Below, piece after piece: positions 1 through 64,000 of a stretch of 64,000 nucleotides of DNA. This DNA comes from Lachnospiraceae bacterium (lineage in GTDB: Bacteria > Bacillota_A > Clostridia > Lachnospirales > Lachnospiraceae), in the NCBI GenBank assembly GCA_017416505.1, contig JAFQCI010000026.1, positions 1 through 64,000 on the forward strand, read 5' to 3'. Made by a program: the position numbers and the translations under genes. The notes under the pieces are model-generated. The model was not told the DNA's origin and searched no databases. It saw nothing but the letters and a program-made list of their open reading frames with translations. The first letter of the stretch is position 1; each line of letters starts with the position of its first letter.

Positions 1-143
1 ACTGTTCACTCGTGCCTCGTAAACAGTAACAATTCGCAGGCTCATTTAGAGTTTTGCTTCGCAAAAGGAGCCTGCGAACTCCTGAATCACGTTCTTACGC
101 ACCAAAACAGCAAGTGTTTTGGTGCTGTCTGTACAGTAACATA
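1..143. repeat. Composite intergenic hairpin region
   Basis: This stretch holds three visible inverted structures and no gene. Bases 1-30 are a copy of a dispersed palindrome (ACTGTTCACT...AAACAGTAAC) that recurs at 63000 and 63560. Next comes a hairpin with an 11-bp perfect stem (TTCGCAGGCTC/GAGCCTGCGAA, about 35-81). A second 11-bp perfect hairpin follows (GCACCAAAACA/TGTTTTGGTGC, about 100-126). The region closes with ACAGTAAC near 135-142. The window edge cuts the left end, so the full element is not visible. It could be the terminator region of an upstream gene combined with a repeat. Confidence 0.6.
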
Positions 144-216
144 TAATTCACAAAAATAGTATCTAAATCATACCATTTTTCTATTAAAAAATGTTACTTT
201 TTTCCTACGATTCTGC

Positions 217-245
217 TAGACAATCCCCCTAAAAACATTTATAAT
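217..245 (+). promoter_or_regulatory. Sigma-A-like promoter of the FliD-like gene
   Basis: A TAGACA -35 box (217-222) and a TATAAT -10 box (240-245) are separated by 17 bases. Transcription would start near 252, about 50 bases before the ATG at 305. No convincing flagellar sigma-28 motif was seen. Confidence 0.6.
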
Positions 246-304
246 ATAGGTATATACTAAAAATTGGGGGACTTTGTTTTTATTTTATGAAAGGAGGCTG
301 TTTT

Positions 305-1564
305 ATGAATTTATTAAGTTCTTATAATTACTATACCCAGGCATTCAGCCAAATATATAACAAACCAACTACAAAATATGATACCCATAAAAGTTCGGAA
401 TTAAAAACTATTTATAAAAAAATGGTATCTACCAATAAACAGTCCCCACTTTATAAAATTACACTTTCAGAAGATACCCAGAACTATGTTTTAGGAATTA
501 AAAGTGCAGCGGTAGAATTAAAAAATTTATCTTCTTTCCTATCGGATTCTGATGACCCTATTTACGAAGATAAAACAGTATACTCTTCTGATGTAAACTT
601 TGTAAAAGCACGATTAACTACAGAGGATTATTCTAAAGTACCCCAGAGCCTTTCCTTTGAAGTTCAGTCCCTTGCTACTTCACAGAAAAATGAAGGTAAA
701 ATGCTTTTAAAAGATTCTGCCAGCATTCATCCTGGGACCTATACTTTTGCTATTACGAAAGAAGACGAAACCTACCATTATCAGATAACTACGAAGAAAA
801 CTGATTCTAACCAGACTATCATGAAGAATTTAAGAAACTTTATCAATCAGTCTGACATTGGAATTAAGGCTTCTATCAAATACGAAAAAGATCGTTGTGC
901 CATGGTTTTAGACTCCGAACGTACCGGAACCCAGTTTCAGCTTTCTGATATCTCACCTTCTACCGGTATTGTGTCCAGTATGCGGCTAAATAACATCGTT
1001 TCGGAGGCATCCTGTGCAGAATTTACCATTAATGGTGACCCGAAAGTATCTGCTACCAATGAAATTACCATTAATAATTCCATGGAAATCGATTTATTAG
1101 CCCCTACTGACAAGGCTGTTTCCATAGAATTAGGACTTGACAGCACAAGAATTATTGAAAAAGCGAAAGAATTTGTTTCTTCTTATAATTTTTTAAATTC
1201 TCTTGCTACGGAGCACTTAGATACCCAGAAAAGTGCGAAAAAGCTACTCTCCGATATCGTATCTGTGGCAGAAACCAACCAAGATGCCTTGGAACGAGCC
1301 GGACTGATGTTAGAAGAAGACGGTTCCATCCGGGTAGACGAATCTTTATTGGTTCAGGGAATTGAAAGCGGTGAATTTGTTGATTTATTCGCAGATATTT
1401 CTTCTTTTAAAAATGATATTATTAAAAAGACCGAGGCTCTCTCTTTAGACCCTATGTCTTATGTAGATAAAAAACTTTTGACCTATCCAAACTTTAAACG
1501 TTCCTTCCCAAACCCATATATGCCTTCCATGTATACCGGAATGTTGTATAATCAGTACGTATGA
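305..1564 (+). CDS. Orphan FliD-like (flagellar cap-type) protein
   Basis: The product is 419 aa. The start at 305 is chosen over an in-frame ATG at 287 because AAAGGAGG (290-297) sits seven bases upstream of it. The middle and C-terminal parts resemble FliD/hook-associated protein 2: an INGDP segment, a region rich in short beta-strand patterns (ITINNSMEIDL), then a helical part (EKAKEFVSSYNFLNSLA, later ERAGLMLEEDGSIRVDESLL). The usual FliD N-terminus is not recognisable. The end is a Pro/Tyr-rich tail (NPYMPSMYTGMLYNQYV) instead of the usual coiled coil. No other flagellar genes lie nearby. A true filament cap, a secreted relative or a surface structure protein are all possible. The family call is fairly safe; the function is inference. 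Confidence 0.7.
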   Translation: MNLLSSYNYYTQAFSQIYNKPTTKYDTHKSSELKTIYKKMVSTNKQSPLYKITLSEDTQNYVLGIKSAAVELKNLSSFLSDSDDPIYEDKTVYSSDVNFVKARLTTEDYSKVPQSLSFEVQSLATSQKNEGKMLLKDSASIHPGTYTFAITKEDETYHYQITTKKTDSNQTIMKNLRNFINQSDIGIKASIKYEKDRCAMVLDSERTGTQFQLSDISPSTGIVSSMRLNNIVSEASCAEFTINGDPKVSATNEITINNSMEIDLLAPTDKAVSIELGLDSTRIIEKAKEFVSSYNFLNSLATEHLDTQKSAKKLLSDIVSVAETNQDALERAGLMLEEDGSIRVDESLLVQGIESGEFVDLFADISSFKNDIIKKTEALSLDPMSYVDKKLLTYPNFKRSFPNPYMPSMYTGMLYNQYV

Positions 1565-1715
1565 TACCAGGGTCAAAAGGTCATACTTTTCATGCTTGCA
1601 TGAAAAAGTATGACCTTTGTGACTCGCAAAACATGAGAAAGTAGCCCGATAGGGCGGATTTCGAATGTTTTAGAATTGCGGAAGCACAAAGTGCGTAGCA
1701 ATTCGTAGGTATCAT
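1561..1715. repeat. Intergenic inverted-repeat element bounded by ATGATACC/GGTATCAT
   Basis: The 8-bp arms ATGATACC (1561-1568) and GGTATCAT (1708-1715) are perfect inverted repeats. The left arm overlaps the stop codon of the FliD-like gene. Inside is a long hairpin (about 1576-1618), with AAAGGTCATAC pairing with GTATGACCTTT and a CATGC/GCATG tip. A second short stem GAATTGC/GCAATTC follows. The left part resembles bases 45813-45880, so this is a repeat family and not only a terminator. Confidence 0.55.
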
Positions 1716-1757
1716 AAGGTCAGAATACCATTTAACCCCAACATCTATGTATAATAA

Positions 1758-1784
1758 AAATACTCCCTTCAAAAGGGAGTATTT
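1758..1784. terminator. Bidirectional intrinsic terminator
   Basis: A 12-bp perfect stem (AAATACTCCCTT/AAGGGAGTATTT) with a three-base loop is followed by T runs on both strands. It separates the convergent FliD-like gene (+) and aminotransferase gene (-). Confidence 0.85.
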
Positions 1785-1796
1785 TTTTATTCATCA

Positions 1797-3068
1797 TTAT
1801 TTATCTTCTAACAACTTATTCACACCTGCAAGTTTTACACACAAGCAGAACAATTCAATTGCCTGGCTTAATTCATCTAAAGATGGATAAGTTGGTGCAA
1901 TACGGATGTTGCTGTCTTTAGGGTCATTCTTATATGGGAAGGTTGCTCCTGCTCCAGTCATCACAACCCCGGCTTCTTTTGCAAGACGAACCGTTTCTTT
2001 TGCACAGCCCTCTAATGTATCCAAAGCAATAAAGTATCCGCCCTTAGGACTGCACCAGCTTGCAAGACCAGTATCTTTTAATTCTTTATCAAGCTTTTCT
2101 AATACTAGAGAGAACTTAGGCTTTAATTCCTCTGCCAATTTCGCCATATGAGCTTTCACATTTTCAGCAGTCTTAAAGTATTTTACATGACGTAATTGAT
2201 TTAATTTATCATGACCGATGGTCTGGATGGTCATATGACTCTTAATTTCCTTAATATTAGCATCGCTGGCTGCCATCATGGCAACACCTGCACCTGGGAA
2301 TGTAATCTTGGAAGTTGAGAAGAAGTACATAATACGGTCTTCATTTCCTACCTTCTTCGCCTCAGCAAAAATATCAAGTAAAGAAACTTCTTCAAATATA
2401 GGATGCACACCATAAGCATTATCCCAGAAAATTCTAAAATCAGCCGCTGCTGTTTTCATGGATGCCAATCTCTTTACTGTTTCATCACTATAGCAAATTC
2501 CCTGTGGATTTGAATACAATGGAACACACCAGATGCCTTTGATGCTGTCATCCTTTGCTACTAACTCTTCTACCACATCCATATCCGGACCATTTTCCAG
2601 CATAGGAACGGTAATCATTTCAACTCCTAAATCTTCACAAATAGCAAAATGTCTGTCATAACCTGGAGCCGGACATAAAAACTTCACTTTGTCTAATTTA
2701 CACCAAGGTGTATTTCCTAAAGCACCAAATAAGAACAATCTGGTGAAGGAATCATACATTAAATTCAAACTTGAATTTCCACCAACGATAATATTTTTTT
2801 CTTCAATTCCGGTTAAATCAGAAAAAATCTTCTTCATTTCAGGAATACCATCAAGAACACCATAATTTCTCGCATCTAAGCCTGATTCTGTAGTATATTC
2901 GTCTAAAGAGCCAAGTAGACCGTTTGTAATATCAAGCTGGGTTGGTGCCGGCTTTCCTCTTGACATATCTAAAGATAAATTTGCTTTCACATACTTATCA
3001 TATTCTGTTTCTAATTCTTTCTTTAATGCCACTAATTCTTCTTTTGAATACTCTGTTATTTTAGCCAT
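1797..3068 (-). CDS. PLP-dependent aminotransferase, MocR-like aspartate aminotransferase class
   Basis: The product is 423 aa, a full-length fold-type I aminotransferase. It probably moves an amino group between aspartate and 2-oxoglutarate in the cytosol. The PLP lysine lies in FFSTSKITFPGAGVAMM (about residue 255). The Asn/Tyr pair of the cofactor pocket is visible in YSNPQG and WDNAYGVH, and the C-terminal carboxylate-binding Arg in NIRIAPTYP. The N-terminal SLDMSRGKPAP segment is typical of the Aminotran_MocR (subgroup Ic) family, which lacks a DNA-binding domain. The ATG at 3068 has AAAGGA upstream. It is monocistronic and convergent with the FliD-like gene. Substrate preference is inferred from the family. 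Confidence 0.88.
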   Translation of the reverse strand: MAKITEYSKEELVALKKELETEYDKYVKANLSLDMSRGKPAPTQLDITNGLLGSLDEYTTESGLDARNYGVLDGIPEMKKIFSDLTGIEEKNIIVGGNSSLNLMYDSFTRLFLFGALGNTPWCKLDKVKFLCPAPGYDRHFAICEDLGVEMITVPMLENGPDMDVVEELVAKDDSIKGIWCVPLYSNPQGICYSDETVKRLASMKTAAADFRIFWDNAYGVHPIFEEVSLLDIFAEAKKVGNEDRIMYFFSTSKITFPGAGVAMMAASDANIKEIKSHMTIQTIGHDKLNQLRHVKYFKTAENVKAHMAKLAEELKPKFSLVLEKLDKELKDTGLASWCSPKGGYFIALDTLEGCAKETVRLAKEAGVVMTGAGATFPYKNDPKDSNIRIAPTYPSLDELSQAIELFCLCVKLAGVNKLLEDK

Positions 3069-3104
3069 TTTATTTTTTCCTTTCTCAGCTATATGAAATG
3101 ATGG

Positions 3105-3129
3105 CGGGGTAAAAGGTATTTTGACCCCG
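3105..3129. other. Short hairpin in the aminotransferase leader
   Basis: CGGGGTAAAA pairs with TTTTGACCCCG around a four-base loop. It lies 37 bases upstream of the aminotransferase ATG, in the divergent intergenic region before dpaA. On the - strand it would sit in the mRNA leader. No T run marks it as a terminator; its role is unknown. Confidence 0.4.
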
Positions 3130-3296
3130 TTTCACACTTTTCCTAATGATTTTACTTTTAAATTTAAAATGTGTCAATATTTCATAGCCAAAAAATCATA
3201 GTTTTTTTCATTCTAAATTCTATTTTTATATATTTATCCATATATTACCATTTATATCCCATATTTTTACCTCTCCACTTTCTTTAGGACTCCATT

Positions 3297-3323
3297 CACC
3301 AAATCAGAAAAATATCATATATT
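3297..3323 (+). promoter_or_regulatory. Candidate mother-cell sporulation promoter of dpaA
   Basis: CATATATT (3316-3323) fits the CATAnnnT form of sigma-E/sigma-K -10 elements, and CACC (3297-3300) lies 15 bases upstream, as a sigma-K -35 would. Transcription would start near 3330, about 25 bases before the TTG start. This is a weak motif match. It is supported mainly by the knowledge that spoVF is sigma-K dependent in Bacillus subtilis. Confidence 0.35.
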
Positions 3324-3355
3324 GTAATGAAACATTATTTTTGGGGGGGCGTATT

Positions 3356-4132
3356 TTGTTTTCTTATGACTTTGGAATTTTTCCCTTTGACAAGAGATAT
3401 GATTATCTGGAACAACTGCTAGGTTCTCTTGGCAGTGTTTTTCGAATCACCAAACTCCAGCAATGCGAATTGGCAAAGCACTTAATCTTACCCATTCCAT
3501 TTTCAAAGACAAATTTAGAACCCAAAAACTTTTGCCACACCCTAAACTCCAACCAGATTATATGGGGCGGATTATTTCCTGATTATGTCACTGATTTTTG
3601 CCATCATCATGGAATCTACTGCTATGATTTTATGGAAAATGATTCTGTTGCAATCTATAATTCCATTGCCACAGCAGAAGGTGCCATCTGTGAAGCCATC
3701 AAAAGAAGTGATAAAAATCTTCATAATACAAACTGTCTTGTTGTGGGTTACGGACGATGTGGCAAAACTCTGGCACATAAACTACAAGGATTAGATGCAA
3801 ATGTAAGCATTTGTTCCACAAAAGATTCCCATATCAGTGAAGCCTATACTTTTGGGTATCAGGTGGAGAAAACATCTCTCCTTCCACATATCGTACAAAA
3901 TTATGATTATATTTTTAATACTGCACCAAAGGTTTTATTTACAAAAGAAGTAATTGCAAATTTAAGCAATCAATGTATTTATATTGAACTGGCCTCCGTT
4001 CCATACGGAATTGATTTTAACGAAGCCAAGATTCAAAATAAAAAAGCATTTCTTTGCTCAGGTCTTCCCGGAATCTATTCTCCGCAGTCCTGTGCCCAGA
4101 TTCTATTTCAATATATAAAGGAAGCGATGTAA
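3356..4132 (+). CDS. dpaA: Dipicolinate synthase subunit A
   Basis: The product is 258 aa from a TTG start at 3356, preceded by GGGGGGG (3343-3349). An in-frame TTG at 3341 lies before that site and is less likely. DpaA (SpoVFA) supplies the reductase-like part of dipicolinate synthase, which turns a lysine-pathway intermediate into the spore-core compound DPA in the mother cell. A Rossmann motif is clear in LVVGYGRCGKTLA, preceded by the family's NSIATAEGAICEA segment. The end GLPGIYSPQSCAQIL matches the GLPGxxxPxxAAxIL tail of the family. It is somewhat shorter than the Bacillus protein (about 297 aa), mostly at the N-terminus. dpaB follows after one base. Confidence 0.88.
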   Translation: MFSYDFGIFPFDKRYDYLEQLLGSLGSVFRITKLQQCELAKHLILPIPFSKTNLEPKNFCHTLNSNQIIWGGLFPDYVTDFCHHHGIYCYDFMENDSVAIYNSIATAEGAICEAIKRSDKNLHNTNCLVVGYGRCGKTLAHKLQGLDANVSICSTKDSHISEAYTFGYQVEKTSLLPHIVQNYDYIFNTAPKVLFTKEVIANLSNQCIYIELASVPYGIDFNEAKIQNKKAFLCSGLPGIYSPQSCAQILFQYIKEAM

Positions 4133-4133
4133 T

Positions 4134-4730
4134 TTGTCCATAAACGGGTTAAAAATAGGGATAGGACTGACCGGGTCCTTTTGTACTTTTGAAAAAACCT
4201 TTCAGTTGTTAGAGCAGTTAAAAGAAGAAGGTGCCATAGTAACCACCGTCTTCTCTCCGCTTTCCCAGACTGTAAAATGCCGTTTTGGAAATGGAGAAGA
4301 TTTTTTAAAACATGCTTATGAAATCACGGAGAAAGCTCCTATTACAACCATAGCCGGAGCAGAACCTATCGGTCCAAAGCATATGTTTGACATTTTTATC
4401 CTACTTCCCTGCACCGGAAATTCTTTAGCTAAATTAGCAAATGGAATCGTGGATACTCCGGTTCTTATGGCAGCCAAGAGTCACCTGCGTAACGGAAGCC
4501 CTTTGTTAATCTCTGTTTCTACCAACGATGCACTTAGCATGAATTTTAAAAATATAGGGCTATTAATGAATATGAAGCATATCTTTTTTGTACCTTTTGC
4601 ACAGGATAATCCTGACGCAAAGCCAAACTCATTAATTGCAGACTACGATATGCTGATTCCAAGCATAAAAGCAGCCTTAGAGCATAGACAGCTACAGCCT
4701 GTCCTTGCTCAAAAAACAGAAAGGAAGTGA
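4134..4730 (+). CDS. dpaB: Dipicolinate synthase subunit B (flavoprotein-like)
   Basis: The product is 198 aa, starting at TTG 4134 one base after the dpaA stop. AAAGGAAG in the end of dpaA serves as its ribosome site. It has the flavoprotein/UbiX-like fold of SpoVFB: IGIGLTGSFCTFEK at the N-terminus, LPCTGNSLAKLANGIVDTPV in the middle, and SVSTNDALSMNFKNIGLLMN with PFAQDNPDAKPNSL near the end. It forms dipicolinate synthase with DpaA. Non-ATG starts on both subunits and the one-base spacing suggest translational coupling. Its stop codon lies five bases before the asnB ATG. Confidence 0.88.
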   Translation: MSINGLKIGIGLTGSFCTFEKTFQLLEQLKEEGAIVTTVFSPLSQTVKCRFGNGEDFLKHAYEITEKAPITTIAGAEPIGPKHMFDIFILLPCTGNSLAKLANGIVDTPVLMAAKSHLRNGSPLLISVSTNDALSMNFKNIGLLMNMKHIFFVPFAQDNPDAKPNSLIADYDMLIPSIKAALEHRQLQPVLAQKTERK

Positions 4731-4735
4731 AACTA

Positions 4736-6580
4736 ATGTGTGGTATTGCAGGTTTTGCTAACCTCAATCACAATTTTCAAAATAAAGAAATCCAATATCG
4801 AAACATTATCGATAAAATGAAAGATGCTTTGGGACACAGGGGACCGGATGACCGCGGAACTTATCTTGGAAAACACGCAGTATTAGGTCATACCCGTCTT
4901 AGTATCATCGATTTACTGACAGGGCATCTTCCCCTTACCAGAATGTTTCGTGGTGCAAAATTTACCATAACCTACAATGGTGAAATCTATAACATGAAGC
5001 CCTTAAAAGAGGAGCTCATCCGCTTAGGCTATGATTTTGTCACCGGAAGTGATGCTGAGGTAGTATTGATTGCATACATTGCATACAAGGAGAAATTTAT
5101 TACAAAACTAAACGGTATTTTTTCTTTTGCTATTTATGACGAAGAAAAAGAAAGTCTTTTACTATTTCGTGACCAGCTAGGCGTAAAACCTTGTTTTTAC
5201 GTTTATCAAAACGATACCTTATACTTTGCTTCAGAAATTAAGGCATTGTTTGCCCATCCGGATATTCATCCCGTTTTGGATTCCAAGGGACTTACGAAAC
5301 TGTTAGCCCTTGGCCCTGCCAGACCTTGTGGGGATGGTATTTTCCAAAATGTATTGGAAGTTCTTCCAGGACATTATCTGGAATTTAATAAAAATGGACT
5401 TTTCGACCATTGTTATTGGACTTTAAAGGCTCGCCCCCACAATGACTCCTATAAAGAAACTGTTGAGAAAGTCCGGTTTCTTTTAGAGGATGCAGTAAAA
5501 CTGCAACTATTATCCGATGTTCCTATCAGCACCTTCCTATCTGGTGGAATTGATTCCAGTATTGTAACTGCCATTGCTGCAAGGGAACTTAAAAAAGAAG
5601 GAACGCCCTTAAGCACTTATTCCTTCGATTTTACAGACAATCAAAAATATTATCAGCAAAATTCCTTCCAGCCAAGTCTGGACCGACCTTTTGTAGATAT
5701 TATGGTGGAACAATATAAGACCAACCATACCTATTTGGAATGTGATTATCCTTCCTTGTATGACCATCTGGTGCCAGCTACTCTTGCAAGAGATTTTCCT
5801 TGTATGGCAGACGTTGAGGCTTCTTTGCTTTATTTTTGCAAATTAGTTTCTAAGAACCATAAAGTAACCTTAACCGGAGAATGTGCAGATGAAATCTTTG
5901 GCGGATATCCTTGGTTTTTAAGATACCAGACAGAGGAATTTGATAATTTCCCATGGTCCAATGATATGTCCTCCCGTACTTTATTGTTAAACAAGGAACT
6001 TGCAGAACTTCCACTTTTGGAATGTTCCAAGGAATATTACCAAAGCACCTTGCTTGAAGCTCCTATCTGCGAGGAAGACCCTGACAATAATAAAATCCGT
6101 CAGATTTCTTATTTGAATATGCGTTGGTTTATGCTCACCTTATTGGAAAGAATGGACCGAACCAGTATGAATACCGGATTAGAAGCAAGAGTACCTTTTG
6201 CTGATTATCGAATTGTGGAATATCTTTATAATATTCCATGGGAGATGAAGGCCCATAACGGGAAAGAAAAGGGATTATTAAGAGATGCCTTTTCTAATTT
6301 ATTACCAGATGAAATTCTAAATCGTAAAAAGAGTCCTTATCCTAAAACCTACCATCCGGCTTACGAAATGCGGTTAAAGGAAGAATTGTTAAATCTTATT
6401 AAGGATAGCAGCCAGCCTATCAATCAAATTCTCAACCGTAAAAAAGTATTAAAGGTAATGGGAACGGATTTAGATTATTGTCATCCATGGTACGGTCAGC
6501 TTATGGCAGGCCCACAACTATTAGCCTATTATATTCAAATGAATGCATGGCTAAAAACCATAAATCCAGCCTTTGTATAA
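4736..6580 (+). CDS. asnB: Glutamine-dependent asparagine synthetase
   Basis: The product is 614 aa. It makes asparagine from aspartate, ATP and glutamine. The start at 4736 (MCGIAGF) is required so that Cys2 becomes the N-terminal nucleophile of the class II glutaminase domain (about 1-190). An in-frame ATG nine bases earlier would bury it, and AAAGGAAG (4720-4727) is correctly spaced for 4736. Glutaminase residues are seen in GHRGPDDRG and YNGEIYN. The synthetase domain carries the pyrophosphate loop SGGIDSS (about 269-275) and GECADEIFGGYPW. It is co-transcribed with dpaAB, which suggests a sporulation-linked copy like B. subtilis asnO (inference). A hairpin follows at 6595. Confidence 0.93.
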   Translation: MCGIAGFANLNHNFQNKEIQYRNIIDKMKDALGHRGPDDRGTYLGKHAVLGHTRLSIIDLLTGHLPLTRMFRGAKFTITYNGEIYNMKPLKEELIRLGYDFVTGSDAEVVLIAYIAYKEKFITKLNGIFSFAIYDEEKESLLLFRDQLGVKPCFYVYQNDTLYFASEIKALFAHPDIHPVLDSKGLTKLLALGPARPCGDGIFQNVLEVLPGHYLEFNKNGLFDHCYWTLKARPHNDSYKETVEKVRFLLEDAVKLQLLSDVPISTFLSGGIDSSIVTAIAARELKKEGTPLSTYSFDFTDNQKYYQQNSFQPSLDRPFVDIMVEQYKTNHTYLECDYPSLYDHLVPATLARDFPCMADVEASLLYFCKLVSKNHKVTLTGECADEIFGGYPWFLRYQTEEFDNFPWSNDMSSRTLLLNKELAELPLLECSKEYYQSTLLEAPICEEDPDNNKIRQISYLNMRWFMLTLLERMDRTSMNTGLEARVPFADYRIVEYLYNIPWEMKAHNGKEKGLLRDAFSNLLPDEILNRKKSPYPKTYHPAYEMRLKEELLNLIKDSSQPINQILNRKKVLKVMGTDLDYCHPWYGQLMAGPQLLAYYIQMNAWLKTINPAFV

Positions 6581-6594
6581 GTCCTTACTATACA

Positions 6595-6682
6595 AAAACT
6601 GCCCCTGGTAACCATGAAGTGACCTTCCGTCCTTAGATTTCTTAAATTCAGGATGTGTCATTTCACAGCCAAGGGCAGTTTT
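6595..6682. terminator. Long-loop bidirectional terminator after asnB
   Basis: AAAACTGCCCCTGG (6595-6608) pairs with CCAAGGGCAGTTTT (6669-6682) at 13 of 14 positions. The loop is 60 bases and contains a further partial stem (GAAGTGAC/GTCATTTC). T runs on both sides fit termination of asnB (+) and the aminopeptidase gene (-). Confidence 0.7.
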
Positions 6683-6718
6683 AAAATATATCATGCGTTA
6701 TTAAGTTTAAATTTCTGA

Positions 6719-8056
6719 TTAGTCATTGATACTTAAAAAGGCTTTGTATCCTTTTACTGCTTCTTCTAAATCTTTTTTGCTTGTGACTTCCCATGGAGAA
6801 TGCATACTTAAAACGGCAATTCCACTGTCAATGACATTCATTCCATACAATGCCATAATATAAGCAATGGTTCCGCCACCGCCTGCATCAACCTTTCCAA
6901 GTTCTGCAGTCTGATATTTTACATCCGCTTCATCCAATACTTTACGAAGTTTTGCAATATATTCGCCATTGGCATCATTAGAGCCAGATTTACCGCGGGA
7001 ACCGGTATATTTGTTAAATACCAGTCCTTTTCCTAAAAATGCTGCATTTCTCTTATCAAAAGAACCTGCATACAATGGGTCAAAGCCTGCACTTACATCA
7101 GAAGATAACATATTAGAGTTTGCCAAGGTTCTTCTTAAGGTTAATTCCGAAAATCCTCCCATTAATTCTAATATTTCTGCAATAAAGTTTTCGAAGAATT
7201 TAGACTGCATTCCGGTAGCTCCTACACTACCAATTTCTTCTTTATCCACCAACAGACAGCAGGCAGTTTTTTCTACCTGCTCCACTTCTAAAAATCCTAC
7301 AAGTGAAGTAAACGCACAAACTCTGTCATCCTGACCATATCCAATAACCATGCTACGGTCAAGTCCTAAATCTCTGGATTTTCCTGCTGGTACTACTTCC
7401 AATTCTGCAGAAAGAAAATCTTTTTCTTCTATTCCATATTGCTCTTTTAAGATATTTAATACATTTTTCTTTACAGTTTCTTTTTCTTCTTTTCCTAAGC
7501 CTTCCAAAGCATTTAAGCCGATTAATACATCAAGATGTTCCCCTTCAATTACCTTCGAAGCCTTTTTCTCCATCTGCTCTCCTGCCAGATGAATCAATAA
7601 ATCCGTAATGCAAAAAACAGGGTCATCTTCTTTCTCACCAATGGAAATTTCCACGATTTCACCATCTTTTTTTGCAATCACTCCATGAATCGCTAATGGC
7701 AAAGTAACCCATTGGTATTTTTTAATTCCACCATAATAATGGGTGTCAAAATACGCAAAACCACCTTCTTCATATAATGGATTTTGTTTTAAATCCAATC
7801 TTGGAGAATCAATATGCGCTCCAAGAATATTCATTCCCTTTTCCATTGGGCTGGTACCAATCTGAAACAAAGCAATGGCTTTCTTCATATAGGTAGCATA
7901 AATCTTATCCCCTGCCTTAATCCGTGTGTTGTTTTGGATAAACTCAGATAAATCCTTATATCCTTTTTCTTTTGCCATTTCTACCGCGTAGGTAACACAT
8001 TCTCTTTCTGTCTTTCCTTTGTCTAAAAACTCTTTATATTCCTTTGCAATATCCAT
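6719..8056 (-). CDS. apeB: M18 family zinc aminopeptidase (aspartyl aminopeptidase type)
   Basis: The product is 445 aa. It removes N-terminal, usually acidic, residues from peptides in the cytosol. The M18 metal-site pattern is visible in NILGAHIDSPRLDLKQNPL near residue 80, then LLVDKEEIGSVGATGMQS and SSDVSAGFDPLYAG, with a C-terminal SMHSPWEVTSKKDL motif carrying the last metal ligand. The ATG at 8056 is preferred over a GTG at 8065 because AAAGGGTG lies seven bases upstream of it and directly abuts the GTG. It sits downstream of aspS, with a terminator between them, so it probably has its own promoter. Confidence 0.87.
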   Translation of the reverse strand: MDIAKEYKEFLDKGKTERECVTYAVEMAKEKGYKDLSEFIQNNTRIKAGDKIYATYMKKAIALFQIGTSPMEKGMNILGAHIDSPRLDLKQNPLYEEGGFAYFDTHYYGGIKKYQWVTLPLAIHGVIAKKDGEIVEISIGEKEDDPVFCITDLLIHLAGEQMEKKASKVIEGEHLDVLIGLNALEGLGKEEKETVKKNVLNILKEQYGIEEKDFLSAELEVVPAGKSRDLGLDRSMVIGYGQDDRVCAFTSLVGFLEVEQVEKTACCLLVDKEEIGSVGATGMQSKFFENFIAEILELMGGFSELTLRRTLANSNMLSSDVSAGFDPLYAGSFDKRNAAFLGKGLVFNKYTGSRGKSGSNDANGEYIAKLRKVLDEADVKYQTAELGKVDAGGGGTIAYIMALYGMNVIDSGIAVLSMHSPWEVTSKKDLEEAVKGYKAFLSIND

Positions 8057-8093
8057 ATCAATCACCCTTTCAACTATATTTTGCTACAAAAAC

Positions 8094-8119
8094 GACAGAT
8101 ATATGAAAATATATCTGTC
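8094..8119 (-). terminator. Intrinsic terminator after aspS
   Basis: A perfect 11-bp stem GACAGATATAT/ATATATCTGTC with a four-base loop is followed on the - strand by GTTTTTGT. It lies just downstream of the aspS stop. Confidence 0.8.
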
Positions 8120-8145
8120 ATTTTAATTTCAATCAGCTCAGTTTA

Positions 8146-9897
8146 TTATTGTCTTACTTTAATATGAACTTCTCTTAATTGTTGTTCTGAAACTTCACCA
8201 GGAGCTCCGCACATTAAGTCCTGAGCATTACCATTCATTGGGAAGGCAATTACTTCACGAATGTTTTCTTCGTTTCTTAACAACATAATCATACGGTCTA
8301 CACCAGGAGCCATACCTGCATGTGGTGGTGCACCGTATTGGAATGCATTGTATAATGCACCGAATTTTTCTTTTAAATCTTCCTCCTGATATCCTGCGAT
8401 TTCGAATGCCTTAACCATGATATCTAAATTATGGTTACGAACTGCACCGGAAGATAATTCCACACCATTACAAACAATATCATATTGATATGCAAGAATA
8501 TCCAATGGGTCTTTTGTATTCAATGCTTCTAAGCCACCCTGAGGCATAGAGAATGGATTATGGGTAAAGATGATTTGCTTTACTTCTGCATCGTATTCAT
8601 ACATTGGGAAATCATTTATAAAGCAGAAACGGTATGCATTCTTTTCTAATAAATCCAAACGTTCTCCTAATTCTGTACGCAACTGACCTGCATATAAAGC
8701 AGCCTTTTCTTCTTTATCCGCAATAAAGAAAATAGTATCGCCTGCTTCTAAGCCTGCGATTTGGGCAATTTCTCCCTTTTTCTCTTCTGGGATAAATTTA
8801 TCGATTGGTCCCTTATAACTTAAATCTTCTTTTACTTCTAAGTATCCTAAACCACCCATACCAATAGAGGTAGCGAATTTCAATAATTTTTCGTGGAATC
8901 CCTTAGACATATCTGCGTGTACCTTAATGGCACGAACAGTCTTTCCGTGGAATGGTTTAAAGGTACATTCCTGGAAGAAATCTGTTACGTCTACAATTCT
9001 TAATGGATTTCTTAAATCCGGCTTATCTGTACCGAATTCCAACATTGCTTGACGATAGCTGATAACAGGATAAGGTGCTTTGGTTACGCTGGCACCTTCC
9101 GGAGCAAACTTTTCAAAAGTAGCAGTTAATACTTCTTCTCCCACACGGAATACATCTTCCTGGGTTGCAAAACTCATTTCGAAATCTAACTGATAGAATT
9201 CTCCTGGGGAACGGTCCGCACGGGCATCCTCATCACGGAAACAAGGTGCAATCTGGAAATACTTATCGAATCCCGAAACCATTAATAATTGTTTGTATTG
9301 TTGTGGTGCCTGTGGTAAAGCATAGAACTTTCCTTTAAATTTGCGGGAAGGCACAATATAATCTCTTGCTCCTTCTGGAGAAGATGCACATAAAATAGGA
9401 GTCTGAATTTCTAAAAATCCCATTTCTGTCATTTTCTCTCTTAAGAAACTGATAACCTTGGAACGGAATACGATATTATCCTTTACCTTTTTATTTCTTA
9501 AATCCAAATAACGATATTTTAAACGTAAATCTTCACGAATTTCTTTCGAAGTCATTACTTCAAAGGGAAGTTGTTTATAAACCTTTCCTAATACTTCAAC
9601 TTTATGAGCTTCTAACTCAATCGTACCGGTAGGTATTTTATCATTGTAAGTTTCTTCATCTCTATGTTGAATCAAGCCTTCTACACTGATACAGTCTTCC
9701 TTATTCAATCCGTTTAATAAACTGGTATCACGCATAACCACCTGCATAACTCCATACATATCTCTTAAATCGATAAAAGAAACTCCACCATGGTCACGAA
9801 TATTTTCTACCCATCCGGCTATCTTCAAAGTCTGTCCTACATTGGACTCTGAAATCTGGTCCATTGTCATGTTACGATAAATGTTTGATGTGTTCAT
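8146..9897 (-). CDS. aspS: Aspartate--tRNA ligase (possibly also charging tRNA-Asn)
   Basis: The product is 583 aa, the bacterial-type class II enzyme. The N-terminal OB fold binds the anticodon (GWVENIRDHGGVSFIDLRD). Catalytic motif 2 is FRDEDARADRSPGEFYQLD and motif 3 is GMAPGVDRMIMLL. The GAD insert lies between them, and the aspartate signature QAPQQYKQLLMVSGFDKYFQ is present. The ATG at 9897 has GAAAGGAAG upstream. It is controlled by the T-box leader at 9924-10228, whose specifier appears to be AAC (Asn). If so, this is likely a non-discriminating AspRS that feeds tRNA-dependent asparagine synthesis. Discrimination cannot be read from the protein by eye. Confidence 0.95.
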   Translation of the reverse strand: MNTSNIYRNMTMDQISESNVGQTLKIAGWVENIRDHGGVSFIDLRDMYGVMQVVMRDTSLLNGLNKEDCISVEGLIQHRDEETYNDKIPTGTIELEAHKVEVLGKVYKQLPFEVMTSKEIREDLRLKYRYLDLRNKKVKDNIVFRSKVISFLREKMTEMGFLEIQTPILCASSPEGARDYIVPSRKFKGKFYALPQAPQQYKQLLMVSGFDKYFQIAPCFRDEDARADRSPGEFYQLDFEMSFATQEDVFRVGEEVLTATFEKFAPEGASVTKAPYPVISYRQAMLEFGTDKPDLRNPLRIVDVTDFFQECTFKPFHGKTVRAIKVHADMSKGFHEKLLKFATSIGMGGLGYLEVKEDLSYKGPIDKFIPEEKKGEIAQIAGLEAGDTIFFIADKEEKAALYAGQLRTELGERLDLLEKNAYRFCFINDFPMYEYDAEVKQIIFTHNPFSMPQGGLEALNTKDPLDILAYQYDIVCNGVELSSGAVRNHNLDIMVKAFEIAGYQEEDLKEKFGALYNAFQYGAPPHAGMAPGVDRMIMLLRNEENIREVIAFPMNGNAQDLMCGAPGEVSEQQLREVHIKVRQ

Positions 9898-9923
9898 AAG
9901 TTCTTCCTTTCTTATTTTGAAAT

Positions 9924-10228
9924 AAAAAAATTCGCCCTAAACAAAATGTTCAGGACGAACAAATATTGTCCGCGGTACCACCTGACTTACTGATTTCCAG
10001 TCACTTACCGGTCTAAACCTCGTTGTGTTACGTACAACCACGTCGCACCTACTAATAAACCTTCTTTACGTTCGGATTGCAGCTCTTAAGTGTTATTCAT
10101 GTAAATTCATTCTATGAGGATTCCACCACCCCTCACTCTCTGAAAGCGATAATCTACACTACTTCTCTTCGTCATAGCCTTTTCTTTATTATGACACTTA
10201 TCTTCACCAAAAGTGCCATCTTCTCATG
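9924..10228 (-). promoter_or_regulatory. T-box riboswitch leader of aspS, specifier read as AAC
   Basis: On the - strand the T-box bulge AGGTGGTACCGCGGA (about 9968-9983) is intact. It is followed by the terminator TTCGTCCTGAA...TTTAGGGCGAA (9931-9959) and seven Ts. Stem I is visible: TGTAGATT (10151-10158) pairs with AATTTACA (10100-10107), and AAGT (10161-10164) pairs with ACTT further down. The internal loop carries AG on one side and UGAAUAAC on the other. After the loop-E GAA and one base, the specifier triplet is AAC (10092-10094), followed by A. That reads Asn, not Asp. The typical GAGGGGTGGTGGAATCC distal region is also present. Confidence 0.9.
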
Positions 10229-10234
10229 TTCCAT

Positions 10235-10263
10235 ATTATATCTCAGCCTTTTTCCCTTGTCAA
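10235..10263 (-). promoter_or_regulatory. Consensus sigma-A promoter for the aspS T-box transcript
   Basis: A perfect TTGACA (10258-10263) and a perfect TATAAT (10235-10240) are spaced by 17 bases on the - strand. The -35 box overlaps the stop codon of the upstream tcdA gene, so aspS has its own start even though the genes are tightly packed. Confidence 0.88.
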
Positions 10264-10994
10264 GTTTCTTCCTTTATCAAATCCTTGATTACTTCGCCTG
10301 CAATCATAAGTCCTGCTACAGAAGGAACAAAAGCAATACTGGCAGGAACCGGGCGTTTTCTAACTCCTTCGGTATCTTCCGAAGAACCTGTATTGTCTTC
10401 ATTTTTCACAGGAATTTCCTGAGAATATACTACTTTTAGCTTTTTTATGCCACGCTTTTTTAGTTCCCTTCGCATAACCTTCGCCAAGGGACATACCTGA
10501 GTTTTATAAATATCAGAAACTTCCAGCCTGGCTGGTTCTAATTTATTTCCTGTCCCCATACTGCTGATGACAGGCACACGGGCAGCCTCTGCCTTCATAA
10601 TGATTTCAATTTTTCCCGAAACTGTATCAATGGCATCTACCACATAGGAATAATCTTCAAAATGAAAGTCATCCGAGGTCTCAGGAAGAAAAAAACAATT
10701 ATGGGTATGAACCAGAGCATCCGGATTAATATCCAAAATGCGTTCTTTCATAACATCCACTTTGCTTTTCCCTACTGTTTTATGAGTAGCAATAATCTGG
10801 CGGTTTAAATTACTCAGACAAACTGTGTCATTGTCAATCAAATCAAACTCTCCGACACCGCTTCGAGCCAAAGCCTCTACTACATAACCGCCGACTCCAC
10901 CTAAACCAAACACTGCCACTCTCGCATTCATTAAAGTCTGTACCGCCGATTCTCCTATCAATAATTCTGTTCTTGAGAACTGTTCTGGTATCAT
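10260..10994 (-). CDS. tcdA: tRNA threonylcarbamoyladenosine dehydratase (ThiF/E1-like)
   Basis: The product is 244 aa. It uses ATP to cyclise t6A at position 37 of ANN-decoding tRNAs. The E1-like nucleotide site is VAVFGLGGVGGYVVEALARSG near residue 30, followed by DLIDNDTVCLSNLNRQ. A conserved cysteine lies in YKTQVCPLAKVMRRELKK, and SSMGTGNKLEP precedes it. The C-terminal GLMIAGEVIKDLI helix is typical. The length matches the family (about 240-270 aa). A ribosome site AAAGGAAG precedes the ATG. It lies 64 bases after citrate synthase, with a small palindrome between them. MoeB and ThiF share the fold, but the Asn/Arg and Cys pattern favours TcdA. Confidence 0.87.
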   Translation of the reverse strand: MIPEQFSRTELLIGESAVQTLMNARVAVFGLGGVGGYVVEALARSGVGEFDLIDNDTVCLSNLNRQIIATHKTVGKSKVDVMKERILDINPDALVHTHNCFFLPETSDDFHFEDYSYVVDAIDTVSGKIEIIMKAEAARVPVISSMGTGNKLEPARLEVSDIYKTQVCPLAKVMRRELKKRGIKKLKVVYSQEIPVKNEDNTGSSEDTEGVRKRPVPASIAFVPSVAGLMIAGEVIKDLIKEET

Positions 10995-11030
10995 TACAGC
11001 TTAACTTCCTTTCTCTTTCCATGCATTATA

Positions 11031-11054
11031 TTACTGTTCACTGGTGGCAGTAAC
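11031..11054. repeat. GTTACTG-family small palindrome (short copy)
   Basis: TTACTG...CAGTAA arms surround TTCACTGGTGG. It is a shortened relative of the palindromes at 1, 28360, 63000 and 63560. It lies between gltA and tcdA. Confidence 0.5.
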
Positions 11055-11058
11055 TATA

Positions 11059-12423
11059 TTATCTATCCTCTAACGGTACATATGACATCTGTTTCGCCAC
11101 ACTCTTATATGCCGGACGAATAATTTTTCCTTCATTGATTAATTCTTCTAATCGGTGGGCACTCCAACCGGAAATTCTTGCAATCGCAAAAATCGGTGTA
11201 TAAAGTTCCAATGGCAGACCTAACATAGAATATACAAAACCACTATAAAAATCTACATTTGCACTAACACCTTTATATATTTTTCTTTCCTGTGCAATTA
11301 CCTTTGGAGCAAGACGTTCAATCGCCTCATACAAAGCAAATTCTTCTTTTCGATTCTTTTCCACAGATAATTTTTCCACAAAGGATTTAAATACTTTTGC
11401 TCTAGGGTCTGAAATGGAGTAAACCGCATGACCCATACCATAAATCAAGCCCTTTTGGTCAAAGACTTCCTTTCGAAGTATTTTTAACAAATACTCTTCT
11501 ATGGCAGCTTCATCTGTCCAGTCAGAAATATTTTCCTTAATATTCGCTATCATTTCCATTACTTTAAAATTCGCACCACCATGTTTTGGTCCCTTTAAAG
11601 AACCAAGAGAGGCCGCTACTACAGAGTAAGTATCTGTACCAGAAGAGGTAACTACATGAGTCGTAAAAGTAGAATTATTACCACCACCATGTTCCGCATG
11701 AATTACCAATGCCAGGTCTAAGATTCTGGCTTCCAGTTCTGTATACTTACTATCTCTTCTTAATGTATATAAGATATTTTCTGCTGTAGAAAGTTCCTTT
11801 TGAGGCGGATGAATGATAAGGCTTTCCCCTTCAAAATAATGGCTGTATGCCTGATAACCATAAACAGATAACATTGGAAAATTAGCAATTAACTGTATAC
11901 ATTGTCTTAAAACATTTGGAATGGAAATATCATTTGCCTTTTCATCATAGGAATACAAAGTCAAAACACTTCTTGCCAATGTGTTCATCATATCTTTACT
12001 TGGTGCTTTTAATATAATATCTCGCACAAAGCTAGGTGGCAGGGAACGATAGTCTGATAAAATCCCCTTAAATTCCTCTAACTGTTGCTTCGTTGGAAGT
12101 TCACCAAATAATAATAAGTATGTGGTTTCCTCAAAACCAAAACGTTTCTCCTTTGTAAATCCTGCTACCAATTCCTCAATATCGACACCATGATAATATA
12201 ATTTACCCTCACAAGGAATCATGTCATCATCTTCCACGATATAGGACTGTATCTTCGATACTTCTGTTAAGCCGGTTAATACTCCTTTTCCACTTAAATC
12301 CCTAAGGCCCCTTTTTACCTCATACTTACCGTATAATTCGGGATCAATGCTTCCATTTTCGATACATTTTTGTGATAACCTCACAATTTCCGGCGTAACT
12401 TCCGAATAATTCATTTCTTTCAT
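11059..12423 (-). CDS. Citrate synthase
   Basis: The product is 454 aa, an Si-type citrate synthase condensing oxaloacetate with acetyl-CoA. All three catalytic residues are seen: His in ALVIHAEHGGGNNSTF, His in IYGMGHAVYSISDPRA, and Asp in SANVDFYSGFVYSMLG. The PKHGGANFKVMEM segment is typical of the large domain. A long N-terminal extension (first about 60 residues) before LTGLTEVSKI resembles other clostridial citrate synthases. It lies downstream of ptsH with a 59-base gap and may be read from the cdaA cluster. In an anaerobe it probably supplies 2-oxoglutarate for glutamate synthesis (inference). Confidence 0.92.
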   Translation of the reverse strand: MKEMNYSEVTPEIVRLSQKCIENGSIDPELYGKYEVKRGLRDLSGKGVLTGLTEVSKIQSYIVEDDDMIPCEGKLYYHGVDIEELVAGFTKEKRFGFEETTYLLLFGELPTKQQLEEFKGILSDYRSLPPSFVRDIILKAPSKDMMNTLARSVLTLYSYDEKANDISIPNVLRQCIQLIANFPMLSVYGYQAYSHYFEGESLIIHPPQKELSTAENILYTLRRDSKYTELEARILDLALVIHAEHGGGNNSTFTTHVVTSSGTDTYSVVAASLGSLKGPKHGGANFKVMEMIANIKENISDWTDEAAIEEYLLKILRKEVFDQKGLIYGMGHAVYSISDPRAKVFKSFVEKLSVEKNRKEEFALYEAIERLAPKVIAQERKIYKGVSANVDFYSGFVYSMLGLPLELYTPIFAIARISGWSAHRLEELINEGKIIRPAYKSVAKQMSYVPLEDR

Positions 12424-12482
12424 TTAACTCCTCCATGTTACAATACTATTCCTTAGACCCGATTAATCACGAATCTCTCACT

Positions 12483-12746
12483 TCATTCCCCAAGTCCATC
12501 TTCAATCAATTTAATAATTCCTGCCAAAGCAGCTTCCTCATCCTCACCTTCGCAAAATACTTCGATTTCATCTCCACATTTTACACAGGCTGCCAAAACG
12601 CTTAATACACTTTTTGCATTTGCAACGCTGGTGCGAATCTTAAAAGTAATTTGTGATTTGAATTTTAAGGACTCCTTACATAATAGTCCTGCTGGTCTTA
12701 AATGTAATCCTTCTGCATTTTTTATTGAAACTTTTTGTGATACCAT
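12483..12746 (-). CDS. ptsH: HPr family phosphocarrier protein
   Basis: The product is 87 aa, the usual HPr length. His15 in GLHLRPAG is the site phosphorylated by enzyme I, and Ser46 in NAKSVLSVL is the HPr kinase site, so both PTS transport and CcpA-type signalling are possible. The segment after Ser46 (AACVKCGDEIEVFCEGEDE) has two cysteines and differs from the common MGVMSLG version, so a Crh-like or second HPr is not excluded. GGAGG precedes the ATG. It starts only 19 bases after the cdaR stop, which puts it in the same transcript as cdaA-cdaR. No ptsI is nearby. Confidence 0.9.
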   Translation of the reverse strand: MVSQKVSIKNAEGLHLRPAGLLCKESLKFKSQITFKIRTSVANAKSVLSVLAACVKCGDEIEVFCEGEDEEAALAGIIKLIEDGLGE

Positions 12747-12765
12747 GGTAATTCCTCCGATTCTA

Positions 12766-14007
12766 TTATTTTTGTTCTACCGTAATTACGGCATTTAAAC
12801 TTGTTTTTATTTTAACTCCATCCACTTCATTCACCTGTATTGGTACAATGTTATCCTGAGATTCCCGTAATACCGTACAGTCAATATATGGAGCCAAATC
12901 ACTTAATTCTAATTCATTCAAAGTTCTATCATTTCCTGATACTCTTAAGGTAAACTTTTGTTCTTTGATTTTATAACTATATTTATCATTTGCATTCTGC
13001 AATAAAATATCATCCTGTGTAAATTCAAATACTTTTTCAGATGCTTTTCGGATTTTTACTGTTACATTTACAACTGTAGCTGAATCCGCAGGATATACCC
13101 CATCCGGCAGATAATCAGAAATATCAATAGAAGGCTCAAAATCAGCACTCAAATTTGAAACATCAATATCTTTAATTTCTATCTTGGAAATCTGTTTTAA
13201 ATCTTCTTCTAAACCTGCTACTAAAATGGTTTTTGGCTCGTATTCCAAAGAGTCTACTATATATCCATCCTGAACGGTTCCTACATAATCCACCTCAACA
13301 TCTACTTCCTTAGTTTTAAATATCTTCATGCTGATGGTGACACTGTCCGAACTTACTTTCAGTCTTTCCGCACCTACTACTTCATCTCCATCCGAATCTA
13401 CCAGAATCGGCGTAGAAACTACTTCAAAATCTTTATAAACATTACTTACATTTACATAAACCCTTGCTTCTTTTACCTTTTTCACCAAGCTTTGGGCTCC
13501 GGTTACTTCAATAATATTCGGTGATTTCACAATTACTTTATCACTGCCCACAGCATAACCGTTGGCAGGAGTTCCCTGAGTGATAATCGTTACCGGTACC
13601 TGTTTGGTTTCTTTTTCTTCCAATTCTACTTTTAAAGTATCATTTCCATTACAGGTTATGGTAATCTCATCTTTCAGGCTTGACTTGGTGGGAAGCACCT
13701 GAATTTTTACCGCATAAACATCCGATAACTTTCCTAAATCAGCAGTGGCAATAAAGTCGCTACTGCTAAGCTGGTCTACCACCGTCCTTCTTCCTTCTAC
13801 TGTGATATCTACCGTACTACCCTCTACAATTTCATAAACCTTATCAATCTCAGAAATTTCATCTTCATTAATTACCTGAACTTTAATATCCTTAAAATCC
13901 CTGGTAATCACAGGGTCTTCCGTATTGATAACCAAAAGCCATAAGATAATCGCAAATAAAACAGATATTATTTTTATTCCGGCATTATTTAACAGCTTTT
14001 CCTTCAT
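12766..14007 (-). CDS. cdaR: CdaR, YbbR-domain regulator of diadenylate cyclase
   Basis: The product is 413 aa. One N-terminal membrane segment (about 10-27, IKIISVLFAIILWLLVINT) anchors an extracytoplasmic part made of several beta-rich YbbR repeats (roughly 35-110, 120-205, 215-295 and 310-405), seen as recurring V-x-V-x-(G/V) and SLEYEPKTILVAG-like strands. In Firmicutes CdaR binds CdaA and modulates c-di-AMP synthesis. The gene overlaps the end of cdaA by 23 bases, which supports coupled translation. glmM, its usual downstream partner, is absent; ptsH takes that place. Confidence 0.88.
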   Translation of the reverse strand: MKEKLLNNAGIKIISVLFAIILWLLVINTEDPVITRDFKDIKVQVINEDEISEIDKVYEIVEGSTVDITVEGRRTVVDQLSSSDFIATADLGKLSDVYAVKIQVLPTKSSLKDEITITCNGNDTLKVELEEKETKQVPVTIITQGTPANGYAVGSDKVIVKSPNIIEVTGAQSLVKKVKEARVYVNVSNVYKDFEVVSTPILVDSDGDEVVGAERLKVSSDSVTISMKIFKTKEVDVEVDYVGTVQDGYIVDSLEYEPKTILVAGLEEDLKQISKIEIKDIDVSNLSADFEPSIDISDYLPDGVYPADSATVVNVTVKIRKASEKVFEFTQDDILLQNANDKYSYKIKEQKFTLRVSGNDRTLNELELSDLAPYIDCTVLRESQDNIVPIQVNEVDGVKIKTSLNAVITVEQK

Positions 14008-14866
14008 ACTTACTTCTACCTTTCCATAATTTAAATTTCTTCACATCAATGGAACGTTTCTGGATATACGATAATTTATTTCTAACATTATCTCCATCTA
14101 CGTTTCGAATCAACTCACCACCAATAGCCAAAGAAACTTTTCCCGTTTCTTCTGAAACAATAATGGTAAGACTGTCTGACACTTCACTGATACCAATTCC
14201 TGCTCTATGTCTTGTTCCTAATTCTTTATTAATGCTCAGATTCTCTGACAATGGAAGGTAACAGGTAGCCGCCACGATTCTGTTTCCACGAATGATAATG
14301 GCTCCATCATGCAAAGGAGTATTGTGTTCAAAAATGTTAATCAATAATTGGGAGCTTATCTTAGAATCTAAAACAATTCCCGTTTTTTCATACTCTCCAA
14401 GAACCACTTCCTGTTCAATTACAATCAATGCTCCTGTTTTTGTTTTCGCCAGTTCAAAGGTTGCCTTTACAATCTCCGTAATGGTACGGTCTGTAAAACG
14501 CTCCTTTTTCTCTTTCTGGTCATCAAAGGAAAAAATAGAAGCCAAGGTGTTTTTTTGTCCCAACTGTTCCAATGCCCTTCTAAGTTCAGGTTGAAATACG
14601 ATAATAATAGCAATGATACCAACACTAATGGTGTTGGAAAATATCCAGATAATCGTATTAAATCTGAATACAGTGGCAACTGCCATAAAAACCATCAACA
14701 CCAGAATTCCACGAAATAACATCCACGCTCTGGTATTTTTCACCCACTTAATGACATAATAAATGACTACACTAATAATTGCTATTTCAACAATATCCGA
14801 TATACCAATTTTGGGTAAATCCATCCATTCAAAATTGTCTTGAATAAAATTAAAAATTTTATCCAT
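13985..14866 (-). CDS. cdaA: Diadenylate cyclase CdaA
   Basis: The product is 293 aa from the ATG at 14866, which has GGGGTTGGTG just upstream (an in-frame TTG lies at 14881). It makes c-di-AMP from two ATP at the membrane. Three N-terminal membrane helices span about 22-90. The DAC domain follows, with DGA (about 187-189) in LHDGAIIIRGNRIVAA and RHR (about 219-221) in GTRHRAGIG, both intact. The gene order orf150-orf309-cdaA-cdaR with overlaps points to one membrane-associated module. c-di-AMP controls potassium and osmolyte balance and wall integrity in related bacteria. Confidence 0.94.
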   Translation of the reverse strand: MDKIFNFIQDNFEWMDLPKIGISDIVEIAIISVVIYYVIKWVKNTRAWMLFRGILVLMVFMAVATVFRFNTIIWIFSNTISVGIIAIIIVFQPELRRALEQLGQKNTLASIFSFDDQKEKKERFTDRTITEIVKATFELAKTKTGALIVIEQEVVLGEYEKTGIVLDSKISSQLLINIFEHNTPLHDGAIIIRGNRIVAATCYLPLSENLSINKELGTRHRAGIGISEVSDSLTIIVSEETGKVSLAIGGELIRNVDGDNVRNKLSYIQKRSIDVKKFKLWKGRSKYEGKAVK

Positions 14867-14888
14867 GTTCACCAACCCCAATTATATT

Positions 14889-15818
14889 TTACTTTCTAGC
14901 CTGAATTTTTTTAATATTTATATTTTCTTCTGAAACTTTTATCTTAGGTACAGCCTTTATATAATAGTAATAATCATCGTCTTCAAATTGCACCAATTCT
15001 GTTCTGGAATAATCCACAACTCCTTTGAAAAATTGTACTACCACCGCAAGCAATCCAGCTATTATATTTCCCAAAAGAACAGAACCTATCAAAATTTCAG
15101 TATCCAGGAATGTTCCCCCAATCAAGAATACCAAAATACTTACTACAATAGCTGCTGCAATGGCAATATACCAGGAATAACTCATAGACATACGATAGAT
15201 AAAATAGAATACTGCTAATACAATACAAAAAGTAATAATCGTAAGGAAGAATTCTTTATTCTCCATTAAATCCATTATAATGTAAGAAAAAGGCTGAAAT
15301 GTTTCATCTCCTGTTTTCGTACTTATTAATACTGAAACTTCCTTTGCAGAAAGACTGAAATAATAAATAACAATACCTGTTACCATAGCAAATACCCCAG
15401 GAAGTCCAACGGTCATTCCTACTACAATCGGCACCAGATATGGAACCTTCATCAGGAACAAAGCTGCTGTCAATACGATTATGTAACCGTAATTTGGCGT
15501 AAATCTTAAACATAAAACATACAAAAAGACATAAAGAATTAAAAATAACAATGCCGTATCCAATGAAAGACTGGTTAAATGCAATAGAATAACCAAACCA
15601 GATACAATTGCAAAGAAACCTTGTGAAAATAATGCACAAAGCAAAGACAATCCTACTACAATTACAATATTTCCTGCCATGCTGGAATAACCAAACAACT
15701 TATTTAAGGATAAAAATAAAATCAATCCCAAAACAAACTTTCCAACCGGCACCAATATTGTGTCATTTTTATGACAAAACTCTCTTAACTTATCCTTAAA
15801 AATCAGCAAACTCATCAT
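14889..15818 (-). CDS. Conserved polytopic membrane protein upstream of cdaA
   Basis: The product is 309 aa and I do not recognise a named family. It shows about eight to nine hydrophobic segments between residues 25 and 265, for example GKFVLGLILFLSL, SLLCALFSQGFFAIVSG, IIVLTAALFLM and IAIAAAIVVSILVFLIGG. It then has a short cytoplasmic tail that is strikingly acidic and tyrosine-rich (VQFEDDDYYYYIKAVPKIKV), likely a conserved interaction site. It overlaps the end of the upstream gene by 23 bases and ends 22 bases before cdaA, so all are probably translated together. A role as a partner of CdaA/CdaR is inference from position. Confidence 0.8.
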   Translation of the reverse strand: MMSLLIFKDKLREFCHKNDTILVPVGKFVLGLILFLSLNKLFGYSSMAGNIVIVVGLSLLCALFSQGFFAIVSGLVILLHLTSLSLDTALLFLILYVFLYVLCLRFTPNYGYIIVLTAALFLMKVPYLVPIVVGMTVGLPGVFAMVTGIVIYYFSLSAKEVSVLISTKTGDETFQPFSYIIMDLMENKEFFLTIITFCIVLAVFYFIYRMSMSYSWYIAIAAAIVVSILVFLIGGTFLDTEILIGSVLLGNIIAGLLAVVVQFFKGVVDYSRTELVQFEDDDYYYYIKAVPKIKVSEENINIKKIQARK

Positions 15819-16248
15819 CGTTTATTACCACACCTTTATTCTTTTTTAGTTCTCCTATGGCTTCCTCCTCATATTGTTCATTCAGAAGCTTCAGATTTTG
15901 ATAGTATTCCTTGATTTCCGGTTTTATTTTATCATAACGTATATTATATACAATTATAGATATGATAAAATAAATTCCAATCCAAATACCATACAAAATT
16001 AATATATCTTTTGCAATTGCCATATAATCCAAAGCATTAATCTGTTCAAGTAAAGATTCCATTCCCAATAAAACCACAGCAGCACCAATCATAACAAATG
16101 CTATGGTTGCATATACAAAAGACAACAACGTATGATATGTAACATAATCAATCTTATAGTATTTGTTCATACCAATCTGACTTTTCCCCTGGTTCTTTTC
16201 ATATATGGCAATTCGGGTCATGTTCTTTACTCTCTCTTCGTTAATCAT
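15796..16248 (-). CDS. Small two-to-three-helix membrane protein, first gene of cdaA cluster
   Basis: The product is 150 aa from the ATG at 16248. An upstream in-frame ATG at 16263 lies within the GGGAGG ribosome site. The N-terminus is polar (MINEERVKNMTRIAIYEKNQ). Two strong hydrophobic stretches follow (about residues 45-70 and 85-110: YATIAFVMIGAAVVLLGM and ILYGIWIGIYFIISIIVY). A charged, probably coiled tail (EIKEYYQNLKLLNEQYEEEAIGEL) follows, ending NDDEFADF. No family was recognised. Its 3' end overlaps the next gene, so it opens a translationally coupled membrane operon with cdaA-cdaR. Confidence 0.78.
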   Translation of the reverse strand: MINEERVKNMTRIAIYEKNQGKSQIGMNKYYKIDYVTYHTLLSFVYATIAFVMIGAAVVLLGMESLLEQINALDYMAIAKDILILYGIWIGIYFIISIIVYNIRYDKIKPEIKEYYQNLKLLNEQYEEEAIGELKKNKGVVINDDEFADF

Positions 16249-16345
16249 AACTCGGCCTCCCATTCTATTTTTTTTATTGTAACATAATTTTTCAAAAAAA
16301 CATAGCCTTATTTTTCATGCTGGCACATAGGATTTTCATGGATTT

Positions 16346-16376
16346 AAAAAAAGACAATCCTATGGACTGTCTTTTT
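16346..16376 (-). terminator. Intrinsic terminator after the CorC/CNNM-type gene
   Basis: AAAAAGACA pairs with TGTCTTTTT around an ATCCTATGGAC loop. On the - strand the hairpin runs into a T run, about 43 bases after the transporter stop codon. Confidence 0.7.
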
Positions 16377-16419
16377 AAACCTCTGCATGAAAAAACTTTT
16401 ATACGATACCTTACACTTT

Positions 16420-17661
16420 TTATACCTGTGTAACTTCTTTACAAAAGATATGTACTTTCTCTACACGCTTTCCAGCCATCTTTTCCACCTTAACTTCTAA
16501 GCCCTGGCTTTCAAAGAAATCACCCTCTGCTGGTATCTTTCCTAACATTTCCATAATCCATCCATTTACAGTCAAAACTTCTACTTCCATCTTTTTATCC
16601 AATGTATCAAATAATTTTTCTACATTAGCTTTTCCTGAAACCATATATTCATGTTCTGATATCTGTTCAATTTCATGAACAATCTCATCATGTTCATCCC
16701 AGATTTCTCCTACCAGTTCCTCTAAAATATCTTCTAAGGTTACAATACCGAACATACTGCCAAATTCATCTACGATAACAGCAAAATGGAGTTTCTTTTG
16801 CTGCAGTTCCTTCATTAAATCATCGATTCTTTTATTTTTGGTAATATATACTACAGGACGTAAATTATCCCGAATCTCAGCATCCGTATGATAAATATAA
16901 TTATGAAAATCTTTTTGATATAAAATACCAACAATATGGTCAATATCCCCATCGTAAACCGGAAGTCTAGAGAATCCGGTTTCTCTAAACACCTTAGCCA
17001 CTTCTTCTTTGTTCATATCTACAGAAACAGAAATAACATCAATTCTAGGTGTAAAAATGTCCACTGCCTCTAATTCATTAAATTCAATGGCACTTCGAAT
17101 CAAAGTACTTTCTTCTTTATCAATGCCGCCACCTTGTTCTGCTTCCTCTACAATGGTAAGCAATTCTTCTTCTGTAATTCCTTTGTCATCTGATACCTTC
17201 ACTATCATAGATAACAACTTTTTCCATTGAACAAACAAAAAGTTAATTGGTGTTAAAACAACCATTAAAGCATTTAATAATGGGGCAGAAAACATTGCAA
17301 ACTTTTCTGGTGACTCTTTGGCAATACTTTTTGGTGAAACCTCTCCAAATATTAATACTACAATCGTAATAACAATGGTGGACACACTTGCCCCCATTTC
17401 CTCATCTAGTAATTCTACAAAAAAGATTGTAGCAAGAGAAGTACATAATATATTTACTATATTATTTCCAATCAGAATCGTAGACAACATACTGTCGTAT
17501 TTTTCTGACATTCTTAAAACCAGGGTTGCCTTTTTATTTCCCTTTTCCGCCATATTCTTTATTCTTATTCTGTTTAGAGAAGAAAATGCCGTTTCTGTGG
17601 CAGAAAAATAGGCGGACATTACAACACAAAACAGAATAATAATTAGTGATACCGTATCCAT
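16420..17661 (-). CDS. CNNM/CorC (HlyC) family membrane transporter, probable Mg/divalent-cation exporter
   Basis: The product is 413 aa with the full family layout. A DUF21/CNNM membrane domain (about 1-170) begins SLIIILFCVVMSAYFSATETAFSS, a classic ETAFSS motif. A CBS-domain pair spans about 195-320 (FTPRIDVISVSVD, FSRLPVYDGDIDHIVGIL and VDEFGSMFGIVTLEDILEELVGEI). A C-terminal CorC_HlyC transporter-associated domain spans about 335-410. Relatives such as MpfA of B. subtilis export magnesium; that role is inferred here. Expression seems to be controlled by a leader with its own strong promoter, a tiny ORF and a terminator hairpin (17717-17885). Confidence 0.87.
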   Translation of the reverse strand: MDTVSLIIILFCVVMSAYFSATETAFSSLNRIRIKNMAEKGNKKATLVLRMSEKYDSMLSTILIGNNIVNILCTSLATIFFVELLDEEMGASVSTIVITIVVLIFGEVSPKSIAKESPEKFAMFSAPLLNALMVVLTPINFLFVQWKKLLSMIVKVSDDKGITEEELLTIVEEAEQGGGIDKEESTLIRSAIEFNELEAVDIFTPRIDVISVSVDMNKEEVAKVFRETGFSRLPVYDGDIDHIVGILYQKDFHNYIYHTDAEIRDNLRPVVYITKNKRIDDLMKELQQKKLHFAVIVDEFGSMFGIVTLEDILEELVGEIWDEHDEIVHEIEQISEHEYMVSGKANVEKLFDTLDKKMEVEVLTVNGWIMEMLGKIPAEGDFFESQGLEVKVEKMAGKRVEKVHIFCKEVTQV

Positions 17662-17716
17662 GATTAAAATCCTTTCTTATCTTTACTTATCTTTTTTATT
17701 TTCTCATTTTTGCACA

Positions 17717-17758
17717 AAAAGACATAACCACACTTTTTTAAGTGCAGCTATGTCTTTT
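17717..17758 (-). terminator. Attenuator-type hairpin in the CorC/CNNM leader
   Basis: On the - strand AAAAGACATA (17749-17758) pairs perfectly with TATGTCTTTT (17717-17726). An inner CACTT/AAGTG stem extends it, and the 3' arm runs straight into TTTTTG. It lies between the promoter at 17857-17885 and the ATG at 17661, so it can stop transcription before the gene. A short ORF ends two to six bases before the stem, which suggests that ribosome position controls it. Confidence 0.7.
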
Positions 17759-17759
17759 C

Positions 17760-17810
17760 TCATTCATTTATCATCATCTGACTCGCGTAACCGTCTGAAC
17801 TTTCTGACAT
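17760..17810 (-). CDS. Candidate leader peptide, 16 codons (good ribosome site)
   Basis: This reading starts at an ATG six bases after GGAGG and encodes MSESSDGYASQMMINE. It stops immediately before the attenuator stem. It has the better Shine-Dalgarno site of the two overlapping leader frames. Which frame is translated, or whether either is, cannot be decided from one sequence. Confidence 0.4.
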   Translation of the reverse strand: MSESSDGYASQMMINE

Positions 17811-17823
17811 AATAATCCTCCAT
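17764..17823 (-). CDS. Candidate leader peptide, 19 codons, acidic C-terminus
   Basis: In the alternative leader frame the ATG at 17823 encodes MEDYYVRKFRRLRESDDDK and stops six bases before the attenuator stem. Its ribosome site (AAAAGGT next to the ATG) is poor. The ESDDD run just before the stop is interesting because runs of acidic residues can destabilise ribosomes when Mg is low, as in the E. coli mgtL system. It overlaps the 16-codon frame. Confidence 0.35.
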   Translation of the reverse strand: MEDYYVRKFRRLRESDDDK

Positions 17824-17856
17824 ACCTTTTAAAACAAATACAATTATCAAGGCAAC

Positions 17857-17885
17857 ATTCTAGCAAAAAACCGTATTTCTGTCAA
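17857..17885 (-). promoter_or_regulatory. Strong sigma-A promoter of the CorC/CNNM leader
   Basis: TTGACA (17880-17885, perfect) and TAGAAT (17857-17862) are spaced by 17 bases on the - strand. The predicted start near 17850 gives a leader of about 190 bases before the gene. The rest of the 17662-17966 gap holds no other gene. Confidence 0.8.
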
Positions 17886-17966
17886 TACCACGGGACACAA
17901 ACTCAGCCTTAACTGTAAATTAAAAAAGATAAAACGCAGTATAAAAACTTTTTAACTATTACACTT

Positions 17967-19943
17967 TTATGATTCAAATGCCTTTTTTTCGAATTCAGAT
18001 ACCGGCATTGGTTTTGCAAAATAATATCCTTGAATCAAATCGCAGCCTTGTTCTGCTAAAAAGTCCACCTGTTCTTTTGTTTCGATTCCTTCTGCTACGA
18101 TTTTCATATCCAGTCGCTTTGCAAGACAAATCGCTTCATTTACAATGATTTTTCCTTTTTCCGTATCCTCGATACCCCGGAAGAATTCTGCATCCAGCTT
18201 AATTACATCCAATGGCAGTTCTTTTAAGGAATTAAGTGAGGAATAGCCTGCTCCAAAATCATCCATAGAAACAGCAAATCCATACTCTCTTAACTTTCTA
18301 ACGGTTTCCAACAATACCTCTTTATCTTCAAAGAATGCACTTTCTGTTAATTCCAGCTCAATGACTTCATGAGGAACCTGGTATGCATCTACCAATCGGC
18401 AGATATGCTCTGCCAAATCATCTTTCATAAAATGGGCTCTGGACACATTGACAGAAATAGGAACTACCTGTCTGCCTTCCTTTATCCATTCCGCCTGTTG
18501 TCTTGCTACTTCTGAAATCATATAATCGTCCAGTTTTAAAATAAAACCATTATTTTCGAAAATGGGAATAAAACGATTCGGTGGTATAAAACCTTCCTCC
18601 GGACTAACCCAACGAACCAAGGCTTCTGCTCCGGATAGTTTTCCCTCTCTGGAAGAGTATTTCGGTTGAAGATAAACATGAAATTCTTTTTTTCCTAAAG
18701 CTTCTTCCATGGTATCTTCTACTTTTCTTTCCCAAAGCTGTTGCTTTTGCATTTCCTGGCTGTACCACCCTATCCATTCGTCTCCTTCTGAGTGTAAGGC
18801 AGACCTTGCGATACTTGCATTGTTATACATAGCATCCATATCGATCCCACCGCGAGTGATTTCATAAACACCCGCACTAAAATCCAGTCTTTTCCCTTGC
18901 CTTGCCGCTTCTATTCCGGTTACGATATCAGCAATCCTCTGCTCCAATTTTTCCTTCGTTTCATAATTCAGTAATAAGGCATAATCTGCTCTCGCATAAT
19001 GCACTGCAAATTCTTTTTTGCTAATATTTCTTTGTAATTCATGATAAATAAATTCCAGCAAATCATTTCCTTCTTTCGCACCATAACAGGTACAAAAACT
19101 CTGGTATTTGTTCATTCTAATATGTATCAGGGCATATTTTTCTTTGTTTCGAAAACTCTTTCGGATAAATTTTTCCCCTTTTGCCTTTAGATAAGTCCAG
19201 TTCTTTCCTCCGGTAACCGGATCTAAATATAATAGCTGTGTTAATCTTCTCTGGTCCCGTATCAAACCAATGGTAAAAACAATGTAATAAATGGCAAATG
19301 CTAATACCACCATCATTAATATGACAGCAAAGATACTAACACTCGTCACCTCTGATTCTTTAACTGCTATATCACTTTTTACAAAGATCTCCCTTCCAGC
19401 TTCATCCATGGAAGAAGAAATCCAGAAACTAAAATAAATCAAAGGTTCATCACTGTCATCAACATCTGCTTCAAGAATTCCATCTAAAATTATTTTAGTA
19501 TCGAATTTTATCTCACCATCTTGTGCGTATACGGTATTATCACTTTCTTCTAATAAATAAATGGCATAATCCTTTGGTCCTGTGATTACTACTAATTGAT
19601 TTTCCATTTTAGGTTCAGAATCCCCTGATTTCAGGATGGTTTCTTGTTCTCCATTCTGAATACAAACTTCCTGCACATCCGGTAGCGTCCTTTGCAATTC
19701 TGTTACAAGCTGAATCAGTTCTTCATCGTTTTCTATCTGTTCTTCTTCTATGATTTGTGTTATTTTCTGGACATTTTCCATGGTATATTGGAGTTTGTTT
19801 GTTGCCAGATTACCCAAAGACAGAATAAACATCATAACAACAATAGAAACAATGGCTAAAATAAATATAAACAAAGTTATCATAGATGGCCAGATTCGTT
19901 TTCTATGTAATCTTCTGATTTTCTTTTCCTTTTGACTGCTCAT
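17967..19943 (-). CDS. Membrane EAL-domain c-di-GMP phosphodiesterase with degenerate GGDEF
   Basis: The product is 658 aa. Membrane helices at about 21-43 and 203-226 flank an extracytoplasmic sensor region. A GGDEF-like domain follows (about 235-345), but the signature is replaced by RADYA (318-322), so cyclase activity is unlikely. The EAL domain (about 405-650) looks intact: GAEALVRW (EAL at 440-442), PISVNVSR, ELELTESAF, MDDFGAGYSS, KLDAEFF, and IVAEGIETKEQ. It should hydrolyse c-di-GMP to pGpG. Its ATG overlaps the stop codon of the upstream permease-acyltransferase gene (ATGA), implying coupled synthesis and a link between c-di-GMP and that protein (inference). Confidence 0.9.
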   Translation of the reverse strand: MSSQKEKKIRRLHRKRIWPSMITLFIFILAIVSIVVMMFILSLGNLATNKLQYTMENVQKITQIIEEEQIENDEELIQLVTELQRTLPDVQEVCIQNGEQETILKSGDSEPKMENQLVVITGPKDYAIYLLEESDNTVYAQDGEIKFDTKIILDGILEADVDDSDEPLIYFSFWISSSMDEAGREIFVKSDIAVKESEVTSVSIFAVILMMVVLAFAIYYIVFTIGLIRDQRRLTQLLYLDPVTGGKNWTYLKAKGEKFIRKSFRNKEKYALIHIRMNKYQSFCTCYGAKEGNDLLEFIYHELQRNISKKEFAVHYARADYALLLNYETKEKLEQRIADIVTGIEAARQGKRLDFSAGVYEITRGGIDMDAMYNNASIARSALHSEGDEWIGWYSQEMQKQQLWERKVEDTMEEALGKKEFHVYLQPKYSSREGKLSGAEALVRWVSPEEGFIPPNRFIPIFENNGFILKLDDYMISEVARQQAEWIKEGRQVVPISVNVSRAHFMKDDLAEHICRLVDAYQVPHEVIELELTESAFFEDKEVLLETVRKLREYGFAVSMDDFGAGYSSLNSLKELPLDVIKLDAEFFRGIEDTEKGKIIVNEAICLAKRLDMKIVAEGIETKEQVDFLAEQGCDLIQGYYFAKPMPVSEFEKKAFES

Positions 19944-22600
19944 TTTTTCTCCTCTTTTACTTTTTTCTCATGCAGTTCATACATATATTCTGTGGCAAAC
20001 TGAATTTTTGTAGCATTAAAACCTTCTTCCACAGGAAATAAGAAAAAACTGTCATCCAATGTAGATAAGGTAATACATTGCCCCATATTTCGATAGTTAT
20101 ATTCTGTATGTACAGAAAAACATTGTGCAGGAGTCCACACTAACGTTTCTTCTTCGTCTGTCAGGTAATTATGAAAGGTCAACTGATATCCGTCTAGGTC
20201 ATGAAGTAAATGTCCCACTCCACAGCAAATAAAGTTTTTCGCATTTGGAAGTGCATAAACTTCCACTTTACAATCCAAAGAATAAGTATGGTTATTTATT
20301 TCCGCTTTTACCTGTTTTCGCTGCCACTCATACCAATCCGGAATATATCGCTCCTCATTATCCCTCCTCAAGGTTCCATATTCATCCATCTCGTATTCTA
20401 CCCCACAATTTCGGCAGAATAACTTATTATCTTCGGAATCCATTTGGAATTCCACTTTACAACATCTGCATTGATATAAAGGAAGATGTAATCCCTCGGC
20501 ACGTTTTTTATAGGTAATAGCCATTTTTTGCTCCCGCTGCCATGCATATTCATCATAAGCCAATAATTCACTAAGTTTTTCATAAATTTCATCCACAGAA
20601 AGCTCCCTAACTTCCTGCTTCGTCAATGCATAAGTCATTTCTGTATGTAACTTTACTTCTTTTCGTTTTGTAAGATTCCAGATAGGAGATTGCAGATAAT
20701 TTCCCTTCATATTTAAGGTAACCACAGGAACCTTTAACATTTTCACCAGTTTTGCTACCGACATAGGTAATTTTGAACTAGTTCCTACATTGGCATATCT
20801 TGCTTCCGGGTAAAATACCAGAATTCCCTTCCGTTCCATAACCTTCTTAATATTTTTAATTAAAGATAAATCATCTACAAACTTTCTGGTTCCCAGGCAT
20901 CCAATCTGACGGTATAACCATTCCCCGTAATACTCAAATCCTTCCAGTTCTGACACATAATTTGCACGATATGGAAACAGTGTCAATGGAGTAACATAAA
21001 AATCCGTAAAGGAATGATGAGTTCCTAAAACCAAAAATGGAGGTTTTATTCCTCTTTTTTCTGATTTTACAATCTTTAAATTCGCCTTCCATGTAATGAT
21101 GTAGCAATAAAGCCATAAAAAAGGCATCGCAAATAAATTCTGTTTCGGTGGTATTTTCACCCGGTCGAAAGGTTTTACCACAGGATTCAATTCCGTATCT
21201 TTTCTTACATAACGACGAACCCATGGCAATTGACATAATAAGTAATATAATATTCCGGTTCCAAGGAAGGAACAGCCAGTAGGCGTTAATGTAAACAAGA
21301 AAGAATTATGTATTTCTCCTGTTACAGGATTATAAATGGCAAGAGAGATAAAAAATCCTGCCAACAGGCACAAAAGACCTACTATATTAAATCCTTTGGT
21401 ATACTGATACGCATTATGCCCCTCCATTTCATAGGCGCTTTTTAAATCGATTCTTTGTTTTCTGACAAAAAAGAAATCCGTAAACAATAAAGCCGCCAAA
21501 GGTGCATACACACAGGCACTAATGGTTAGGAATGAGCCAAAATACTCTACGATTTTTCCCCAGGCACAAAGTCCGCCTACATAAACTCCAAGAATAATAA
21601 CCAAGAGCCTATAATCGGCTTTACGGAAACTGGATTTTAACATAACTCCATATAAATAAGAGCCTACTGCCTGAGTTCCTATGTTGGCAAAAGCAACTAA
21701 AAGCAATGAAGTTAATCCAAGAGCAGGTATGGACAAGGTAGCCATCATCAAAGTAGGATCATCTACCATTTCTCCTGTCACATATTGCATGGCAATCGCC
21801 ATAACGGCACCTACTACCACAAAGAAAGAACCTGCCAACCCCTGACCCAGGACTCCGGCATAGTAACCTGATTTTTCACTTTTGCAAAGACGTGGGATTT
21901 CTGCCATACCTCCCACCAAAGTAATAACAAAAGCAAAGTTTGCCTCAATAGATAAAATATAAGGTGTAATATTGTTATCATATGCAGTAATTTCCGGTTT
22001 ATAATTCCATATTACTTCTGCCGGCACAGCAGAAAATCCTACAATCACCACTACTATCCCCACTAGCAGTAATAAGGGAACTAAAATTCTGGTAGTCCAG
22101 GTAATAGTAGAAACACCCCGATACGCAATAAATGTTCCAAGGATAACGCAAAACAAACCTAACATAAGGTGACTTCCCTCAGGCAACGTGACCCCAAACA
22201 ATCCAAACAGATTCTCCATGGAGGAAGCAAATAAATCACAACACACGGCATACCACGGATAATTAATCAGGATAATCACTACCGTCATGACTTTTACGCC
22301 TCTTTTTCCAAATACAGTCCGCAGCCATACCCAGATATCAATTCCATATCTCGTAGATAAAATTACCGGAAGCTGATAAATTGCTAACATTAAGATAGCA
22401 CCTAAAAAAGCTCCAATTAACAACTGTTTAAATCCTACCAGACTTGCCAGATAGGAACCCTGGGTATAACTCCAGGTAGCGATGCAGTATCCTGACAATA
22501 CCAGCAATGCATCTAAAAATCCATAGGTACGCTCTTTTCCAAGTACGGGCCAGATACCACAGTAGACTTCATTTTTAATTTTCTCATTCGTATCCTTCAT
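19940..22600 (-). CDS. NCS1 permease fused to a PlsC-like acyltransferase and a zinc ribbon
   Basis: The product is 886 aa from the ATG at 22600 (GAGGG eight bases upstream; an in-frame GTG lies at 22627). Residues about 20-470 form an NCS1 (cytosine/purine permease type) transporter with about twelve membrane helices, opening WPVLGKERTYGFLDALLVL. Residues about 495-690 form a lysophospholipid-acyltransferase-like domain: the HX4D motif is HHSFTD (528-533), with FYPEAR (596-601) in place of the usual EGTR block. Residues 711-732 hold a CxCC...CxxC zinc ribbon, followed by a region without a recognised fold. The frame is continuous with no sign of a frameshift. A 52-aa membrane peptide precedes it and an EAL protein follows with overlap. 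I know of no standard function for this combination. Confidence 0.85.
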   Translation of the reverse strand: MKDTNEKIKNEVYCGIWPVLGKERTYGFLDALLVLSGYCIATWSYTQGSYLASLVGFKQLLIGAFLGAILMLAIYQLPVILSTRYGIDIWVWLRTVFGKRGVKVMTVVIILINYPWYAVCCDLFASSMENLFGLFGVTLPEGSHLMLGLFCVILGTFIAYRGVSTITWTTRILVPLLLLVGIVVVIVGFSAVPAEVIWNYKPEITAYDNNITPYILSIEANFAFVITLVGGMAEIPRLCKSEKSGYYAGVLGQGLAGSFFVVVGAVMAIAMQYVTGEMVDDPTLMMATLSIPALGLTSLLLVAFANIGTQAVGSYLYGVMLKSSFRKADYRLLVIILGVYVGGLCAWGKIVEYFGSFLTISACVYAPLAALLFTDFFFVRKQRIDLKSAYEMEGHNAYQYTKGFNIVGLLCLLAGFFISLAIYNPVTGEIHNSFLFTLTPTGCSFLGTGILYYLLCQLPWVRRYVRKDTELNPVVKPFDRVKIPPKQNLFAMPFLWLYCYIITWKANLKIVKSEKRGIKPPFLVLGTHHSFTDFYVTPLTLFPYRANYVSELEGFEYYGEWLYRQIGCLGTRKFVDDLSLIKNIKKVMERKGILVFYPEARYANVGTSSKLPMSVAKLVKMLKVPVVTLNMKGNYLQSPIWNLTKRKEVKLHTEMTYALTKQEVRELSVDEIYEKLSELLAYDEYAWQREQKMAITYKKRAEGLHLPLYQCRCCKVEFQMDSEDNKLFCRNCGVEYEMDEYGTLRRDNEERYIPDWYEWQRKQVKAEINNHTYSLDCKVEVYALPNAKNFICCGVGHLLHDLDGYQLTFHNYLTDEEETLVWTPAQCFSVHTEYNYRNMGQCITLSTLDDSFFLFPVEEGFNATKIQFATEYMYELHEKKVKEEKK

Positions 22601-22613
22601 CGTCTTTTCCCTC

Positions 22614-22772
22614 TTATAAAAATGCACCTGCTATTATCCCTAGCAGACAAACAAGCACAACCACAGCCACCTCAATATAATCTCTTTTTCCCATTCTTTT
22701 TACTTCAGGCATTCCATTTTCAACCTGTGCAATGCGAAGTTCAATTTCTTTTTCGAATTCCTTTTCTGTCAT
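22614..22772 (-). CDS. 52-aa single-helix membrane peptide
   Basis: The ATG at 22772 has AGAGGG ten bases upstream. The peptide has an acidic N-terminus (MTEKEFEKEIELRIAQVENG), a short basic stretch (VKRMGKRDY), and one C-terminal membrane helix (about residues 33-52, VAVVVLVCLLGIIAGAF). Its stop codon is followed directly by the GAGGG ribosome site of the fusion gene, 13 bases before that ATG, so the two are surely co-translated. A role as a small subunit or regulator of the permease-acyltransferase is inference. Confidence 0.75.
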   Translation of the reverse strand: MTEKEFEKEIELRIAQVENGMPEVKRMGKRDYIEVAVVVLVCLLGIIAGAFL

Positions 22773-22825
22773 AATCTTTTGTCCCTCTTTCCCTCATTTG
22801 CATATCCGATTTTAAGATTTAAAAC

Positions 22826-23140
22826 CTATGATGATTGAACCAATTCTAATATTTCTGTTTTAGAAATTGCTCCTACGGAACGATTTACTTCTACCCCATC
22901 TTTGATTACCACCAAAGTAGGAATATTAGCAACATGAAATTCCCCTGCCAATCCACGTTCTTCATCTACATTTATTTTTCCCACCACGATTTCTTCCTGT
23001 TCTTCCCCAATTTTATCAAGAATCGGAGCTAACATACGACATGGTGGACACCACTCAGCCCAAAAGTCCAATAAAACGGTTTTAGAATTTTCCAGTACCT
23101 CTGTTTCAAAATTTTCCTTTGTTACTTTTATTACTGACAT
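22826..23140 (-). CDS. trxA: Thioredoxin with CPPC active site
   Basis: The product is 104 aa from the ATG at 23140 with AAAGGAG upstream. It has a complete thioredoxin fold: FWAEWCPPCRMLAPILDKIG with the redox cysteines at 31 and 34, IPTLVVIKDG with the cis-proline, and a C-terminal helix. The classic CGPC is replaced by CPPC, which in engineered thioredoxins shifts the redox potential. No thioredoxin reductase gene is next to it. It lies about 50 bases after the Dabb gene, probably on the same transcript. Confidence 0.92.
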   Translation of the reverse strand: MSVIKVTKENFETEVLENSKTVLLDFWAEWCPPCRMLAPILDKIGEEQEEIVVGKINVDEERGLAGEFHVANIPTLVVIKDGVEVNRSVGAISKTEILELVQSS

Positions 23141-23189
23141 ATTTTTTTCTCCTTTTCCTATTTTATTTATTGTCAGGTATTTTCGAAAC

Positions 23190-23492
23190 TTATACTTCAA
23201 AGTCCAGGCAGGAACGGGATTTTGTATAAGGTCTTACCTTAGTATCTGCCACTTCCACATGGGCAGGATGCACTGCATATGCTTTCAATGCCTCTTCATT
23301 TTCAAAAGTAGAATCTAACATGACATCTGCATTAGAGGAGGATAAGGAATCCGTTTGAACGTGGATTTCCACTAAGCCGGAAATTTTTCCTTGTAATCCT
23401 TCCAATCCTTCTTTGATGCCGCATTTAATTTTTTCTTTTTCTTCCTTTGATAATTCATCCTTTAACTGCCATAAAATAATATGCTTTACCAT
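23190..23492 (-). CDS. Dabb-domain (stress-responsive A/B barrel) protein
   Basis: The product is 100 aa. It is a single small alpha/beta barrel of the Dabb family, normally a dimer: MVKHIILWQLKDELSKEE at the start, VMLDSTFENEEALKAYAVHPAH in the middle, and CLDFEV at the end. These match the typical VKHIVLFKLK...YxxHPxHxxV pattern. Members bind small ligands or act in stress responses; the ligand here is unknown. GGAG precedes the ATG. It is followed by thioredoxin, which hints at redox or stress use (inference). Confidence 0.85.
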   Translation of the reverse strand: MVKHIILWQLKDELSKEEKEKIKCGIKEGLEGLQGKISGLVEIHVQTDSLSSSNADVMLDSTFENEEALKAYAVHPAHVEVADTKVRPYTKSRSCLDFEV

Positions 23493-23561
23493 AACTTCTA
23501 TCTCCTTTTTCTTTCTATATCTTTTATAATCTTATCGTTAGTTTTTGTTTTAAACCTCTAT

Positions 23562-23593
23562 GATTCTTAAAGAATCCCAGCCCAATTATTATA
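23562..23593 (-). promoter_or_regulatory. Candidate -10 box with a 15-bp palindrome downstream
   Basis: On the - strand TATAAT (23588-23593) is followed by the perfect palindrome GATTCTTTAAGAATC (23562-23576), which would cover about +5 to +19 of the Dabb-trxA transcript. It could be an operator. No clear -35 box is seen. Confidence 0.4.
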
Positions 23594-23643
23594 CCAAAAA
23601 AAGAAATAAAATACTACACTCATTCTATTTTTTACTACCCATC

Positions 23644-24294
23644 TCATCTTTTCTTTACAATATCTAAAATTTTCGACACTGAATCTACGATATAGGTTGC
23701 TCCTGCATTTTCTAATTCCTCATAATTTCCATATCCGAACAATACCCCAATGGAATCAATTCCTACCTGTTTTGCACCGATAATATCGTGTTCTCTATCC
23801 CCTACCATGGCTGCTTTCGATAAGTCTTCGATACCGGCTTTTTTCAGTACATAGGAGATTACATCTGCTTTTTTACTTCGAACTCCGTCCATGCTGGCAC
23901 CTCCGATGAAGTTAAAATACTTCGCCAGTTGAAAATGTTCCAGAATCCGGATGGCAAATTCTTCTGGCTTCGAAGTTGCTAAAAGAAGCTTATAACCAGA
24001 ATCATGAAGCGTTTTTAATAAGTCTTCAATCCCCTCATAAACCTCATTTTCAAATAAACCTTTTTCCCGAAAATACTCTCTGTAATACTCAACGGATTGC
24101 TTTGCCTTTTCTTCTGAAAAACCATAAAACCGTTCAAAGGATTCCTGCAATGGTGGTCCGATAAATTTATATAATTCACTTCGGTCTTCCACTTCGATTC
24201 CCCATTTTTTCAAGGCATACATAACAGAATTCGTAATTCCAAGTCCTGGGTCAGTCAAAGTACCATCCAAATCAAAAAGTATTACCTGATACAT
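23644..24294 (-). CDS. HAD-family phosphatase, phosphoglycolate-phosphatase-like
   Basis: The product is 216 aa, cytosolic, with the four HAD motifs: nucleophile motif LFDLDGTLTDPG, motif II LLATSKPEEFA, motif III lysine in GVRSKKADVI, and motif IV AMVGDREHDIIGAK. The alpha-helical C1 cap (about 15-80) is of the phosphoglycolate phosphatase/PpaX kind. The ATG has GGAGG upstream. It starts 23 bases after the pepD stop and may be the last gene of the PqqD-pepD operon. The substrate cannot be told from the sequence. Confidence 0.87.
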   Translation of the reverse strand: MYQVILFDLDGTLTDPGLGITNSVMYALKKWGIEVEDRSELYKFIGPPLQESFERFYGFSEEKAKQSVEYYREYFREKGLFENEVYEGIEDLLKTLHDSGYKLLLATSKPEEFAIRILEHFQLAKYFNFIGGASMDGVRSKKADVISYVLKKAGIEDLSKAAMVGDREHDIIGAKQVGIDSIGVLFGYGNYEELENAGATYIVDSVSKILDIVKKR

Positions 24295-24317
24295 TTTCTC
24301 TTCCTCCTAAGTTAAAA

Positions 24318-25757
24318 TTACTTCCTTTTTATTACTTCCAGCAAATATTCCCAAACACGTTTGGTAGACGAAACGGACAACTTTTCCTGGGTCGTATGAA
24401 TGGAAACCATATCCGGTCCGATGGAAACACAATCCAATCCCTCTATTTTTCCTGCCAGAATTCCACACTCTAGTCCCGCATGAATTGCTTGAATTTCAGG
24501 CGTTTTTCCATACATCTCCTCGTATATTTCAACCATAGTTTCCCTAAGCTTAGAATCTTTTTTATATTCCCAAGCAGGATAGTCACCATGGCATTGAAGT
24601 GTGCCTCCGAATTGTCTTAAAATGAAATCCATTTTTTGAAGCAGATACTTCTTCGCAGTTCCTACAGAACTTCTGGTGGCATAACATAAAGACAGTTGAT
24701 TTTTATTTAGCCGCAGTCTTCCTAAATTAAGAGAAGTTTCTACCAGACCAGGTATGTTTGCACTCATGGTCTGGATTCCGTTTGGCAAGGTATTAAGCAG
24801 TGTAATCACCTTTTGATTTGTTACCTCGTCTAAAACCTCCCTTGCCTCTTCCTTTGCTGTCTTTATCAGCACTTCCATATCCGGCTCTGTAATAGAAAAC
24901 TCTTCCTTAATTGCTTTTGCAGACCGCTCCACAGCCTCACGAAAAGCCTTTCCATCCTTTACCACTACCTTTGCTTTCGTTTCTCTTGGAATGGCATTAT
25001 CTTTATTCCCGCCTTCCAATTCAGCAAGGAACACAGGAGTTATCGAAAGAGCTTCCATTAAAATTCTGCCCATTAAAATATTAGAATTTCCTCTTCCCTT
25101 ATCTATTTCCGCACCGGAATGTCCTCCCACCAAGCCTTCTACTGCTAATTCCAAAGTTTCTCCTTCTGCCTGCTGCCACTTTAAAGGCAGGGTACATTCT
25201 GCACTACAACCTCCTGCACATCCTACCAATAAAATTCCTTCTTCCTCCGAATCCAGATTCAACAAGCGTTTTCCCTTTAACATAGAAAGGTCAATCCCTG
25301 TAGCGCCTTCCATTCCTACTTCTTCTGAAACCGTACAGACAAACTCAATTCTTGGATGCAGGATAGAATCTGAATCCAATACTGCCAAGGCATATGCCAG
25401 GGCAATTCCATCGTCACCGCCTAATGTAGTGCCTTTGGCACTAATATAATCTCCTGTAATTTCCAAAGAAAGTCCATCCTTTTCAAAATCAATGGTACAA
25501 TCCGGCTCCTTTTCACAGACCATATCCATATGCCCTTGAAGAATCAATGGTTCTACGTCCTCATACCCTTTGGTGGCTTCTTTTATGATAATCACATTTT
25601 TAAGTTCGTCCTGATAATATTCCAATCCTCTTTCTTTAGCAAAATCCACCAGATAATTACTTATCTTTTCTTCCTTATAAGAAGGGTGGGGAATACTGCA
25701 GATTTCTTCAAAATAATGAAATACTTCTTTTGGCTCTAAATTTGATAAAATACCCAT
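24318..25757 (-). CDS. pepD: Aminoacyl-histidine dipeptidase (beta-Ala-His dipeptidase)
   Basis: The product is 479 aa, an M20-family zinc dipeptidase of full length that cleaves Xaa-His and other dipeptides in the cytosol. Metal-site motifs are LQGHMDMVCEKEPD near residue 75, TLGGDDGIALAYALAV, and CTVSEEVGMEGATG, with a C-terminal AIHAGLECGIL ligand motif. The dimerisation insert contains VGGHSGAEIDKGRGN. The start has AAGGAG upstream and lies five bases after the PqqD-like gene. The OPT peptide transporter upstream fits a route of oligopeptide uptake and hydrolysis. Confidence 0.93.
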   Translation of the reverse strand: MGILSNLEPKEVFHYFEEICSIPHPSYKEEKISNYLVDFAKERGLEYYQDELKNVIIIKEATKGYEDVEPLILQGHMDMVCEKEPDCTIDFEKDGLSLEITGDYISAKGTTLGGDDGIALAYALAVLDSDSILHPRIEFVCTVSEEVGMEGATGIDLSMLKGKRLLNLDSEEEGILLVGCAGGCSAECTLPLKWQQAEGETLELAVEGLVGGHSGAEIDKGRGNSNILMGRILMEALSITPVFLAELEGGNKDNAIPRETKAKVVVKDGKAFREAVERSAKAIKEEFSITEPDMEVLIKTAKEEAREVLDEVTNQKVITLLNTLPNGIQTMSANIPGLVETSLNLGRLRLNKNQLSLCYATRSSVGTAKKYLLQKMDFILRQFGGTLQCHGDYPAWEYKKDSKLRETMVEIYEEMYGKTPEIQAIHAGLECGILAGKIEGLDCVSIGPDMVSIHTTQEKLSVSSTKRVWEYLLEVIKRK

Positions 25758-25762
25758 AAATT

Positions 25763-26113
25763 CTACTCCTTAATCTTATTAACATATACAACAAAATGGT
25801 TCTTATGAAGAATTTTTATAAACTGAGCCAGCCTTTCATAAACCGGCTCCGCTTTCGCTCCAAACCGTTCCTTTACCTTTCCACCGATTTCATAAATTGT
25901 TTTCTTTCCATCTATCTGTTCCCAGACAAAAGTACCAAATTCATCCAGTTCAATAAAACTGTATTTAGGGCGTTTAAAGAAAAGTTGTGCGATTCGATTG
26001 AAAATACCTTTGTTATGAACCTTTATCTCTACCTTTCCTTCTTTATTCTTCTCCCACTCAAATAATACATTCGCTCTTGGAATAAAATCAAGATAATTTT
26101 CCTGTTTTTTCAC
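25763..26113 (-). CDS. PqqD-like protein
   Basis: The product is 116 aa from a GTG start with GGAGGG upstream. It has the PqqD winged-helix shape (FIELDEFGTFVWEQIDGKKTIYEIGGKVKERFG), as seen in leader-peptide recognition elements of RiPP pathways. No radical SAM enzyme or obvious precursor peptide lies nearby; the neighbours are an OPT oligopeptide transporter and a dipeptidase. A role in binding peptides during uptake or processing is inference. Confidence 0.8.
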   Translation of the reverse strand: MKKQENYLDFIPRANVLFEWEKNKEGKVEIKVHNKGIFNRIAQLFFKRPKYSFIELDEFGTFVWEQIDGKKTIYEIGGKVKERFGAKAEPVYERLAQFIKILHKNHFVVYVNKIKE

Positions 26114-26185
26114 TTTTTCCCTCCATCTATCCCTTTATGTTAAGTTAATTTTATATTCCCTTCCATAACACTATTGTATTACAAA

Positions 26186-26211
26186 CTCCCACTGCCTAAA
26201 GACAATGGGAG
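26186..26211 (-). terminator. Probable terminator after the OPT gene
   Basis: CTCCCACTG and CAATGGGAG pair at 8 of 9 positions. On the - strand it follows the OPT stop by 13 bases, but the T run (TTTGTAAT) is weak, so read-through into the PqqD-like gene is possible. Confidence 0.5.
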
Positions 26212-26223
26212 CTTCTGTTTATT

Positions 26224-28140
26224 TTATTCTGTTTTTACTTTTTTCTTTTTGTTTATAAAAAGAATTAAGGTAATACACAATAAGGCAAAAAATACCAAAC
26301 CACCAATATTGCCTAAATCAATACCAAACCGTTCTTCTAAATTTATAGCATCTCCCAAAGATCCATCCTTCCATGGAATAATCGCAAATACCGCCAGTAA
26401 AATACCTACCAGACCTTCCCCGGCAATCAAACCGGAAGAATATAAGACGCCATTTTCCACCTTTTCTTTTCTCTCTTCTTCAGAAGAAACTTTTTTCTTT
26501 TTATCAAAGAAATATCGAATTACACCACCTACCATCATAGGGGTACTTAAATGAATCGGCAAATAAAGACCTACTGCAAATGGAAGTACCGGAATTCTTA
26601 AAATTTCTACTACAATGGCAATTCCCACACCGGCAAACACCAGCGTCCATGGTAAATCACCGCCCATAACACCTTCTACCACCATTTTCATTAAAGTTGC
26701 CTGTGGAGCAGGAAGTTCTGTAGAACCATATCCCCAGGCTGCATTTAATAAGTACAATACTCCACCAATAGCAACAGCGGAAGAAATTACACCAATTAAT
26801 TCGCCAATCTGCTGTTTATATGGAGTGGCACCTAGCAAATAACCAGTCTTTAAATCCTGTGAAGTATCTCCGGCAAGGGCTGCAATAATACAAATAACAG
26901 AACCTACTGCAATGGATGCCACCATACCCTGCATTCCGATATTACCGGAAGCTTTTAAAAGAATGGTTGCAATTAATAAAGTCGCAATCGCCATACCTGA
27001 CACCGGATTATTTGAACTTCCCACTAAACCTACCATACGGGAAGATACGGTTGCAAAGAAAAATCCAAATACAATAATAATAATTGCTCCGATAAAATTC
27101 ACCGGAATAGCTGGAATCAACCACATGGCAATTGCCAAAATACCAATTCCAAGAACTACCAGATTCATAGGAATATCCTTGGATAAACGGTCACCGGATC
27201 CTTTCTTTTTTCCATAACCTTTCATTGCCTGTGTAAAGGTTGTTACGATTAATGGCAACGATTTTATCAGACTAATGATACCCCCTGCCGCTACTGCACC
27301 TGCACCAATGTAACGAACGTAATTTTTCCAGATTCCCCATGTACCCAAAGCAGAAATCGGCTCTGTGGCAGGATAAAGAATCGCATCTCCACCAAAGAGC
27401 GCAATCAATGGCATAATGACAAACCATGCAATGGTACCACCTGCCAAAAGATAAGAAGAAACCTGTGGTCCACAGATATATCCTACACCCAGTAAGGCAG
27501 GAAGTACATCCATTCCTACCCCGGAACCTTTATAGCTTTTTATTTCAAAATCCACTTCACTTGGAAATACTTTTAAACCATCTGTAATAAATTTATATAC
27601 TGCTGCGATTCCAAGTCCTGCAAACACAGTCCCTGCCTTAGAACCACCTTCTTCTCCTGCCACTAAAACTTCAGCACAAGCCTGTCCTTCCGGATAAGGA
27701 AGTGTTCCATGCTCCTGAACAATTAAGGCACTACGAAGTGGTATCATAAATAAAACACCCATGATTCCACCAATCAATGCAATTAACGCAATTTCAATCA
27801 AAGAAGGATTGACTCCTCCTTCTTCACTTGCCCACATAAAAAGAGTTGGCAGTGTAAAAATAGCTCCTGCTGCAACAGATTCTCCAGCAGAACCAATCGT
27901 TTGTACAATATTATTCTCCAAAATGGAATCCCTTCGTAAAATGACACGAATGATACCCATAGAAATCACTGCAGCCGGTATGGATGCAGAAACTGTCATT
28001 CCAACCCGTAGTCCCAAATAAGCATTGGCTCCACCAAATATTACAGCTAAAATGATTCCAAGAATAATGGATACCGGTGTAAGTTCCGGTAACACTTTAT
28101 CTGCCGGAATATACGGCTTAAACTCTTGTTCATTGTTCAT
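26224..28140 (-). CDS. OPT-family oligopeptide transporter
   Basis: The product is 638 aa, a proton-coupled importer of small peptides (or metal-chelate complexes in some members). About fourteen to sixteen membrane helices fill the chain. Family motifs include GANAYLGLRVGMTVSASIPAA near the start, LPYPEGQACAEVLVAG, SSNNPVSGMAIATLL and GDTSQDLKTGYLLGATP. The tail is basic (INKKKKVKTE). GGAGG precedes the ATG. The nearby dipeptidase and PqqD-like genes support peptide as substrate. It has its own strong promoter at 28187-28216. Confidence 0.93.
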   Translation of the reverse strand: MNNEQEFKPYIPADKVLPELTPVSIILGIILAVIFGGANAYLGLRVGMTVSASIPAAVISMGIIRVILRRDSILENNIVQTIGSAGESVAAGAIFTLPTLFMWASEEGGVNPSLIEIALIALIGGIMGVLFMIPLRSALIVQEHGTLPYPEGQACAEVLVAGEEGGSKAGTVFAGLGIAAVYKFITDGLKVFPSEVDFEIKSYKGSGVGMDVLPALLGVGYICGPQVSSYLLAGGTIAWFVIMPLIALFGGDAILYPATEPISALGTWGIWKNYVRYIGAGAVAAGGIISLIKSLPLIVTTFTQAMKGYGKKKGSGDRLSKDIPMNLVVLGIGILAIAMWLIPAIPVNFIGAIIIIVFGFFFATVSSRMVGLVGSSNNPVSGMAIATLLIATILLKASGNIGMQGMVASIAVGSVICIIAALAGDTSQDLKTGYLLGATPYKQQIGELIGVISSAVAIGGVLYLLNAAWGYGSTELPAPQATLMKMVVEGVMGGDLPWTLVFAGVGIAIVVEILRIPVLPFAVGLYLPIHLSTPMMVGGVIRYFFDKKKKVSSEEERKEKVENGVLYSSGLIAGEGLVGILLAVFAIIPWKDGSLGDAINLEERFGIDLGNIGGLVFFALLCITLILFINKKKKVKTE

Positions 28141-28186
28141 TGTTTCATCCTCCTGATTTATTGTTAGTCTTGCTCATTCGACTATA

Positions 28187-28216
28187 ATTATACTAAAAAG
28201 ACCAAGTCTATGTCAA
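28187..28216 (-). promoter_or_regulatory. Sigma-A promoter of the OPT operon
   Basis: TTGACA (28211-28216) and TATAAT (28187-28192) are both perfect on the - strand, with an 18-base spacer. The start would lie about 40 bases before the ATG. Just upstream on the same strand, AGACTAGATTTTACG precedes the -35 box and AGACTTGGTC lies in the spacer; no operator could be assigned. Confidence 0.8.
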
Positions 28217-28359
28217 ACATCGTAAAATCTAGTCTTTCCTCCTCGCAAAGCAAGTATTTTTCACAAATTTCCCGATTTTATCCTTCTTTCAAATGGCAAA
28301 TTGGTAAATATTACATGCTTCTTTTCACTTCTATATACCGCCTAAAATGTGGTAAGACT

Positions 28360-28384
28360 GTTACTGTTCGCGTGTGAACAGTTA
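28360..28384. repeat. GTTACTG-family palindrome
   Basis: ACTGTTC (28363-28369) and GAACAGT (28376-28382) are perfect inverted arms of the dispersed palindrome. It lies in the gap between the OPT promoter and the end of the zinc-ribbon gene. TGTGAAACTATCATAT just after it resembles the arm of the element at 49246. Confidence 0.55.
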
Positions 28385-28408
28385 TGTGAAACTATCATAT
28401 GCTTCCTT

Positions 28409-30151
28409 TTATTCTTCATCAAATTCTTCTAAATTATTCTTTATGGTTACTTCCCCATCGTCATAAATCATTTCAATGGAATGCGATTCCACTCCAAACT
28501 CTTTTGGAATGTCCTCTAGCTTTCTTAATAAAAGAATCCTTTCCCGTCCACGTGAATCCTCATATCTGGATTCAACATAAAAACCCTCTTCTTCTAAATA
28601 CTCTATATATTTTTCGCAGGAATCCAGTCCATCCGGTGTACTATATACCTGCTTCCGGTCCACATAACCGATTTCTTCCTCTATTAATTCCGAACGTCTT
28701 ACAACATCATCAAAAGTATCCACCATATCAAAAGTATCCTGGGATAACTCAAAACATTCTGACATATGCATCAACTGATAAAAAGTCCGAGGGTCTGATT
28801 GATACTGCATAAAGAATTCTACAAGCAAAATTATCAGATAAATACCAATTAACTGGGCTTTGGTCTTTTTAAACAAATTTGCTGTTTTCCCTAAACTTTT
28901 ATATTCTTCAAACATCCAGCTATATTTATCATAATCCAGACTGGTGCCGCAATATTCACAAATTCCACCCTCTAAAAGACTAATGTTACTTCCACAGTTT
29001 GGACATGGATATCTTCGAATCGCACCCACATTTTTTTCATCCAAACCCTTTCTGGCTGACATTCGAAATGTTACTTTTTCTGCTTCCTCTTTTACACGTT
29101 TTCCATTATACTTCATTAACAACAGATTCGCTTCGGCATCGATTTCATAACCCATTGCTGTTTTCTTTGCCTCTTGAAACTTAAGCTTCACCATGCTGCA
29201 ATCAATGACATCTTCGTATTTTTTTATTTCCTGCGACAAATCAAAGCGGGCAAATACATTTACTTCTTTGGCTTCCTTGGCATAATGAATATTGCGAAGC
29301 TTATATTCTAAATTCTGTGCAAAATCATGTTCTGAAAACTGTGGCATTACCTTTTTTACAACAATGGCATTCACAATTCTATCCTTACACTTCATATATA
29401 TACTGCTTCCAATGATTGCGAAAATAACGCCTGTGGATACGAATAACTGAAATGCAATAGGAATCAACTGCAGTAAAAACATGAGTACAATAGACATATT
29501 GGTTTCTGCTTTCAAAAACGTATCTGCAATAGAAAAAACAATTGCAAGAATAAATGAAACAACAAATACCACAATGGAAATTCCCAAAATCCCAACTAAA
29601 ATCAAAGCCATATTTTTAAATACATTTCGTACCTTCTTTTCTGTATTTTCTTCTACCGAAAAAGCAGATATCTTTTCCTCAAAGTCCTCTACTTTAAACT
29701 TAGACTGACAGTAATCGCAGCCATCAATGAAAGAAGAAATTTTCCCTCTGGCTCCACAGTTTGGGCATACTGCCTCATCCCCGTTTCCTTCTGCTCTTAA
29801 AAGGCTGATAGTACATTTTTTCTCGTCTTTTTTAGAAAAAATCTCTTCTCCATTTCGAAATACTTTCTTTTCCTCTACCCAAACTCTCTCAAAAGTACTT
29901 ACTACATTTCTTCCATTACTGAACTCTTTTATATTCTTAATACTTTTTTTCGGCTCTTTCTTCCGTTCCGTCACCACTGTAAGATTTTTTTCCTGTAATC
30001 TTCTCTTATTTAAACGCATGCTTTGCCAAAAAGGCTGAGTAGCAATTTCAGTAATGTCTTCATCGTTCATTTTATCCGTATAATACTCATTTTGAACACG
30101 ACTAAACTCTACCGCCTTTTTTAACATCTTATCCTTTAATTCATTCTCCAT
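28409..30151 (-). CDS. Membrane protein with two zinc ribbons and a Tim44-like core
   Basis: The product is 580 aa. A first zinc ribbon lies at about 129-148 (CPNCGARGK...GCDYC). Membrane helices follow at about 180-245. A Tim44-like region (FARFDLSQEIKKYEDVIDC and following) spans about 270-370. A second ribbon (CPNCGSNIS...CEYCG) lies at about 385-410, and one more hydrophobic segment (LIGIYLIILLVEFFM) follows. The C-terminal part is strongly acidic and predicted soluble. No enzyme motif is seen. Such proteins may handle or scaffold others at the membrane, but the function is unknown. It starts eight bases after the C_GCAxxG gene. Confidence 0.7.
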   Translation of the reverse strand: MENELKDKMLKKAVEFSRVQNEYYTDKMNDEDITEIATQPFWQSMRLNKRRLQEKNLTVVTERKKEPKKSIKNIKEFSNGRNVVSTFERVWVEEKKVFRNGEEIFSKKDEKKCTISLLRAEGNGDEAVCPNCGARGKISSFIDGCDYCQSKFKVEDFEEKISAFSVEENTEKKVRNVFKNMALILVGILGISIVVFVVSFILAIVFSIADTFLKAETNMSIVLMFLLQLIPIAFQLFVSTGVIFAIIGSSIYMKCKDRIVNAIVVKKVMPQFSEHDFAQNLEYKLRNIHYAKEAKEVNVFARFDLSQEIKKYEDVIDCSMVKLKFQEAKKTAMGYEIDAEANLLLMKYNGKRVKEEAEKVTFRMSARKGLDEKNVGAIRRYPCPNCGSNISLLEGGICEYCGTSLDYDKYSWMFEEYKSLGKTANLFKKTKAQLIGIYLIILLVEFFMQYQSDPRTFYQLMHMSECFELSQDTFDMVDTFDDVVRRSELIEEEIGYVDRKQVYSTPDGLDSCEKYIEYLEEEGFYVESRYEDSRGRERILLLRKLEDIPKEFGVESHSIEMIYDDGEVTIKNNLEEFDEE

Positions 30152-30159
30152 CCTGCATC

Positions 30160-30573
30160 CTACCCTTCTTCAAACAATACCTGTTCTACAATGGCTGCTG
30201 CATCTTTGATACAATCCGGACAGGCTCTTAATACCTCCCCTGTCTCCACTCCTTTTAACGTTTTACAAATCACAGATTGATTCTGTTCTTTAAAACGTTT
30301 TACTATTTCCCTTGAAAGTTTATAGGATTCTGCCTTACTATCAGGATGTTCTAAATTTCCGCTACTTTTTTTCATTCCGGCAAGTACACAGGCTCCTGTC
30401 ACTGCACCGCAGGTTCCTTCCATTCCACCCATACCTAACCCCAAAGCCTCTGTAAGTTTAAACATGGTTTCTTCGTCAAGCCCTACTAAATCACAATATG
30501 TACAAGCAACTGCCTGGGCACAATTATATCCTTTTTTATGTTTTAAAATGGTTTCTTCCACTCTGCTTTCCAT
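30160..30573 (-). CDS. C_GCAxxG_C_C family protein
   Basis: The product is 137 aa, a small cysteine-rich family often found near redox enzymes. The signature is clear: GYNCAQAVACTYC at the start, GGMEGTCGAVTGACVLAG in the middle, a lone Cys in SVICKTL, and CPDCIKDAA near the end. The cysteines may bind metal or an iron-sulfur cluster (inference). GGAGG precedes the ATG. It forms a tight pair with the downstream zinc-ribbon membrane protein, with an eight-base gap. Confidence 0.87.
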   Translation of the reverse strand: MESRVEETILKHKKGYNCAQAVACTYCDLVGLDEETMFKLTEALGLGMGGMEGTCGAVTGACVLAGMKKSSGNLEHPDSKAESYKLSREIVKRFKEQNQSVICKTLKGVETGEVLRACPDCIKDAAAIVEQVLFEEG

Positions 30574-30890
30574 CTTAATTTTCCTCCATTTTCCGAAATT
30601 ACTTCTAGTATGTCGATTTTAATTCTAACAAAGAGCCTTAGCCCTGTCAAGTTTTCAAAAAATTCATCCTTTTTTCTTTCAATTCTTTAAATCAATCCTT
30701 TTATTCTTTAATTTGTTTTAATTTTCTACATATTTTTCTTATATTTTCGCTTTTTTACCTCATAATTTTTTCATTTTAGAAATTTTAATTTTCTCATTAT
30801 TTTTATTATTTTCTCTTTCCATTTTTTCTTTTTTCCTATATAATAGTTCAAGAGTACTTTTCAAGTATATATATTTAGGAGGATAGACAA
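30574..30890 (+). promoter_or_regulatory. T-rich intergenic region with the carB promoter
   Basis: These 317 bases hold no gene. From about 30640 to 30835 the + strand is extremely T-rich. A perfect TATAAT lies at 30839-30844, with only a weak -35 (TTTCCA, 30816-30821). AGGAGG at 30877-30882 is the carB ribosome site. No PyrR-type attenuator or riboswitch was recognised. Confidence 0.6.
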
Positions 30891-33800
30891 ATGCCAAAGC
30901 GTACAGACATTCAAAAAATACTTATTATCGGCTCAGGTCCTATCATTATTGGACAGGCTTGTGAATTTGATTATTCAGGAACACAAGCTTGTAAGGCTCT
31001 GAGAAAGTTAGGTTATGAAATTGTATTGGTAAATTCCAATCCAGCTACTATCATGACAGACCCTGAAACAGCCGATGCAACTTATATAGAACCACTGAAC
31101 GTGGAAAGATTAGAGCAAATCATTGCAAAGGAAAGACCAGATGCAGTTCTTCCAAACCTTGGCGGTCAATCAGGCTTAAACCTTTGTGCTGAACTTGCAA
31201 AGGAAGGTATCTTAGACAAATATAATGTAAAAGTTATCGGTGTTCAAATCGATGCCATTGAACGTGGTGAAGACCGTATCGAATTTAAAAAATCCATGGA
31301 AGCCATCGGAATCGAAATGGCACGAAGCGAAGTTGCTTACACTGTAGACGAAGCACTTGCCATTGCTGATAAATTAGGCTATCCTGTTGTTCTTCGTCCT
31401 GCTTACACCATGGGTGGTGCCGGCGGCGGTCTTGTATATAATAAGGAAGAATTAAAAACTGTATGTGCAAGAGGTCTTCAAGCCAGCCTTGTTGGTCAGG
31501 TACTTGTAGAAGAATCTATTCTCGGCTGGGAAGAATTAGAATTAGAAATCGTTCGTGATGCAGACAATAACATGATTACTGTTTGTTTCATTGAAAACAT
31601 TGACCCACTTGGTGTTCATACCGGTGATTCCTTCTGTTCTGCTCCAATGCTTACCATTTCTGAAGATTGCCAAAAGAGACTTCAGGAACAGGCATATAAA
31701 ATCGTTGAATCTGTTCAGGTTATTGGTGGTACTAATGTTCAGTTCGCTCATGACCCTGTCAGCGACCGTATCGTTGTAATTGAAATCAATCCAAGAACTT
31801 CTCGTTCTTCTGCTCTTGCTTCAAAAGCAACCGGTTTCCCTATCGCATTAGTTTCTGCTATGCTTGCTACCGGTCTTACATTAAAAGACATTCCTTGTGG
31901 TAAATATGGCACATTAGATAAATACAAACCAGACGGTGACTATGTTGTAATTAAATTTGCAAGATGGGCATTTGAAAAATTCAAGGGCGTAGAAGATAAA
32001 TTAGGTACTCAGATGCGTGCAGTTGGTGAAGTTATGAGTATCGGTAAAACTTATAAAGAAGCATTCCAAAAGGCTATCAGAAGTTTGGAAACCGGACGTT
32101 ACGGTTTAGGCTATGCAAAAGACTATAACGAAAAATCCAAAGAAGAACTTCTTAAAATGTTAATCACTCCTTCCAGCGACCGTCATTTCATTATGTACGA
32201 AGCTCTTAGAAAGGGTGCTACTGTAGATGAAATCTTTGAACTTACAAAAGTAAAACACTACTTCATCGAACAAATGAAGGAATTAGTGGAAGAAGAAACA
32301 GAACTTGCTAAGAGCAAAGGAAGTCTTCCAGCAGATGAATTATTAATCTCAGCAAAGAAAGATGGTTTCTCTGATAAATACATCAGCCAGATTCTTAATA
32401 TTTCTGAAGATGAAGTTCGTAACCGCCGAATCGAATTAGGTGTGGAAGAAGCCTGGGAAGGTGTTCACGTAAGTGGTACAGAAGATAGTGCTTACTACTA
32501 CTCTACTTACAATGCACCAGATAAGAACCCTGTTAAAACAGATAAACCTAAGATTATGATTCTTGGTGGCGGACCAAACCGTATCGGTCAGGGTATCGAA
32601 TTCGACTACTGTTGTGTTCATGCTGCACTTGCTCTTAAGAAATTAGGTTTTGAAACCATTATCGTAAACTGTAATCCGGAAACTGTTTCTACAGATTATG
32701 ATACTTCAGATAAATTATATTTCGAACCATTGACCTTAGAAGATGTTTTAAGTATTTATAAGAAAGAAAAGCCATTAGGTGTTATTGCCCAATTCGGTGG
32801 ACAAACTCCATTAAATCTTGCTGCAGAGCTTGAGAAAAATGGTGTAAAGATTCTTGGTACTTCTCCTTCTGTTATCGATTTAGCAGAAGACCGTGATTTA
32901 TTCCGTGCTATGATGGAAAAATTAGAGATTCCAATGCCAGAATCCGGAATGGCTACTACCGTAGACGAAGCTCTTGCTATTGCTAAGAAGATTGGTTATC
33001 CAGTTATGGTTCGTCCTTCTTATGTACTTGGTGGTCGTGGTATGGAAGTTGTTTATGATGACGACAGCATGGTTGGCTACATGAAAGCAGCCGTTGGTGT
33101 AACTCCAGACCGTCCAATTTTAATTGACCGTTTCTTAAATCATGCTTTAGAATGTGAAGCAGATGCTATTAGTGATGGTACTCACGCATTTGTTCCTGCT
33201 GTTATGGAACACATTGAACTTGCTGGTGTTCACTCTGGTGACTCCGCTTGTATCATTCCTTCTGTACACATTACAAAGGAAAATGTAGAAACCATTAAAG
33301 AATATACAAGAAAGATTGCAGAAGAAATGCATGTAAAAGGTTTAATGAACATGCAGTATGCTATTGAAAATGGAAAAGTTTATGTATTAGAAGCAAATCC
33401 TCGTGCTTCTCGTACTGTACCTTTGGTTTCTAAGGTATGTAACATCCGTATGGTTCCTTTGGCTACTGATATCATTACTTCTGAAATCACAGGCCGCCCA
33501 TCACCAGTATCAGAATTAAAAGAACAAGAAATTCCTTACTATGGTGTAAAAGAAGCAGTCTTCCCATTCAATATGTTCCCAGAAGTTGACCCTATCTTAG
33601 GACCAGAAATGCGTTCTACCGGCGAAGTTCTTGGTTTATCCCCATATTATGGAGAAGCATTCTACAAGGCTCAGGAAGCAACTCAATCTAAACTTCCTCT
33701 TGGCGGAACTGTTTTAATCTCAGTAAATCGTAAAGATAAGGCTGAAATCGTTGAAATAGCTAAGAGTTTTGCAGATGACGGCTTTAAAATTATCGCTACC

Positions 33801-34115
33801 GGAAACACTTATGATTTGATTCATGATGCTGGTATTGAAGCAGAAAAGATTAAGAAACTTTCTGAAGGACGTCCAAATGTGTTAGATGCTATTACCAATG
33901 GACAGATTGATTTAATCATCAACTCTCCTGTTGGAAAAGACAGCATGAACGATGACAGTTACCTTCGTAAAGCTGCCATTAAGGCTAAGATTCCTTACAT
34001 GACTACTACTGCTGCTGCCAGAGCAACTGCAAAGGGTATCCGTTATGTAAAAGAAAACGGCAACGGAGAAATCAAGTCATTACAACAATTACACAGTGAA
34101 ATTAAAGAGAAATAA
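30891..34115 (+). CDS. carB: Carbamoyl-phosphate synthase large subunit
   Basis: The product is 1074 aa and full length. It makes carbamoyl phosphate for pyrimidine and arginine synthesis. Two homologous halves are clear: ILIIGSGPIIIGQACEFDYSG at the start and IMILGGGPNRIGQGIEFDY near residue 555. Each has an ATP-grasp domain (RPAYTMGGAGGGLVYN and RPSYVLGGRGMEVVYD). A C-terminal MGS-like allosteric domain follows (about 940-1074). The small subunit gene carA is not adjacent. Codon choice favours GGT, CGT and TCT-type codons more than the neighbours do, as expected for a highly expressed gene. It is the only + strand gene in this part of the window and has its own promoter and terminator. Confidence 0.96.
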   Translation: MPKRTDIQKILIIGSGPIIIGQACEFDYSGTQACKALRKLGYEIVLVNSNPATIMTDPETADATYIEPLNVERLEQIIAKERPDAVLPNLGGQSGLNLCAELAKEGILDKYNVKVIGVQIDAIERGEDRIEFKKSMEAIGIEMARSEVAYTVDEALAIADKLGYPVVLRPAYTMGGAGGGLVYNKEELKTVCARGLQASLVGQVLVEESILGWEELELEIVRDADNNMITVCFIENIDPLGVHTGDSFCSAPMLTISEDCQKRLQEQAYKIVESVQVIGGTNVQFAHDPVSDRIVVIEINPRTSRSSALASKATGFPIALVSAMLATGLTLKDIPCGKYGTLDKYKPDGDYVVIKFARWAFEKFKGVEDKLGTQMRAVGEVMSIGKTYKEAFQKAIRSLETGRYGLGYAKDYNEKSKEELLKMLITPSSDRHFIMYEALRKGATVDEIFELTKVKHYFIEQMKELVEEETELAKSKGSLPADELLISAKKDGFSDKYISQILNISEDEVRNRRIELGVEEAWEGVHVSGTEDSAYYYSTYNAPDKNPVKTDKPKIMILGGGPNRIGQGIEFDYCCVHAALALKKLGFETIIVNCNPETVSTDYDTSDKLYFEPLTLEDVLSIYKKEKPLGVIAQFGGQTPLNLAAELEKNGVKILGTSPSVIDLAEDRDLFRAMMEKLEIPMPESGMATTVDEALAIAKKIGYPVMVRPSYVLGGRGMEVVYDDDSMVGYMKAAVGVTPDRPILIDRFLNHALECEADAISDGTHAFVPAVMEHIELAGVHSGDSACIIPSVHITKENVETIKEYTRKIAEEMHVKGLMNMQYAIENGKVYVLEANPRASRTVPLVSKVCNIRMVPLATDIITSEITGRPSPVSELKEQEIPYYGVKEAVFPFNMFPEVDPILGPEMRSTGEVLGLSPYYGEAFYKAQEATQSKLPLGGTVLISVNRKDKAEIVEIAKSFADDGFKIIATGNTYDLIHDAGIEAEKIKKLSEGRPNVLDAITNGQIDLIINSPVGKDSMNDDSYLRKAAIKAKIPYMTTTAAARATAKGIRYVKENGNGEIKSLQQLHSEIKEK

Positions 34116-34133
34116 TTTGTTTCTATAGAAAAA

Positions 34134-34168
34134 GAAGAGGTATATGTCAGTTTGGCATATACCTCTTC
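34134..34168 (+). terminator. Intrinsic terminator after carB
   Basis: A perfect 13-bp stem GAAGAGGTATATG/CATATACCTCTTC closes a nine-base loop and is followed by CTTTCGTTT. Confidence 0.8.
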
Positions 34169-34199
34169 CTTTCGTTTATCGAAACACTATTGTCATGTA

Positions 34200-34234
34200 A
34201 AAAAGATGCTTTCCATTCAAGAAAGCATCTTTTT
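34200..34234 (-). terminator. Intrinsic terminator after the first chemoreceptor gene
   Basis: AAAAAGATGCTTTC and GAAAGCATCTTTTT form a perfect 14-bp stem with a seven-base loop. T runs on both strands make it effective in either direction. Confidence 0.85.
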
Positions 34235-34252
34235 CTTTATAACTTATCCATC

Positions 34253-35989
34253 TTATAACTTTGCAAAAATAGCAGTTTCTTTGTTCAAATCTGCTGCAAT
34301 TTCCTGGTTTTCGTCCATTCTCTTGCTGATTTTTTCCATGTCTGTTACTAACATCTGAGTACTTTCTGCGGTACTATCTACACCCTTTACACCTTCTTCG
34401 ATAGCCGCAGTAATATTTCCAATAGATGCTGCAATTTCGTTCATTTCGTTTTGCAGAGCATCTGTCTTTTCTTTAAATTCATTCATTATGCTTTCTACAT
34501 AGGTAGCATCATTCATATACTGTGCTCCGGTATCTACGAATTTATGAAAACTTGGTAAAATAGAAGTATTCATATAATCTACCATATTCGTAGAGTTTCC
34601 AGCCAGATTATGTACCGCCTTGATTACAATTTCATTAATCTGCTGGATGCGGTTTGCAGTATCCTTACATGAATCTGCCAGCTTACGGATTTCATCTGCA
34701 ACTACGGCAAAGCCTTTTCCTGCTTCTCCGGCTCTGGCTGCTTCAATGGAAGCATTTAATGCCAATAAATTGGTCTGGCTTGCAATTTCCAAAATATCAT
34801 TGGTCAAATCATTTACCTGGTCTACACTCTTAGAATCTTCGATAGCCTGGTTTAAGACAGACATAATTTCATTCACACGGGTTCCGGTTTCTTCCATGTT
34901 ATTTTTCGCATCACTTTCCAATTCTTCTGCCTGCTGCTTCATAGTAATAGAATATTCATTCATGGCAGAGGATTTCTGAGCAATGATGTCCACTTCGCCC
35001 TTCATGGTTTCTGCATTTTGATTAATGATTCCTGTAGAATTAGATACTTCCTGCATAGTTGCAGCCAATTCTTCTGTCAATGCAGACAAATCCGATACAT
35101 TATCATGAGAAGTACGAACACTTCCTAATACCTCGTTTACTACCACATCCATCTTCTGAGAATTTGTCGTAATCATACGAAGAATCTGTTGTAATTTTTC
35201 CATAAAGGTATTGATACCATTGGCAAGGGCAGCAATTTCGTCATTAGACATTACGGTTACTCTCTTTGTTAAGTCACCTTCATGCTGATCAATGCCATTG
35301 ATAATATCCTTAATATCTTTTTGGGCTTTGGTAATTGGTCTTACCACACGAAGTAATACAATCGCCAATGCAAATATCATAGCAATGGTACTTACTATGA
35401 TGGTTACCATGTTTGTCATAAGTGATTTCTTATAAATAGAAGTCTGCTTTTCCCTCGCTTCGTCAGCCTGTGCAGTAATGGAATCCATCATAGTGGCAAT
35501 ATTATTTTGCATTCCTTCACCATATTTTGATACATCTCCATTCGCCCATCCATAGGCCTCAGCCGTATTGCTATCTGCACTATTGGCTACCAAAAATACA
35601 ATAGAATGCTTAAAGTTCTCATAATTTAAAAGCAATTCTTCATAAACAGCCTGATTTTCCTCTCCTACTTTATCCTGATAATTTAGGAGCATTTCATCCA
35701 ATTTTTCTTCTTCCACTTTAATGTTATCCACAACCTGAATCATGGTATCAAAATCTGTGGCAATAATATGGCTTAAAGCATATTTATGTATGGTATGACT
35801 GGCATCTTCGATTTTGGATAATTCCTGAATGGATACCATATAATTATCTGCTATATCCGCTGCATTTTTATTAATATTTCGAATATTAGTAATTGCTGTA
35901 ATATTCGAAACAATAGATACAAGACCTAAAATGACAACCGGGAGCATAATCATGAATTTTATACTAATACTGCTTCTTTTTTTCTTCAT
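34253..35989 (-). CDS. Methyl-accepting chemotaxis protein, four-helix-bundle sensor
   Basis: The product is 578 aa. Membrane helix 1 (about 13-33) and helix 2 (about 190-212) flank a largely helical periplasmic-side sensor of the 4HB_MCP type. A HAMP domain ([17 protein letters not shown] onward) and a long signalling coiled coil follow. The coil's tip [20 protein letters not shown] is the conserved CheA/CheW-binding hairpin. GGGGAGG precedes the ATG. It starts 14 bases after the sugar-binding lipoprotein gene, so both are co-transcribed. The lipoprotein may hand its ligand to this receptor (inference). Confidence 0.94.
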
Positions 35990-36003
35990 ATCTTTTTCCT
36001 CCC

Positions 36004-37272
36004 CTAATTACTATATGATAATGTGATTTCTTCCACTAAAGAATCCATATATTGTTGTAAATCTGAAGGAGTCACCCCTGTCGCCATCTGCTCTCCAAAC
36101 CTTTGTACCGGTGCCCAGTAATTCGCACCAATACGTTGTGGTACTGCATATTCGGACTGTGCTAAAATCGCCTGAATAGCTGGAGATTCCATAATCTCTG
36201 GTGAGGCTGCTGCCTTTATATTAGAAGGTCCCTGACCTCTCATGGTAAAACGTAATGTCTGGTTTTCTTCATTGGTAATCCATTCTGCCAGTTTATGCGC
36301 CCATTCTTCGTTTTCAGAATAAGCATTTACACCTACCATCTTATAGCCGGTAAAAGATGCCATCTGCACATCTTTTCCTGCACATTGATAAGTAGGTAGC
36401 TTTGTAGCACCATAATTTTCTCCCCAGGCTTCTTCTACTGCATTGGCATCCCATACACCAAATACTCCTGCTATTACACTGCCATTCTGAATACCTGAAA
36501 CGAAGCTGGCATCTACTGCATTTAAAAATCCTGGATGATTTGCAATAGAAAGCATTGCATTCGCAACATCAATACCCTTTACTTCAGTATCTATGGCATT
36601 CCAGTTACAATGGTTGGATACTCCATCATCATTTAATCCCATTTCCAATCCTGTTCCACCAAAGAAAGAATATAAATACCACCCGGAAGTCCAGTCCATA
36701 ACTACTTTCTTTCCGGAAGCCGCTGCTACATCCAGCATAGTATTTAACGACTGAACATCTGCTTCACTAAAGTATGCCTTATTATAGTATAAAAAATATC
36801 CATTATCTGCTGTCATAGGATAAGCATACATCTTATCATTAATAGTAGCTGTTTCACTGGCTCCTTCAATATTTGCTGCCTTCACGGTGTCTGCATTCAC
36901 CACTGGTGATAATGCCCCGGCAGCTACTAAAATACGCAACTGGTCATCTGCAAAGGTAAAAACATCTGCACCACCTTCCATATCTTTAAACAATTCATCC
37001 TTACAATCTGCTTCTCCAATGGTTTCAATGCTAATTTGAAACTCTGCATCAGAAGCATATTCTGTTTTAAAACTGCTTATCATTTGATTCATTAATTCTT
37101 CATCTTCTGTGGCACACCATACTGTAAGTGCTACTGCTCCACCCTGTTCCTCTTCCGGACTTAAACTTTCCTCTTTTCCATCTTGCTTTGATTGACAACC
37201 TGAAAGCATCCCTGCCATTAAAACCACAGGCAATGTAAAGGCCAAAAGTCTCTTCATTATGTTTTTCTTCAT
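36004..37272 (-). CDS. Extracellular solute-binding lipoprotein (sugar ABC type) without transporter genes
   Basis: The product is 422 aa with a lipoprotein signal peptide (lipobox LSGC, Cys26), anchoring it outside the membrane. The fold is the family 1 sugar-binding type: [50 protein letters not shown], and a C-terminal [15 protein letters not shown]. No permease or ATPase gene is adjacent. The next gene, 14 bases away, is a chemoreceptor, so this protein may serve sensing instead of, or in addition to, import (inference). GGAGG precedes the ATG. Confidence 0.88.
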
Positions 37273-37362
37273 ACGCTTCCTCCATTTCTGATATTTTTCG
37301 GCATATATATTTTAATTATAGCATAGATTTTACATTCTTCCTAGCATAAATTACATAAAAAA

Positions 37363-37430
37363 AAGAGCAGAACCATCGTTACCGTTCACAAATGAGCAGT
37401 AACGAAACATCTTAAATATGTTCTACTCTT
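37363..37430 (-). terminator. Terminator with a GTTACTG-family palindrome in its loop
   Basis: AAGAGCAGAAC (37363-37373) and GTTCTACTCTT (37420-37430) pair with one wobble and run into eight Ts on the - strand. The loop contains the palindrome GTTACCGTTCA...TGAGCAGTAAC (37378-37403). It follows the YbaK-family gene by about 75 bases. Confidence 0.7.
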
Positions 37431-37504
37431 ACTTCTTTTTATGTTAATACTATACAAAAAACTCTTTTATCAAATTTTACCCTTTGACATATGTTCTTAT
37501 CAAA

Positions 37505-37984
37505 TTATAAAATATCTTCAAATTCTGCATTGGCAGCACTTTTTAAATCTTCTGGTTTTAATTCAATCTGGGAACCTATTCTGCCACCACTTACTATCAT
37601 GGTTTCCAGATTTTTAGCAGCCTCATGAATTACTGTTTTATACTGTTTCTTCATACCGATAGCCGTACAGCCTCCCCTGATATAACCCGTTACTGCATTG
37701 ATTTCCTTTACCGGAATCATAGAAAGGGATTTCTGGCCTACCGCTTTCGCAGCCTTCTTTAAATCCAGTTCTCCATCAATAGGTATGACAAATACATAAT
37801 AATTTTTATCCGTTCCTATAGTCACCAGGGTTTTATATACCTTTTCATGTGGTAATCCCAGCAAATCTGCTGTCTGTGCACCATCAATAAATTCGTCACA
37901 TTCATAGGTATGATGTGTAAATGGAATCTTTTTCTTTTCCAGAATACGCATTGCATTGGTTTTGATTTCTTTTTGCTTTGCCAT
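37505..37984 (-). CDS. ybaK: YbaK/EbsC-family aminoacyl-tRNA deacylase (Cys-tRNA(Pro) type)
   Basis: The product is 159 aa, the usual length for this free-standing editing enzyme, which removes cysteine mischarged on tRNA-Pro. The fold signature is seen in HHTYECDEFIDGAQTADLLG, the substrate-pocket lysine in VYKTLVTIGTDKNYYVFVIP, and GYIRGGCTAIGMKKQY, whose GGCTAIGMKK block is typical of YbaK proteins. A GGAG-containing site lies before the ATG. It appears to be monocistronic. Confidence 0.9.
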   Translation of the reverse strand: MAKQKEIKTNAMRILEKKKIPFTHHTYECDEFIDGAQTADLLGLPHEKVYKTLVTIGTDKNYYVFVIPIDGELDLKKAAKAVGQKSLSMIPVKEINAVTGYIRGGCTAIGMKKQYKTVIHEAAKNLETMIVSGGRIGSQIELKPEDLKSAANAEFEDIL

Positions 37985-38069
37985 GATAGTTCATCTCCAC
38001 TGTATGCCTTGGTGATTCATGATACATTCATCCTATTGTTTTGGTGATGCTGACCATAAAGCATCTCGG

Positions 38070-38903
38070 CTACTTTCCAAGTTTTTTCAATAAATATGGG
38101 ATTCCCTGTTCGAAGTTTACACCATACCAGCATCCGTCTTTATCGTTCATGGTAATTCGGATACATTCTGCGGTATAATCTGCTGCAACCTTTAAGCCTT
38201 CTTTCCAGTCCATGCCGTTCATCATAGCACCTACAAGAGTACTTGCGAAAACATCTCCTGTTCCATGGAAACTTGCAGGCAGCTTTTCGTTTGAATAGTA
38301 GAAAAATTCGTCTGCTTCCTTATCATATCCCATAACTCCGGTGGTTCCTTCTTTGAAACCAATACCAGTCAGTACAGAAATTTTAGCACCTAGTTTGGAT
38401 AATTGCAATAACATTTTTTTCACATATGCTTCATCATAATCTTCTTTGTATTCCATACCAGTCATAAAAGAAGCCTCTGTCATATTTGGCACAATGATAT
38501 CTGCCTTTGCGCATAAGGTTGCCATCTTTGAAGCAAATGCCTCGTCAAAAGCAGGATAAAGTTTACCGTTGTCACCCATAACAGGGTCTACTACGATTAC
38601 ATTGGAATCTGTCTTAAACTCATCAAACATAGCAGCAACAATATCAATCTGTTCAAAAGAACCTAAATAACCAGTATAAATTGCATCAAAATCAATGTTT
38701 TCTTCTTTCCAATGCTTAGTGATTGGTTTGATTTCATCCGTCAAATCTTTAAATGTAAAGTTTTTGAACATGGTATGTGTTGATAATACTGCAGTAGGAA
38801 TGATGGATGCCTCTACTCCCATAGCTGAAATAATAGGAAGTGCAACGGTCAAGGAACATTTTCCTACACATGAGATATCCTGAATGGTGACAATTCGTTT
38901 CAT
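38070..38903 (-). CDS. Pyridoxal/pyridoxamine kinase
   Basis: The product is 277 aa from the ATG at 38903 with AAAGGAG upstream; upstream in-frame codons lie in the intergenic region. It is a ribokinase-fold enzyme that phosphorylates vitamin B6 forms to give PLP precursors. VTIQDISCVGKCSLTVALPI at the start, VVDPVMGDNGKLYPAFD, and the catalytic GTGDVFASTLVGAMMNG are all present. It is divergent from a MocR/PdxR-type regulator with about 100 bases between, a known arrangement for B6 control. Whether it prefers pyridoxal or pyridoxamine cannot be read. Confidence 0.9.
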   Translation of the reverse strand: MKRIVTIQDISCVGKCSLTVALPIISAMGVEASIIPTAVLSTHTMFKNFTFKDLTDEIKPITKHWKEENIDFDAIYTGYLGSFEQIDIVAAMFDEFKTDSNVIVVDPVMGDNGKLYPAFDEAFASKMATLCAKADIIVPNMTEASFMTGMEYKEDYDEAYVKKMLLQLSKLGAKISVLTGIGFKEGTTGVMGYDKEADEFFYYSNEKLPASFHGTGDVFASTLVGAMMNGMDWKEGLKVAADYTAECIRITMNDKDGCWYGVNFEQGIPYLLKKLGK

Positions 38904-39007
38904 TTTTCTTTTCTCCTTTACAAACGCATTTTTTCTTATTATACTATACTTTGGATATATTAAAATAATCAAAAACCAAACATTATATATAGCCAGATTG
39001 GAGTATT

Positions 39008-40411
39008 ATGCTAACTTATTCCTTTGAAGAAAAAGGCAACGACAGCCTTTACGAATACTTATACAAACAAATAAAAAAGGACATTCTTTCCTTCCAGCTT
39101 GCACCGGATGAAAAGCTTCCTTCCAAACGTGCATTGGCTAAGCATCTTAACATTAGTACCATTACCGTTGAAAATGCATATAGCCAGTTAATCGCAGAAG
39201 GATATCTATATTCTGTGCCAAAAAGCGGATATTATGTTTCAAATATTTCCTCCAGAAGACCCTTAGAAGAGACCCCTTCTGTTTCTTCCTCTGAGGAAAA
39301 GAATCTTCCAGACCCTTATTTTGCTGATTTCGTGAGTAACTCTACGGTTCAGCATAACTTTCCTTTCTCTACCTGGACAAAGTTAATGAGAGAAACCATG
39401 TCAGATGACGCAAAAAAGCTTATGGTCAGATCACCTTCTGCCGGAGTCCTGGAACTAAGAACTGCTATTTCCCATTACCTGCATCAGTTTCAGGGATTAA
39501 ACGTAGAACCGGAACAGATTATTGTTGGTGCCGGAACGGAATATCTCTATGGACTTATTATCCAGTTACTTGGAAGAAATCAGATTTATGCTGTGGAAGA
39601 ACCCGGATATCAGAAGATTTCAAAAATATATCGTGCCAATGATGTATCTTTGGCTCATATTTCCCTGGATGAAAACGGAATTGATTTAGGGCAATTAGAA
39701 AAAAGCAATGCGGATGTCTTACATATTTCCCCATCCCACCATTTTCCTACGGGATTTGTTACTCCTATCAGCAGAAGATATGAACTTTTATCCTGGGCAT
39801 CGAAATCCCCGAATCGATTTATTATCGAAGACGATTATGACAGTGAATTCCGTCTTCTTGGAAAACCGATTCCCTCCCTGTCCAGTATTGACGTTTTGGA
39901 TAAAGTAATTTATATTAATACCTTTTCCAAAAGCCTTAGTTCCACCATACGAATCAGCTATATGGTTCTGCCGAAAACCCTGATTCACACATATAAAAAA
40001 GAATTAAGTTTTTATTCCTGTACTGTTTCAAATTTTGAGCAATATACCCTGGCAAAATTTATTGAGGGCGGATATCTTGAAAAACACATTAACCGTATGC
40101 GTAATTTTTACCGTTCTCAACGGGACGTGATTCTTTCTTGTATTAAAAAGGAAAAAAATTATGAAAAGACCTTGATTCGGGAAGAAAATGCCGGTCTTCA
40201 TTTTCTTTTAGAGGTGCAGACGGACTTGTCTGATTATGACTTAACAAAAAAAGCCTTGGAACATGGAATCCACATTTCCTGTCTTAGTCACTATTTCCAC
40301 GATAAATCCAAGGCAAAAGAACATACTTTAATTGTCAATTACTCCGGCATCGAAACCGATAAAATGCAGGAGGCAGTTCATAGATTATTTCAAAGTTTAT
40401 GGGAATCATAA
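39008..40411 (+). CDS. MocR/PdxR-type transcription regulator
   Basis: The product is 467 aa. An N-terminal GntR-type winged helix (about 10-80; KLPSKRALAKHLNISTITV) is joined to a class I aminotransferase-like domain. The PLP lysine is in NTFSKSLSSTIRISYMVLP, with SPSHHFPTGFVTPISRR and IIEDDYDSEFR before it. Such proteins sense PLP and control vitamin B6 genes. The divergent pyridoxal kinase gene is the obvious target; the 104-base gap (38904-39007) must hold the shared operator, though no repeat was certain by eye. Its 3' end overlaps the convergent NUDIX gene by six bases. Confidence 0.93.
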   Translation: MLTYSFEEKGNDSLYEYLYKQIKKDILSFQLAPDEKLPSKRALAKHLNISTITVENAYSQLIAEGYLYSVPKSGYYVSNISSRRPLEETPSVSSSEEKNLPDPYFADFVSNSTVQHNFPFSTWTKLMRETMSDDAKKLMVRSPSAGVLELRTAISHYLHQFQGLNVEPEQIIVGAGTEYLYGLIIQLLGRNQIYAVEEPGYQKISKIYRANDVSLAHISLDENGIDLGQLEKSNADVLHISPSHHFPTGFVTPISRRYELLSWASKSPNRFIIEDDYDSEFRLLGKPIPSLSSIDVLDKVIYINTFSKSLSSTIRISYMVLPKTLIHTYKKELSFYSCTVSNFEQYTLAKFIEGGYLEKHINRMRNFYRSQRDVILSCIKKEKNYEKTLIREENAGLHFLLEVQTDLSDYDLTKKALEHGIHISCLSHYFHDKSKAKEHTLIVNYSGIETDKMQEAVHRLFQSLWES

Positions 40412-40888
40412 AACATTGAAATAATCTATTCCCCGAATCATCTCCCTTGCTTCTATCAGGCATTCTCCCCGATACCTTAATTTTAAAGAGAAATACTCCT
40501 TTTCCTCTGCCAAAAGCTTTAAGAAAATCTTATCTCCTTCCCATAGGTTCAGTTGAAACACTTCTTCTTTTTCAATCCACTTTAAAGTTCCTTCATCGCA
40601 ATCCGTTACTTCTCCGGAAAATTTATCTATGGTATATAAGTGCATATATTCTATGATTCCGCCTTCTTGAATAAAAGTCACCAAACCACGATAAGAAAAC
40701 CCTTCCACCGTAAGTCCGGTTTCTTCTTTTACTTCCCGAATCATACATTCTTCCGGAGTTTCTCCCTCTTCAAATCTGCCGCCTACACCAATCCATTTTC
40801 CCTCATTGATATCATTTTCTTTTTTATTCCGATATAACATCAGATATTTTCCATCCTGCTCAATATAACATAACGTCGTTAATAACAT
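40406..40888 (-). CDS. NUDIX hydrolase (8-oxo-dGTP diphosphatase-like)
   Basis: The product is 160 aa from the ATG at 40888, chosen for AGGAGG upstream. The NUDIX box is complete: GGRFEEGETPEECMIREVKEE followed by TGL. The N-terminus LTTLCYIEQDGKYLMLYRN is typical of MutT-like enzymes, and the tail (about 110-160) is of the type found in clostridial 8-oxo-dGTP diphosphatases. It may clean oxidised nucleotides; the substrate is not certain. It ends inside the last codons of the convergent MocR gene. Confidence 0.87.
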   Translation of the reverse strand: MLLTTLCYIEQDGKYLMLYRNKKENDINEGKWIGVGGRFEEGETPEECMIREVKEETGLTVEGFSYRGLVTFIQEGGIIEYMHLYTIDKFSGEVTDCDEGTLKWIEKEEVFQLNLWEGDKIFLKLLAEEKEYFSLKLRYRGECLIEAREMIRGIDYFNVL

Positions 40889-40899
40889 TTTCTTTCCTC

Positions 40900-41211
40900 C
40901 TACCATCCTGCCAGTTGAACCAAAAAGGCTGTCATTGCCGCACCTACCGCTACAGTCAAAAGGCTGCGTTTAAAATATGCCAGTATAATTGCCGCCACAC
41001 AACCTAAAGATGCACTAAGCCTAGAGCCTGTACTAGAAAAAATCGCAGGAAAGGTCATGGCTGACAATACAACATATGGAACATAGTATAAAAAGGATTT
41101 TACCCATTTATGATTGATTTTCTTTCGAAATAATACCATGGGAGTCACACGAATAAGGTAAGTCACTCCCGCCATTACTGCAATTCCCATTAATAAATAT
41201 CCTGTTTTCAT
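40900..41211 (-). CDS. azlD: AzlD-type branched-chain amino acid transport subunit
   Basis: The product is 103 aa from the ATG at 41211, overlapping the azlC stop codon (ATGA). Longer in-frame sequence upstream lies within azlC. It has three to four hydrophobic segments with the family pattern GVTYLIRVTPMVLFRKKI, YYVPYVVLSAMTFPAIF and LLTVAVGAAMTAFLV. With AzlC it forms a small exporter family linked to branched-chain amino acids and 4-azaleucine resistance. GAGGAG precedes the start. Confidence 0.9.
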   Translation of the reverse strand: MKTGYLLMGIAVMAGVTYLIRVTPMVLFRKKINHKWVKSFLYYVPYVVLSAMTFPAIFSSTGSRLSASLGCVAAIILAYFKRSLLTVAVGAAMTAFLVQLAGW

Positions 41212-41915
41212 TCTGTCTTCTCCTCGTCCACTGGAAATAATGTCGCTGCGACTGCACTTACCAGGATGGTAATGATAATAATAGACCATCCCCCAGAGCA
41301 TTCTTTTAGTCCCGGAAGATAAGCAAATGCCAGACTAAATAGTATGGCTAATATCACAGCAAACAACACATTTTTATGTTCCCTTGCAACAGGAATCACA
41401 ATGGCGATAAACATACCATAAAGGGCAATCCCCATGGCACTGGATAGTATTTCAGGCATAATGGAAGTTGCCACCGCCCCTGCCAAGGTGCCTCCTGTCC
41501 ATCCAAGCATTGGCATTAAAATTAAGCCTGCCATATAGGAAGAGGTCAAGTCTTCCTTTCTTTGCATGGATACTGCAAAAATCTCATCTGTAATCCCAAA
41601 GGAAATAAAAAAACGTTCTTTTAATGACATTTTACTTTCTACTTTTTGAGATACGGACAAGGACATCAGAAAATATCGGATATTAATAATAAGAGTCGTT
41701 AAAGCCAGTTCTATCATAGTTCCATGGACAAGCAACAGATTCACTCCGGCAAACTGCCCTGCACTGGTTAGATTCGTTAATGAAATTAAAACCGTTGCCC
41801 AAATTGGCAGACCGGACAAAACAGAAGTCAGTCCAAATGCCATGGAAACAGAAAAATATCCCAAACAAATGGGAATTCCGTCACGAATTCCCTGAATCAA
41901 TTCATTCTTTTTCAT
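41208..41915 (-). CDS. azlC: AzlC-type branched-chain amino acid exporter subunit
   Basis: The product is 235 aa with about six to seven membrane helices. Family features are GIRDGIPICLGYFSVSMAFG at the start, NLTSAGQFAGVNLL, LIINIRYFLMSLSVSQK, and FGITDEIFAVS. It works with the overlapping azlD. AGGAG precedes the ATG. It starts 17 bases after the MATE transporter stop, so the three genes may share a transcript. Confidence 0.92.
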   Translation of the reverse strand: MKKNELIQGIRDGIPICLGYFSVSMAFGLTSVLSGLPIWATVLISLTNLTSAGQFAGVNLLLVHGTMIELALTTLIINIRYFLMSLSVSQKVESKMSLKERFFISFGITDEIFAVSMQRKEDLTSSYMAGLILMPMLGWTGGTLAGAVATSIMPEILSSAMGIALYGMFIAIVIPVAREHKNVLFAVILAILFSLAFAYLPGLKECSGGWSIIIITILVSAVAATLFPVDEEKTE

Positions 41916-41932
41916 TTATAACTCCCCATCTC

Positions 41933-43318
41933 CTATGTTTGTCCTGCTGCTTTCCATTTACGTCCTAACCTTCGCCTTACAATGATAAAACAGATAATAT
42001 GTGCAAGCAGCGTAATCGTCCAGGATATCGGATAAGTAAGGTATATCATCTGAACTGTATGGAACTGCTCCATTTGAAACAAGGTTGCAAGCCAGATTAA
42101 TCGCAATGCACAGGCACCAATTAGGGACACTATCATAGGCATAACGGAATATCCCAATCCCCTAAGCATTCCTACCATAACATCCATCATTCCACATAGT
42201 GCATATACACTACAGATATATTTCAAACGCTCGGTTCCTGCTGCAATTACTTCCGGATTTTTAGAATAAAATCCCAGTAACTCCTCTGAAAAAAGCACTG
42301 CTCCATTTCCCATAACCAGACCTACCACCAGCACACAAAGCTGGGCTGTGATTAATATTTTATTAATTCTTTCATATTTTGCAGCCCCTACATTCTGGCT
42401 GGTAAAGGAAATGGCCGACTGATAAAAGGCATTCATGGACATATATACAAAGCCTTCTACATTGCTTGCCGCTGAATTTCCTGCCACCTCAATGGCACCA
42501 AAGGAGTTAATGGAAGATTGAATTGTTACATTGGCAATCGCAAAAATAACTCCTTGAAATCCCGCTGGAAGTCCAATTTGTAAGATTTTTAATAAAATTT
42601 TAGGGTGAATTCGTAAACTTTTTAATTCCAGACGAATTCCACTTTGTTCTTTCATTAAACAAAGCAAGACCAAAGCTGCAGAAATACACTGGGAAATTAC
42701 TGTCGCCAAGGCTACTCCTGCTACATCCATTTTAAATTGGATGACAAACACCAAGTTTAGTACCACATTAATTACGCCGGCTAACAACAAGAAATAGAGT
42801 GGACGTTTGGTATCTCCTACCGCCCTTAAAATGGCACTTCCAAAATTATAAACCATAGTAGCTGTCATTCCCAAAAAATAAATACGAAGATAGGTGGTTG
42901 CAAGGTCCCGAACTTCCTCCGGAGATTGCATCCAGATTAAAATCTGACGAGCTCCTACAACACCTACTATAGTTAAAATTACCCCACTTAAAATACTAAG
43001 CATCATGGCAGTATGTACGGTATCCTTTAATTCTTTTTCCTGCTTCGCACCAAAAAATCTAGCCACTAAAACATTAGCACCAATGGATAAACCGATAAAA
43101 AGATTCGTAAGCAGATTGATAAGGGAAGTATTAGAACCAACTGCAGCTAAAGAATTATCTCCTGCATACCTTCCCACAACAATAATATCTGCCGCATTGA
43201 ATAATAACTGCAGAATACTGGAACACATTAAGGGAACTGCAAACAACAGCATCTTCTTTAAAATAGAACCACTACACATGTCAATTTGATATTTCTTTTT
43301 TTCTTTATTTTCTGACAT
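41933..43318 (-). CDS. MATE-family multidrug/cation antiporter
   Basis: The product is about 461 aa (a further in-frame ATG lies three codons upstream, and the choice is uncertain). It has twelve membrane helices in two similar halves, typical of the DinF/NorM-like group. The N-terminal half has LFNAADIIVVGRYAGDNSLAAVG and SIGANVLVARFFGAKQ. The second half has GNSAASNVEGFVYMSMNAFYQSA and SFTSQNVGAAKYERI. It exports cationic compounds using ion gradients; the substrate is unknown. Confidence 0.92.
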   Translation of the reverse strand: MSENKEKKKYQIDMCSGSILKKMLLFAVPLMCSSILQLLFNAADIIVVGRYAGDNSLAAVGSNTSLINLLTNLFIGLSIGANVLVARFFGAKQEKELKDTVHTAMMLSILSGVILTIVGVVGARQILIWMQSPEEVRDLATTYLRIYFLGMTATMVYNFGSAILRAVGDTKRPLYFLLLAGVINVVLNLVFVIQFKMDVAGVALATVISQCISAALVLLCLMKEQSGIRLELKSLRIHPKILLKILQIGLPAGFQGVIFAIANVTIQSSINSFGAIEVAGNSAASNVEGFVYMSMNAFYQSAISFTSQNVGAAKYERINKILITAQLCVLVVGLVMGNGAVLFSEELLGFYSKNPEVIAAGTERLKYICSVYALCGMMDVMVGMLRGLGYSVMPMIVSLIGACALRLIWLATLFQMEQFHTVQMIYLTYPISWTITLLAHIICFIIVRRRLGRKWKAAGQT

Positions 43319-43392
43319 ATTCTTCATCTCTTTTCTTATATCCTACGTACTCTAAGTTAGAACAAAAAACTCATCATTTCTGCTATTTAAAA

Positions 43393-44100
43393 CTATTTTA
43401 GCCCTTTTAAAAAATCCATTAACTCTTCAAAGCCACCTTGTGGATATTCCGAAATATCCTGTTCTTCTTTGTTTATCAGGCAATCCTTATGTAAAAATAC
43501 TTTCATTCCAAGTGTTTTTGCTACCATATCTTCCGTTACATCATTTCCTACCATCAGACATTCTTCTGCCTTGCATCCGATTTTATCTAAAATCTCCTGG
43601 TAGTATTTTGGATTTGGTTTGCAATAACTGCTATTCTCATAAGTAGTATAAAGTTCAAAATCCTCTGGCTTAAGCCCCGCCCAACGGATTCGATTCTCCG
43701 TAGCCGGTGCCGGAAAAATCGGATTGGTTGCCAGAACCACTCGAAATCCCATTTCTTTTACCTGATTAAAATATCCTGCTACTTTCTCATTTCTCGGACA
43801 GGTAAAGGATGCCTTATTAAAATCATTAACATAAAAATCATCTATCAATGGACGATGCTCTAAGGCTTCTTTTCCCATCATTTCTTCAAAAACCTTCCAG
43901 AATACCACTTCATTTTTCACTGTTCCATCATTCCTTACCATAGCTTCCATACCAGCCATAATAGTTTGAATGAATTTATCTTTTTCGTATCCTAAGGGAA
44001 GTAATCGTTCCAATAATAATTTAAAATAAGCCTTTACAAAAAGCTCCTGGTTCATAGGCAATAAAGTCCCGTCTAAATCAAATAAAATGGTTGTTATCAT
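43393..44100 (-). CDS. HAD-family hydrolase
   Basis: The product is 235 aa with HAD motifs: LFDLDGTLLPMNQELF (nucleophile), VVLATNPIFPAPAT (motif II), CKPNPKYYQEILDKIG (motif III lysine), and CLMVGNDVTEDMVAKTLG (motif IV). The helical cap (about 20-100) is of the C1 type. GGAAGGAG precedes the ATG. It lies downstream of the DUF1846 gene but behind a terminator hairpin. The substrate is not predictable. Confidence 0.87.
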   Translation of the reverse strand: MITTILFDLDGTLLPMNQELFVKAYFKLLLERLLPLGYEKDKFIQTIMAGMEAMVRNDGTVKNEVVFWKVFEEMMGKEALEHRPLIDDFYVNDFNKASFTCPRNEKVAGYFNQVKEMGFRVVLATNPIFPAPATENRIRWAGLKPEDFELYTTYENSSYCKPNPKYYQEILDKIGCKAEECLMVGNDVTEDMVAKTLGMKVFLHKDCLINKEEQDISEYPQGGFEELMDFLKGLK

Positions 44101-44123
44101 AATTCTCTCCTTCCTTTCTTAAC

Positions 44124-44214
44124 AAAAAAGGACTATCTGTATTTTATTTATGGCATTTACAATGCTTACCGCTTTTATCATCCCAAAATAACAACTCACA
44201 GATATTCCTTTTTT
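44124..44214 (-). terminator. Long-loop hairpin after the DUF1846 gene
   Basis: AAAAAAGGACTATCTGT (44124-44140) pairs with ACAGATATTCCTTTTTT (44198-44214) at 16 of 17 positions around a 57-base loop. T/A-rich ends fit a terminator working on either strand. Its layout matches the long-loop hairpins at 6595, 37363 and 63544. Confidence 0.6.
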
Positions 44215-44286
44215 TACATTGTTCCCTGCATAACAGAGGTTTAACCTATATCTCTTACTCTACCAAAAACCGTCTTTTTTCCTTTC

Positions 44287-45771
44287 TTAATGCATATCAT
44301 TTTTTAATGCATTGGTAATAATCGGTTCACTGGTAAGGTCAACATTTAATTTCTTAAATGTCTTAATGTCTACATCTGATAACATATCCGAAGTATGAAC
44401 CTGACATCCTGATAGTTTTGGTAACTGTTCCATTGCCTTTTTTGCATTCTCATCTTCTAAGGCAGACAATGCAAGGGCAATCAACACTTCATCGGAATGC
44501 AGTCTAGGGTTCTTACTTCCTAAGTATCTGGTCTTTAAATTCTGAATTGGTTCAAAGGCATTTGGTGCAATCAAATGAAGGTCCTCATTGATTCCTCCAA
44601 GGTACTTCAAAGAATTTAACAACAATGCTGCAGAAGCACCTAAAAGCTCTGTCGTTTTTGAAGTAATGATAGTGCCATCCGCCAATTCAATGGCTGCCGT
44701 CGGTACCCCTAGTTCTTCTGCCCGTTTCTTAGCTGCAACCGTAACCTTTCTGTCATCTGTTGTAATCTTAGCCTGTTTCATCAAAAGTTCAATCTTATAA
44801 ATTTCACTTTCAACATTTTCGCCCAATGCCATCTGATTCAGATATTTATAATATCTTCGAATGATTTCCATTCTGGAAGCTTCGGAAACTACTGTATCAT
44901 CTATGATACATTTTCCTGCCATATTAACACCCATATCCGTAGGGGATTTGTATGGATTTTCACCATAAATCTCTTCAAATACAGCATTTAAAACAGGGAA
45001 AATTTCAATGTCCCTATTATAATTTACTGTAGTTACCCCATAGGCTTCAAGATGAAATGGGTCAATCATATTAACATCATTTAAATCTGCCGTAGCTGCT
45101 TCATAGGCAAGATTTACCGGATGTTTTAATGGAATATTCCAGATAGGGAAGGTTTCAAACTTCGCGTAACCTGCCTTAATTCCACGTTTATTCTCGTGGT
45201 AAAGCTGAGAAAGACAGGTCGCCATCTTTCCACTTCCAGGTCCTGGAGCCGTAATGACTACCAGTGGTCTTTGGGTTTCAATATAGTCATTCTTACCGAA
45301 TCCTTCGTCACTGACAATATGTGGCACATTGGTAGGATATCCTTCAATGGCATAATGACGATATACCTTAATTCCCTTCTTCTCTAGTTTTTCCTTAAAG
45401 TCTGCGGCCGCAGCCTGTCCGGAATACATGGTAATTACCACACTGCCCACATATAATCCGCAACTTCTGTATTCTTCAATTAAACGGATAACATCCTTAT
45501 CATAGGTAATTCCTAAATCTTCTCTTTTCTTATTCCGTTCAATGTCTTCTGCACCGATGACAATGACTACTTCTGCCTGTTCTGACAATTGTAACAACAT
45601 CTTTAACTTACTGTCCGGTGCAAAACCAGGCAATACTCTGGAGGCATGAAAATCATCAAATAATTTTCCACCAAATTCCAAATACAGTTTATCCCCGAAT
45701 TTATTAATTCGCTCTTTGATATACTCCGACTGTATTTTTAAATATTTTTCGTTATCAAATCCTGTTTTCAT
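44287..45771 (-). CDS. DUF1846 family protein
   Basis: The product is 494 aa, soluble and full length. The DUF1846 pattern is seen in GFDNEKYLKIQSEYIKERI, LYLEFGGKLFDDFHASRVLPG, TAPGPGSGKMATCLSQLYH, and DVNMIDPFHLEAYG. The glycine-rich GPGSGKMAT segment resembles a phosphate-binding loop, but no ATPase activity is established that I know of. The role is unknown. It stands alone, between the repeat element downstream of the FtsX-type ABC operon and its own terminator. Confidence 0.88.
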   Translation of the reverse strand: MKTGFDNEKYLKIQSEYIKERINKFGDKLYLEFGGKLFDDFHASRVLPGFAPDSKLKMLLQLSEQAEVVIVIGAEDIERNKKREDLGITYDKDVIRLIEEYRSCGLYVGSVVITMYSGQAAAADFKEKLEKKGIKVYRHYAIEGYPTNVPHIVSDEGFGKNDYIETQRPLVVITAPGPGSGKMATCLSQLYHENKRGIKAGYAKFETFPIWNIPLKHPVNLAYEAATADLNDVNMIDPFHLEAYGVTTVNYNRDIEIFPVLNAVFEEIYGENPYKSPTDMGVNMAGKCIIDDTVVSEASRMEIIRRYYKYLNQMALGENVESEIYKIELLMKQAKITTDDRKVTVAAKKRAEELGVPTAAIELADGTIITSKTTELLGASAALLLNSLKYLGGINEDLHLIAPNAFEPIQNLKTRYLGSKNPRLHSDEVLIALALSALEDENAKKAMEQLPKLSGCQVHTSDMLSDVDIKTFKKLNVDLTSEPIITNALKNDMH

Positions 45772-45812
45772 AAATTTCTTCTCTTTTCATTTTTCTTTAC
45801 GTCTTAATTAAT

Positions 45813-46110
45813 GTGATACCATGTTCAAAAGTCATATATTTCATACCCGCATGAAAAAATATAATTTTGAAACCTACAAAACTCAATTATCCACGACGCA
45901 TCCCGGATAAATTAAACTAAACTTTATAATATCATTAGATTTCTCTCCTTGCAAGTCAAAAACAAGAAAAAAATCGAAAAGAACCAGCATTTTATGTTTG
46001 CTGATTCTTTTCTATTTTTCCCTATATTATAATGTTTGAAAAAAAGTATTTTGCCCCATGATACCTGCACATTGCCATAGATTTCGTGTCACCCTTTGAC
46101 ATGGTATCAC
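45813..46110. repeat. About 300-bp element with 16-17-bp terminal inverted repeats
   Basis: GTGATACCATGTTCAAA (45813-45829) and TTTGACATGGTATCAC (46095-46110) are inverted copies that differ by one base. The left 60 bases resemble 1563-1620 (GATACC, then TCAAAAG, then a CATGAAAAA stem tip). The 340-base gap holds no gene. Inside lies the terminator at 45976-46012. A non-coding mobile remnant is possible. Confidence 0.5.
45976..46012 (-). terminator. Terminator of the FtsX-type ABC operon
   Basis: GAAAAGAACCAGCA (45976-45989) and TGCTGATTCTTTTC (45999-46012) pair over 14 bp with one wobble. On the - strand the hairpin runs into GATTTTTTTC. Confidence 0.75.
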
Positions 46111-46111
46111 A

Positions 46112-48457
46112 TTATTCCTCTGCCAGCATCTTCACAGGTTCTAATTTTCTTACCTTGTAAGAATACAGTACTGCTACCATAAATGACAGCAAGGTAATTC
46201 CTATTACAGTAATGAAAATCCATCCCCCCTGAACCGTAAGTTCACTTTTCTTAATTCCACAGATGGAAAGACAAATAGAACATAACGGATTAACGGTATA
46301 GATAGAAAGAATTCCTCCTGCCAACGCTCCGAAAAACATAATTGGCAAATTGGACATTACCGTCTGCATGACAAGTTGTCCTGTGGTGTATCCAATTGCC
46401 TTATAAAGTCCATAGTTTTTCCATTCTCTGATTACCTTTGACTTAATTAACAGCATCACAACAAGGAAAACTACAACCACGGTAATTGCCACGAAAACAA
46501 TACAAATCATCTTCATTGCCATTGTAATACTTCCCAAGGAAGATTCGACAGTTTTTCTATGATCTACGCAACTAGCTTCTGGAAAATAAGAAACAATTTT
46601 CTCATTTAGTTCCTTATAGCCATAGCCCTCTTTACCATCCACATAAACATAGGAAACTTCCGTAGAACCATTTAACCTATCCTCCCCTTCAAAGGAAAGC
46701 AGTGCTTTGATTCCAAGGTTATTTATTTTCTGATCAATTCCTACTACAATATAATCCAGCTTTTCCCCTGTACCTGTAACATAAACCACATCACCAACCT
46801 CTATATCTAACATTTCACTTACTTTAGAAGTTACTACGATTTCATTTTCATATCTTGGTAATCGTCCCTCTATCACCACATCATTTTCAACAATTTCAGG
46901 ATCATTCCATACATCACAGCCAATCGTATTTTTCTTCTCTCCTTTTTCAATGGTAATATCTACAAATTTATAATATTTTACCTGCTTTACTTCTTCCCAG
47001 GTCTGAATTTCATTTCCTGTTTCTTCCATATTTTTCCCTTGTATCAGTACATCGGCTGATTCGATTCCACTCAGTTTCATCAAGGCTGTAGTATCCGTTA
47101 CGAAATTGTCGTAAAGAAAGAATCCCATGCAACTTGCCATGCTTAATATCAAAACAATGCTGAAGATACTAATGCTTTTTAGCTTTTCTCTCACTATGCT
47201 TTTTTCTCCCAATGCTAGAGATAATGGCTGTCTTGTCTTTTCTAAAGGCAGGTAATTTTTCTTAAAATTATGGGTATGAATGCCTCCCCTTAAGGCTTCT
47301 AATACACTGATTTTTCCATAAATCCTTGCAGATAAACAGGTAATGCATAAAGTAACCAATGTAATGCCTGCCACTGAAATCAATGCACATATAAAATCAA
47401 ATCCCTGATTCCACTTTAATCCCATCATAAAGGACTCGATGTTTCCAATAATTCCACCACAGGCATATCCAATTACTAATCCTAATGCTTCTCCAGTAAT
47501 GGTAATAATAAGAATTTCAAACAAAGAACTTACAATCAGTTCCTTTGCAGTATATCCGGAAGCCTGTAAAATACCTATATTTTTAAGATTCTCCTCAATA
47601 AAATTACGGACACTAAATCGTATAATCAGCATGGCAATGACAACCAGTAATACGGCAAATACCAATATAATTCCCATTCCAATATCAGACATCAGTGATA
47701 TACCGCTTTTCATGGATTCCCATGACAGTCCAAGGTTATCTCCACTATTTCCAATTTCACTCCTTAAAATAGAAAGATATTTCTTTTCTGCTTCATCCGG
47801 ACTTCCATTTAATTTCATTTTAAATTCATACCCTTTATAAAAATCCATTTTTCCATCTTTCATGATTTCTTCTAGGTATTCCTCTGTAATATAAATTCGA
47901 TACATCGCGATATTCGTAGGCGAAGAAAACATCGGGTCTTCTGAAAATCCCATAATTTCAAATTCATACTCTTTTTCCCCAAGGGTAAGGTAAAAGGATT
48001 CTCCTATCTCATAAGACTTTGTAACTGCCAGATAATAAGGAAGAATAATAGAATTTTTTATTGGTTTTTTCATATTTTCTGTAGGTATCTTACAGATATT
48101 ACGCTCTTCCTCTATTGCACCAATGATAAATACATATGGCTCTTCTTCCTTATCCTTCTCACCACGATAGTCACCATCTACGTTAAGCAGACAGAAGGAA
48201 GATTCAAACTCTGTAACCTCTTCCTGTGAAGTAAAGATTTCTTCGTACTGCTCAGGAGATGATCCCAAAGCAAAATACATATAATCTGCTGTATTATATT
48301 TTTCATATGCCTTATCAATGACATTTTTGGTATTGGTAAGTACCGTCATACTGATGTATAAAAGCATGGTGGCAAGGGTTACCAGACACATTAATACAAA
48401 TACGTCACTTTTCTTTTTCTTTAAATTGTTCTTTGCAATAAAAAACAAACGATACAT
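46112..48457 (-). CDS. ABC transporter permease, FtsX-type
   Basis: The product is 781 aa with two FtsX domains. One N-terminal helix (about 15-40) is followed by a large outside domain (about 45-250). Three helices follow (about 255-375), then a repeat of the layout: a helix near 410-430, a second outside domain, and three C-terminal helices (about 640-775). It has the MacB/BceB-like permease layout, usually involved in peptide or drug resistance, or lipoprotein release. It starts one base after its ATPase gene. The two-component genes upstream suggest regulated defence against a peptide antibiotic (inference). Confidence 0.87.
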   Translation of the reverse strand: MYRLFFIAKNNLKKKKSDVFVLMCLVTLATMLLYISMTVLTNTKNVIDKAYEKYNTADYMYFALGSSPEQYEEIFTSQEEVTEFESSFCLLNVDGDYRGEKDKEEEPYVFIIGAIEEERNICKIPTENMKKPIKNSIILPYYLAVTKSYEIGESFYLTLGEKEYEFEIMGFSEDPMFSSPTNIAMYRIYITEEYLEEIMKDGKMDFYKGYEFKMKLNGSPDEAEKKYLSILRSEIGNSGDNLGLSWESMKSGISLMSDIGMGIILVFAVLLVVIAMLIIRFSVRNFIEENLKNIGILQASGYTAKELIVSSLFEILIITITGEALGLVIGYACGGIIGNIESFMMGLKWNQGFDFICALISVAGITLVTLCITCLSARIYGKISVLEALRGGIHTHNFKKNYLPLEKTRQPLSLALGEKSIVREKLKSISIFSIVLILSMASCMGFFLYDNFVTDTTALMKLSGIESADVLIQGKNMEETGNEIQTWEEVKQVKYYKFVDITIEKGEKKNTIGCDVWNDPEIVENDVVIEGRLPRYENEIVVTSKVSEMLDIEVGDVVYVTGTGEKLDYIVVGIDQKINNLGIKALLSFEGEDRLNGSTEVSYVYVDGKEGYGYKELNEKIVSYFPEASCVDHRKTVESSLGSITMAMKMICIVFVAITVVVVFLVVMLLIKSKVIREWKNYGLYKAIGYTTGQLVMQTVMSNLPIMFFGALAGGILSIYTVNPLCSICLSICGIKKSELTVQGGWIFITVIGITLLSFMVAVLYSYKVRKLEPVKMLAEE

Positions 48458-48458
48458 A

Positions 48459-49214
48459 TTACCACCCCATTTCTTTTAGAAAGGCACTTAATTTTTCATG
48501 TCGCTCACGATCCTTGCTTACATAACTTCCAAGGTTAAGTTCTCCTGTAATTACGCCATCACTTAAATATAAAATACGGTTTCCTCTTCTTGCTGACTTC
48601 ATATCATGTGTCACCATTACAATGGATTGCCCCTTGTTGTGAAGTTCGGTTAGAATATTTAATACATTTTCTGTATTTTGGGAATTCAAGGCTCCTGTAG
48701 GTTCATCCGCAAATAAAATCTTTGGCTCATTGATAATTCCTCTTACCATTGCTACTCTTTGCTTTTCACCACCGGAAAGCTGTGCCGGAAATTTGTGAAA
48801 GACAGATTCTTCTAATCCTACCTGTAATAATAATTTTTTTGCCCTGTCTGCAACCGCTTTTTTATCTTTATTAGCCAAAAGCCCGCTTACTAAAATATTG
48901 TCTAAGACACTCATGGTATCATTTAGGTAATTTTGCTGAAATACAAATCCACAATTTTTCCTTCGAAACATCGCCAATTTGTCATTACTGTATTTTGAAA
49001 TTTCTTCTCCCTGATAGGAAATACTTCCTAAAGTAGGCCTATCCATTCCGGAAAGAGCATATAAAAGTGTACTTTTTCCAGAACCGGAACTTCCCATAAT
49101 AACTACAAAATCTTTTTGATTCACTTCAATATTTAAGTTTTTTAATACATGTTGTTGTATGCTTCCGTTAGAAAAGGTCTTACAAAGGTCTTTTGCAATT
49201 AATAATGGTTCCAT
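48459..49214 (-). CDS. ABC transporter ATPase (LolD/MacB-type)
   Basis: The product is 251 aa. The Walker A motif is MGSSGSGKST near residue 42, the signature is LSGGEKQRVAM, and Walker B is KILFADEPTGALN, the form typical of the antimicrobial-peptide/MacB branch. The H-loop is VMVTHDMKSA. It pairs with the FtsX-type permease one base downstream. AAAGGAAG precedes the ATG. Upstream lies the 206-bp palindromic element, then the histidine kinase and response regulator. Confidence 0.93.
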   Translation of the reverse strand: MEPLLIAKDLCKTFSNGSIQQHVLKNLNIEVNQKDFVVIMGSSGSGKSTLLYALSGMDRPTLGSISYQGEEISKYSNDKLAMFRRKNCGFVFQQNYLNDTMSVLDNILVSGLLANKDKKAVADRAKKLLLQVGLEESVFHKFPAQLSGGEKQRVAMVRGIINEPKILFADEPTGALNSQNTENVLNILTELHNKGQSIVMVTHDMKSARRGNRILYLSDGVITGELNLGSYVSKDRERHEKLSAFLKEMGW

Positions 49215-49245
49215 AGTGCTTCTTCCTTTCTTGTTTTAACTTTAT

Positions 49246-49451
49246 AGATAATTGTGAAACTATGATATTTTATATGAGAGTGATACAAAAGAAACAAAAC
49301 ATCGCAGGCACGCTCTCGCTGCGTTCGGCTCGTAGCGGTACTAAATTCGCGGCAAGCCGCTCATTAAGTACCGACGGCCGAACAAGCACCTGCTTATGTA
49401 TTTGTTTTTTTGCATCACTTAAGATAAGTTTTGATAGTTTCCCAATTATCT
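49246..49451. repeat. 206-bp near-palindromic intergenic element
   Basis: The outer arms AGATAATTGTGAAACTAT (from 49246) and ATAGTTTCCCAATTATCT (to 49451) match at 17 of 18 positions. Inward, the arms stay similar for about 40 more bases. A GC-rich core follows: GCAGG/CCTGC, GTTCGGC/GCCGAAC, CGGTACT/AGTACCG, and a GCGGC-AA-GCCGC tip (49349-49360). The whole could fold as one cruciform or RNA hairpin. A shortened relative lies at 63385-63450. The rest of the 49215-49679 gap holds no gene. Confidence 0.75.
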
Positions 49452-49679
49452 ATTGCAATCTAATTTGACGTATTGTTTCTCCTTTTTCTCAAATGCAAAA
49501 AGAAAAAGGATGTTTTCTCTTAACACCCTTTATTATAATAACTCATTCTTAATAAGTCTTTTTCTGAATCTTGTTTATTTCTTAATTAATTCTTAAATAT
49601 TAATCTTTCCATTTTTCAATCTGCCATAACGAAAAACGTCATCATTTTTGCAAAATAAAGATTGGAACGTAAAAAAATG

Positions 49680-50915
49680 CTATACCTTTTTTAAAAACAA
49701 TATGGTCACGAATCCGTCTTCATTATAGCAATCCATCCCGCCTTGCATCTGACTCATAAAGTTTTCTGCCAGATAAAGTCCTAAGCCGGAGCCGGATTTT
49801 CCTTTGGTGTTACTTCCACGGTAAAATTTTTCTTTTACCAAAATTAACTCCTCTTGCGGAACTCCCGGACCTTTATCTCTTATGGTAACATAAATTCCAT
49901 TATCTTTTTCTTTAAAGGATACAAAAATAGCAGTTCCTGCATATTTAAAGGAATTATTTATGATATTATCCACTACCTGTTCCAGCCTTAACCTGTCCAT
50001 ATATATAAGACACTCAGGAATGGAATTTTCTAATATAATTTCTCCATAATATTTTAAATCCAGAAGCATTTTTTCTATGCAAAGGGAACTTTCTTCCGTT
50101 ACCTCCACTTTTAATGCCTGTAATTCTTCCAAAGTAGCATGAAACATATTTCCCACAAGATGGTCAATCATTTCTGCCTTATTTGAAATAACCCCTATCT
50201 TTTCTAACATATCAGGATTCTTTTCCTTGACCTGAATCAACTCACAGGTTGCCTTTATGGTAGCAACGGGAGTTTTAATGTCATGGGATAACTCTGCAAC
50301 CAATTCCTTCTTGCTGACATTGGCTGCATATTCGCTTTCTCTGGCACGTTTTAATTCCTCTCTCATAATATCAAAACTTTCTGTAAAAGCACCAAAAAAG
50401 TTATTTCTTTGCATTTTTAGTGGAATTTCCAAATTACCCTTCGCTATCTGGGCACTAAAATATTGAAGTTTCTTAAAAGGCTGTATAAAACTAAAATAAA
50501 TGATAGCAAGAATGATATAGCCAACCAGTAATAAAATAAGACATAAAACCAAAACTTCCCGAAATAGTTGCTCCCGAAGTTTTTGATAAGCATTTCCTTC
50601 TATCTGCCAGGCTATTTTCCCATAGATTTCTCCGTCCTGATAATAATCTAATATCATACTGCCAGACTGCATTAGCTTCGATAGCCTTCCTGCATAATTT
50701 TCATCCTCCAGATAAAGGATTTCACACTGATACAGGGCCTCTATTTCCGCCCTGTCCTTCCCTTGCTCCATCTCTGCTTCAATCAGCCTAAATTGTTCAT
50801 TAAAATATACCATATCTATGGTGGCATTTTCTTCTTTCTTTACCTTTAATGTAATGTTCACTGCCACAATCAGGATAATTAAAGTATAAATTCCGGCGAT
50901 ATAACGTATCTTCAT
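49680..50915 (-). CDS. Membrane sensor histidine kinase
   Basis: The product is 411 aa. Membrane helices at about 7-25 and 120-145 flank a sensor loop of about 90 residues. A HAMP-like linker (about 145-195) leads to the phospho-acceptor His211 in ELSHDIKTPVATIK. The ATPase domain has the N box IINNSFKYAG, the G1 box RDKGPGVPQEE, and the G2 box GSGLGLYLAENF. It starts 18 bases after the response regulator gene, making a standard pair that probably controls the ABC transporter downstream. Confidence 0.93.
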   Translation of the reverse strand: MKIRYIAGIYTLIILIVAVNITLKVKKEENATIDMVYFNEQFRLIEAEMEQGKDRAEIEALYQCEILYLEDENYAGRLSKLMQSGSMILDYYQDGEIYGKIAWQIEGNAYQKLREQLFREVLVLCLILLLVGYIILAIIYFSFIQPFKKLQYFSAQIAKGNLEIPLKMQRNNFFGAFTESFDIMREELKRARESEYAANVSKKELVAELSHDIKTPVATIKATCELIQVKEKNPDMLEKIGVISNKAEMIDHLVGNMFHATLEELQALKVEVTEESSLCIEKMLLDLKYYGEIILENSIPECLIYMDRLRLEQVVDNIINNSFKYAGTAIFVSFKEKDNGIYVTIRDKGPGVPQEELILVKEKFYRGSNTKGKSGSGLGLYLAENFMSQMQGGMDCYNEDGFVTILFLKKV

Positions 50916-50933
50916 AATCGTTCCTTTTCCTTT

Positions 50934-51629
50934 TTACTCATCCAGTTCCAAAATATATCCCGTACCCCATACCGTCTTTATAAATTTCGGTTCATTTGGA
51001 TTTTCTTCTAATTTTTCACGCAGTTTTCGAATATGTACATTTAAAGTTCCATCACTAAAAAAAGCATCTCCCCAAACCATATTAAAAAGCGTTTCCTTTG
51101 TTACAATGGTATTTTTATGTTCAAAAAGACAGGAAAATAATTTGAATTCCTTGGCTTTTAACTGCACCTCTTTTTCTCCGATATATACTTTCATGGTGCC
51201 TTCGTTTAATCTTATATGTCCAGGGTCTTTCATAACAGATGTTTTATTTTCTTTCGTTGCCTGACTGTCCACTCTTTTTAGCATGGCTTTTACTTTGGCT
51301 AGTAAAATACTTAAGGTATAAGGCTTTTTCACATAATCATCCCCACCGATATTTAAAGCCACCAGTACATCCTCATCACTTTGTCTGGCACTAATAAAAA
51401 GAATCGGTATATCAGAAGTTTCCCTGATTTTTTTACATAAGTTAAATCCACTTTCTTCTTGTAAATTAATGTCCAAAAGCAGAATATCTACCGTATGTTC
51501 CTGCATTATTTTTTCGCACTCTTTTGCATTTTCCGCCCATATACAGGAAACATCAAATAACTGAAAATATTCGCAAGTCATCTTCGCTAAATCTATCTCA
51601 TCATCTACAATCAGGCAATTGTAATGCAT
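50934..51629 (-). CDS. OmpR-family response regulator
   Basis: The product is 231 aa. The receiver domain (1-120) has acidic residues DDE near 9-11, the phospho-acceptor Asp53 in ILLLDINLQEESG, and the lysine in DDYVKKPYTLSILLAK. The C-terminal winged helix (about 135-230) is of the OmpR/PhoB type: LKAKEFKLFSCLFEHKN and VHIRKLREKLEENP. GGAGG precedes the ATG. It is first in the kinase operon. Confidence 0.94.
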   Translation of the reverse strand: MHYNCLIVDDEIDLAKMTCEYFQLFDVSCIWAENAKECEKIMQEHTVDILLLDINLQEESGFNLCKKIRETSDIPILFISARQSDEDVLVALNIGGDDYVKKPYTLSILLAKVKAMLKRVDSQATKENKTSVMKDPGHIRLNEGTMKVYIGEKEVQLKAKEFKLFSCLFEHKNTIVTKETLFNMVWGDAFFSDGTLNVHIRKLREKLEENPNEPKFIKTVWGTGYILELDE

Positions 51630-51772
51630 TTTCTTCCCCTCCGTTTCTCAATTTCATATCTAACACTAATATACCATACCTTCCTCATGTTTTTCAATTC
51701 ATTTACTGCCTATCTGTTGCCCTTTCACCCATGAACAATACCCCTTATCTTTCCTTCTTTCACCTCAATGAT

Positions 51773-52411
51773 TCACGACATTTTTTGATAGTCCTGTTTT
51801 ATTATCATTACCTTCGTATAATCACAATAAATGGTCTTTTCCAGTTTCAATCCAAAGTTTTCAAAGTATTTCTTCATATCTTTATTGATAAATTCTCTGT
51901 AAGTTTTGGGTTCCAATAAGTGAACCGGTAAGAATAGTATTTTTTGATACCAGCTCTTTTTCTTTTCCCATTCTGTAATGATGAGTTCTCCATCTTTCTT
52001 TAATACTCTTTTTGCTTCCGATAAAATTGCTCTGGCACATTCCTCTTCCATCTCATGCAATACCAAAGAAATCAAAATTTTATCAAAAGTTTCTTCTTTG
52101 AATTTTAAATTTTGTGCATCCATATATGCTAATTTTAAATTTTTCATTTTTTCTTTTTCAGCCTTATTTTTCGCAATTCTCAACATATCTTTAGAAATAT
52201 CGATTCCTATGACATTACAAGCTGGTCTTCTTTTTGCTATTTTAATGGCATTTATCCCTGTTCCCGTACAAATATCCAAAACCCTATCCCCATTTCTAAT
52301 TCTTCCTATCACCTGTTTTCTCGGACTTTTATCGTAATTTTTAAAATAAAATCCATCTATTACTATGTCATAAATACCAGCAAATATTTTATATATCCAT
52401 GAAGTCTTCAT
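51773..52411 (-). CDS. Class I SAM-dependent methyltransferase (UbiE-like)
   Basis: The product is 212 aa from the ATG at 52411 with AAGGAAGGG eight bases upstream (a GTG at 52420 lies inside that site). The SAM-binding motif I is VLDICTGTGINAIKIA, motif II VIGIDISKDMLRIAK, and motif III region LKKDGELIITEWEKK. It resembles the quinone/small-molecule methyltransferases. The substrate is unknown. It lies just downstream of the isoprenylcysteine-methyltransferase-like gene, so the two may act on related lipophilic substrates (inference). Confidence 0.86.
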   Translation of the reverse strand: MKTSWIYKIFAGIYDIVIDGFYFKNYDKSPRKQVIGRIRNGDRVLDICTGTGINAIKIAKRRPACNVIGIDISKDMLRIAKNKAEKEKMKNLKLAYMDAQNLKFKEETFDKILISLVLHEMEEECARAILSEAKRVLKKDGELIITEWEKKKSWYQKILFLPVHLLEPKTYREFINKDMKKYFENFGLKLEKTIYCDYTKVMIIKQDYQKMS

Positions 52412-52549
52412 CCTATACACCCTTCCTTTTTTAATACACCAAATTTGGCAAAATCATAAATTTTAAAATAGATAACTCTAAATAACAACTTCTATTTCCC
52501 TTAGTGTCACTTTGCATCGATCTTTAAATCTTTTTCTTCACAACACATC

Positions 52550-53125
52550 CTAAAGATACCTTCTTGTCTTTTTCCTATATTCTTCATATGGTTCCCCGAA
52601 TGTAGATAAAAGAAATTTTTCTTCTTCTAAAATCTGAAAATGTATTGCTACCATTCCTAAAAGACTGATGAATACTAAAATAGGATTGAAAAAGACCATC
52701 ATCATTCCTAAAAATACCAAGTCAAATCCTAAAAATGCCGGATTTCTGCTAATTTTATATATTCCCGTAGTAACTAATTTAGTCTTATCTGTGGCAGGAA
52801 TTCCTGCTCTCCAGCTATCCTGCATCGTTACCATGGAAATAATAAAAATAACTGTCCCAAAAGTCGCTAAAATCATTCCTGCTATTCTTATAACGGAAGG
52901 TACCCTACACCAATCTCCATATAAGATACTTCCTACTTCTGTAATTACAATCCATACCAAAAGATTATATGATATTTTCTCGACAACAATGGTTCTTTTC
53001 TTTTTCTTTCCCACACCCAACTGTACCGTCTTGATTCCCTTTCGTTTCTGACCTATTAATTTTGCGAAATATGCAGTATAATAAACTGCTAAAATAATGA
53101 AAGTAATAACTTGATATAAATCCAT
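52550..53125 (-). CDS. Isoprenylcysteine carboxyl methyltransferase (ICMT)-like membrane protein
   Basis: The product is 191 aa from the ATG at 53125 with AGGAGG upstream. It has four to five membrane helices. The C-terminal ICMT pattern is clear: TTGIYKISRNPAFLGFDLVF, then HFQILEEEKFLLSTFGEPYEEY, ending RYL. Bacterial members methylate lipids or other lipophilic molecules using SAM; prenylated proteins are not expected here. It is followed by a soluble methyltransferase gene 138 bases downstream. Confidence 0.85.
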   Translation of the reverse strand: MDLYQVITFIILAVYYTAYFAKLIGQKRKGIKTVQLGVGKKKKRTIVVEKISYNLLVWIVITEVGSILYGDWCRVPSVIRIAGMILATFGTVIFIISMVTMQDSWRAGIPATDKTKLVTTGIYKISRNPAFLGFDLVFLGMMMVFFNPILVFISLLGMVAIHFQILEEEKFLLSTFGEPYEEYRKKTRRYL

Positions 53126-53277
53126 ACATATCCTCCTATACTTTTTGTGTTCCACACTGAAACACACATCAAACAGTTTTCGTTCCAAAATCAATATATG
53201 TTCATCTGTTCATATGTTATCATATTGTTTTTCAATTTGTCAAGAATTTTTTATTGTCATACTTTATTCATAAAAAA

Positions 53278-53315
53278 AAGGAGCTGAATGTTCCTTTTTG
53301 AACAAACAACTCCTT
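53278..53315 (-). terminator. Terminator after the ABC exporter gene
   Basis: AAGGAG...GTTC pairs with GAAC...CTCCTT around a short loop. On the - strand it runs into eight Ts, 18 bases after the exporter stop codon. Confidence 0.85.
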
Positions 53316-53333
53316 CTTCATAAAATATTTTGT

Positions 53334-55094
53334 TTACTGCCATTGGTCTGCCATGGTATAAAACTGATAATATATTCCTTGTTTTTCCATCAGTTGTTCA
53401 TGATTTCCTTCTTCCACGATTCCATCTCCCGTCAGCACCAGGATTCTGTCAGAATTTCGAATACTGGATAATCGATGCGCGATGGTTAACGTAGTCCGCC
53501 CTTTAGAAAGTTTCGCCAATGATTTGGCAACTTCAAATTCACTTTCATTGTCCAAGGCTGAAGTAGCTTCATCTAATATCAGTATGGGTGGATTTTTTAA
53601 GAACACTCTGGCAATACTGATTCTTTGCTTTTGTCCACCGGACAGTTTTACGCCACGTTCTCCGATATAAGTATCATATCCGTCTTTTAATTTTTGAATA
53701 AATTCATCTGCACCGGCAAGTCTGGCTGCTTCCATTACCTGCTCTCTCGTTGCCTCAGGTCTTCCATATATGATATTATCATACACAGTACCGGAAAACA
53801 GATACACATCCTGCTGAACCACACCAATCTGTTTTCTTAGGCTTTTTAAGGTAAATTCTTTTACATTTCGACCATCCAGTCGAATACACCCGGAATCAAT
53901 ATCATAAAACCTTGGAATCAGATTGCAAAGGGTAGTTTTTCCTCCACCAGAAGGTCCCACAATAGCAACCCTTTCGCCAGCTTTAATGGAAAGATTTAAA
54001 TTCACAAACACCTGATTATGGTCATCCGGATACTCAAAACTTACATTTTCAAATTCAATATTTCCCTCCACCTTATCCAGTGGCTTTGCACCCTCTTCAT
54101 CAAAGATTTCAATATCTGCATCCATGATTTGAAGGAATCGTTCGATTCCGGTCATACCTCTTTGGAACTGTTCTGCAAATTCGATGATTCTTCGTATGGT
54201 AGCAATCAATGTTGTAACATAGAGCATATATGCCACCAAATCTCCCGGTTGTATCAGACCTTCAACCATAAAGATACCACCGCCTGCCAAAACAGCCAGA
54301 TACATCAACCCATCAAACATTCTGGTAACCGTTTGAAATGCCGCCATATATTTATAAGTTTCTTTTTTAATTTCAAAAAATTGCTGATTATCTTCTGCAA
54401 ACTTGGCATTTTCCATGTCTTCATTGGTAAATGCCTTTACGACTTTCTGACCTAACAGACTATCCTCAATCCGGGCATTCAGTTCCCCAATCTGGTGTCT
54501 TTGCTTGGAAAAAGCCTTTTTCATTCTTCGATTCAATTTCATACACACCATCACCATAACCGGTACGATACAAAAGATAATCAAGGTCAACCAGACATTT
54601 ATCGTAGATAAAATGGCAAAACCTGCAATTACCTTAATTCCTGCAATAAAGAATTCCTCCGGACAATGGTGGGCAAATTCCGTAACATCGAATAAATCAT
54701 TGGTGATACGCCCCATAATCTGTCCTACTTTGGTATTGTTGTAATAGGTATTGGATAATTTCTGCAAATGGGCATATGCATCCCTTCGCATCACAGTTTC
54801 AATCTTGGCTCCCATAACATGTCCTACATCTGCCATATAATAATTTGCGATGCTGTCAATGATTCGAAGTCCAAAATATAAAGCACCTAACAGCAAAACT
54901 GTTTTAATGGACAATGAGGCTAAATCTTCTATTCCTGTATTAGTAATATACCGCATAATCAAAGGAAGTATTAACTCACAAACTGTGGTGAGTGCCGCGC
55001 AAAACAAATCCAAAGCAACGGTTCCTATATGCTCCCGGTAATATGGTAAAAAACGCCTTAAGAGTTCTTTTGTCTTATATTCTCTTGTATTCAT
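53334..55094 (-). CDS. ABC exporter (fused permease-ATPase, MsbA/LmrA type)
   Basis: The product is 586 aa, a half-transporter that works as a dimer. Six membrane helices lie in about 15-325. The ATPase domain (about 340-575) has Walker A GPSGGGKTT, the signature LSGGQKQRISIARV, Walker B ILILDEATSALD, and H-loop TIAHRLSSI. The exported substrate is unknown: lipid, drug or peptide. It has its own terminator and no obvious partner gene, so a homodimer is likely. The 145-base gap upstream (55095-55239) shows nothing recognisable. Confidence 0.93.
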   Translation of the reverse strand: MNTREYKTKELLRRFLPYYREHIGTVALDLFCAALTTVCELILPLIMRYITNTGIEDLASLSIKTVLLLGALYFGLRIIDSIANYYMADVGHVMGAKIETVMRRDAYAHLQKLSNTYYNNTKVGQIMGRITNDLFDVTEFAHHCPEEFFIAGIKVIAGFAILSTINVWLTLIIFCIVPVMVMVCMKLNRRMKKAFSKQRHQIGELNARIEDSLLGQKVVKAFTNEDMENAKFAEDNQQFFEIKKETYKYMAAFQTVTRMFDGLMYLAVLAGGGIFMVEGLIQPGDLVAYMLYVTTLIATIRRIIEFAEQFQRGMTGIERFLQIMDADIEIFDEEGAKPLDKVEGNIEFENVSFEYPDDHNQVFVNLNLSIKAGERVAIVGPSGGGKTTLCNLIPRFYDIDSGCIRLDGRNVKEFTLKSLRKQIGVVQQDVYLFSGTVYDNIIYGRPEATREQVMEAARLAGADEFIQKLKDGYDTYIGERGVKLSGGQKQRISIARVFLKNPPILILDEATSALDNESEFEVAKSLAKLSKGRTTLTIAHRLSSIRNSDRILVLTGDGIVEEGNHEQLMEKQGIYYQFYTMADQWQ

Positions 55095-55239
55095 CCTATG
55101 ACCTCACTTTTAAGAACATTGAACCAAAATTGATTCACCAGCATAATCCATAAAACATAAGGAAGAGCATTTTTCCTAAAGTTAAGCATATATCGTGAAT
55201 AATTTTTGGATTCTTACATCTTAACACTCTTACTACCGA

Positions 55240-56025
55240 TTATGCAATATCCTTTTTACAGTATTTCATAAAGGCCACCACAATCCCTATAACACCATAT
55301 AACATTCCAAGTACTACAAGTCCTGCATCCAGGCTGACATTACTGATAATATCTGCCCCTTCTGTATATCCAAAAGGAGTAATATATTTTAAAAATTTTG
55401 CACTATCCGAAATATTCGCAATAATGTTTAAAAAATATAACATTGCAGCAATTCCCAGACCGATTCCAAATCCGCCTCTTCGAAGAAAGGCAGAAATTCC
55501 AAAACAGATACCTGCAATTTCTATCTGCAAAAATAAAAAAGCAAGGTGTAATAATAAAATTTCTTTCCATGGTATCGTTTCTTTTATCAAAGCAATGGAG
55601 GCTATGGATAAAAGACATACCAACACATTCATAATAAGAAGCTGTATCATGACTGCCAGTAACTTTTCTCCAACAATTCTTCCTCGACCAACAGGATGGG
55701 TTAATAAAAACTCTGCGGTATGTTCCTTTTCCTCTTTTGCCAAGATGGACACACCACAAAGTGCAGCAAAAAACGCCCCACCAAGTCCTAAGATATTTCC
55801 ACATTCTACCGCATAATATCCCATAAGACTTCCAAAATTAATTCTATCCATTCCAAAGGCTTGCGTAAAACTTCCCATGGAGGTAAACATATCGCTGACA
55901 CCCTCCATTTCCCCCTTCATTTCAGGGAACAAAAAGACACAGATTGCAAGCAGAAAACCAATGGCTGTGGTCCAAATGATAAGAGCTTTTTTCCCTTGCT
56001 TTAGTTCATGTTTCATCAATGTCAT
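55240..56025 (-). CDS. ABC-2-type permease
   Basis: The product is 261 aa with six membrane helices. It starts with the common MTLMKHELKQGKKALIIWT segment, followed by a long loop (about 35-75) and FAALCGVSILAKEEKEHTAEFLLTHPVGR, a conserved coupling motif of ABC-2 permeases. It partners with the ATPase encoded just upstream; its ATG overlaps that gene's stop (ATGA). The substrate is unknown. The TetR gene at the head of the operon suggests induction by the exported compound. Confidence 0.9.
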   Translation of the reverse strand: MTLMKHELKQGKKALIIWTTAIGFLLAICVFLFPEMKGEMEGVSDMFTSMGSFTQAFGMDRINFGSLMGYYAVECGNILGLGGAFFAALCGVSILAKEEKEHTAEFLLTHPVGRGRIVGEKLLAVMIQLLIMNVLVCLLSIASIALIKETIPWKEILLLHLAFLFLQIEIAGICFGISAFLRRGGFGIGLGIAAMLYFLNIIANISDSAKFLKYITPFGYTEGADIISNVSLDAGLVVLGMLYGVIGIVVAFMKYCKKDIA

Positions 56026-56903
56026 ATTCTATTTCCCTCCTTTTCATAGTAATGCATAAAAATTTCCTCTAAATCCGGTTCCGATATGGTTAAATCCAAG
56101 ATATGTTTACCAGAAAGCTCCTGCACCAGCTCATTGATATCTCCCCCATAAAGAAAATCAATCCCAGTCTCCACTTTTTTATAATCCCGAACTCCGGAAA
56201 GATTCGATAAATCCAGATTACCCTGAATATGAATCCTTTTTGCGTTGGTCTTTGCCAAAGCATCGACACTATCACAGGCAATCAAACGTCCTTCCCTTAT
56301 AATAGCCGCCCTTGTACAATAATTCTGTATTTCGGACAATATATGAGAGGATAAAAATACTGTAGTTCCTTTTGCATTTTTCTCCTTTAGAATATCAAAA
56401 AATTCCCTTTGCATTAGCGGGTCTAAGCCACTGGTAGGTTCATCTAAAATACAAAGCTTTGGATTGTGTAAAAGAGTACAGACGATGGCTACCTTCTTTC
56501 GATTACCAAAAGATAATTCTTCTACTTTTTTTGTCGTATCCAGTTGAAGCCTTTCACATAAAATATCAGCCTCTTTTTTACAGTCCTTTTTTCTTAGTCC
56601 GGCGGAAAAAGAAATGATATCCTTCACCTTCATTCCGGAATAAAACATAGCCTCCGAAGGGAGATAGCCTATGTCTTTTAAGATTTCCTTCTTTTCTTTT
56701 TCAATGTCCTTCCCAAACACCTTAGCTGTTCCACTGCTACTTTTCATCAATCCCAATACGGTTCGGATGGTAGTACTTTTTCCAGCTCCATTAGGTCCAA
56801 TAAATCCAAAAAATTCTCCTTCTTTTACTTCAAGGTTTACATCTATGATTCCCCTGGATTTTCCATAATACTTTGTAAGCCCTGATGTATGTATTGCATC
56901 CAT
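56022..56903 (-). CDS. ABC-2-type ATPase
   Basis: The product is 293 aa from the ATG at 56903 with GGAGG upstream, two bases after the tetR stop. Walker A is GPNGAGKSTTIRTVLGLM, the signature is LSFGNRKKVAIV (SFGN instead of SGGQ, common in this branch), and Walker B is LCILDEPTSGLDP. A C-terminal extension of about 80 residues follows the H-loop LSSHILSEI. It works with the ABC-2 permease downstream. Confidence 0.92.
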   Translation of the reverse strand: MDAIHTSGLTKYYGKSRGIIDVNLEVKEGEFFGFIGPNGAGKSTTIRTVLGLMKSSSGTAKVFGKDIEKEKKEILKDIGYLPSEAMFYSGMKVKDIISFSAGLRKKDCKKEADILCERLQLDTTKKVEELSFGNRKKVAIVCTLLHNPKLCILDEPTSGLDPLMQREFFDILKEKNAKGTTVFLSSHILSEIQNYCTRAAIIREGRLIACDSVDALAKTNAKRIHIQGNLDLSNLSGVRDYKKVETGIDFLYGGDINELVQELSGKHILDLTISEPDLEEIFMHYYEKEGNRI

Positions 56904-56905
56904 AG

Positions 56906-57538
56906 TTAGTCCTCCTTTTTTCTTAAATAAATCTGCTTCCAAAAATCAAGCAATTTCATAAAATCCTTTTCCAGCTTATCCACATCGACAGGTCCCTGAT
57001 GCTCTATTTCCCAAAGATATCCCTCGGCTGCCATATATATTTCCCGGTACATCATATCAAAATCTAAACCTTCTATAAACTGCTCAGGATCTACGTTTAC
57101 CTTGGTGCTATTTGCCTTAAAGTCATTATATTTTGCATAACTTTCCCGAATCTCTTCCCGGACTTCCGAATCCTGTTCTCCAAAGGCTTTTACCACAAAG
57201 TTGCCCATATCAGGATATTTTTTCATGATTCTTATTTTTGCCTGCATTCCGGAATATAACATTTCAAAAAAATCTGTTTTTTCATAACAGCCACTTTCTG
57301 TCAGATATTCAATAGTAATCTTAGCACAGGTTTCCCAAAGAAAAAGATATAATTCTTTTTTATTGTGAAAATAGTGAAATAACAAGGACTTGCTGATACC
57401 CGCAGCATCCGCAATTTCACTCACAGGACTCTTTTTATAGGAATTTTGCGAAAATACTTTAAATCCTGCATTGATGATTCTTTCTTGTTTCTCTATTGGT
57501 AACTCAAAAAATTTCTCGTTAATGTTACTCACCTCCAT
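56906..57538 (-). CDS. TetR-family repressor
   Basis: The product is 210 aa. The N-terminal helix-turn-helix is typical (RIINAGFKVFSQNSYKKSPV, then SEIADAAGISKSLLFHYFHN). The ligand domain (about 60-210) is helical and not recognisable by substrate. It heads the operon tetR-ATPase-permease with a two-base gap and should repress it. A rough dyad (GGTCAA...TTAACC) surrounds a TATAAT-like box upstream, but it is too imperfect to call. GGAGGTGAG lies just after the annotated ATG, so the true start is uncertain. Confidence 0.88.
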   Translation of the reverse strand: MEVSNINEKFFELPIEKQERIINAGFKVFSQNSYKKSPVSEIADAAGISKSLLFHYFHNKKELYLFLWETCAKITIEYLTESGCYEKTDFFEMLYSGMQAKIRIMKKYPDMGNFVVKAFGEQDSEVREEIRESYAKYNDFKANSTKVNVDPEQFIEGLDFDMMYREIYMAAEGYLWEIEHQGPVDVDKLEKDFMKLLDFWKQIYLRKKED

Positions 57539-57655
57539 AAACCGAATGGGTTAATCTTAATTATACTTCGTTGACCGTTTTTGAGAAGACCCCTTTTACT
57601 AAAATTTTATGTTGCTTGGAACAAAGTAAACTTTTTCCCATAATAGTTATGAAAA

Positions 57656-57685
57656 AACCTCCCGTCTTCTTTTCGACGAGAGGTT
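57656..57685 (-). terminator. Terminator after lemA
   Basis: AACCTCCCGTC and GACGAGAGGTT pair at 10 of 11 positions, with a T run on the - strand. The sequence AGTTTCGCAATTGTC next to it resembles the end of the 63385 element. Confidence 0.75.
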
Positions 57686-57712
57686 ATAGTTTCGCAATTG
57701 TCTGTTACAAAA

Positions 57713-58288
57713 TTAAAATTGGAAGGTATCTGCCCCTATTTTTACATTTGCTTTTTCATTTTCACTTGCCTCTAATAAAGCATTCTTTTTAAATCCAAGC
57801 ATCTTGGCAAATATGGATTTTGGAAACAGCATAATTTGTGTATTGTACTTGGTTACCACATCATTGTAGAACTGACGAGCCTTTGCGATTTTCTCTTCTG
57901 TATCCGATAACTCATCCTGTAATTTCATAAAATTAGTATTTGCCTTTAATTCCGGATAATTTTCGCTAATTACCATAATTCGTGCTAATTCCTTATTTAA
58001 TTCTACATTTGCCTGATATGCTTCCCCTGTATTTGAAGCATTCACCATCTTGCTTCTTAATTCGGTTACTGCAGTCAATGTTCCTTTTTCGTAATTGGCA
58101 TACCCTTTTGTGGTTTCAATCAAATTAGGAATCAAATCTGCCCTTCTTTTTAACTGAACATCTACCTGGGCACCCTGGTTTTCCACTCTGTTTTTCAGAA
58201 CCACCAAACTGTTATACACCTTAATTATGTATACTAAAAGTAACACTACCACTACTGCTGCTATTATAGGTATTATCATTCCATTCAT
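57713..58288 (-). CDS. LemA family protein
   Basis: The product is 191 aa. One N-terminal membrane helix (about 5-23, IPIIAAVVVVLLLVYIIKVYN) is followed by a long helical bundle with the family motif NRVENQGAQVDVQLKRRADLIPNL. ARQFYNDVVTKYNTQIMLFPKS near the end is also typical. It probably sits at the membrane with its bundle on the cytoplasmic or outer side. Its ATG overlaps the stop codon of the preceding membrane protein gene (ATGA). This pairing with DUF2207-like proteins is common; the function is not established. Confidence 0.93.
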   Translation of the reverse strand: MNGMIIPIIAAVVVVLLLVYIIKVYNSLVVLKNRVENQGAQVDVQLKRRADLIPNLIETTKGYANYEKGTLTAVTELRSKMVNASNTGEAYQANVELNKELARIMVISENYPELKANTNFMKLQDELSDTEEKIAKARQFYNDVVTKYNTQIMLFPKSIFAKMLGFKKNALLEASENEKANVKIGADTFQF

Positions 58289-59385
58289 TTTGCATTTCTC
58301 CTTTTCATAATCTCTTCTATAATTCTTTGATTTTCTTCTAATACTACTGCATAAATCAAATAATCATCCCATAAAACTACTTGTTCCTGGTCTGCTTCAC
58401 TTAAATTTGAATAATCATGGATAAAGTTTTTCATTCCATAGATGCATTCTGTCATCTCATTTCCAAGTGACGTTCTCTTAAACCATTTTATGTTTGTTAC
58501 CCTTCCTATCAAACTGGCAATTCCCGCCAATGGAGATGCCAAAAATAATAAAAACACAATGACATACAAAAACATTTCTGCCATAACCGGATAATATTCT
58601 GGGTAATTACTTAAATATTCTAATTGCTCTCCTAAAAGTATCCCCTCTGGTGCCTGATCCAGAATTTCTGAAAATGGCTCCATTTTTTCATTTAAAGAAA
58701 ATGTCATTACAATTACGATTATCAATAAAATAACTGGAATTAACGTCGATAAACAACAACTGGCAGACCCTTTCTTATCCAATTTTCCTTTTCTTGCAAT
58801 ATAACCCTCATTTATCGCTTCCTGCTCTACCAGGCGCTGCCATTCTTTATCATATTCTATCCCCTGCTGTCCTTGAACCAGTTTATTTATTAGATAACGG
58901 TCACTTTCTTTTAAGGAACTTTCATTAAGATGTTCCACCTGATATTTTCCATCGATTTCCGTTAAAATTCCCATTTCTTTATATTTTAAAATCGAGGCAG
59001 CAATATCTTTTCTAGGCTCCAACTTTAAATCCGAAAGCAAACTAATCGCCCCTGGCGATAGTCCATCCAGTTTATCTCTGTAGTAATCAAAATCCTCTAC
59101 AGTAATGAAGGTATTATTCCGCATGGTCTGTTTTCTGGCACTACGAATTAAAAGTTTTACTACCAAAAAGGGAATTATGGATTGAACAAATACGGAAAAA
59201 GCATAAATAAATAGAATGACAAGTATCACAGGTAAAGAACTGTCTGCCGCTAGTACTTCCTTCCTTGCATCACTGCTTTTATAAAAGCCCCAACAAAAAA
59301 ATGCCATCGGTATGAGCCAAGTCAACCGTTCCAATAACACAAGGCGATTCAAGGATTGGCTCTGATATACTTTTTTCTTTTTCAT
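58285..59385 (-). CDS. Membrane protein resembling the C-terminal half of DUF2207
   Basis: The product is 366 aa. Hydrophobic segments lie near residues 15-35, 45-70, 210-230 and 265-290. Between them is a soluble region (about 95-205) with a winged-helix-like stretch (LSPGAISLLSDLKLEPRKDI, then ILKYKEMGILTEIDGKY). This matches the cytoplasmic part of DUF2207 proteins, but the usual N-terminal extracytoplasmic domain is missing. It overlaps lemA by four bases, so the two are made together. The function is unknown. Confidence 0.7.
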   Translation of the reverse strand: MKKKKVYQSQSLNRLVLLERLTWLIPMAFFCWGFYKSSDARKEVLAADSSLPVILVILFIYAFSVFVQSIIPFLVVKLLIRSARKQTMRNNTFITVEDFDYYRDKLDGLSPGAISLLSDLKLEPRKDIAASILKYKEMGILTEIDGKYQVEHLNESSLKESDRYLINKLVQGQQGIEYDKEWQRLVEQEAINEGYIARKGKLDKKGSASCCLSTLIPVILLIIVIVMTFSLNEKMEPFSEILDQAPEGILLGEQLEYLSNYPEYYPVMAEMFLYVIVFLLFLASPLAGIASLIGRVTNIKWFKRTSLGNEMTECIYGMKNFIHDYSNLSEADQEQVVLWDDYLIYAVVLEENQRIIEEIMKRRNAK

Positions 59386-59471
59386 CCTTCTTTCCTCTCC
59401 TTTCTACCAACTAAAATATTATAGCACTCTTTGTCAATTTATCACAACCATTATCCATGTAAAAAACAAAA

Positions 59472-59524
59472 AAAGAAAGCATTCCACTGTAAATGTTTTG
59501 CATTTAACTCTGAATACTTTCTTT
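59472..59524 (-). terminator. Terminator after the second chemoreceptor gene
   Basis: AAAGAAAGCATTC and GAATACTTTCTTT pair with one mismatch. An inner AAATG/CATTT stem completes the hairpin, and a T run follows on the - strand. Confidence 0.75.
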
Positions 59525-59582
59525 TTAATGTTTTTATTTCTGCCTAAATTTTCACTTTGTCATGTTTCTTAGATTCAATTTC

Positions 59583-61277
59583 TTAAATTGAATCCAATTT
59601 AAACTTGCTGATAACTTCCTGTAAATTTTTCGCAAGTTTTGCCACATCATCACTGGAAACAGATACTTTTTCAATGGCTTGTTCCTGAGTGGCAACAGAA
59701 GCTGCGGCTTCTTCCATACAGGCTGCATTTTCTTGAGAAAGTGCAGATAAATCTCCGATTACCTCTACTACCATCTTTTCATTTACCTTCATTTCCTCTG
59801 TAGACTCGCCTAATATCGTACATTTTTCTTCCATATCCTGTACGTTTCTCATAATTTCTTCAAATTTCTCTTTGGTATCGTTTACACTTTCTCCCTGTTC
59901 TTTCGAAGTTTCCTCCATCTGCTTCATGGTCTTTAAAGCCTCTTCTACTTTCTTTACCAACTGATTAATAATTCCATCAATTTCATTCGTCAAGGCATTG
60001 GTTTGTTGTGAAAGATTTCCGATTTCCGTAGCTACTACTGCAAAACCTCTTCCGGCTTCACCTGCTCTGGCAGATTCGATGGATGCATTCAAAGCAAGCA
60101 GATTGGTCTGGCTTGCAATATTTTGAATCTGAACACTGGCTTCTTTAATCTTTTCAGCCTGTTCACCGGTTTCATTCATAACCTTAAATACCTGCTTGGA
60201 GTTCTGATTATTTTCTTCTGTTTTTTCCACCAATTCATCCAGAACTTCTACACCCTGTTGTTTAATCATGCCTACTTCTTTCGTAGTTTTACTTAAACTT
60301 AACATATTTTCTTCTACTTTTTCCACCAGAAGACTTAAATCCACCATCTTAGAATTTCCTTCTGTGGTTTGTTGTGCCTGAATCATGGCACCATTAGCAA
60401 CTTCATCTACGGTCTGGGCAAGCTGCTCTCCACTATCCTTTACTTCACCACACACCTTGGACAAATCTTCTGAATGGTCGGTTAATTCGCCGGATACGTG
60501 TTCAATGTTTTCAATCATATGTATCAGACTTTCCTGCATGATTAAAAAGCCGTTACTGATTCCGCCGATTTCATCATTTCTCTTTTGATATTTTTCCAAC
60601 ACAGCATCATCCTGAGTGGTTAAATCATAATTAGATATCTTATCAATGGCTTTACTTAAATCTGTCACAGGACGTAACACTAACTTACGGATAATAAAGA
60701 TTAATAAAACAATTAAAATAACCGCAAAAATCATACAAGTGGCCGCTAATGTAACAATGGAGCCTTTTAAAATCTCTCCCATGGTCTCATCATCCACAGG
60801 AACTCCGATATTCAATGCACCTTGTAAATTACCTGAACTGTCATAAATCGGATTTAATACATCCAGTGTAGTTTTTCCACTTACCGGGTCTTCGTAATAT
60901 CCCACATAAGCTTCCCCATCTCTGGCTGCTGCAATACTTCCTTCGTCTTCCAATACAAGTCCGATTCTATCATGATTACTGTGGGCAACAGCAGTTACTT
61001 CACCATTTACATCTTCTATGTATAATGCGTAATTAAACCTTCCATCCTCATTCATCTTATCAACAAAGCTCTGATAATCTTCCACCGACGTATATTGCCC
61101 ATTTCCCAGTTGTTGACTGTACGCCACCACTAAATCATAGTCCTTTTCCTTCCACTGTTCCATCACTTCGTTCTTAAGAACTACTACAGAAACAACCGTC
61201 AATGACATAAAGGAAATCAGCAACGCTATGGCAACCATAATTCCTATTTTTTTGTTAATGCTTCCTCGTTTCTTCAT
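59583..61277 (-). CDS. Methyl-accepting chemotaxis protein, Cache-type sensor
   Basis: The product is 564 aa. Membrane helix 1 (about 10-32) and helix 2 (about 172-196) flank a single-Cache sensor ([20 protein letters not shown], then [20 protein letters not shown]) that likely binds a small metabolite outside the cell. A HAMP domain ([16 protein letters not shown]) and a signalling coiled coil with tip [20 protein letters not shown] follow. GGAGG precedes the ATG, and a clear sigma-A-like promoter lies upstream. It is a single gene. It is related only in its signalling half to the receptor at 34253. Confidence 0.94.
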
Positions 61278-61359
61278 AAGCGTTCTCCTCCACTCAAATT
61301 ATTTGCACTTTCCATAAAAAAAATATAATTTGGAAAAATATTTTGTGCATATTACTAAT

Positions 61360-61388
61360 ATTTTACCCCTTTTTTATCCATAAGTCAA
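61360..61388 (-). promoter_or_regulatory. Sigma-A-like promoter of the second chemoreceptor gene
   Basis: TTGACT (61383-61388) and TAAAAT (61360-61365) are spaced by 17 bases on the - strand, about 75 bases before the ATG. No sigma-28 motif was seen, although chemoreceptors often use one. Confidence 0.65.
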
Positions 61389-61405
61389 ATAATTTAACTC
61401 AAAAA

Positions 61406-61421
61406 ACGCTCCTATAAGCGT
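61406..61421 (-). terminator. Terminator after the DUF2812 gene
   Basis: ACGCT and AGCGT form a short stem around CCTATA, followed by TTTTTT on the - strand. Confidence 0.65.
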
Positions 61422-61525
61422 TATCATTTGTAAGCAATAACAAATTGAACTTTTACATATAAATTCGTTGCCATTTCCCCAAAAATCATATTATCTTTGT
61501 TTTTTATTTCTTCCTATCTCTTTTC

Positions 61526-62926
61526 TCAATTTAAATCTAATGCCTGTTTTACCATAGAAATCGTATTTTCATTATATTGAAGCTCTTCACAAATAATATA
61601 CATAACCTTATCCTTATAAATCACAAGCCTTCCTTCTCCTTTCAATTCCTTATCCCATAAGGAATACACCATATCTGCTCCCCAAAGTTCTCCTTCCTCC
61701 TTGGTAATATCTTTACATTCATAGAAAGACTGTTCTAAATACTCATCAACATAGGAATCCAACAGCTTATCCCAACTACTATTTACTATCTCATAACTTA
61801 ATAAAGGTCCTATGTCCTGCACCTCTTTATCAAAATACATCTGTTCATACATATGATACTCCCCGAAAATAGACCTATAATTAAATGCGGTGGTCTGATG
61901 ATACTCCACTCCCTCTGTTATAATGCCTAGTTCTTCCATGGTCAGTGGTATTTCGTCTTCACTAATGGTCATATATACATAACATTTTTCCTCTTCATCG
62001 TAATATTTTACTTTTTGCGAATTAAAGTCAAAGAAATCAATAAATAATACTAAAATAGAGCCTGTAATGCAAATGCCGCATCCAATCACAGAAAAAACAA
62101 TGGTAAAAATAACATTGTCCTGGCGGCTCATTTTCTTGTTTCCTTGTCGGAAAAATTCCAAAAGATACATAAATACAATAGAAACCAATATTGTTGCTGC
62201 AAATACATAGCCCATTTTTCCCAGGCTGCACAAGGATATTAACATACAGATAGCAAAACATAGATACAGGATACAAGTAACTTTATGATATTTTTCCACC
62301 TTCTTCTTTTCAACATATTGAATCTTTTGTCCATTCTGAACCCGTTTTTTATTTTTCTTATAAAATTGGTTATAACGGAGCATTTCCATGGAAACACTAA
62401 CTATGATTCCTATATATGCAATGATAAGCGGTAAATTTCCCCCAAAGACAATGAACTGGTCTACCATATTGGCTCCTGTAAATTCACGGAATACTCCGGA
62501 TAAAATCTGCATCAGCAAAACAAACACCAGGGAAAGCCAGCTTGCTCCCCTTGTAACCATCATATTCTTATGAATAATTTTTAGTTTCAATTCATCATCT
62601 GTCTGAATATCCACAGGATTCTCTTTTTCCGTGTAAAAAAACTGTATTTTCCCATTAGTGAACAAAAATTTCCATCCACATTGTTCACAATATTCAATGT
62701 ATTCTTCCGTTTTCGCTTCTGGTCTTGTGTCAAAAATAGATGCCTTTTCAAAAACATCCACTGCAAAATGTACCTTCTTAGGTTCGCATTTTTCAAAATA
62801 ATAAAAGATTCCTCTTTGTTTTACAAACATAAATCCCTTTGCTGCCTGTTCTTCTAAAAATTCCTCCAGTGCCTTTAAATCATATGACCCTGCAAGAAAC
62901 ATTTTTCGTATCATTGATTCTCCCAT
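61526..62926 (-). CDS. DUF2812 membrane protein
   Basis: The product is about 466 aa. The start at 62926 or 62914 is uncertain; GAAAGGAATGG and GGGAG precede them respectively. The N-terminal DUF2812 domain (about 1-110) has KALEEFLEEQAAKGFMFVKQ, FYYFEKCEPKKVHFAVDVF, and YCEQCGWKFLF. Six hydrophobic segments span roughly 125-330. A soluble C-terminal domain without a known fold follows. DUF2812 genes almost always sit next to PadR regulators, as here (the PadR gene ends 110 bases upstream). The function is unknown; a role in envelope stress or antibiotic response is only a guess. Confidence 0.82.
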   Translation of the reverse strand: MGESMIRKMFLAGSYDLKALEEFLEEQAAKGFMFVKQRGIFYYFEKCEPKKVHFAVDVFEKASIFDTRPEAKTEEYIEYCEQCGWKFLFTNGKIQFFYTEKENPVDIQTDDELKLKIIHKNMMVTRGASWLSLVFVLLMQILSGVFREFTGANMVDQFIVFGGNLPLIIAYIGIIVSVSMEMLRYNQFYKKNKKRVQNGQKIQYVEKKKVEKYHKVTCILYLCFAICMLISLCSLGKMGYVFAATILVSIVFMYLLEFFRQGNKKMSRQDNVIFTIVFSVIGCGICITGSILVLFIDFFDFNSQKVKYYDEEEKCYVYMTISEDEIPLTMEELGIITEGVEYHQTTAFNYRSIFGEYHMYEQMYFDKEVQDIGPLLSYEIVNSSWDKLLDSYVDEYLEQSFYECKDITKEEGELWGADMVYSLWDKELKGEGRLVIYKDKVMYIICEELQYNENTISMVKQALDLN

Positions 62927-62999
62927 ATTTTTACCATTCCTTTCTACTGTCTTCACTCTGTTTATTTCCTAGGAAGTTCCTTTTCTTTGCTCTTTTATC

Positions 63000-63032
63000 G
63001 TTACTGTCCACTCGTGCCTCGTAAACAGTAAC
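63000..63032. repeat. 33-bp GTTACTG-family palindrome
   Basis: GTTACTGT and ACAGTAAC are perfect 8-bp arms around CCACTCGTGCCTCGTAA. The core CTCGTGCCTCGTAAACAGTAAC is identical to bases 9-30. It lies between the PadR gene and the DUF2812 gene, directly after the padR stop. Confidence 0.75.
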
Positions 63033-63035
63033 CTT

Positions 63036-63347
63036 TTATCTTCCAAGTAGTTCTTTTCCCTCTTCTATCATCTGGCATAATCTTTCATATTCTTTTTCCA
63101 GCATTTCTTTTCCATACTCTGTAATAATATAACTTCTTTTTCTCCCCTCCACCTTAGTTTCCTCAATCATTTTTTCCTTTAGAAACTTATCCAGCAATGC
63201 GTAAGAAGTTCCAGGACCAACCCTGATTCTTCCCTTTGATATTTCTTCCACCTTTTGCATAATATCCACTCCACACCGTTCCTCAAGCAGTGCAAGTAAA
63301 ATATAGTACATAGGCTCACTTAAGGTTTGTAACTTTTCTCTTGCCAC
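63036..63347 (-). CDS. PadR-family transcription regulator
   Basis: The product is 103 aa from a GTG start with AAGGAGGG upstream. It is a short PadR winged helix: LSEPMYYILLALLEERCGVD, IRVGPGTSYALLDKFLKEKM, and KRSYIITEYGKEML. It lacks the longer C-terminal domain (subfamily 2). It pairs with the DUF2812 gene downstream. Its own promoter is full of ATCGAT repeats (63464-63519), a likely self-repression site. Confidence 0.92.
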   Translation of the reverse strand: MAREKLQTLSEPMYYILLALLEERCGVDIMQKVEEISKGRIRVGPGTSYALLDKFLKEKMIEETKVEGRKRSYIITEYGKEMLEKEYERLCQMIEEGKELLGR

Positions 63348-63384
63348 TTCTATATTCCCTCCTTGCTTAATACAAGTTTTCAGT

Positions 63385-63450
63385 TAATTGCGAAACCATG
63401 ATATTTTGTATGAAAGTGATTCAAAATAAATCTTGATAATTTCGCAATTA
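63385..63450. repeat. 66-bp palindromic element, shortened relative of the 49246 element
   Basis: TAATTGCGAAA (63385-63395) and TTTCGCAATTA (63440-63450) are perfect inverted arms. The left part matches the left arm of the 206-bp element at about 36 of 42 positions (for example ATGATATTTT and AGTGAT), but the GC-rich core is missing. It lies in the padR leader. Confidence 0.7.
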
Positions 63451-63463
63451 CCTAATTCCTAAA

Positions 63464-63519
63464 TATCGATTCTCGATATCTAGTATCGATATCATAACAT
63501 CGACTATCGATATTGTCAA
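63464..63519 (-). promoter_or_regulatory. padR promoter overlapped by ATCGAT inverted repeats
   Basis: On the - strand TTGACA (63514-63519) and TATGAT (63491-63496) are spaced by 17 bases. Copies of TATCGATA/CGATATC lie in the spacer (63505-63512), over the -10 box (63484-63493) and just downstream (63464-63480). Together they form overlapping dyads. The layout suggests an operator for PadR itself. Confidence 0.65.
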
Positions 63520-63543
63520 GCAAAAAAATATATAATTCAACCT

Positions 63544-63620
63544 ATTCATCATAGAAAATGTTACTGTACACTCGTACCTCGTGAACAGTAAACTTTCATA
63601 AACCGCTTTCTATGATGAAT
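63544..63620 (-). terminator. Perfect hairpin with a GTTACTG-family palindrome in its loop
   Basis: ATTCATCATAGAAA (63544-63557) and TTTCTATGATGAAT (63607-63620) are perfect 14-bp arms. The loop carries the 33-bp palindrome GTTACTGTACA...GAACAGTAA (63560-63592). It lies 17 bases after the stop of the gene at 63638. No T run is clear, so termination is uncertain. Confidence 0.6.
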
Positions 63621-63637
63621 ATCGTGAATTATTTCTA

Positions 63638-64000
63638 CTATTTAAATATTCTCATTACCATTTTGATATATAACACCCCGGACAACCAGATCAGTCCTGC
63701 TGTCGCCAGCGGATATACTATATTCCATACATTCCAGCTATGGTTCAGCAATGCCCCTGCCTGTTGTAACACAAAAATAACGATTGCAACTTTTAAAACC
63801 AGACGATCTAGATACTCCCTCCTTACCTTATAGATTTCCTTTTTATCTACAGGCATCCACCTTAAAACCATATAAATCGAAGTTCCCTTCTCCGCACATC
63901 CATAAGATTTTAAATAACAAGCTATGCCAAAAAAAATAATATAATAAGAAATCAACCAAAAAAAGGGTTCCCCCCTGTTAAGAGGAATTAACATCCACGA
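63638..64000 (-). CDS. Membrane protein, 3' part only (runs off the window)
   Basis: At least 120 codons are open to the window edge, so the start is probably outside; an ATG at 63994 has no visible ribosome site. Hydrophobic segments include WLISYYIIFFGIACYL, LKVAIVIFVLQQAGALL and IVYPLATAGLIWLSGVLY. The stretch LRWMPVDKKEIYKVRREYL resembles the 'P-x-x-K-E-I' coupling segment of ABC-2-type permeases, so this may be the end of such a subunit. That assignment is weak. Confidence 0.55.
   Translation of the reverse strand, partial: SWMLIPLNRGEPFFWLISYYIIFFGIACYLKSYGCAEKGTSIYMVLRWMPVDKKEIYKVRREYLDRLVLKVAIVIFVLQQAGALLNHSWNVWNIVYPLATAGLIWLSGVLYIKMVMRIFK

Follow-up and report, generated by a model that had tools for sequence, protein, structure and literature searches.

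Three genes lie together on the minus strand of the window, the 64,000-nucleotide stretch of DNA analysed here. The first (22614..22772) encodes a 52-aa micropeptide with a short charged N-terminal segment, a KRDY stretch, and one C-terminal hydrophobic helix. The second (19940..22600) encodes an 886-aa fusion protein in one uninterrupted frame. The third (17967..19943) encodes a membrane-anchored EAL protein. The micropeptide gene ends 13 bases before the ATG of the fusion gene, and its stop codon overlaps the AAGAGGG ribosome site; the fusion and EAL genes overlap in a shared ATGA. A GTG within the peptide gene starts the mechanical 895-aa ORF; the fusion itself has 886 codons and no internal stop. 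The coordinates and sequence bear out the preliminary description, which had reported three coupled genes. Two RNA elements of the window scored above the Rfam gathering score: a T-box leader at 9948-10184 (minus strand) and a Clostridiales-1 RNA at 1562-1714 (plus strand).

The fusion protein contains four parts. The permease part (residues 1-475; 21176..22600) has the NCS1 fold, and PF02133 matched residues 19-424 with 57.1 bits (cut-off 23.5). The acyltransferase part (about residues 490-690; 20531..21133) has the PlsC/LPLAT fold, with an HX4D motif at residues 528-533 (21019-21002). PF01553 matched residues 513-631 with 20.1 bits, slightly below its cut-off of 23, which was passed by four of the seven relatives scanned; the 1-acylglycerol-3-phosphate acyltransferase model TIGR00530 gave 13.1 bits and did not reach its cut-off of 103. 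A four-cysteine zinc ribbon follows (residues 709-745; 20366..20476), and a PH-like domain, which was absent from the preliminary description, forms the C-terminus (residues 753-886; 19943..20344). The HX4D motif and the cysteines C711, C714, C729, and C732 are kept in all 79 aligned fusions, and HX4D in 66/66 of the wider acyltransferase set. The combination of permease, acyltransferase, and zinc ribbon in one chain, as first described, is real. The motif-III glutamate (residue 599 in alignment A1) is replaced by S in seven and by D in two of the 79 fusions, with HX4D intact, and the acyltransferase activity of these nine may differ.

The EAL protein matched PF00563 with 236.5 bits and has the EAL catalytic motifs. 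Its GGDEF domain is degenerate, and no GG[DE]EF motif was found, in agreement with the earlier suggestion that this domain is dead.

Distribution of the fused and split forms

The protein search with the fusion, which scored no more than the 7993 best candidates, gave 154 matches. Most of the 120 matches listed were full-length fusions (58-94% identity), and nearly all of the named organisms were Clostridia. Where a source gave a name, it was cytosine permease, hypothetical, or acyltransferase-domain protein. A genome scan with one genome per species, which detects close relatives only, identified 42 loci. The permease was present in 39 of these: it was fused to the acyltransferase in 22, encoded separately with an acyltransferase gene in 16, and found without an acyltransferase in one (L036). 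The remaining three loci contain the acyltransferase alone.

Phylogenetic trees were reconstructed for both parts. On each tree the fused rows group as a single clade, with 29 rows and support 98/89 for the permease and 25 rows and support 100/99 for the acyltransferase. L044 and L074, which are copies of L004, were excluded; same-genome copies (L045/L076, L046/L075, L047/L077, and L043/L073) were retained for the permease tree and for the 56 permease rows compared below, and the acyltransferase tree omits L045-L047. The clustering is most simply explained by a single origin of the fusion from neighbouring genes, and the split relatives do have separate neighbouring genes. An assembly artefact was ruled out by the presence of the fusion in many genomes as one clade. 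The single clade on both trees and the separate neighbouring genes of the split relatives speak against a pattern considered at the outset, in which homologues would always be split by a frameshift.

Several loci depart from the general arrangement. In L033 the two halves are separated by a gene for a likely lipoprotein (9530-11290). L029 belongs to a metagenome-assembled genome labelled Treponemataceae; its split pair is placed among Clostridia on both trees, by either transfer or mis-binning. The fusion gene of L093/L095 (G764) is broken into two open frames. In L031, L032, and L034, the strand opposite the unit has nearby genes that resemble parts of indolepyruvate ferredoxin oxidoreductase, named by eye.

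Conservation of the neighbours had been named as a check on the operon; the comparison upheld it for the micropeptide and not for the EAL gene. Of the 22 fused loci, 19 have 2 kb or more of downstream DNA, and in one of these (L001) the fusion is followed by this EAL gene. A distant EAL protein is encoded upstream of the fusion in L023, L027, and L030. No other gene cluster recurs in more than five of the 42 loci plus the window. By sequence comparison, the conserved unit is the micropeptide together with the fusion, and the EAL gene was rejected as a partner in it.

The micropeptide and the permease

The profile of the micropeptide matched one ORF directly upstream of the permease in 37/37 loci having upstream DNA, and likewise in 13/13 further genomes. 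The profile was built from 23 peptides (the window and 22 loci), so that 22 of the 37 loci are contained in it; the other 15 and the 13 further genomes did not contribute to it. The sequences of L012 and L032 start just 36 and 88 bases ahead of the permease gene, and these two loci stand outside this count. The micropeptide also precedes permeases that have no acyltransferase beside them, and the profile search did not find it in 28 loci that have the acyltransferase only. A scan of 200 genomes from a single family gave nine strong matches (E ≤ 6.6e-8), and the genomes with these matches were precisely the nine that carry the permease; four of the nine had their peptide in the query alignment (A3). 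Four weaker partial matches (E 1.7e-4 to 7.7e-4), in frames of 219, 604, 312, and 57 aa, were attributed to chance. The match in the 57-aa frame (G761 C1:276127-276219, E 7.7e-4) belongs to a genome in which no permease was found at the scan threshold. These data confirm that the membrane micropeptide pointed out earlier is real and conserved, and it is very probably a partner of the permease.

The aspartate of the KRDY stretch is conserved. Thirteen micropeptides were compared with all Pfam and NCBIfam models, and none matched to 1e-3 (best 0.0013). In L021 (7248-7994), the micropeptide is extended by a domain related in sequence to the putative lipoprotein encoded upstream in L026 and L003. 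The extension shares 31% identity over 127 residues with the L026 protein (E 1.5e-17), in which a lipobox was recognized by eye. Because the L021 micropeptide runs into a lipoprotein-related domain, the C-terminus of the micropeptide is probably outside. The micropeptide is best read as a likely small subunit of the permease. MetPS and MAP17 have a comparable shape, in which a LeuT-fold transporter is combined with a small helix subunit, and an SGLT2-MAP17 entry was among the fold matches of the permease. The micropeptides here differ in matching none of the Pfam or NCBIfam models. No single-helix partner of an NCS1-fold protein was found in the best-matching open-licence papers.

The five best PDB matches of the full model were Mhp1 and CodB. 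The permease model matched Mhp1 (4d1a) with E 3.5e-12 and CodB (7qoa) with E 7.0e-12; the TM-scores by target were 0.77 and 0.87, respectively, with 18-21% identity. Binding-site residues were placed by sequence alignment to Mhp1, and TM1 lies outside this mapping. They were compared in 56 permease rows from 52 different genomes or records, four genomes being present twice. The TM3 tryptophan (W116) is kept in 56/56 rows. The TM6 aromatic position is N in 54 rows and M in two. Two residues before it, where Mhp1 has Gly, there is E in 55 rows and D in one; in the window this acidic residue is E219 (codon 21944..21946), where the TM6 break is presumed to be. Every row has W43, with Y or F at position 45. 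Of the two residues that supply hydroxyl ligands to the Na2 site of CodB, one aligns with Gly; one Na2-site Thr is kept. The permease thus shares its fold, the TM3 Trp, and one Na2-site Thr with Mhp1 and CodB; it differs from them in lacking the TM6 aromatic and in having the nearby acidic residue, the micropeptide, and the fused enzyme. A quaternary ammonium would fit the predicted site because of its acid and aromatic side chains, and such a combination suits this kind of ligand.

The neighbours of related permeases also bear on the substrate. Six permeases without an adjoining acyltransferase (L036, G211, G269, G783, G855, and G841) share 43-52% identity with that of the window. All six adjoin a same-strand gene for a protein combining nucleotidyltransferase and choline kinase (LicCA). 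The best solved relatives of one LicCA copy are CTP:phosphocholine cytidylyltransferase and choline kinase. Two choline-binding-repeat proteins are encoded downstream of this neighbourhood in L036. Beside LicCA, these permeases occupy the position expected of a choline permease, as in the Lic-1 system of choline uptake and activation (LicB, LicA, and LicC). LicB belongs to another transporter family. The window differs from such a locus in having no LicCA match, and LicCA was not near the permease in any fused or split locus examined. LicCA might serve ethanolamine, which would count against a choline substrate.

A more distant permease in G746 (32% identity), preceded by the same kind of peptide, has the gene of an iron dehydrogenase on one side and that of an aldehyde dehydrogenase on the other. 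The former scored 296 bits with the choline dehydrogenase model and 294 with lactaldehyde reductase, and the latter 409 with aminobutyraldehyde and 404 with betaine-aldehyde dehydrogenase, all below cut-off. The PDB matches of the iron dehydrogenase were headed by lactaldehyde reductase. These neighbours are no more than a hint of a choline substrate. Distant members of the acyltransferase family occur elsewhere in four of the seven genomes with Lic- or dehydrogenase-linked permeases: G783, G855, and G841 (32-44% identity) and, more weakly, G269 (27%). A separate classical PlsC-type gene (L080 4648-5400, 73.9 bits) lies about 2.6 kb from a Lic-linked permease, on the other strand.

LicCA was sought in 391 genomes of Clostridia at E up to 1e-50 and was found in 5/7 genomes with the permease and 10/384 others (p 8e-7), and in 3/5 genomes with both permease and acyltransferase and 12/386 others (p 4e-4), p-values that are inflated by related genomes; of the 15 genomes counted with LicCA, G033 matches only in the nucleotidyltransferase part. 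Among 12 genomes with permease and acyltransferase, five have both LicCA halves, two have one half, and five (G002, G004, G005, G168, and G764) have neither at 1e-8. The L036 query gives weak partial matches in G002 and G168. No riboswitch that could indicate the substrate was found near the unit in the window or among matches in 17 loci at gathering scores. Taken together, a choline-type substrate is rather probable for the permease. For the fused clade, this assignment is extrapolated from the neighbours of its relatives and from the predicted site.

Possible coupling of transport and acylation

We tentatively propose that the unit imports a choline compound with the help of a small subunit and links this import to the acylation of membrane lipids, by analogy with LplT and Aas, which import and re-acylate lysophospholipids. 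The permease part would be an NCS1-fold importer of choline or a choline compound, probably cation-coupled. The quaternary ammonium would be held by E219 at the TM6 break and by aromatics such as W116. The micropeptide, with its N-terminus inside and C-terminus outside, would be a single-helix subunit of the permease. The acyltransferase part would work in the cytosol on the membrane surface, helped by the PH-like domain, and would acylate a lipid precursor. Direct coupling of import and acylation in the fusion, as in LplT-Aas, is possible but somewhat doubtful. Several observations were counted against the proposal: the replaced motif-III glutamate in nine fusions, the Gly at one of the two Na2 ligand positions, the position of LicCA away from the permease in the fused and split clades and its patchy presence in their genomes, and the occurrence of the acyltransferase family apart from the permease.

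The preliminary description found no standard role for such proteins in one chain. This is fair for NCS1 proteins; a transporter-acyltransferase precedent does exist in LplT-Aas, as described in part of PMC11416262. There, the two genes are reported as neighbours in many bacteria; in some they apparently form a single ORF, whose function is described as uncharacterized. Both the adjacent and the one-ORF state are also found here, again with a transporter and an acyltransferase on the cytosolic face. An artificial LplT-Aas fusion disrupted LplT expression (same part of PMC11416262), so a natural fusion is not trivially functional. The systems also differ: LplT is placed in the major facilitator superfamily (by the title of a reference in PMC10434233), whereas the permease here has the NCS1 fold, and the zinc ribbon, the PH-like domain, and the micropeptide are features of the present unit. 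Among the best-matching open-licence papers on NCS1-acyltransferase fusions or NCS1 choline transport, no account of this unit was found.

If the solute were glycerophosphocholine (GPC), which is possibly the acyl acceptor, the chain would import it and acylate it towards lyso-PC or PC. Such a pathway would depend on an importer and an acyltransferase for GPC, as would the route in Xanthomonas and mitis streptococci, for which passages of PMC6805115 (2019) and PMC10434233 (2023) call both unidentified. The same passages report two Xanthomonas lyso-PC acyltransferases, and that of PMC6805115 reports GPC transport by UgpABCE of another bacterium. For the present fusion, both GPC as a substrate and PC in the organism are hypothetical. 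A single-chain machine from GPC to phospholipid, in which GPC (or choline) taken up by a micropeptide-dependent importer passes to the fused acyltransferase, is unlikely.

The two parts might instead have independent activities and share no substrate, the permease importing a choline-type solute and the enzyme acylating lysophospholipids in general. The fusion, arising after a long operon neighbourhood, would then mainly anchor the enzyme in the membrane or set stoichiometry. The acyltransferase relatives mostly stand alone (the wider family occurs in 71/391 genomes), the L037-L039 genomes contain the same close acyltransferase subfamily and no permease match, and L033 has another gene between the two halves, all of which would agree with independent activities. 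However, in 16/16 split loci both genes share a strand and the acyltransferase comes second, with 39-157 nt between the matched stretches in 15 of them, and the fusion is retained throughout a diverse clade. Independent activities are possible, and we regard them as rather doubtful.

The permease part might also be a sensor (transceptor) controlling the acyltransferase, instead of a nutrient importer. Its fusion to an enzyme would suit such a role, and some LicCA neighbours of its relatives carry winged-helix domains, which show regulation near such permeases. However, the relatives without an adjoining acyltransferase adjoin metabolic enzymes, and the presumed transport-site residues are conserved, so this role is improbable.

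Import of a nucleobase or hydroxymethylpyrimidine is what the Pfam and NCBIfam names imply, and nucleobase import was initially noted as the normal role of NCS1 proteins. PF02133 was matched above its cut-off, CytX was the best NCBIfam match, and the TM3 Trp is kept. However, CytX gave 54.7 bits against a cut-off of 310, and the NCS1 model TIGR00800 gave 50.8 bits against 353. The TM3/TM6 aromatic pair is described as sandwiching the base, and the TM6 aromatic as conserved throughout NCS1, in a passage of PMC9379551; in all 56 rows here it aligns with N or M instead of Phe or Trp, leaving the pair incomplete. With the choline-pathway neighbours of the relatives, a nucleobase or hydroxymethylpyrimidine substrate is very unlikely. 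A c-di-GMP-controlled unit, in which the EAL phosphodiesterase regulates transport or acylation, accords with the ATGA overlap in the window and L001, but is extremely improbable given the single downstream occurrence among the 19 testable fused loci; a c-di-GMP link may exist in the lineage of the window, outside the conserved unit.

The present analysis suggests that these proteins are probably misnamed as cytosine permeases and the like, since the evidence points to choline compounds. The micropeptide family, which escapes the Pfam and NCBIfam models, would be newly defined. Under the tentative coupling proposal, gut and rumen Clostridia would prove to have a route for taking up choline. 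The fusion is also a testable candidate for the GPC importer and acyltransferase called unidentified in the passages of PMC6805115 and PMC10434233. If the GPC machine were true, it would combine an importer and a GPC acyltransferase in one protein, with a new class of transporter subunit, and it would let gut Clostridia make choline phospholipids without LicCA.
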